In this document: piece by piece, positions 1 through 21,515 of the stretch
Position numbering within the stretch: the first letter of the stretch is position 1
Layout: each line of letters begins with the position of its first letter
Origin: a virus
Reading direction: 5' to 3' (one strand)
Length of the DNA: 21,515 bases
IMG/VR virus record: IMGVR_UViG_3300035187_002277
Location: 1-21,515 of that record
The notes under the pieces: model-generated
Told to the model about the DNA's origin: nothing
The model's database searches: none
What the model saw: the letters and a program-made list of their open reading frames with translations, nothing else
Translations under genes and position numbers: made by a program

Positions 1-351
1 GAGATCCAAGGCTTTAAGCCCTGGTGCATCCACCTGACTTGGTTCAACAAGTACCGTGAGCTGCTGTGCAAACGCACAGAAGTTCGTAATGCCAGCCCCA
101 GTGGTGCACCTGATAAGTGTGTTGCCTGGTGGTATGCACCTCCAGTGGACCACACCAGTGATGGGCGTTTTGTTTTACTGCACACTAAATCTGGTGCACA
201 GGCTCCGTTGACCCACTGGCGTACCTACAAACCCAAGGAGGTGTTCACACAGAACGATGCCTGGGATCTGTTCTTCAATATGATGGAGGCGGGTTACGCA
301 CCATTCCCTGGCATTGCATTACCCCAACTCAAAGCTGCCATCAAGAAATGA
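1..351 (+). CDS. Hypothetical protein, 5' end outside window
   Basis: The frame is open from the first base of the window and ends at 351, giving at least 116 residues, so this is the C-terminal part of a gene that starts upstream. The sequence is rich in Trp, Tyr and Cys, with Trp pairs near residues 47-48, and looks globular. I do not recognise the family. Its stop overlaps the next start by four bases (ATGA), which indicates translational coupling in a rightward operon of small genes. Confidence is for the gene being real, not for a function. Confidence 0.8.
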   Translation, partial: EIQGFKPWCIHLTWFNKYRELLCKRTEVRNASPSGAPDKCVAWWYAPPVDHTSDGRFVLLHTKSGAQAPLTHWRTYKPKEVFTQNDAWDLFFNMMEAGYAPFPGIALPQLKAAIKK

Positions 352-566
352 CAGACGACATTCTTGAATACGCACGTCAACTAGCTATGCAACCACGCAC
401 TTCATCAATCCCTGGCGACAAATGCTATGACCTTGAGATCCCAGAAGACACCCACTGGGAACTTGTCAAGCTAGCCGCTGACCTTAAGATGCACCACGAA
501 GACTACGCAATCAACGTTCTTATTGGCCATGTCGAATCTGAGTTGGATCGAAAAGCTGAAGCTTGA
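348..566 (+). CDS. Small hypothetical protein (72 aa)
   Basis: A 72-residue acidic protein beginning at an ATG that overlaps the preceding stop (ATGA). It is predicted helical, with a Glu/Asp/His-rich stretch (ELVKLAADLKMHHEDYAINVL), and has no motif I recognise. Its last 38 bases overlap the next gene in another frame, a common arrangement in dense phage early regions. Confidence 0.7.
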   Translation: MTDDILEYARQLAMQPRTSSIPGDKCYDLEIPEDTHWELVKLAADLKMHHEDYAINVLIGHVESELDRKAEA

Positions 567-747
567 ATGCATTGATGAACCGGATGGCACCATGACCATC
601 CAAATCGAGTGGGATGAAAACGATCCTGACCTTGACTACTGGACTTATTTAGGTGCAGAAGGTCAGGAACAGTTCATTTTGACTGCACTGCGGAACGCTT
701 GTGCCGCTTACACTGACACCGAAGCTTTTGATTCTCATGTCGATTGA
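529..747 (+). CDS. Small hypothetical protein (72 aa)
   Basis: I chose the ATG at 529 (MSNLSWIEKLKLE...) over the TTG at 523 because it starts the protein-like sequence. The product is strongly acidic (IEWDENDPDLDYW) with a helical C-terminal half. It overlaps both neighbours, the preceding gene by 38 bases and the next by 11, consistent with a coupled operon. Function is not recognised. Confidence 0.65.
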   Translation: MSNLSWIEKLKLECIDEPDGTMTIQIEWDENDPDLDYWTYLGAEGQEQFILTALRNACAAYTDTEAFDSHVD

Positions 748-1138
748 CACTTACGGCTTAACTTTTGACGAATACTCGGAATTTTTCCGCAAGAATATTC
801 GTGTTTCTGCCAAGCTTTATCTAGACACCTGCAACATTATGTCTGCAGAAGGTGTTGGTAATGCAGACTTCAAAACGCTTTTGGACTTGTACCAGGAAGC
901 TGTGTACACAACCAATGATGACTGCCGGCGTTACCAACGCACCAACAACCCCGAGGCTTTGAAAGAAGCAACGGTTGAAATCTTTGGTATCACTCCCACT
1001 AGGGAAGAGCTGATGGCGGAAGTCCAATCGCTCAGTGCCAAGGTGGATGCACTGACTGATTACATTGCCAACCTTGTGACCATCACAACCAGTGGCTTGA
1101 ATGGGATTGTCGAGAGCCTGGACGCTCCGGTAGACTGA
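737..1138 (+). CDS. Hypothetical protein with C-terminal coiled coil (133 aa)
   Basis: The frame extends upstream, but the ATG at 737 gives a sensible N-terminus (MSIDTYGLTFDEYSEFF) and the expected short overlap with the preceding gene. Residues from about 90 to the end (REELMAEVQSLSAKVDALTDYIANLV) have the heptad pattern of a coiled coil ending in a mildly hydrophobic stretch, which suggests an oligomeric protein. No family is recognised. Confidence 0.7.
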   Translation: MSIDTYGLTFDEYSEFFRKNIRVSAKLYLDTCNIMSAEGVGNADFKTLLDLYQEAVYTTNDDCRRYQRTNNPEALKEATVEIFGITPTREELMAEVQSLSAKVDALTDYIANLVTITTSGLNGIVESLDAPVD

Positions 1139-1211
1139 CTACGCACAAACCTTGCAGGGTCGCCGTCCTGGTCATGACGCAAAACTGACCAACCTATCTC
1201 AACTCCAACTC
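1139..1211 (+). other. Short intergenic spacer
   Basis: Between the 133-aa gene and the small membrane gene I see no gene, no strong terminator and no clear promoter, so the two genes are probably on one transcript. Confidence 0.4.
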
Positions 1212-1331
1212 ATGTTCGAATCTTTGTTTGCTGCCGTCCTTCCGGTGGTTAAAGATCTTTTGTGGGCCGCCGCAGGCATGGCCCTCACCTACTTACTCAA
1301 CAAAATCCAAACTCAATTCAACACCATCTGA
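1212..1331 (+). CDS. Small single-pass membrane protein (39 aa)
   Basis: A 39-codon reading frame starting at ATG 1212. It encodes a short hydrophobic protein (MFESLFAAVLPVVKDLLWAA..., then GMALTYLL) followed by a polar tail with one Lys. It fits one membrane helix with a charged C-terminus. Its stop (1329-1331) lies two bases before the ATG of the Gp157-like gene, so the two are probably coupled. Small membrane proteins of this type can be holins or inhibitors, but nothing here decides that. Confidence 0.55.
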   Translation: MFESLFAAVLPVVKDLLWAAAGMALTYLLNKIQTQFNTI

Positions 1332-1333
1332 TC

Positions 1334-2047
1334 ATGGCGCACATTACTCAAACTAAACTTGAAGATCTAAACATCATCAAGCTTTACGAGCACTATGGTG
1401 CCCTGGAACGCTCTCTTCCTCTTCTCACTCCTGAGTCCCAAGAACTGGCAAAAGCTGAGCTGGAAGCTTGTGCAAGCCTGCGGTCCGAAAAGATTGATCG
1501 CGTTTATTACGCAATGGCTGCCCATGAGGATGCCCTGGAGCGTATTAAAAAAGAAGGCGACTTGATTAGCCAAGCCAAACGCCACCATGAGAGCCAGCTT
1601 AACCAACTGAGAAATTTACTAAGCTGGTTGCGGCGGGCACTGCCGCTTGACTCAAATCGAATACAAGGCAGAAACTATGAGTTTGTACTCTCCAAGAAGA
1701 AGGAGCTTACGGTCGAGATCACATCGGATCCGCAGTTTTGGCACACTGACGAAAGATCCAAATACTGCATTGAGCAAGAAGTCACCACAACCAAAAGAAT
1801 CGTGGTACGTTCAATGTCAGGAGAAGTTCTATCCGATAGAACAGAACCTAAAACAAAACTTGAAACTCTCCCCAACCTTGATGCCATCCGTGACGCTTAC
1901 CAAAACGGTGAACACCTCCCCCAAGGAGTCAAAGTCGAGCAACAGTATGCAATCCGAAAGAACCGCCTCTTCTCTACCAAGCGGATGGAAGCACAAGCAC
2001 CCGAATATCACGGAGAGTTTCTACCGGAACCTGACTCCGCCGACTGA
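1334..2047 (+). CDS. Gp157-like phage protein
   Basis: A protein of 237 residues when begun at ATG 1334; the upstream extension of the frame is the overlapping small membrane gene. It starts LEDLNIIKLYEHYGALE, followed by long charged helices and a segment with the Gp157 pattern: repeated Glu/Lys helices (IDRVYYAMAAHEDALERIKKEGDLI), then a coiled coil leading to an RNYEFVLSKKKELTV beta region. Siphovirus Gp157-like proteins are common next to recombination and replication genes and have been linked to phage resistance in streptococci; the molecular activity is not established. The C-terminal third (about residues 150-237) is basic and not typical of the family, so the match is moderate. Confidence 0.5.
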   Translation: MAHITQTKLEDLNIIKLYEHYGALERSLPLLTPESQELAKAELEACASLRSEKIDRVYYAMAAHEDALERIKKEGDLISQAKRHHESQLNQLRNLLSWLRRALPLDSNRIQGRNYEFVLSKKKELTVEITSDPQFWHTDERSKYCIEQEVTTTKRIVVRSMSGEVLSDRTEPKTKLETLPNLDAIRDAYQNGEHLPQGVKVEQQYAIRKNRLFSTKRMEAQAPEYHGEFLPEPDSAD

Positions 2048-2066
2048 TTTGGAAGACGCACATATC

Positions 2067-2291
2067 ATGATGTGCTGCCACCAGCAATCGGTGGATGACT
2101 TCCAGATGCAGATCGACATGATTGACATTGAGATCAGCATGATCTGTGAAGATGGTAAGGAGTTGCCTGCTTACCAGGAATCCAAGTTGGATGAGCTAGA
2201 AGAGCGTAAGCTCAAGCTGTTGTCTGGCAAACGGTTCCACCAGAATGCACGTCATGCTTATTGGTATGTCACGGCACGGGGAGATAAATAA
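2067..2291 (+). CDS. Small helical hypothetical protein (74 aa)
   Basis: The open frame extends much further upstream, but that part is antisense-quality sequence lying inside the Gp157-like gene. The coding-like portion begins at the ATG ATG pair at 2067, with a purine-rich GGAAG about a dozen bases upstream. Residues 20-60 form a charged helix (LDELEERKLKLLSGKR) and two Cys follow the starting Met pair. Function is not recognised. Confidence 0.6.
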   Translation: MMCCHQQSVDDFQMQIDMIDIEISMICEDGKELPAYQESKLDELEERKLKLLSGKRFHQNARHAYWYVTARGDK

Positions 2292-2298
2292 GCTGCAA

Positions 2299-2304
2299 TA
2301 CAAT
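2299..2304 (+). promoter_or_regulatory. -10-like element TACAAT
   Basis: TACAAT matches the TATAAT consensus at five of six positions and ends 22 bases before the ATG at 2327. No -35 hexamer is visible. The spacing recurs at many starts in this window. The downstream gene also has a good ribosome binding site (AAGGAG). Confidence 0.45.
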
Positions 2305-2326
2305 AAGTAGACATGCAAGGAGTCTT

Positions 2327-2590
2327 ATGGGTGGTGATTCAGTGTTGAACAAAATGATTGCTGGATTTACCAACGATGGGACTCCTCTGTCTGCAACCAT
2401 TGGTTCCAAGATCGAGCATGGTGTCGTCATCTTGACGGCAGCCATGCTTTCCAATGAAAACCTTGCTGCATCTATGGACGCAGAAGAAATGGTAGATTCT
2501 GCAATCCATTACTACAACTTAATTCAACAACGGCTTGGTTACTACCAAGAGCATCAGGCTCACTCGCTTGAGCGTTTACTTGGCCAGTAA
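2327..2590 (+). CDS. Hypothetical protein (87 aa)
   Basis: Begins at ATG 2327 behind a strong Shine-Dalgarno AAGGAG seven to eight bases upstream. The product has a central hydrophobic stretch (VVILTAAMLS) and a helical C-terminus (YYNLIQQRLGYYQEHQ). It could be a small soluble all-helical protein; a membrane role is less likely because of the acidic residues in the middle. Family not recognised. Confidence 0.65.
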   Translation: MGGDSVLNKMIAGFTNDGTPLSATIGSKIEHGVVILTAAMLSNENLAASMDAEEMVDSAIHYYNLIQQRLGYYQEHQAHSLERLLGQ

Positions 2591-2605
2591 AAATTAAAAT
2601 ACTGC

Positions 2606-2611
2606 TACAGT
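2606..2611 (+). promoter_or_regulatory. -10-like element TACAGT
   Basis: TACAGT (four of six to consensus) ends 22 bases before the ATG at 2634 and lies inside a small inverted repeat TACTG-CTA-CAGTA. It is weak on its own and supported by the same spacing at other starts. Confidence 0.3.
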
Positions 2612-2633
2612 AACTAGGTCTTTATTTCTTTCA

Positions 2634-2831
2634 ATGGAAAAGGTTGCTGTACCAATGTTAACCGTATCATTTGCGGTTGACCTGGACGTTGAATACAATT
2701 CCTTTGGCGGTAAAACTGCCGACGAAATTGCAGAAGCTCTTCAGGAAGATCTCGACAATCTTCTCTTTGAAGTCAGTCCCAGCGTCAAAGGTGTCTATAC
2801 TTCTGTAACAGCAATCAATTTCAATGACTGA
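2634..2831 (+). CDS. Small hypothetical protein (65 aa)
   Basis: A 65-residue acidic protein with an N-terminal beta strand (VPMLTVSFAVDLDVEY), a helix (TADEIAEALQEDLDNLLFE) and a second strand (VKGVYTSVTAINF). This is the beta-alpha-beta layout of a small ferredoxin-like fold, but no catalytic motif is visible. There is no clear Shine-Dalgarno before the ATG. The stop overlaps the next start by eight bases. Confidence 0.65.
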   Translation: MEKVAVPMLTVSFAVDLDVEYNSFGGKTADEIAEALQEDLDNLLFEVSPSVKGVYTSVTAINFND

Positions 2832-3117
2832 AGACCTCGCCAAGAAACTGAAAACCGCTGGTGCTTTTGATACACCTTGGTTAAAAGAGCAGCTGGTCAA
2901 CTGGGATGTTAAAGCTGAACAAAAGAAGGCTGACTTCATGGAACACATGTACCAGTGCTCTGGCAGGCAGGATGGTTTTTACACCGGCCTGTGGCAAGCA
3001 TTTGCCATCAACGAAGCAGCGCCCTACTGCCGGGATGAATACTTCCGTCGCCTTCAATTTGTTGCAGACCTGGAAGCTGGCAAGTTTGAAGGTCAGGAAG
3101 TCATCGTTTCTGCATAA
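2824..3117 (+). CDS. Hypothetical protein (97 aa)
   Basis: Starts inside the end of the preceding gene (eight-base overlap), so translation is probably coupled. It is helical, and residues 26-60 carry a conserved-looking polar/aromatic stretch (MYQCSGRQDGFYTGLWQAF). It is the last gene before a strong terminator, which marks the end of the first transcription unit. No family recognised. Confidence 0.7.
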   Translation: MTEDLAKKLKTAGAFDTPWLKEQLVNWDVKAEQKKADFMEHMYQCSGRQDGFYTGLWQAFAINEAAPYCRDEYFRRLQFVADLEAGKFEGQEVIVSA

Positions 3118-3145
3118 CGTAACCTGAACTACAACTTAAAATGAG

Positions 3146-3177
3146 GGGATGCTCCAAAGTAAAGCATCCCTTTTTTT
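3146..3177 (+). terminator. Rho-independent terminator
   Basis: An eight-base perfect stem GGGATGCT / AGCATCCC around a nine-base loop is followed by seven T (3171-3177). It closes the 1-3117 operon. The T-run touches the ATG of the next reading frame at 3178. Confidence 0.9.
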
Positions 3178-3354
3178 ATGGATGATCAATCTGCTACAGC
3201 TGCACTAAGGCAACTTGACATCAATTACATCTCTTATGTAACAGAACAAAATAATCCCAAATGTAAACATCCCAAACCAGATGGCTGGTTAGAGGGGTAT
3301 CATCAAGCTGTTACTGATCTTGCTACTTATTTTGGACAGCACCGCAAACCTTGA
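3178..3354 (+). CDS. Small hypothetical protein (58 aa)
   Basis: A 58-codon frame whose ATG directly follows the T-run of the preceding terminator. The product (MDDQSATAALRQLDINY..., then PDGWLEGYHQAVTDL) is polar and protein-like. There is no room for a normal leader, so it is either expressed by terminator read-through or starts differently. It overlaps the next frame (3320-3739) by 35 bases at most. Confidence 0.5.
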   Translation: MDDQSATAALRQLDINYISYVTEQNNPKCKHPKPDGWLEGYHQAVTDLATYFGQHRKP

Positions 3355-3739
3355 TCAGATCTACAAAGAAGCCTTTAATGAATTTCCAAGCAAACTAAAA
3401 ACTCCTGCTCCTCAAGATGCAAAGACTGCTCGTGAGTCTTCTGAGCAAATGAGTAGCTACATCAAAAACAACTTCAAACCAGAAGCTGACGTACTTCTTG
3501 GTGGTGGCAGCACTAAAGCGTCCATGTTCTTCCAGGAATCCAAGGCACGTTCAAAAGAACGGCTACGTGAATATCTGGCAGATACCGTCAGTGAATTTGT
3601 TGATACCAATGTTCTTTCTGGTGATGAGTTCTTTGAGGTGTTGCTTGAAGTGGTCTATGACAACTGGCAGTTTTACCAAAAGAATGCAGATGAAAACCAA
3701 AAGCTAATCAAGCTGTTACAGAATGTAAACAACAATTGA
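3320..3739 (+). CDS. Hypothetical protein (up to 139 aa)
   Basis: The frame has no ATG near its beginning. TTG at 3320 or a TTG slightly downstream (before DSTANLDQIYKEAF) is the likely start, overlapping the end of the preceding small gene, so the exact start is uncertain. The protein is helical and charged with a Gly-rich turn (LLGGGSTK) and a long acidic C-terminal helix. A terminator follows. It sits just before the virion structural gene, but no morphogenesis motif is visible. Confidence 0.65.
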   Translation: MLLILDSTANLDQIYKEAFNEFPSKLKTPAPQDAKTARESSEQMSSYIKNNFKPEADVLLGGGSTKASMFFQESKARSKERLREYLADTVSEFVDTNVLSGDEFFEVLLEVVYDNWQFYQKNADENQKLIKLLQNVNNN

Positions 3740-3759
3740 TTCATTGAAATATTTACTTT

Positions 3760-3787
3760 GCAGTGGCCGCAAGGTCACTGCTTTTTT
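3760..3787 (+). terminator. Rho-independent terminator
   Basis: A nine-base stem GCAGTGGCC / GGTCACTGC (one G-T pair) with a GCAA tetraloop is followed by six T. It ends the unit containing the 3320-3739 gene and insulates the structural gene that starts at 3833. Confidence 0.9.
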
Positions 3788-3805
3788 GTATTAACTTATT
3801 CAACT

Positions 3806-3811
3806 TAGAAT
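3806..3811 (+). promoter_or_regulatory. -10-like element TAGAAT
   Basis: TAGAAT (five of six) ends 21 bases before the ATG at 3833 and lies just downstream of a terminator, so the gene needs its own promoter here. The flanking text is AT-rich (TTAGAATAATAAAA), and no convincing -35 is seen. Confidence 0.5.
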
Positions 3812-3832
3812 AATAAAAACTGTAAACACATC

Positions 3833-5134
3833 ATGCCTAATTACAGAGACCCAACTGATACACACCTGTATCACGTTGAAAAGGTTCAGACTTGTAGTGG
3901 GCGCCCCTTAGAAGTCACAACGGTTAGCGGTTATCCTGTTGCTATAAGCCCTGCTGGCACTACAGCCGCTGATGCTTTTGGTCGGTTGCGTGTATCACAG
4001 CCTTACACAATCTTTGATAGCCAGCATCGGTACCAGGAAAACGACAAGTGGACCACATTAACTGGTGGCAGTGCAACAACTACATTTAACGCAAACGAAA
4101 GCACTTTAAGCCTTAATGTCACTACAGCATCTGGTGATTACATCTATAGAGAAACTAAACGTGTATTTCCTTATCAACCAGGGAAATCACTGCTTGCTTT
4201 GAACTCGTTTACCTTTGCATCTGGTACAGCAAACCGTCGTCAGCGCATTGGTTACTTTGGCACACAGAACGGTGTCTTTTTTGAGCAAAGTGGTACGACA
4301 AACTATTTGGTTATGCGCAGCTACGTCAGTGGCAGCGTTAACGAAACACGGGTTGCTCAGTCAGGCTGGAACTCCGATACCTTTGACGGTAACGGAACCA
4401 GTGCCCGTACCCTTGATCCAACCAAAGGAAATATTTTATGGATGGATATTGAATGGCTAGGTGTTGGCGATGTAAGAGCTGGTTTTGTTGTTGACGGTTC
4501 GATGGTGGTTGCACATACGTTCCATAACGAAAACGTGCAAAACACTACTTACATGACAACGGCTGTACTACCTTTACGTCAAGAGATTGAAAATCTTGGT
4601 GTAACTGCAATCAGTGGTACTGCTCGTCAGATTTGCAATACTGTTGCATCGGAGGGTGGCTATGAAGGTTTCACTCGCCGTTACAACATGGCTACAAGTA
4701 CAACACCTAAAACACTTACTTCGTCTGGTGTAACTTACCCATTAGTTTCTATTCGTATGGCCTCTGGTCGTACAGATAGTGTCATTGTCCCAGCAAATTT
4801 AAGTGTTGCGCTTGAGCAAACACAAAACAACAAGCCAGACATTATTCAATACCGCGTGTTGCTTAACCCAACCTTGAGTGGCGTCAACTGGCAAACCCAT
4901 TACAACGGTAATGTTCAATTTGACATTTCTGCCACAGGTGTTAGTGGTGGTACAGATATCATTGGCGGTTACATTGTTTCCGATGGCACCCTGTCCTTGA
5001 GTGATGTACGAGATTTCAACTTCCAGCTGGGTCGTACCCAAGCTGGTGTCAGCGACATCTTTACTGTTGTTGCAGCGCCTACGATTAGTGGTGCAAAGGT
5101 TTACGCTGATCTTTCTTGGTTTGAAATTATTTAA
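3833..5134 (+). CDS. Virion structural protein (433 aa)
   Basis: A 433-residue protein rich in Ser, Thr, Gly, Asn and beta strand, with almost no Cys, typical of an exposed virion protein. Residues about 45-66 contain AADAFGRLRVSQPYTIFDSQ, a signature I know from structural proteins of many marine phages (the FGRLRVS...FDS motif). Repeated strand-turn units follow, such as SGTTNYLVMRSYVSGSVNETR. It probably forms part of a fibre, decoration or baseplate component; which one cannot be read from sequence. It is transcribed from its own -10-like promoter behind a terminator, consistent with a highly expressed late gene. The family link is from memory of the motif. Confidence 0.7.
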   Translation: MPNYRDPTDTHLYHVEKVQTCSGRPLEVTTVSGYPVAISPAGTTAADAFGRLRVSQPYTIFDSQHRYQENDKWTTLTGGSATTTFNANESTLSLNVTTASGDYIYRETKRVFPYQPGKSLLALNSFTFASGTANRRQRIGYFGTQNGVFFEQSGTTNYLVMRSYVSGSVNETRVAQSGWNSDTFDGNGTSARTLDPTKGNILWMDIEWLGVGDVRAGFVVDGSMVVAHTFHNENVQNTTYMTTAVLPLRQEIENLGVTAISGTARQICNTVASEGGYEGFTRRYNMATSTTPKTLTSSGVTYPLVSIRMASGRTDSVIVPANLSVALEQTQNNKPDIIQYRVLLNPTLSGVNWQTHYNGNVQFDISATGVSGGTDIIGGYIVSDGTLSLSDVRDFNFQLGRTQAGVSDIFTVVAAPTISGAKVYADLSWFEII

Positions 5135-5145
5135 TTAGTTACCGT

Positions 5146-5151
5146 TACAAT
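5146..5151 (+). promoter_or_regulatory. -10-like element TACAAT
   Basis: TACAAT (five of six) ends 20 bases before the ATG at 5172, between the structural gene and the Dps-like gene. A TTGAAA lies 19 bases further upstream inside the previous stop region, slightly too far for a standard -35. Confidence 0.45.
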
Positions 5152-5171
5152 AGAACTACTGATAAAAAACT

Positions 5172-5723
5172 ATGTATACTCCTGGTCCTCAAACTGCTCA
5201 ACCCATTGCACCTGCTCAGGTTCAAGAGGTGCCAGAACCTCAGGCCAAGCCAAAGGGTCCTGCCCGCTCAAAGAATGGTGATGTCGGGGCCTTCATTCAA
5301 CAGTGCATCTCCCTGGCTTCCTACCTCAAGGAACTTCAGACACAAGCCCACTTGATCCATTTAAACATTGAAGGCTCTAACTTCCTAGGTCTTCACGCTT
5401 TTTTAAAAGATCAATACGAAGCTCATATAGAGCAGTTTGATACATTGTCTGAATTTATTCGTTCAATGGATTATTTAATGCCCATGTGTGCACGCGGATT
5501 GGCCGATGCAGGTCCTGGCATTACGCATGTGACAAGTTATAAAAACACAGAAATGCTTACTGTGTACTACAAAAACCTAGAAGAGTTAGGTATGAAAACA
5601 AAAAAACTAGAACCAATTGCAGCACGTATTGGTGCAATTGATATTCAAAATTACATGGCAGATCTTTGTGGTCAAGCATTTAAAGCCGCTTGGTTTACAA
5701 AGGCTACTCTTCGGAATTCTTAA
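5172..5723 (+). CDS. Dps-like ferritin with N-terminal extension
   Basis: A 183-residue protein of the Dps (DNA protection during starvation) branch of the ferritin superfamily. Dps proteins form 12-subunit shells that oxidise and store iron and can bind DNA. All four ferroxidase ligands are present with exact family spacing: H63 (HLNIEG, replacing the usual HWNV.G), H75 (LHAF), D90 and E94 (FDTLSEFIR). The C-terminal helix (FKAAWFTKATLRNS) also matches the Dps end. Residues 1-36 are an added Pro/Gln/Lys-rich tail (PGPQTAQPIAPAQ... then KPKGPARSK) that could contact DNA or the virion. Its 3' end overlaps the convergent HNH gene by 20 bases. The position among structural genes suggests it is late-expressed or packaged, which is inference. 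Confidence 0.8.
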   Translation: MYTPGPQTAQPIAPAQVQEVPEPQAKPKGPARSKNGDVGAFIQQCISLASYLKELQTQAHLIHLNIEGSNFLGLHAFLKDQYEAHIEQFDTLSEFIRSMDYLMPMCARGLADAGPGITHVTSYKNTEMLTVYYKNLEELGMKTKKLEPIAARIGAIDIQNYMADLCGQAFKAAWFTKATLRNS

Positions 5724-6159
5724 GATACATAATTGCGGATTTAAATAACGCAATATCATCGTTCAACATACCAAGGGCTGAGTTGCATTTCTTGCAAAGC
5801 AGCCCTCTTATTTTGCCAGTTTTATGACAATGGTCTACAGATAAATTCATCCCAGATGAGCATTTTTTTGTACATATTTTGCAACATCCATCCTGTTGTT
5901 CAAACATTTCAACATACTTTTCATGTGTTAATCCATATCGCTTAAGCCAGTTCGCATGTTTCTTTTTATCATGCAAGGAATTCCAATGTTTTTTGCTGGC
6001 CTTTCTATAAAGTTCCGGATTTTTCTTTCTGTATTTTTCCGTTACTTTCCCATGGCATTTTTTGCATCTTCGCGATCTTCCGTCTTTAACCCTTGATTCC
6101 TTGTAAAAATCTGTCAAGGGTTTAGATAAAAGACAAAGACTACAAACTTTCTCTTGCAT
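5704..6159 (-). CDS. HNH endonuclease, recombination endonuclease VII type
   Basis: Begins at the ATG at 6159 (MQEKVCSLC), not the longer frame at 6210; the shorter start has a TATATT element 22 bases upstream. Layout: an N-terminal zinc ribbon (CSLC ... CKKCHG, residues 6-33), a basic linker, then an Endonuclease VII domain with CKIC, VDHCHKTGKIRGLLCKKCN and the usual ALGMLNDDIALF end. The VDHCHKTG motif holds the HNH metal site. In T4 this fold resolves Holliday junctions, but free-standing copies like this one in phages are usually homing endonucleases. It is inserted between the Dps-like and metallopeptidase genes, opposite in strand, AT-rich, and overlaps the Dps stop by 20 bases. Confidence 0.85.
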   Translation of the reverse strand: MQEKVCSLCLLSKPLTDFYKESRVKDGRSRRCKKCHGKVTEKYRKKNPELYRKASKKHWNSLHDKKKHANWLKRYGLTHEKYVEMFEQQDGCCKICTKKCSSGMNLSVDHCHKTGKIRGLLCKKCNSALGMLNDDIALFKSAIMYLKNSEE

Positions 6160-6181
6160 TACGAAAGTTTTAATTACGAAT

Positions 6182-6196
6182 AATATAACGTAAAAT
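6182..6196. promoter_or_regulatory. Adjacent divergent -10-like elements
   Basis: On the minus strand TATATT (6182-6187) ends 22 bases before the HNH start at 6159. On the plus strand TAAAAT (6191-6196) ends 21 bases before the ATG at 6218. The pair is close but not overlapping. Confidence 0.4.
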
Positions 6197-6217
6197 AAAA
6201 GTACGGTCAAGGTAAAA

Positions 6218-7237
6218 ATGGATTTATTTCAACGTTTTCTTAACCAAGTAACCTCTGGTTACAAAGAAGCTGATAAACGCTTGGGCGGGTGGTTGCCAGG
6301 TGGTGGTACTGCTTCTCCTGTAACAAATAAACTCCAACGCGCTTTAGCTGAACCACGCAGTCAATTACTTTCTTCGCCAAGACCTTACACCCGAATAGCT
6401 GGAGCAAATCCTCTTTCGCCTGCACTTGATACTAAAGGACAAATAACGCCACAGGCGGCCGAAATGCTTAAGCAATTAGGCATCTCAGCAAGCATCACAG
6501 GAAATGTAAACAAAACCAACCCAATTGCAATTTTGGGAGAACGATTTGGTTATCTTGGTGCGGCCCATGCTAACCCATTGAAAAATCAAATCTATTTACC
6601 TGGCAATCTGAACACTCTTTCAACGCTTGCTCATGAAGCTGGTCACTTAGATAAAAACCGTAGAGCTGGTTCGCGTCCTATCTTTGAAGGTATCCTAGGG
6701 CAAGCAATGGACGCCCCAGCTGCTGTAATTAAAGGTTTAACTGGTGGTGAACTCTCTCCTTTTGCTCAAACAGTCGCGCCTTTTCGGTTAGCCGGTGGTC
6801 TGGCAACTGCACTATCTGATGCAAAAGAAGAAGATTATGCAGAACGTTTTGCTTCAGATGTAACAAAAAAAATGCTTGGTGAGTCTGCGACTCACATGGG
6901 TGGCAACGCCACACAAGGTTTCTTGTATCCTGATTTACTTTATCAACGAGGTGTAGAGTCTTTTAAAGAAGGTGTTAACGATTTTGTAATACCACCTATT
7001 GGTAAAGCAGCCATAGGGATTGGACAAACAATTCAAAACCAAATTCAAGAAGCACTTCCTAAGCCGCCCTCTGTTTTTGAAGATGTGCCAAACTTGCGGC
7101 TTCAACAACTTGCTATTGAATCTGATTTAGATTATCAACAAGAACTAAGGGAAAACCCAAACAGTAGGTTGCTTCCACGTCTTCAAAAGATTAAAGAAGA
7201 TTATGAACGTGCCACAAAAGCAAGAGGTCTTAATTAA
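6218..7237 (+). CDS. Zinc-metallopeptidase-like protein (HEAGH)
   Basis: A 339-residue protein with a clear zincin core: LSTLAHEAGHLDK, with H139, E140 and H143, where two His bind zinc and Glu activates water. A downstream acidic helix (residues 201-214, DAKEEDYAERFASD) offers E205 or E209 as third zinc ligand, as in ExxA-type metallopeptidases. Between them lies a Gly/Ala/Pro-rich hydrophobic stretch (residues 157-176) that may be membrane-associated. The N-terminus (FLNQVTSGYKEADKRLGGW) and the Gln/Glu-rich C-terminus have no recognised domain. Position after the structural and Dps genes suggests a virion or morphogenesis protease, possibly a cell-envelope or capsid processing enzyme; this is inference. 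A weak AAGG ribosome binding site precedes the ATG. Its stop overlaps a convergent HNH gene. Confidence 0.6.
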   Translation: MDLFQRFLNQVTSGYKEADKRLGGWLPGGGTASPVTNKLQRALAEPRSQLLSSPRPYTRIAGANPLSPALDTKGQITPQAAEMLKQLGISASITGNVNKTNPIAILGERFGYLGAAHANPLKNQIYLPGNLNTLSTLAHEAGHLDKNRRAGSRPIFEGILGQAMDAPAAVIKGLTGGELSPFAQTVAPFRLAGGLATALSDAKEEDYAERFASDVTKKMLGESATHMGGNATQGFLYPDLLYQRGVESFKEGVNDFVIPPIGKAAIGIGQTIQNQIQEALPKPPSVFEDVPNLRLQQLAIESDLDYQQELRENPNSRLLPRLQKIKEDYERATKARGLN

Positions 7238-7488
7238 CTAATCCAATGCTCAAGTCTATGGCAGTTGCAGCATAACGGAATACATTTACTGATCTCTTCT
7301 TCTACTCTGCTCCAGCCATAGCCGTGGTTCACCATGTCCGATATATTGTTATCCTTATCACCAACGTGGTGAAACTCTAAGACACGGTGATCGTCAATCC
7401 CACACTGCTTGCATTGCAGAGTCTTCTTGTAGTTCAGAAGCTTCTCTCGATTCTTATTGATGCGTTTTTTGGAGTCGGCCCAGGGCAC
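7234..7488 (-). CDS. HNH endonuclease (small, 84 aa)
   Basis: Starts at GTG 7488. Small HNH domain: CKQCG zinc-binding pair (residues 26-30), the catalytic LEFHHVGDK (about residues 37-45), and IPLCCNCHRLEH (about 69-80). It lacks the endonuclease VII extension of the other HNH genes, so it is a separate family. It overlaps the metallopeptidase stop by four bases in convergent orientation, and its N-terminus lies inside the reading frame of the small membrane gene at 7434-7640, as expected for an insertion at a gene end. Probably a homing endonuclease. Confidence 0.8.
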   Translation of the reverse strand: MPWADSKKRINKNREKLLNYKKTLQCKQCGIDDHRVLEFHHVGDKDNNISDMVNHGYGWSRVEEEISKCIPLCCNCHRLEHWIS

Positions 7489-7640
7489 TGATTCCAGTGT
7501 CGAATAACTCCACTAACTATAAACATGTTTGTCAGTAAATAGCTGATAAAAATTACTGTACGGATTGCAGCAACTTTATCCGCTTCATGATTATGATGAG
7601 ACGCCTTCTCGCCCAATGCTTTTGCCCAGAGTCTCCACAT
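7434..7640 (-). CDS. Small membrane protein, 3' end altered by HNH insertion
   Basis: MWRLWAKALGEKASHHNH followed by EADKVAAIRTVIFISYLLTN and a hydrophobic continuation to about residue 47 (FIVSGVIRHW) gives an amphipathic N-terminus and one membrane helix. Sequences of this shape occur in cyanophages, from memory. After HWNQ the frame runs 20 codons into the HNH gene (PGPTPKNASIRIERSF), which reads as out-of-frame HNH DNA, so the original stop was probably lost. tRNA-Pro lies 15 bases upstream on the same strand. Confidence 0.5.
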   Translation of the reverse strand: MWRLWAKALGEKASHHNHEADKVAAIRTVIFISYLLTNMFIVSGVIRHWNQCPGPTPKNASIRIERSF

Positions 7641-7655
7641 AATTAAATTGGTAGA

Positions 7656-7729
7656 TCGGAGATGCAGGATTCGAACCTGCGGCCCTCTGCTCCCAAAGCA
7701 GATGCGCTGCCAAACTGCGCTAATCCCCG
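7656..7729 (-). tRNA. tRNA-Pro (anticodon UGG)
   Basis: A complete 74-base cloverleaf on the minus strand. The acceptor stem CGGGGAT / ATCTCCG (one G-T pair) has discriminator A at 7656; the D stem is GCGC/GCGC; the anticodon stem TCTGC/GCAGA carries loop TTTGGGA with anticodon TGG; the T arm is GCAGG-TTCGAAT-CCTGC. CCA is not encoded. UGG reads CCA and wobble Pro codons. Phage tRNAs commonly supplement host codon supply; it is the only tRNA I find here. Confidence 0.95.
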
Positions 7730-7730
7730 T

Positions 7731-7903
7731 ATAGATGGATCAGGTGTGATGCGTCTCATTGGGCGCAACAGGGACCTGACCTCTATCTTGGCTCTCCTTC
7801 TAGGCTATCTGCCTAGCGAGTCACCCCAGGCCTTCGCGCTTGCCAAGTGGGTCCCCGGCGCATCAGCGGCCAACTGAGCCCGATCAAAAGAGAGCGGGAA
7901 CTC
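7731..7903 (-). ncRNA. Possible structured non-coding RNA upstream of tRNA-Pro
   Basis: This stretch between the unknown gene ending at 7909 and tRNA-Pro has no convincing gene but is visibly more GC-rich than its surroundings and full of complementary segments. There is an eight-base pairing of 7738-7745 with 7774-7781 (one G-T), a perfect six-base hairpin at 7800-7816 with five-base loop, and a closing pairing of 7791-7796 with 7890-7895 that encloses the GC-rich centre. It would be transcribed ahead of the tRNA on the minus strand. It is not a second tRNA: no T-arm consensus is present. It could be a phage small RNA, a processing leader or a degraded gene. Confidence 0.35.
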
Positions 7904-7908
7904 AATTA

Positions 7909-8544
7909 TTATACACATGCCGAAGGCGTTGTGTCATACATAAAGTGATCCGATGTTTCAAGCATCCGTGAATTTTCAACACTGTACTCATTCAAGTCAA
8001 TCTCGTAGCCAGGGTTCTTACCAATCCTGTTGCGCAGCCAGGCGTCATCGTACCAGATGATTTTGTTATTGGGGTACGCGTAAAAATTTCCGTTATCCAT
8101 ACGGAAAAAGTGCGCACACTTGTGCTCAGGCGTTTCACTAAAGTTAGTATTAAGGGTTGATTTAGATTCCCAAGACCAATCCAAAGTAAACATGTAGATA
8201 CCTTGATTGCGTTCTCCTTTGTAATTAATTAGCTCTGCACGTAAGTTGGCAAGACGCGAACGCACCTGTACATCAATGTAGGGAGAGAAGCAGTCCCACC
8301 ACATGCACTCGTTTAAGGCGGGGACTGGCGCATCTGGTTTCCAACACAACGCATGGATTGGGCGACGGGTCCAGTTGACACCATTCTCCAAAAATACTTC
8401 AAACAAGGGGACGTGTTTCTCTAAAGATGCCACGGAATGTACGTCACATAGCGTTACTTCACCATGGCCTTGCTTGTGGTTGTATAAAAATTCATTACGG
8501 ATATAGCACGTAAAAGTAGGTAGGTTGTGATTAAGATACGACAT
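7909..8544 (-). CDS. Hypothetical protein (211 aa)
   Basis: A 211-residue soluble protein with many aromatic residues, including NECMWWDCFSPY near residues 78-89 and FTLDWSWESKS near 119-129. No transmembrane segment or nucleotide-binding motif is visible and I do not recognise the family. The ATG abuts the T-run of a terminator on the same strand, so expression must come from read-through or another start. It lies at the end of the leftward group of DUF5872-like genes and before the putative structured RNA and tRNA. Confidence 0.8.
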   Translation of the reverse strand: MSYLNHNLPTFTCYIRNEFLYNHKQGHGEVTLCDVHSVASLEKHVPLFEVFLENGVNWTRRPIHALCWKPDAPVPALNECMWWDCFSPYIDVQVRSRLANLRAELINYKGERNQGIYMFTLDWSWESKSTLNTNFSETPEHKCAHFFRMDNGNFYAYPNNKIIWYDDAWLRNRIGKNPGYEIDLNEYSVENSRMLETSDHFMYDTTPSACV

Positions 8545-8572
8545 AAAAAATCCCGGTGTATCATGCCGGGAT
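8545..8572 (-). terminator. Rho-independent terminator (minus strand)
   Basis: Read on the minus strand, a seven-base perfect stem ATCCCGG / CCGGGAT around nine bases is followed by six T that end immediately before the ATG of the 211-aa gene. It also contains the stop codon of the small 8561-8659 frame in its loop. It probably ends the leftward unit containing the DUF5872-like genes. Confidence 0.8.
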
Positions 8573-8659
8573 CATAGCTTCCTTCCGCGCTCTGGTGAGC
8601 CCCACGTTCGTAACGTGGAAGGGGTTTCGACTATTACCCCTAGAGCGGTATTGCTCCAT
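8561..8659 (-). CDS. Very small basic hypothetical protein (32 aa)
   Basis: A 32-codon frame MEQYRSRGNSRNPF... ending KEAMIPA, basic and polar. It starts 11 bases after the stop of the 67-aa gene and ends inside the terminator loop, so it fits as the last gene of that unit. The small hairpin CCACGTT-ACG-AACGTGG is within it. The reading is plausible but short; no homologue is recognised. Confidence 0.4.
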   Translation of the reverse strand: MEQYRSRGNSRNPFHVTNVGLTRARKEAMIPA

Positions 8660-8670
8660 CTGTCAGGATA

Positions 8671-8874
8671 TCACGATTTACTATCGCGATAACGTCTGGC
8701 TGCACGTCCGGCAAGCTTTGCTTTTCGGGTGTTTGGTACAAACTGTTTTCCTTCGCGGCTAGCTTCGCGTTTCTTTTGATCGGTTTCCTGCCGTTCTTCT
8801 TTGGACAATGAGGCCCAGGCGGATTCTGGTAGGTAACGCTTGGTGTATCCCTTTTGAATTGCTTTGTCTGCCAT
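8671..8874 (-). CDS. DUF5872-like, C-terminal segment protein (67 aa)
   Basis: A 67-residue basic protein (GYTKRYLPESAWASLSKEER..., GKQFVPNTRKAK). In relatives I recall, this RYLP..AW..L...E...T..KK...GKQFV.NT segment is the C-terminal half of DUF5872-type proteins whose N-terminal half is KPGQWSARKAQ...GGGYKGGK. Here the N-terminal half is the separate upstream gene at 8899-9210, 24 bases away, so an ancestral single chain seems to be split into two cistrons. Function of the family is unknown; the composition (Lys/Arg-rich, no Cys) would suit nucleic-acid binding. Confidence 0.7.
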   Translation of the reverse strand: MADKAIQKGYTKRYLPESAWASLSKEERQETDQKKREASREGKQFVPNTRKAKLAGRAARRYRDSKS

Positions 8875-8898
8875 AACAGTATTCCTAATACTTGACTT

Positions 8899-9210
8899 TT
8901 ATTTGCTTTCTTTATATTTCTTGGCGGCAGCTTTAGCCTTGCCGCGTTTTTCATATTCATCTTTCGTCATCCATTTCTCCTTGCCCCACTTCTCCAAAGA
9001 CTTCTGCTTCTCACCTTTACCTCCTTTATATCCACCGCCTGCACTTTTATATTCCTGTGCCACAAGCTGTGCTTTTCTAGCCGAAATAATTAGTTAGCCT
9101 TACGGCTACGACCATTCTCCCGGCTTACCCCCACGGCCTTCACGCATCACTTTGTTTTTAATACGCTCACGCAGGTCTGGTTTAGTGTACTTGCTTTTGT
9201 CTTCAGCCAT
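8899..9210 (-). CDS. DUF5872-like protein interrupted by a 27-base stop-bearing insert
   Basis: Starts at ATG 9210 (MAEDKSKYTKPDLRERIKN), inside the stop of the upstream HNH gene. Reads to ...RGGKPGEWS, then meets TAG at 9106-9108. After exactly 27 bases (9085-9111) the same frame resumes with ARKAQLVAQEYKSAGGGYKG and continues in good coding sense to the TAA at 8899. In the family the junction reads PGQWSARKAQ, so removal of 27 bases restores an uninterrupted protein of 94 residues. The second half has no ATG near its beginning, so it cannot easily be a separate gene. Either ribosomes bypass the insert, reinitiation occurs at a non-ATG codon, or the gene is dead. Conserved codon sense downstream argues against long decay. 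Family recognition is from memory. Confidence 0.6.
9085..9111 (-). other. Candidate translational-bypass element (27 nt)
   Basis: The serine codon UCG (9109-9111) is followed at once by UAG, which opens a perfect hairpin UAGCC-GUAA-GGCUA (9095-9108) with a GNRA-type tetraloop. Two more in-frame stops (UAA, UAA) and an AU-rich spacer follow, ending with a second UCG (9082-9084), after which the conserved frame continues. Matching take-off and landing codons, a stop directly after take-off and a hairpin at that stop are the features of the T4 gene 60 bypass. A small insertion with a three-base target duplication is the main alternative. Confidence 0.5.
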
Positions 9211-9811
9211 AACTTCCTCGCTCTTTAAGATAAGTGACTGCGTTTGTCAATACATCTATATTATCACCAAATAAACCCAGGGCTCTATTGCACTCTTTGC
9301 ACAACAAACCTCTAAACTCATTAGTTTGATGGTTGTGGTCCATGGCTAAAGATTGTTTATCCTTTGGGGGTTTCTGGCAAATTGCACACAAGCCTCTTTG
9401 CGTCTCAAACACAACATCATATTGCTCTTTTGTTATTCCTCTACGTTCGTATTTCTTGTGATTGTGATGTAATAAATCTTGCCCTTGTTTTTTAACTTTT
9501 TGATAATGTTCTTTGTTGTTATTTACCCATTTATCCCAGTTTATTTTAGTGCAAGCTTTGCAAGAAGAATTTAAATAAAATTTTCCATCTTGTTTTCTTC
9601 GTCTAAAACAATCCCAATCTAAATAGTTAAGGCATTTTGAACATTGTTTTTTACCACTTTCTCCATACAAAACTTTCCATCTAGTATTGACTAAAGATCT
9701 GCAATCTTTGCAAACACTATCTCTCTTTATGTTGCCTGCTGAATTATATCCTTTAGTGTAAAAATTTTCATACGGCTTTCTGGTTCCGCATTTACGGCAA
9801 AGTTTTTGCAT
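9203..9811 (-). CDS. HNH endonuclease, endonuclease VII type, double zinc ribbon
   Basis: The frame is open from 9874, but the real start is probably ATG 9811 (MQKLCRKCGTRKPYENFYTKG), which has a TATTGT 21 bases upstream. The extension lies in the remnant of the broken gene. Layout: zinc ribbon 1 (CRKCG...CKDC), zinc ribbon 2 (CSKCLNYLDWDCF...CKAC), a basic linker, then the nuclease: CAICQKPPKDKQ, LAMDHNHQTNEFRGLLCKEC, ALGLFGDN. The DHNHQ carries the catalytic His. It is strikingly AT-rich against its neighbours. Its stop overlaps the ATG of the downstream DUF5872-like gene and its start follows a truncated paralogue of that gene, so it is an inserted, probably homing, endonuclease. Confidence 0.85.
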   Translation of the reverse strand: MQKLCRKCGTRKPYENFYTKGYNSAGNIKRDSVCKDCRSLVNTRWKVLYGESGKKQCSKCLNYLDWDCFRRRKQDGKFYLNSSCKACTKINWDKWVNNNKEHYQKVKKQGQDLLHHNHKKYERRGITKEQYDVVFETQRGLCAICQKPPKDKQSLAMDHNHQTNEFRGLLCKECNRALGLFGDNIDVLTNAVTYLKERGSYG

Positions 9812-9854
9812 TGGTTGGTTTGTGCTTTTCTTACAATAGCACAGAATTACTGAC

Positions 9855-9941
9855 CTTTTTACCCCCACGATCACCAGCCATCACGCAATCTTTAATCCTC
9901 TCGCGTAACTCCGGTTTCGTGTAGTTGTTCTCCTAAGACAT
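9855..9941 (-). pseudogene. Truncated DUF5872-like paralogue
   Basis: From an ATG at 9941 the frame reads M-S-stop (TAG), then NNYTKPELRERIKDCVMAGD and RGGK. The YTKP...RGGK stretch matches 16 of 22 residues of the intact N-terminus at 9210. Homology ends at GGK-K, exactly before the PGEWS motif, where the HNH sequence takes over. An amber codon near the start and the lost C-terminus make this a remnant. It also overlaps the end of the 9892-10164 gene in another frame. Confidence 0.6.
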
Positions 9942-10164
9942 CAGGATTATTTTTACGTTCTTCTAATATTTTAGCCCACTTACATGGCTTAGCATTCACA
10001 GCCCAATTAGCTGGAGGGTTGGGTATTAGCCGCTCCAGCTGGGCAAAATATTTGAGGAGGCGATCTTCCTCCGTTATACGGTACCGCTCACTCTTTGCCA
10101 AAGTTTTGGGAAGGTAAGTTACCTGATCGGCTGGAGGATGAGCCAAACTTCTGCATGATCTCAT
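9892..10164 (-). CDS. Hypothetical protein (up to 90 aa)
   Basis: The C-terminal 70 residues (SERYRITEEDRLLKYFAQLE, IPNPPANWAVNAKPCKW) look protein-like. The N-terminal 20 codons from ATG 10164 overlap the preceding gene; a TTG near 10103 (AKSERYRIT) is an alternative start. Its 3' end overlaps the broken DUF5872 copy in a different frame, so the end may have been altered by the insertion history. No family recognised. Confidence 0.5.
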   Translation of the reverse strand: MRSCRSLAHPPADQVTYLPKTLAKSERYRITEEDRLLKYFAQLERLIPNPPANWAVNAKPCKWAKILEERKNNPDVLGEQLHETGVTRED

Positions 10165-10315
10165 CCATTTGCTCTAGTGATTCACAACGAATCAGAAGAT
10201 CTGACAATGAACTGATCGTGATGGGATGTTCGGATCGTGCGGCAAACGCAAGTGCATCACGCAGGTGTGCCGTCGCCTGTGCTACCGATTCCTTCACCTG
10301 CGTTGAAAGGGACAT
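10088..10315 (-). CDS. Hypothetical protein (75 aa, start uncertain)
   Basis: I prefer the ATG at 10315 (MSLSTQVKESVAQATAHLRD) over the ATG at 10360 because the shorter form reduces overlap with the upstream gene to 59 bases. It is an all-helical, Ser/Ala/Leu-rich protein (ALAFAARSEHPITISSLSDL) with a Ser-rich C-terminal tail. Function not recognised. Confidence 0.5.
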   Translation of the reverse strand: MSLSTQVKESVAQATAHLRDALAFAARSEHPITISSLSDLLIRCESLEQMDEIMQKFGSSSSRSGNLPSQNFGKE

Positions 10316-10463
10316 TTGCGATTCCGTTGGTTGTTTCGTCAGTATAAATGTTGTTGTCATGGGCCTGCTTTGATAGCAATAAACTTTCCAAAAGTTTGTT
10401 GTGGTTTGCGACTAGGGCTTGGCCCTCTTGTATCGCTTGGATGTATTCTGGCATTTTTTCCAT
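10257..10463 (-). CDS. Small hypothetical protein (68 aa)
   Basis: Starts at ATG 10463 with no clear Shine-Dalgarno. Residues 1-32 form a helix (EYIQAIQEGQALVANHNKLL) and the rest is Gly/Thr/Asn-rich and probably disordered (NVPFNAGEGIGSTGDGTPA). It is first in a leftward chain of overlapping small genes. No family recognised. Confidence 0.5.
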   Translation of the reverse strand: MEKMPEYIQAIQEGQALVANHNKLLESLLLSKQAHDNNIYTDETTNGIANVPFNAGEGIGSTGDGTPA

Positions 10464-10506
10464 GGGTTACAAATACGGAGAACCTGAATAAACAGTACGG
10501 TTTGCC

Positions 10507-11244
10507 TTAGTTTCCTAAGTGGGTTAGAAGAATATTGTAAAGCCCAATCTTGTCATAACCGCGCTCTACAAACTCATAGCAGATATTTGTGGTATCGCAG
10601 TCCCAGGAATTGGTGAATGGGTTAACGCCGGAGAACCGTGCGCCCTCCGCAAATGGTTTAACGCGATACACGCAGAAACAATTAAAGGTTGATGCTACAC
10701 CAAGGCGGGGCGGCATCTCAAAGATGCGTGGGCCTTTAAAGATGTCATCCTCTGGATTGATGCGGGTTGCCCAGCTGTCGTAGATCCAGCGGTGACTTTG
10801 TACATTCAAAGGATGCACGCTATAAGGCGACGCAATATCGTCATCCACCCAAAAAAGTTGACTAACTTGTTTCGGGTCGTAATCAACGTCGGGTTCAATA
10901 AAAACAACCTTGTTGTAATACTGAAGACCAACTTCTTGCTCAGCTTTTTCCAAGCATTCGTTGCGTGCCGTGGCCAGGTAATTTACCCGATCCTCGGCTC
11001 GAATTGAGCCGAAGTAAGGCCAATCCTTTTTGCAGGTTTGAATCCAGACCTTGTTCAGTTCCTCTTTAAACTCGGGTTCAACCTCTTGTAGGTACTCAAC
11101 CGTTCCATCGGTAGAGTCATTCTCAAAGACGGAAAGATCAAAGGTAATACCTGGGTTCTCGTCCTTAAGACATAAAATTTGATCCTTCCATCCAAACAGG
11201 AACGGCTCCCTGTTTCGGATAATGCTGCAAATCAGTATCCGCAT
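10507..11244 (-). CDS. GT69-like glycosyltransferase (CAP59/CMT1-type)
   Basis: 245 residues. The N-terminal Rossmann-like start (MRILICSIIRNREPFLFGW) leads to FENDSTDGTVEYL (residues 40-52), the hallmark of the cryptococcal mannosyltransferase/CAP59 family, followed by the acidic metal/nucleotide-sugar motif FIEPDVDYDPKQ and the acceptor region STFNCFCVYRVKPF. Known members transfer mannose. Here it follows the sugar-dehydratase gene with a 13-base overlap on the same strand, so the two are co-translated and likely work on one glycan. Acceptor and donor cannot be told from sequence. Confidence 0.7.
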   Translation of the reverse strand: MRILICSIIRNREPFLFGWKDQILCLKDENPGITFDLSVFENDSTDGTVEYLQEVEPEFKEELNKVWIQTCKKDWPYFGSIRAEDRVNYLATARNECLEKAEQEVGLQYYNKVVFIEPDVDYDPKQVSQLFWVDDDIASPYSVHPLNVQSHRWIYDSWATRINPEDDIFKGPRIFEMPPRLGVASTFNCFCVYRVKPFAEGARFSGVNPFTNSWDCDTTNICYEFVERGYDKIGLYNILLTHLGN

Positions 11245-12416
11245 TTGTCAAGCACCTTGGAAAGATTCTTGATATCAACTTCTTTAATGAAGTGGTTATT
11301 GCCAATGTAGAAAGAATTGGTATGCATCCGTTCACTATTGGGAAGAGGAATGACAGATTCATAGTCCTCCATGAAGGGCTGCCGGAGTAGATTGCCAACC
11401 AAGAACGGGCGCGTCTCAATACCGATCAACTGGAGAAACTTCTTGACTTCAGTGGCAATTGTTTCATCTGTGCAATGGAACGGTAGGGTCATGGCACTGT
11501 TGCCCTTTGCCTTCGGTAGGGTTTCAAACCAAGGACGCTTTAACATTTCCTTGCGGAACAACGCATAGTTCTTGGCACGCTGCTCGTTCCAGGTATCGAG
11601 CTTTTTCAGCTGAATGCGTCCCAGGACAGCGCCAGTTTCTACGTTGCGGAAGTTGTATCCCTTAGTTGGGAACAGGAAGGTTGGATCAACATCGGGGTAT
11701 CGATCTTGAAGCTTAATTCGGTAGGACGGGATCATCTCCCGTGATAAACCGTGAGATCGCTTGGCACGCAATAGGTTGTAGAGCCCTTCATTCTTAACAC
11801 ACACCATGCCACCTTCAACGGTTGTCATGTGGTGACCAAAGTAGAAAGAAAAGGTTGAGCCAACGCCTGTGGTACCGACTTTGACTCCGCTCTTGATGTC
11901 ACGCGCACCGTGGGATTCACAACAATCTTCGATGATCATTGCATTGGGCCATAGTTCTTTGACCCTTTGCATGTCATTGGAAATGCCAAGGACGTGCGTC
12001 AAGTAAACAACGTCTGGCTCCAGGCCTTTGGCAGAGAGTTGATTGGCCGATTCAACGGTGGGGCTGTAGGTTTCGTAATCGATGTCGTAGAAATAAACGT
12101 TGTGGTGCTGCTGGCAGAAGGTTGAGATGTTGGTTGCCCAGTTGATGGCTGGTGCAAAAATGGTCAGCTGTTCCTTCTCTGGGAAGTAGTATTCATGTAC
12201 TGCATCAAGCAATAGGAAGTTGGCAACGGATCCGTTGGCTACATACAGAGAATGTGGTACGCCTTGCCATTGGCTCCATTCTTCTTCGAATTGACGGCAC
12301 TCAGGACCGTTGGTGAATCGATCAGAGGTAAGAATAAATTTTGTCAGTGCCAGGCGCTCCTTCCAGCCAATCGTATTTTTCTGGAGGGGCCAATCAAATA
12401 CCGCCGTATGCGACAT
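11232..12416 (-). CDS. DegT-family sugar dehydratase, ColD-like (active-site His)
   Basis: 394 residues with the fold-type I PLP enzyme layout of the DegT/DnrJ/EryC1/StrS family: YVANGSVANFLLLDA (residues 58-72), IIEDCCESHGA (161-171, D164 contacting the PLP ring nitrogen), and STFSFYFGHHMTTVEGG (187-203). Aminotransferases of the family carry Lys where this protein has H195 in the GHHMTTVEGG motif. His at this place is the hallmark of the 3-dehydratases ColD and RfbH, which remove the C3 hydroxyl instead of transferring an amino group. ColD acts on GDP-4-keto-6-deoxymannose, the product of the gmd gene divergent to this one. A ColD-type reaction is therefore the best call. It has its own -10-like element (12438-12443). 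Confidence 0.7.
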   Translation of the reverse strand: MSHTAVFDWPLQKNTIGWKERLALTKFILTSDRFTNGPECRQFEEEWSQWQGVPHSLYVANGSVANFLLLDAVHEYYFPEKEQLTIFAPAINWATNISTFCQQHHNVYFYDIDYETYSPTVESANQLSAKGLEPDVVYLTHVLGISNDMQRVKELWPNAMIIEDCCESHGARDIKSGVKVGTTGVGSTFSFYFGHHMTTVEGGMVCVKNEGLYNLLRAKRSHGLSREMIPSYRIKLQDRYPDVDPTFLFPTKGYNFRNVETGAVLGRIQLKKLDTWNEQRAKNYALFRKEMLKRPWFETLPKAKGNSAMTLPFHCTDETIATEVKKFLQLIGIETRPFLVGNLLRQPFMEDYESVIPLPNSERMHTNSFYIGNNHFIKEVDIKNLSKVLDKCGY

Positions 12417-12437
12417 GACTCAGTGATCTTTTTAATG

Positions 12438-12445
12438 GTTATACT
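12438..12445. promoter_or_regulatory. Overlapping divergent -10 elements (ColD-like gene / gmd)
   Basis: GTTATACT: read on the minus strand, TATAAC ends 21 bases before the ATG of the dehydratase; on the plus strand, TATACT ends 21 bases before the gmd ATG. The two hexamers share four bases, within a palindrome GGTTA-TACTT-TAACC. The divergent genes belong to one pathway, so coordinated expression fits. Confidence 0.5.
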
Positions 12446-12466
12446 TTAACCACGCAGATATTGCAA

Positions 12467-13489
12467 ATGAAAAGAGCACTGATCACTGGAATCACTGGCC
12501 AAGATGGTTCCTATCTGGCGCGTAACCTGATCGATAATGGCTACAAAGTTTGTGGCGTCGTAAGAAACCACACCCAACCCAACCATCTTGAAAAAATTAA
12601 ATGGGTTTTTGGTGGGCAAATCCCCAGGGATGTGACGGTTGAATATTCGGATCTAACTGATGCGCCTTCTTTGACCAGGGTTATTCAGGACTTTGCTCCT
12701 GATGAGGTATACAATTTGGCTGCCCAAAGCCATGTTGGCGTCAGCTTTAAGTCTCCCGTTAGTACTGCATCGGCTAACGCAATCGGTGTGATGAATGTCT
12801 TAGAGGCATGTCGTGCTGTAACCAAGTCGCCGAAGTTTTATCAGGCGTCAACCTCCGAGATGTTCGGGAAGGTGCAGTCGTTTCCTCAAAATGAAGAGAC
12901 GGGTTTCTATCCCAGGAGTCCGTATGGGGTGGCCAAACTGTTTGGCTATTGGTTGACCGTTAATTATCGCGAGAGCTACGACCTGTTTGCCGCCAACGGG
13001 ATCCTCTTTAACCATGAGAGCCCAATCCGGGGTGATAATTTTGTAACTAAGAAGATCACCAAGGGATTAGTTGGTGTCATGCGCCACAAAATCCCGGTGC
13101 TTGAGTTGGGAAATCTAGAGGCCAAACGAGACTGGGGCCACGCCAAAGACTATGTGGATGCCATGCGCCTAATCCTGCAGCAAGAAACGCCTAAGGATTA
13201 TGTGATCGCAACGGGCATGCAGCATAGCGTTCGGCAATTCTGTGAGATTGCTGCGGACTATTTAAACCTTGGATTGGAATGGCGTGGTGAAGGCGTTGAG
13301 GAAACTGGTTTTAGTAAGACGCTAGATAAAACGATTATCAGTATTAACCCACAGTTCTATCGTCCGGCTGAAGTCGATACCCTCTTGGGTGATTGCACCA
13401 AGGCTTATGGGGAGTTGGGTTGGGAGCCTCACATCTCCTTTGAAGACATGGTCAAAGAGATGATCACCTACGATCTGGCAACCGTCTAA
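12467..13489 (+). CDS. gmd: GDP-mannose 4,6-dehydratase
   Basis: The ATG at 12467 gives MKRALITGITGQDGSYLA; a TTG two codons earlier is less likely. 340 residues, the usual family length. GITGQDGSYL (G8, G11, G14) is the NAD(P)-binding GxxGxxG motif. Catalytic residues are T129/E131 (STSEMFGKV) and Y153xxxK157 (SPYGVAKLFGYW); FNHESPIRGDNFVTKKI binds the nucleotide sugar. It converts GDP-D-mannose to GDP-4-keto-6-deoxy-D-mannose, the branch point to fucose, rhamnose, perosamine and colitose. The neighbouring ColD-like gene suggests the 3,6-dideoxy branch. The downstream small gene converges with a four-base overlap. Close to cyanophage and host homologues by memory. Confidence 0.93.
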   Translation: MKRALITGITGQDGSYLARNLIDNGYKVCGVVRNHTQPNHLEKIKWVFGGQIPRDVTVEYSDLTDAPSLTRVIQDFAPDEVYNLAAQSHVGVSFKSPVSTASANAIGVMNVLEACRAVTKSPKFYQASTSEMFGKVQSFPQNEETGFYPRSPYGVAKLFGYWLTVNYRESYDLFAANGILFNHESPIRGDNFVTKKITKGLVGVMRHKIPVLELGNLEAKRDWGHAKDYVDAMRLILQQETPKDYVIATGMQHSVRQFCEIAADYLNLGLEWRGEGVEETGFSKTLDKTIISINPQFYRPAEVDTLLGDCTKAYGELGWEPHISFEDMVKEMITYDLATV

Positions 13490-13680
13490 AGGTCAACACG
13501 CAGGTAAGGCTCCTGTTCTTCCAGGAGCTTTGCCTCAAAAGCATCCGCCTCTACAGTTTCAATATCGTCAAAGGCGACACCGTTTCTGCTGTTCTCTTCC
13601 AGGCGAATGAACGTTTTTACGTCAATGTCAGGACTACAGTAATAAAAACGGCTAATGTTACACACCATGCCACGATCCAA
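13486..13680 (-). CDS. Small acidic hypothetical protein (64 aa)
   Basis: The best start is TTG 13680 behind AAGGTG eight bases upstream; ATG 13668 is an alternative. The sequence (NISRFYYCSPDIDVKTFIRL, DDIETVEADAFEAKLLEEQE) is acidic and protein-like. The same frame is open upstream of a single TAA at 13693-13695 and reads HPGLVVLHECIDADSVELH, so a longer protein broken by one stop is possible. It converges on gmd with a four-base overlap. Confidence 0.5.
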   Translation of the reverse strand: MDRGMVCNISRFYYCSPDIDVKTFIRLEENSRNGVAFDDIETVEADAFEAKLLEEQEPYLRVDL

Positions 13681-13730
13681 AACCAGTTCACCTTAATGCA
13701 GTTCCACAGAATCTGCATCAATACACTCAT
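13617..13730 (-). CDS. Possible small membrane protein (37 aa)
   Basis: MSVLMQILWNCIKVNWFWIV followed by a 20-residue hydrophobic helix (AWCVTLAVFITVVLTLT). Typical in shape for a phage single-pass peptide, but it overlaps in another frame both the 13486-13680 gene and its upstream extension, so only one of the frames may be real. Low confidence. Confidence 0.25.
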   Translation of the reverse strand: MSVLMQILWNCIKVNWFWIVAWCVTLAVFITVVLTLT

Positions 13731-13768
13731 GCAGGACCACCAACCCTGGATGAAAAGCCGTGTTTTGG

Positions 13769-13858
13769 TTAACGGATCCAATGGGGGACCAGCTCAATCA
13801 GTGCTGTAATCAGCATAGCGAACAAAATCGTCATTACTACGAGCTTGAAATCTTCCAT
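13769..13858 (-). CDS. Very small membrane peptide (29 aa)
   Basis: MEDFKLVVMTILFAMLITAL followed by IELVPHWIR: one membrane helix with an acidic/basic N-terminus. It has a perfect TATAAT ending 21 bases before its ATG, the best -10 in the window, so it is probably expressed despite its size. Function not recognised; small membrane peptides in phages often act on the envelope or in exclusion. Confidence 0.5.
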   Translation of the reverse strand: MEDFKLVVMTILFAMLITALIELVPHWIR

Positions 13859-13879
13859 TCTTAGTTTTTAATCTGCTAA

Positions 13880-13887
13880 ATTATAGG
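13880..13887. promoter_or_regulatory. Overlapping divergent -10 elements
   Basis: ATTATAGG: on the minus strand a consensus TATAAT (13880-13885) ends 21 bases before the 29-aa gene; on the plus strand TATAGG (13882-13887, four of six to consensus) ends 19 bases before the nuclease ATG. No -35 is visible on either side. Confidence 0.5.
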
Positions 13888-13906
13888 TAATATACAAAAC
13901 CTGTTA

Positions 13907-14761
13907 ATGGTTGCTAAACTAAATAACGAGGATCCTTGGATTAAAGCCAAGGATGAGCAACCAGAAGTTATGCGGTCGATCAATCGGACCGCAGCCAGGA
14001 TAACACTTAACGGAAGGCGCCACTATACAACTCCGTTACCAACTGGACCTGCACCGTCCGTAACCACAATCATCAGCGAAACAGCTTCCGAAGCAAATAA
14101 ACGGAAGCTTGAAATGTGGTCGAAAAATAATCCAGGTGTCAAAGAAGCTGCAGCAGAACGCGGTACGGCCATCCACTATGGAATGGAACAGTACCTTAAA
14201 GGAAATAAAAATCCAGAAATCAAAGAAGAATATGCGGACTTTTGGGCGGGGATGCCAAAGATCTTGGATCAGTTCCAGGAAGTTCTCTGGGCAGAGTCCC
14301 CTGTTCTGGATAAATTTGATTTTACTATTGGCGCTGATGACGTTGCTCGCGTCTGGGGTTGCGATGACGAAGGGCGTGCTTGGGCTGGTGCTCCTGATAT
14401 TATTGCTGTTGCCAATAACAAACTAACGCTGGCCGACTTAAAGACCAGTGTTAAGCCGTATAGTCGCAAGTGGCCCAAGGATCTGGAGAAGGGGTCGCCT
14501 GAATGGCGGGATCTCTTGGGGGGTCACCTTAAATTTAAAAAGACTTGCAAACAACTCGCGGCTTACGATATAGCTATCGAACAGACCCTTGGGATGAAAG
14601 TGCAACAGGCTGCCATCTTGGTATCAACGCCTGTTCGCACTCAAGTCTTTAAGATCTCCAGGCGATTTCTAGATTCATTGCGAGAAGATTGGTTCGCCTT
14701 GGTTGCAGAGTACTATTCGCAAATTGAGAACTGTGGAGTTTATGACCCCGATCTCATCTAA
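13907..14761 (+). CDS. PD-(D/E)XK nuclease, RecB/Cas4-like exonuclease
   Basis: 284 residues with the full set of motifs: AAERGTAIHYGMEQY (residues 82-96, H90), GAPDII (D164), LADLKTS (D177-x-K179) and QLAAYDIAI (QxxxY, Q216...Y220). These bind metal and DNA in lambda-exonuclease/RecB-type nucleases, which resect DNA ends for phage recombination or replication. The nearby Gp157-like and primase genes fit such a role. The start at ATG 13907 has an upstream -10-like element. The last eight codons (residues after ENC) differ from the tail repeat at 15148 and overlap the HNH start, so the C-terminus has been replaced by an incoming sequence encoding almost the same residues. Confidence 0.85.
   Translation: MVAKLNNEDPWIKAKDEQPEVMRSINRTAARITLNGRRHYTTPLPTGPAPSVTTIISETASEANKRKLEMWSKNNPGVKEAAAERGTAIHYGMEQYLKGNKNPEIKEEYADFWAGMPKILDQFQEVLWAESPVLDKFDFTIGADDVARVWGCDDEGRAWAGAPDIIAVANNKLTLADLKTSVKPYSRKWPKDLEKGSPEWRDLLGGHLKFKKTCKQLAAYDIAIEQTLGMKVQQAAILVSTPVRTQVFKISRRFLDSLREDWFALVAEYYSQIENCGVYDPDLI
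14711..14734 (+). repeat. 24-bp direct repeat, left copy
   Basis: TACTATTCGCAAATTGAGAA followed by CTGT. Identical to 15148-15171. It lies in the last codons of the nuclease gene and marks the left edge of the HNH insertion; the inserted block is about 437 bases. Confidence 0.9.
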
Positions 14762-15146
14762 GCTTTGCATACGCTGTAATGAAAACAAAAAATTAGATTG
14801 CTTTGGCTGGTCTGGTTATATCAAAAAGAACGGAACAAAAAGTCTGTGTACATATTGCAAGACATGTCAGAACGAGCTTCGCGTTCAACGTAAGTATGGG
14901 GTTGATTATAAAACTTACAAGAAAATGTTAGATAACCAGAATGGATGTTGCGCAAATTCTGGATGCAATTCAACTGAACCAGGTGCTCCTGGAAGGACAA
15001 GATTCTATATTGATCACTGTCATAAAACAAATAAAATACGTGGTTTGCTTTGCCACAAATGCAATCTTGCTTTAGGACATGTTAATGATGATATTAAAAA
15101 ACTAGAAGGACTAATTAAATATTTAAAAGACCAGGATCATAGCTAA
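14742..15146 (+). CDS. HNH endonuclease, endonuclease VII type
   Basis: Starts at ATG 14742, within the last codons of the nuclease gene but in the +1 frame; the longer frame from 14703 is nuclease sequence. N-terminal zinc ribbon (CIRCNENKK...CTYCKTC), basic middle, then YIDHCHKTNKIRGLLCHKC and ALGHVNDD with catalytic DHCH. It is AT-rich against its neighbours. Its 20-base overlap with the nuclease stop suggests coupled translation. It is flanked by a 24-bp direct repeat whose right copy continues into a leftover nuclease tail, so it is clearly a recent insertion, probably a homing endonuclease. Confidence 0.87.
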   Translation: MTPISSKLCIRCNENKKLDCFGWSGYIKKNGTKSLCTYCKTCQNELRVQRKYGVDYKTYKKMLDNQNGCCANSGCNSTEPGAPGRTRFYIDHCHKTNKIRGLLCHKCNLALGHVNDDIKKLEGLIKYLKDQDHS

Positions 15147-15147
15147 A

Positions 15148-15198
15148 TACTATTCGCAAATTGAGAACTGTAACGTCTACGATCCTGATCTTATTTAA
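15148..15198 (+). pseudogene. Residual 3' tail of the PD-(D/E)XK nuclease gene
   Basis: After the HNH stop the sequence reads, in frame, YYSQIENCNVYDPDLI then TAA. This is nearly the same as the present nuclease tail (YYSQIENCGVYDPDLI), but after the shared 24 bases it differs at many synonymous positions. It is probably the original end of the gene, displaced by the insertion. The 24-bp repeat is 15148-15171. Confidence 0.75.
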
Positions 15199-15201
15199 AA
15201 A

Positions 15202-15630
15202 TCACATAAAAAGGCGACCTGGGTAACCAGGGTTACCGGCAATACCAATATTTGGGGTTGTACCTAAACCAATGCCAGGATTAAAGCCAGGTGTTGGCGC
15301 TGGAGTCGGCCTGGGAGTTGGGCCAGCGGTTTGTGGGGCTGGAGCAGTCGGTGCAACTGGTCGTTTTGCTTGACGAGGAGTTACAGCAGGCTTCCGAGAG
15401 GCTGGTTTTTGACGGGGAGAAGGAGCTGCTTTTGACGCCGTCTTTGCAGGTGCCTGTTTAGTCGGCCTGTTAGTTCCAGGGGCAACGGATTTTTGGGCAG
15501 GTGCTGCTGCTTGAGCTTTGGGTGCTGGCTTTGCGGCACGATTAGCTTGCTTTGGAGCTTGGGCCTTGGGTGCGGCTTTAGCAACTGGTCGATTTCCAGC
15601 TGCTCGGGCAGGGTTTGGACGCGATTTCAT
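15202..15630 (-). CDS. Ala/Pro/Lys-rich basic protein (142 aa)
   Basis: Low-complexity, strongly basic and disordered: AKAAPKAQAPKQANRAAK, APAKTASKAAPSPRQKPA, then TPRPTPAPTPGFNPG and a Gly/Pro-rich C-terminus (GNPGYPGRLF). The first 100 residues resemble histone H1-like tails or bacterial nucleoid proteins, suggesting DNA binding or virion packing. It has a -10-like TATACA 22 bases upstream. Function is not established. Confidence 0.6.
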   Translation of the reverse strand: MKSRPNPARAAGNRPVAKAAPKAQAPKQANRAAKPAPKAQAAAPAQKSVAPGTNRPTKQAPAKTASKAAPSPRQKPASRKPAVTPRQAKRPVAPTAPAPQTAGPTPRPTPAPTPGFNPGIGLGTTPNIGIAGNPGYPGRLFM

Positions 15631-15652
15631 TTAGTGTAACTTCAAGACTAAA

Positions 15653-15662
15653 TGTATAAAAT
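15653..15662. promoter_or_regulatory. Overlapping divergent -10 elements
   Basis: TGTATAAAAT: minus-strand TATACA (15653-15658) ends 22 bases before the basic protein's ATG; plus-strand TAAAAT (15657-15662) ends 20 bases before the ATG at 15683. The hexamers share two bases. Confidence 0.45.
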
Positions 15663-15682
15663 AATTATATCGAAGCAAGGCT

Positions 15683-16051
15683 ATGTTCTCTTCATTATTT
15701 AAAGATATCATTGATGCCTTAATTAAATGGTGGAAACGTATTTGGTTTGAGGCAAAACTAAAGGCCAGGCTTGATATGATCGAGTTGGATAATCGGATCC
15801 AGGCGGAGATTGAGCTTGAAAAACAAAACAAGCCAATCTACACAGAGCATCCGATTGATCCGGTGCTCCAAACAGGTGAATCGCAAAAACTGGGTGGAGC
15901 CATTCAACTGACAGCACCTTGGTACAAAGATGAGCAAACTAGAGAATCGGAAGCGGCATGCCTGGGATGTGGCCTGCCAGACAGCTGTGGTAACAAAAGA
16001 GGATGCTCTGCTGGTGTATCAGAGGCTAATGAAACAATTCGAAAAGATTGA
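15683..16051 (+). CDS. Hypothetical protein with amphipathic N-terminus (122 aa)
   Basis: The N-terminus MFSSLFKDIIDALIKWWKRI is an amphipathic Trp-rich helix that may bind membranes, followed by a charged helix (LDMIELDNRIQAEIELEKQN). A GCAAGG motif lies upstream of the ATG. The last 40 residues contain CLGCGLPDSCGNKRGC, a zinc-finger-like Cys cluster, but this stretch overlaps another gene in a different frame (15930-16082), so the C-terminal part may not be a genuine domain. Confidence 0.55.
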   Translation: MFSSLFKDIIDALIKWWKRIWFEAKLKARLDMIELDNRIQAEIELEKQNKPIYTEHPIDPVLQTGESQKLGGAIQLTAPWYKDEQTRESEAACLGCGLPDSCGNKRGCSAGVSEANETIRKD

Positions 16052-16082
16052 TCCTCTGGATAAGTCTAATGAGACTTACTAA
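15930..16082 (+). CDS. Small hypothetical protein (50 aa)
   Basis: MSKLENRKRHAWDVACQTAV followed by TKEDALLVYQRLMKQFEKID and a short tail is a well-formed helical, charged protein. It lies in the third frame relative to the end of the preceding gene and overlaps it by 122 bases. The sequence looks more like a real protein than the overlapping tail. No ribosome binding site is obvious. Confidence 0.5.
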   Translation: MSKLENRKRHAWDVACQTAVVTKEDALLVYQRLMKQFEKIDPLDKSNETY

Positions 16083-16156
16083 TTTCCAGAAACTCGTAAT
16101 GGATCGTCTGGATTGGTCGCCGTAGGATAAAGAGACCGACAAGTCAAGCCCTCACC

Positions 16157-16342
16157 ATGGACATCAACGTCTGTACAGGTGAGTGGATAAGTAGCCTCAT
16201 GAGTCGCATGATGAGTGCGGCGGATGGGGACTGTTTTCTGCTTCCCACTGACATGCATCTTCACGCTTTTTGGCTATTGAAAGAGGCGAGTTTTGCGGAT
16301 AAAAACTTTAAAGTAGAAGTTCGACCGAGCAACCAGGCATGA
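16157..16342 (+). CDS. Small hypothetical protein (61 aa)
   Basis: MDINVCTGEWISSLMSRMMSA followed by DGDCFLLPTDMHLHAFWLLK and a short basic tail. The DGDCFxLPxxMHLHAF stretch resembles small cyanophage proteins known to me only as unknowns. Its stop overlaps the primase start (ATGA), indicating coupling. The reverse-strand frame in this place is rejected as a shadow. Confidence 0.5.
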   Translation: MDINVCTGEWISSLMSRMMSAADGDCFLLPTDMHLHAFWLLKEASFADKNFKVEVRPSNQA

Positions 16343-18966
16343 CCAATACCAACCAGCAAGCTCTCAAGCCCGGTGAAATTCGGCTCGACTACATCCCCAT
16401 CGATTGGCCCCTGACTCCTCTGGGTCCAAACAAAGATCCATACATTGCCGGATGGCAAAATAAACCACTTAGTCCGCAAGAGATAGAAAATGAAATGTTG
16501 TCGGGTCGCTGCAAAGCAGTTGGCCTGCTTGGTGGCCCGGTCTACAACCACCCCTATGGTTTGATCTGGGTTGATGTCGATGGACCAACCGTCTACGCAC
16601 TCATTGAGTCGCTGTCGGAACTACCGTTTGATGAGGCACTGCCGGACACGCTGACCATCCTTAGTGGTAAAGAGGGTCGAGAGCGGAAATTGTATCGCCT
16701 TTCCCGCGATCAACACAAACATCTCGTTCGTAATAAATACACCTGGCACGCGGAAGGAGAAAAGGAAAAACTAGAAATCCTCTGGAAGCGGCACCAAGGG
16801 GTGCTGATGGGACTCCATCCAGAAACGGAAGGATACTTCACGGCTTCTGACCAGGGGTTTGAGTGGATCCAGGAACTGCCTGAGTTTCCGGATTGGCTGC
16901 TGAATGCCATCATTCAAAAGAATGTCAAACAGGGTGTTCCCGCCAAGGAAACCACCCGCATCATCGGCCCATCCTTTGCCATCAACGCTGAAGTCTCCTT
17001 GGAAAGGGATATGCAGTTGGCACTGGAGGCAATGTGGGGTATGCCACCAGAAGCAACAGATGATTACGACATCTGGATCATGGTCGGGCAATCGCTCCAT
17101 TCCTTGGATGAATCACTGCTCGATCAATGGGATGAATGGTCACGTCAGTCGGATAAATACCAAGAAGGTGAATGCCACAGGCGCTGGCGTTCCTTCTCCA
17201 AAGGTGGTGGCCGTGGCATCGGCTCCCTCGTCCATGTCGCCAAGGAGAACGGTTGGGAACCTTCTCAAAACCACAAATCAATGAATGTAGATGATGCCAT
17301 GCTCGATCACGTTGCAAAACTATTAACAGAATTAGAAGAAGACTTGGGTTTGACTTCCGTAGAAAGTGCGGATACTGAAGAGCAGCCTGTAATTCAAGGC
17401 GGATGGAAAGTTAAGGCGGCAAGGGGTCGTAACGGCAAAGAACAAAAAACACGCAATCCATCCTCTGATGTCATTGCTGGAATCTTGCTGCAGGATTACC
17501 AGGGGAATCTGCGCTACAGCCAATCGCATGGCGCATTCTTCATGTATCAATATCAACGCAAGGGGCTGTGGTCGCAACTATCGGAATACGAAGTCAAGGG
17601 CGACATCAAAGGACGTCTGGATTCCATCAAGGATGGTTTGCTGCACAGTGGTTACTCCATGAATCTCATCTCCGACTTAATGGAGCAATTGAGGATTTCA
17701 ACTATTTTTGATGATTGGTATGAAGGTAATGAATACCTGTTGTTTACCAACGGCATCTTGAATGTTGAGACCAGGGAGTTGATGCCATTCAATCGGGAGC
17801 TGCACATTACCCAGCAACTTCCGTACGAATATGATCCGTATGCAAACTGTGAGCCCATCATCAAATGGCTGAAGTCCACACAGAATGACAGCTGGGGGAG
17901 GGTCCAGGTGTTGAGGGCTTGGTTGCGGGCAGTACTGCTAAGCCACTCTGATATCCAGAAGTTCGTTGAGATTGTTGGCCCTGGTAAATCTGGTAAATCC
18001 ACCTACAGCAACCTGGCCCATGCGCTGGTGGGTGATGACAATGCAATGATCTCCTCGTTGGAGCATCTGGAAAAGAACCGATTTGAAACCGCCAATCTCT
18101 ATAAGAAAAAACTTCTGCTCTTTAATGATGTGGAACGTTACGGCGGTTCGGTCTCCGTACTAAAGGCAATCACCGGTCGTGACCTGATCCGTAATGAACG
18201 CAAGTTCCAGGCTGGGAGTCAGAAGCCGTTTAAGTTCAATGGTCTGGTCATGATCACGGCCAACGAACCCATCCAAACCACCGACCCGACTTCTGGTTTA
18301 GCACGTCGTCGTCTCACCATTCCATTCGATAAACCGTTCACTGGTAGTTCTGCTGAGCAACGCACCCTCATTGATATGGATGACCACGGTCGTCCCTTTG
18401 GTGAATTTGCTGCTCTGTTGCCAGGACTGGTGAACTGGGTGTTGGATATGACGGAAGCTGAGATGCGGGAATACCTGATGGAGACCAATGAAAAGGTTGA
18501 CTTCTTTGCCAAGCATCACAAGGAACAGATCCTGAAATCCAACCAGATATTGGATTGGATGCAACACTGTGTTGTCTTTGATCCAGGTATTTCATCTCCG
18601 GTGGGCCTGGCTAAACACGCACCTGGTGGTGTCTCAAACCTGTACATCAACTGGGATAAGTGGTTATACGCCAGCTACTGTGAGTTTTCCCGTGGCTCCA
18701 ACAGCAACATCCTGGGTCGCAGCCGTTTTGAATCCCTGTTGATGGACGTGTGTGTTCACCAGCTGAAGCTGAATGTCTATCAGTTCAAGAACAGTCGTGG
18801 CATGCGTGTGGTCAACATCGCACTGCGGGCATCCAGCCCGAAGTATGAACAGTATCCATCCCTGGTTGAAGTGGGTTTGAACAAAGAAGAATGGCGGACG
18901 TTCTATGGGGATGTAATTGATAAGGCATCCAATGCGACAATGGAAGAGGTAGCAAACGAACTGTGA
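16339..18966 (+). CDS. Bifunctional primase-polymerase / SF3 helicase (PrimPol-D5 type)
   Basis: 875 residues. N-terminal archaeo-eukaryotic primase/PrimPol region: WPLTPLGPNKDPYIAGW (about 23-39), GLIWVDVDG (D79 and D81 metal site), GRERKLYRL. Middle PriCT-like segment: YDIWIMVGQSLHSLDE, EGECHRRWRSFSKGGGRGIG, SLVHVAKENGW. C-terminal D5/SF3 helicase: Walker A GPGKSGKST (547-555), Walker B LLLFNDVE (about 592-599), sensor MITANEP (638-644), and arginine-finger region GLARRRLTIPF. It primes and unwinds DNA at replication forks, typical of phages and plasmids that do not use a DnaG/DnaB-like system. It is the first large gene in an operon: upstream gene overlaps by four bases and speD overlaps its stop by four. 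Confidence 0.9.
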   Translation: MTNTNQQALKPGEIRLDYIPIDWPLTPLGPNKDPYIAGWQNKPLSPQEIENEMLSGRCKAVGLLGGPVYNHPYGLIWVDVDGPTVYALIESLSELPFDEALPDTLTILSGKEGRERKLYRLSRDQHKHLVRNKYTWHAEGEKEKLEILWKRHQGVLMGLHPETEGYFTASDQGFEWIQELPEFPDWLLNAIIQKNVKQGVPAKETTRIIGPSFAINAEVSLERDMQLALEAMWGMPPEATDDYDIWIMVGQSLHSLDESLLDQWDEWSRQSDKYQEGECHRRWRSFSKGGGRGIGSLVHVAKENGWEPSQNHKSMNVDDAMLDHVAKLLTELEEDLGLTSVESADTEEQPVIQGGWKVKAARGRNGKEQKTRNPSSDVIAGILLQDYQGNLRYSQSHGAFFMYQYQRKGLWSQLSEYEVKGDIKGRLDSIKDGLLHSGYSMNLISDLMEQLRISTIFDDWYEGNEYLLFTNGILNVETRELMPFNRELHITQQLPYEYDPYANCEPIIKWLKSTQNDSWGRVQVLRAWLRAVLLSHSDIQKFVEIVGPGKSGKSTYSNLAHALVGDDNAMISSLEHLEKNRFETANLYKKKLLLFNDVERYGGSVSVLKAITGRDLIRNERKFQAGSQKPFKFNGLVMITANEPIQTTDPTSGLARRRLTIPFDKPFTGSSAEQRTLIDMDDHGRPFGEFAALLPGLVNWVLDMTEAEMREYLMETNEKVDFFAKHHKEQILKSNQILDWMQHCVVFDPGISSPVGLAKHAPGGVSNLYINWDKWLYASYCEFSRGSNSNILGRSRFESLLMDVCVHQLKLNVYQFKNSRGMRVVNIALRASSPKYEQYPSLVEVGLNKEEWRTFYGDVIDKASNATMEEVANEL

Positions 18967-19313
18967 GCAACGGGCGGCACCTGATTCTTGATCTCTATGA
19001 GTGTGATCAAGAACTCCTCGACGATTACGATGAGCTTGAGCGGCTACTGCAAGTAGCGCTCAATATGGCAGGGGCTAACATCCTGCGAGTTTTTGGTGAG
19101 AAGTTTCAGCCGCAAGGGGTAACACTTCTGGCTTTGTTGGCGGAATCACACGCATCTATTCATACATGGCCCTGTGAAGGCTATGCAGCTATTGATCTCT
19201 ACACCTGTGGAGATACGACCAACACCCACAAGGCAGCAGAATTTCTCAAGATGAAGTTAAAAGCGAAACAATCTGAGGAAAAAGAGCTTGTTCGTTCTAT
19301 AACTCCTCAATAA
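18963..19313 (+). CDS. speD: S-adenosylmethionine decarboxylase proenzyme
   Basis: 116 residues with GTG start overlapping the primase stop (GTGA). LLALLAESHASIHTWPCEGY contains the self-cleavage site between E61 and S62; S62 becomes the pyruvoyl group, and H67 and C82 (YTCGD) are at the spacings known from the Thermotoga enzyme (S63, H68, C83). The enzyme makes decarboxylated SAM, the aminopropyl donor for spermidine. speD is a known auxiliary gene in cyanophages. Polyamines neutralise DNA and may support replication or packaging. Unlike usual placements, it is translationally coupled to the replication protein. Confidence 0.93.
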   Translation: MSNGRHLILDLYECDQELLDDYDELERLLQVALNMAGANILRVFGEKFQPQGVTLLALLAESHASIHTWPCEGYAAIDLYTCGDTTNTHKAAEFLKMKLKAKQSEEKELVRSITPQ

Positions 19314-19317
19314 TTCG

Positions 19318-19323
19318 TATACT
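19318..19323 (+). promoter_or_regulatory. -10-like element TATACT
   Basis: TATACT (five of six) ends 23 bases before the ATG at 19347, just after the speD stop. A weak TTCTAT lies 17 bases upstream as possible -35. Confidence 0.45.
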
Positions 19324-19346
19324 ATTTTCAGTCAATAACTAATTAA

Positions 19347-20618
19347 ATGGCTGAAAATAAACCCAAATTACTGTGGGTGGGTGACATTGTTGCAACCACT
19401 GGCTTTGCGCGTGTTACCGAAAATGTACTGAGCCGACTAAAAGATCGGTATGAAATTCATGTGCTGGGTTGCAATTGGCACGGGGATTACACGCCTCTGC
19501 AAAAGGAGTACTTCATGTACCCTGCCGCCAATATGTACCAAAACCAGCCCTTTGGTGAATCTCGGATTCGCGAGGTAACTGAACGTATTCGGCCCGATGT
19601 GATCTTCACGATCAACGACTGTTGGATTATCAACAACCAGTGGAATCAAATCAAGGACCTTAAGGCGGAAATTGGATTTAAATTTGTGGGCTACTACCCC
19701 ATGGACTCCTATGGGTGGTATGGCTGCCTAACTGAGACCATGCACGAATGGGACGCAGCTGTCTGCTATACCAAATTCGGTGCAGAAGAAACGCTCAAGG
19801 CTGGGGTTGATAAACCAATCTGGGTGATTCCACATGGTGTGACAGCTGGTCAGTTCTATCCAAAGGATAAGGTTGAGTGCCGTAAGCAACTTAATCTGGA
19901 TCCAGATGATTTCATCGTGTTTAATGGGAATAGGAATCAATTCCGTAAACGGATTGACCTAACGATTTCTGCATTTGCCAAATTTGCAGTCGATAAACCT
20001 GACGCCAAGCTCTACCTGCATATGGGGCAAAAGGACCAGGGATGGGACATCATGCCTCTCTTCCACCGGGAGATGACGCGTCAAGGGCTGGATCCCAACA
20101 ATCGCATCATCATGACGACGCCTACTCCTCATGGCCCCTCGGTGGACGTGGAGCTACTTAACACCATTTATAACGTTGCTGACGTAGGTGTTAATACGTG
20201 TAAAGGGGAAGGCTGGGGTCTGGTCAACTTTGAACACGCTGCCTGCCGTGTGGCTCAGGTGGTACCCGATCACACATCCTGTAAAGAAATCTTTGAAGGC
20301 TGCGGTCCTTTGATTCGCAACCTCCATGCAGATGTGGACACCAACTTCGGTCGCATCATGCCCTGCCCGGATGACAACCATCTGGCAAGCATCCTTACAG
20401 ACCTTTACGAAAACCGCGACAAGCTCGATGAAGTGGCGCAGAAGTGCTACGAACGCGCCACGGATCCTTGCTTCAACTGGGATACGGTCGCATCTGACTT
20501 CAACGATGTGTTCCAGGAGGTCTTGACGAAGGTCGATGAGCCTCAAATTAAGACAAGCAAGCGTAAGAAGAAAAGTGCCAAGGCTGCCGACAAAGAACTG
20601 GCAGAGGTTACGGCATGA
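19347..20618 (+). CDS. GT4-family glycosyltransferase (Glycos_transf_1)
   Basis: 423 residues, GT-B fold. N-terminal LLWVGDIVATTGFARVTENV is the donor/acceptor glycine loop of family 4; NRNQFRKRIDLTISAFAKF begins the C-terminal Rossmann domain; DVGVNTCKGEGWGLVNFEHA (E of GEGWGLVxxE) is the sugar-nucleotide phosphate-binding EX7E region; the C-terminus adds a Lys-rich tail (TSKRKKKSAKAADKELAE). Substrate unknown. It is coupled to the downstream cupin (ATGA overlap) and lies on the same locus as gmd and the ColD-like gene, supporting a glycan-modification module. Confidence 0.85.
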   Translation: MAENKPKLLWVGDIVATTGFARVTENVLSRLKDRYEIHVLGCNWHGDYTPLQKEYFMYPAANMYQNQPFGESRIREVTERIRPDVIFTINDCWIINNQWNQIKDLKAEIGFKFVGYYPMDSYGWYGCLTETMHEWDAAVCYTKFGAEETLKAGVDKPIWVIPHGVTAGQFYPKDKVECRKQLNLDPDDFIVFNGNRNQFRKRIDLTISAFAKFAVDKPDAKLYLHMGQKDQGWDIMPLFHREMTRQGLDPNNRIIMTTPTPHGPSVDVELLNTIYNVADVGVNTCKGEGWGLVNFEHAACRVAQVVPDHTSCKEIFEGCGPLIRNLHADVDTNFGRIMPCPDDNHLASILTDLYENRDKLDEVAQKCYERATDPCFNWDTVASDFNDVFQEVLTKVDEPQIKTSKRKKKSAKAADKELAEVTA

Positions 20619-20956
20619 CTTACTCGGAGACCAGGCCGTGGGGCTGGTTTGAGACCATCCTTACGGGTGCTCAGTACCAGGTAAAGCTGCTGGTGGTGGA
20701 GCCTAACCAACGGCTCAGTCTCCAGAAGCATGAGCACCGAGAGGAACACTGGGTTGTCGTGGGAGGGTCTGGAACCATCACTGTCGGTGACGAAAGCTTC
20801 CCCGCTACCCCCGGTGTCACAGCCTATATCACCAAAGGTGAGTGGCATCGCCTGGAGGCCGGAGAGTCCACACTCAAATTGATTGAGGTCCAGAGGGGAT
20901 CCCTTTTGTACGAAGAGGACATCACGCGCAAGAGTGACGACTACGGGCGAAAATGA
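20615..20956 (+). CDS. Mannose-6-phosphate isomerase type II cupin domain protein
   Basis: 113 residues matching the C-terminal cupin domain of bifunctional phosphomannose isomerase/GDP-mannose pyrophosphorylase: RPWGWFETI (residues 7-15), VEPNQRLSLQKHEHREEHWVVV with the metal-binding His/Glu cluster, GTITVGDESF, and ITRKSDDYGR at the end. Free-standing copies interconvert fructose-6-P and mannose-6-P and feed GDP-mannose supply, hence gmd. Its ATG overlaps the GT4 stop (ATGA). A host mannose-1-P guanylyltransferase would be needed to finish the pathway. Confidence 0.85.
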   Translation: MTYSETRPWGWFETILTGAQYQVKLLVVEPNQRLSLQKHEHREEHWVVVGGSGTITVGDESFPATPGVTAYITKGEWHRLEAGESTLKLIEVQRGSLLYEEDITRKSDDYGRK

Positions 20957-20983
20957 CCCTGGTTGATGGGGGTAGATGCAGGT

Positions 20984-21009
20984 GGGTCGCTTCGGCGGCC
21001 CCTTTTTTT
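20984..21009 (+). terminator. Rho-independent terminator
   Basis: GGGTCGC / GCGGCCC (seven bases, one T-G pair) with a UUCG tetraloop, then seven T (21003-21009). It ends the primase-to-cupin transcription unit. Confidence 0.9.
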
Positions 21010-21284
21010 ATGGAAAGAGTCTCAGGTTGAGACTAAAGTGCGGTGCATAAGAACTAAGAATCAGACCCCGCTATATCCCCCCTATAGACAAATGACACTT
21101 TAGGTAAGTACTGTAAGTTTTGACAGATCCGGAGAAGGTGAAGAGAAATAAAGTACGTACACTTTGATCAAGCTGCGTCATTTAAGTTATATATAGAATA
21201 ATCCTATTTGATTCTTAGTTTTCTGCTGCACTGGACACCACGGCTGGTTCGCCGTAAAATCTCAGAACACTCAACTCACAGGCC
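21010..21284 (+). promoter_or_regulatory. Gene-free regulatory stretch with several inverted repeats
   Basis: No gene is visible. Inverted repeats: AGTCTCA-GGT-TGAGACT (21018-21034), CTATA-TCCCCCC-TATAG (21071-21087), AAAGT-ACGTAC-ACTTT near 21150 and ACGGC-TGGTTC-GCCGT (21240-21255). A possible promoter is TTGATC, 18 bases, TATATA near 21165-21195. It could be a promoter/operator region, an origin, or a long leader for the gene at 21285. Confidence 0.4.
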
Positions 21285-21515
21285 GTGTCTCGCAACCGCA
21301 AGCCCATGCCGCCCCTCTGGCGCGTTCAAGAGCTGATCAAACTTTCGGATCGATATCCCAGTGGTTTGGAGTGGGTGGTCGACAAAGCGTGCAACAAAGC
21401 TGGGACTCAGGCTGGACGCATGAACAAGGTGACAGGCTTCTATATGGTCTGCATTGACAACACGGTTTACCTGGCGCACCGACTCGTTTATTTCCTGCGA
21501 ACACAAGAGGACCCA
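21285..21515 (+). CDS. HNH/AP2-type DNA-binding-like protein, 3' end outside window
   Basis: GTG 21285 (SRNRKPMPPLWRVQELIKLS) is the likely start; ATG 21306 is an alternative. A TAA in frame upstream rules out an earlier start. The visible 77 residues end TGFYMVCIDNTVYLAHRLVY, a beta-hairpin pattern (G-Y-V-IDN---AHRLVY) found before the HNH of HNH_3 nucleases; the catalytic part would lie outside the window. Uncertain but clearly coding. Confidence 0.65.
   Translation, partial: MSRNRKPMPPLWRVQELIKLSDRYPSGLEWVVDKACNKAGTQAGRMNKVTGFYMVCIDNTVYLAHRLVYFLRTQEDP

Follow-up and report, generated by a model that had tools for sequence, protein, structure and literature searches.

A probable translational bypass element at the end of a mobile endonuclease cassette in a DUF5872-like gene of S-EIV1-related phages

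Known bypass systems and the gapped phage gene

To our knowledge, efficient long-range bypassing has for decades had essentially one bacterial-type example, gene 60 of phage T4. In gene 60, GGA is followed by TAGCCTTCGGGCTA..., and these 14 letters are unchanged in three diverged relatives. The mobA/gene 60 pair of T4 was reportedly described by Bonocora in 2011 as one mobile cassette. The byps of Magnusiomyces capitatus mitochondria are 27-55 nt long. In T4, the hairpin sits in the A site and prevents termination while the peptidyl-tRNA lets go (PMC11194080). The byps of Magnusiomyces capitatus mitochondria are short inserts that are skipped in translation, often have matched codons and have been proposed to be mobile (PMC5009743). 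Bypassing has also been proposed for Streptomyces phage Hau3 and mycobacteriophage Corndog, and the tmp gene of Corndog adjoins an HNH gene (PMC4351075, PMC5009743).

The window, i.e., the whole stretch of 21,515 nt that was analysed (IMG/VR record IMGVR_UViG_3300035187_002277), was phage DNA related to Synechococcus phage S-EIV1. Its minus strand from 9210 to 8899 reads MAEDKSKYTKPDLRERIKNKVMREGRGGKPGEWS, then TAG CCG TAA GGC TAA CTA ATT ATT TCG, then ARKAQLVAQEYKSAGGGYKGGKGEKQKSLEKWGKEKWMTKDEYEKRGKAKAAAKKYKESK and a stop. The first part (9109-9210) is a replacement N-terminal exon of 34 codons, borne by the cassette described below; it ends ...GGKPGEWS, and its last codon, TCG at 9111-9109 (Ser34), is the putative take-off codon. 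The 27-nt gap TAGCCGTAAGGCTAACTAATTATTTCG (9082-9108), predicted to be untranslated, opens with the hairpin UAGCC-GUAA-GGCUA (9095-9108), has the stop UAG inside the 5' stem, and closes with the candidate landing codon TCG (9082-9084). ARKAQLVAQ... resumes at 9081 and runs to a stop at 8899; this resident C-terminal exon (8899-9081, minus strand like all of these features) encodes 60 amino acids, and its first ATG is codon 38. The joined 94-residue product matched Pfam DUF5872 with an E value of 3e-5, slightly short of Pfam's own cut-off, in line with the DUF5872-like label given in an earlier note on this DNA. That note had placed the insert at 9085-9111, which is the same real insert with the other copy of the duplicated TCG counted; its hairpin with the stop in the stem, its two additional in-frame UAA codons and the absence of an early downstream ATG (none before codon 38) were all confirmed in the sequence. 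The upstream endonuclease, the duplicated N-terminus and the frame-independent, variable gap length in relatives were not part of it.

The locus resembled T4 gene 60 in several respects. UAG follows the take-off codon directly in both, the 10 stem letters UAGCC/GGCUA are shared, and the stop opens a hairpin with a stable tetraloop in both. Take-off and landing codons are identical, as in T4, in 39/41 gapped loci (TCG/TCG), and the landing codon is TCT in the other two (TCG/TCT). The gap is likewise AU-rich with further stops, and an endonuclease gene lies just upstream; in T4 relatives this gene overlaps the start of the gapped ORF, as it does here. The parallel drawn in the earlier note proved closer than stated, given the 10 shared stem letters and a homing-type endonuclease whose gene runs into the start of the gapped ORF. 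However, the gapped gene encodes a topoisomerase in T4 and an unrelated DUF5872-like protein here, the take-off codon is GGA there and UCG here, the loop is UUCG there and GNRA here, and the gap is 50 nt there and 23-33 nt here. The cassette here also brings a replacement copy of the first 34 codons, and the window enzyme matches PF02945, whereas three MobA relatives match no Pfam family. For the conserved 5' stem-loop that lies upstream of take-off in T4, RNAalifold gave no convincing conserved helix across 40 loci, and the window alone can fold a larger structure. An extended pairing of upstream AGCCGGGA with UUUCGGCU, present in the window-only fold, was rejected because relatives do not keep it.

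The likeness to the mitochondrial byps lies in the short skipped inserts, often with matched codons and proposed to be mobile. The byps differ in belonging to yeast mitochondrial genes and mitochondrial ribosomes rather than to phage DNA, in depending little on mRNA context, in having several imperfect codon matches and in having no linked phage-type endonuclease cassette. Hau3 and Corndog differ as single suggestive cases without this hairpin, a matched-codon family or comparative support.

Gapped and gap-less relatives

Gapped loci were sought in three ways: by the hairpin pattern, by the pattern without the hairpin requirement, and by the upstream endonuclease protein with nothing demanded of the gene. 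After removal of duplicates, at least 41 distinct viral sequences with the gap were retained. The gap sat at the same codon in all 41 loci, and TCG was followed by TAG in 41/41. The hairpin TAGCC-NNNN-GGCTA was found in 40/41 with five loops, each GNRA (GTAA in 25, GTGA in 11, GGGA in 2, GCAA in 1 and GAAA in 1). Its stem was identical in every hairpin-bearing locus, so that compensatory changes, which would demonstrate pairing in the RNA, are absent. Locus L165 (gap at 4498-4521) had an intact endonuclease and intact frames with a different gap sequence, TAGCTATAATATTAAATAATTTCG, and no hairpin, a natural test of the need for the hairpin. A decaying copy, L176 (around 1016-1075), had a shifted N-exon and an altered gap and landing region; it was the sole clearly broken gapped locus seen. 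The invariant stem, L165, L176 and the two TCT landings count against the bypass reading.

In gap-less relatives (63 distinct sites) the DUF5872-like gene was uninterrupted, and most of the best 80 relatives in viral contigs, as well as S-EIV1, had no gap between W-S and A-R-K. Conservation in the family is highest at the junction, with W33, S34, R36 and Q39 invariant in 42 gap-less proteins. The N-terminal peptide was extremely conserved and lysine/arginine-rich, with KSKYTK 24-29 residues before take-off, a motif largely common to gap-less homologues. The structure predicted for a gap-less protein was all helices (mean pLDDT 73), and no PDB relative of this model was found. Loci found by the endonuclease protein alone had UAG directly after take-off in 37/37 cases. 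Take-off was TCG in 37/37 of these loci and in only 7/63 gap-less relatives at Ser34 (Fisher p 1e-20), and landing was TCG in 35/37 (p 1e-17); these p values overstate the case because related sequences are not independent.

Gap length, counted from TAG through the landing codon, was 27 nt in 14 loci, 24 in 12, 28 in seven, 29 in five, 23 in two and 33 in one. These lengths span all three phases, and the resumed protein frame was identical in 41/41 loci and open to its proper stop. Stop-codon readthrough or frameshifting through the gap would suit the window's own gap in that its length is divisible by three, but this gap holds three in-frame stops, and 14 loci have gaps (23, 28 or 29 nt) that would put the downstream half in another frame. 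Because of the phase variants we rejected this explanation, whose probability we regard as negligible. Removal of the 23-33 nt at the RNA or DNA level, as a mini-intron or an excised segment, would restore the frame at any gap length. However, such removal would require neither matching codons at the two ends nor a stop immediately following the take-off codon, and no Rfam match was present at the gap (the window's only Rfam hit was a tRNA). We know of no self-splicing RNA of only 23-33 nt, and we hold removal to be highly improbable. Bypassing, the reading already put forward in the earlier note, was supported, at the level of sequence comparison, by a gap phase that varies (23, 28 and 29 nt against 24, 27 and 33 nt) with a constant resumed frame.

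The anatomy of the window locus is far beyond chance. A strict scan demanded an ORF of at least 28 codons, a stop opening a 5-7 bp hairpin with a GNRA or UNCG loop, an identical codon within 60 nt, and at least 40 open codons thereafter; in related phage DNA totalling 3.49 Mb over both strands, 33/33 hits were at the DUF5872 gap. The same scan of the window found no further bypass-like gap elsewhere in it. Among at least 144 distinct UAGCC-tetraloop-GGCUA hairpins, matched codons and open frames occurred, besides the DUF5872 gap and among the matches listed, only in T4 gene 60 and two chance-like sites. A search of viral contigs for the same hairpin in other genes, with TAGCCTTCGGGCTA, likewise gave only T4 gene 60 and two chance-like matches among the matches listed, and a scan of a genome collection for the hairpin gave no DUF5872 gap among the matches listed.

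A further conserved element adjoins DUF5872 genes both with and without the gap. At 8545-8670 (minus strand) the window has a conserved structured intergenic RNA of about 100 nt with a terminator-like hairpin at its end (fold z-score -3.8). In relatives, the helix around the loop AATAGTCGAAA is kept through paired changes (GGGG/CCCC, GGACT/AGTCC, GGAGCT/AGCTCC), and no Rfam family matched this RNA significantly; it is possibly a new phage RNA.

The endonuclease cassette and selection on the gene

The gene upstream of the N-terminal exon (9203-9811, minus strand) encodes an endonuclease VII/HNH-type, homing-like endonuclease (PF02945, E 3e-22), and its end overlaps the ATG of the exon by 8 nt. 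The same endonuclease gene stopped 97 nt before take-off in 38/41 gapped loci, seven of which retained C-terminal remnants only; L115 and L135 had no endonuclease, and in L089 it was cut by the contig end. To the left of the endonuclease lies a linker (9812-9858, minus strand) in which the resident gene is cut after ...GQ, followed by TGTGCT/AGCACA, an inverted repeat that is imperfect, and by an RKAQ-like relic. Beyond it, at 9859-9941 (minus strand), a decayed remnant of the resident DUF5872 N-terminal coding region was recognised by tblastn with a resident-type N-terminus, by a self-match and in the sequence itself. The window's remnant is dead, its third codon being a stop and its frame shifted by 1 nt near the end; the cassette exon is perfect. 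Most loci kept the resident N-terminus upstream, cut after ...GGKPGQ, and then the conserved linker with the inverted repeat. In relatives this repeat, just before the endonuclease start, reads TTTGTGCT/AGCACAAA, with an apparent paired change in L112, and it may control translation of the endonuclease.

Mean identity over ten loci rose from 0.74 in the remnant to 0.93 in the linker, was 0.87-0.90 for the endonuclease, reached 0.93 in the N-exon and 0.98 in the gap, and fell to 0.75 immediately beyond the gap. The sharp limit from 0.98 to 0.75 therefore places the gap at the right end of the cassette. Distances in the N-exon and the C-exon showed no correlation in clade A (r 0.01) and a weak one in clade B (r 0.28); L087 and L088 were 1% apart in the N-exon and 38% apart in the C-exon. 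The insertion both sits in and interrupts a conserved site. When close homologues of the endonuclease were collected without using the gap, the gap followed in 37/37. Cassettes without a gap, sought by the endonuclease/ATG junction, were not found; six other matches sat in other genes and showed no gap, and no gap was seen downstream of three distant endonuclease relatives. Judged by comparison of the loci, the endonuclease and the gap are inherited together as one mobile unit.

Other endonucleases were also seen. In L465, around 2233 on the reverse strand, an endonuclease ending ...TYLKERGSYG reaches into the start (MAED...) of another gene, which is portal-like and has no gap; this suggests a related nuclease at another target. 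Further mobile-looking endonucleases lie in the window at 5704-6210 (minus), 14703-15146 (plus) and 7234-7488 (minus), two of them of the endonuclease VII type and one a short HNH-like ORF without a Pfam match. The window also carries a tRNA-Pro (TGG) gene at 7656-7729 (minus).

Both halves of the gapped gene were under purifying selection. In clade A (26 loci) omega was 0.05 in the N-exon, whose protein is near-identical across the cassettes; the C-exon had a dN of 0.15 with saturated synonymous sites. In clade B (14 loci) omega was 0.12 in the N-exon and 0.07 in the C-exon. Part of the C-half constraint predates the insertion because the cassette moves, and sister pairs with similar divergence in both halves are therefore more telling. 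The pairs that diverged with the gap in place had C-half pN/pS of 0.00-0.20. Synonymous and non-synonymous differences in the C-half were 15.5 and 2.5 between L002 and the window, 7 and 0 between L106 and L144 (28-nt gap), 8 and 5 between L094 and L161 (28-nt gap), and 8.8 and 7.2 between L115 and L135 (29-nt gap, both without endonuclease); each of the four pairs departed from the neutral expectation (p < 0.002).

These data bear on whether the cassette merely disables the gene and leaves the downstream half as a relic. The decayed copy L176 would fit a disabled gene, and movement of the cassette between backgrounds means that much of the C-half conservation could predate the insertion. However, the downstream frame was open in 41/41 loci, the C-half pN/pS was low in sister pairs that diverged after insertion, the gap and the frames persisted in nine loci without an intact endonuclease, and in the window it is the resident N-terminal remnant that decayed while the cassette exon stayed perfect. 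We consider a disabled gene very improbable. The disruptive insertion with TCG duplication, which the earlier note had kept as its alternative, misfits the low pN/pS in both halves after insertion and the retention of gap and frame in loci that have lost the endonuclease. The comparison of relatives with and without the insert that the note had proposed yielded both kinds, with the downstream half intact and constrained in all 41 gapped loci.

A functional downstream half could also be made separately. Translation would then end at UAG, the C-half would be made by termination-reinitiation or from a non-canonical start, and the two pieces would assemble. Split phage proteins after homing insertions are already known (PMC2988022), the break is predicted to fall between two helices of the modelled protein, and in most clade B loci an ATG lies six codons into the downstream half, where reinitiation may occur. 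However, ATG, GTG and TTG were absent from the entire downstream frame in 11 loci, no AUN codon was conserved in the gap, and nine loci (28/29-nt gaps ending TGATCG) had a stop codon just before the landing TCG, in the landing frame. Two separate pieces would also leave the matched TCG codons, the GNRA hairpin and the T4-identical stem unexplained, and the break lies inside the most conserved motif, W33-S34-x-R36. We regard a split protein as improbable. An AUU start with AAGG as Shine-Dalgarno sequence, considered from the window alone, was rejected; the AUU is not kept across the loci, nine of which have a stop in its place.

Proposed mechanism and meaning

The 27 nt, which form the right-hand end of a mobile endonuclease/exon/gap cassette, are very probably an element of programmed translational bypassing, and ribosomes most likely skip this stop-bearing stretch. 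Take-off, sliding, landing and the fusion product are proposed here. The ribosome would decode the 34 codons as far as UCG, at which point UAG would occupy the A site. By analogy with T4, the UAGCC-GNRA-GGCUA hairpin would fill the A site and keep the release factor out. The peptidyl-tRNA-Ser would release and, as T4 work leads us to infer, the ribosome would slide across the gap. The tRNA would re-pair with the second UCG and decoding would restart at GCU, giving one 94-residue DUF5872-like protein. The cassette consists of the endonuclease VII/HNH-type, homing-like endonuclease, the replacement 5' exon and the gap; on entering the conserved GQW-SARK site it truncates the resident gene after codon 32 and would rebuild it with its own exon. 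The gap probably shields the rebuilt gene from re-cutting by the cassette's endonuclease.

No earlier description of the DUF5872 gap was found in the open-access literature (subscription journals and preprints were outside the scope), and this is apparently the first sizeable family of such bypass elements outside T4-like phages and yeast mitochondria. We give about an even chance to a broader reading, that of a mobile translational intron. A selfish endonuclease cassette would spread among S-EIV1-like phages with a replacement exon and a bypass gap free to drift in length and phase, and UAGCC-tetraloop-GGCUA would be a general take-off module, independent of T4 or shared with it, able to act with a different gene, codon and loop, perhaps even in the absence of the 5' stem-loop of T4. 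That the UAGCC/GGCUA stem recurs exactly suggests that it is specifically recognised in the A site of the ribosome. The 41 loci would be natural variants of a second example from an unrelated gene: their gaps drift in length, five loops and two landing codons occur, and one locus lacks the hairpin. Such a set of mutants supplied by nature could serve to find the minimal rules that govern take-off and landing. The loci would also give independent support to an origin of bypass gaps as components of homing cassettes.
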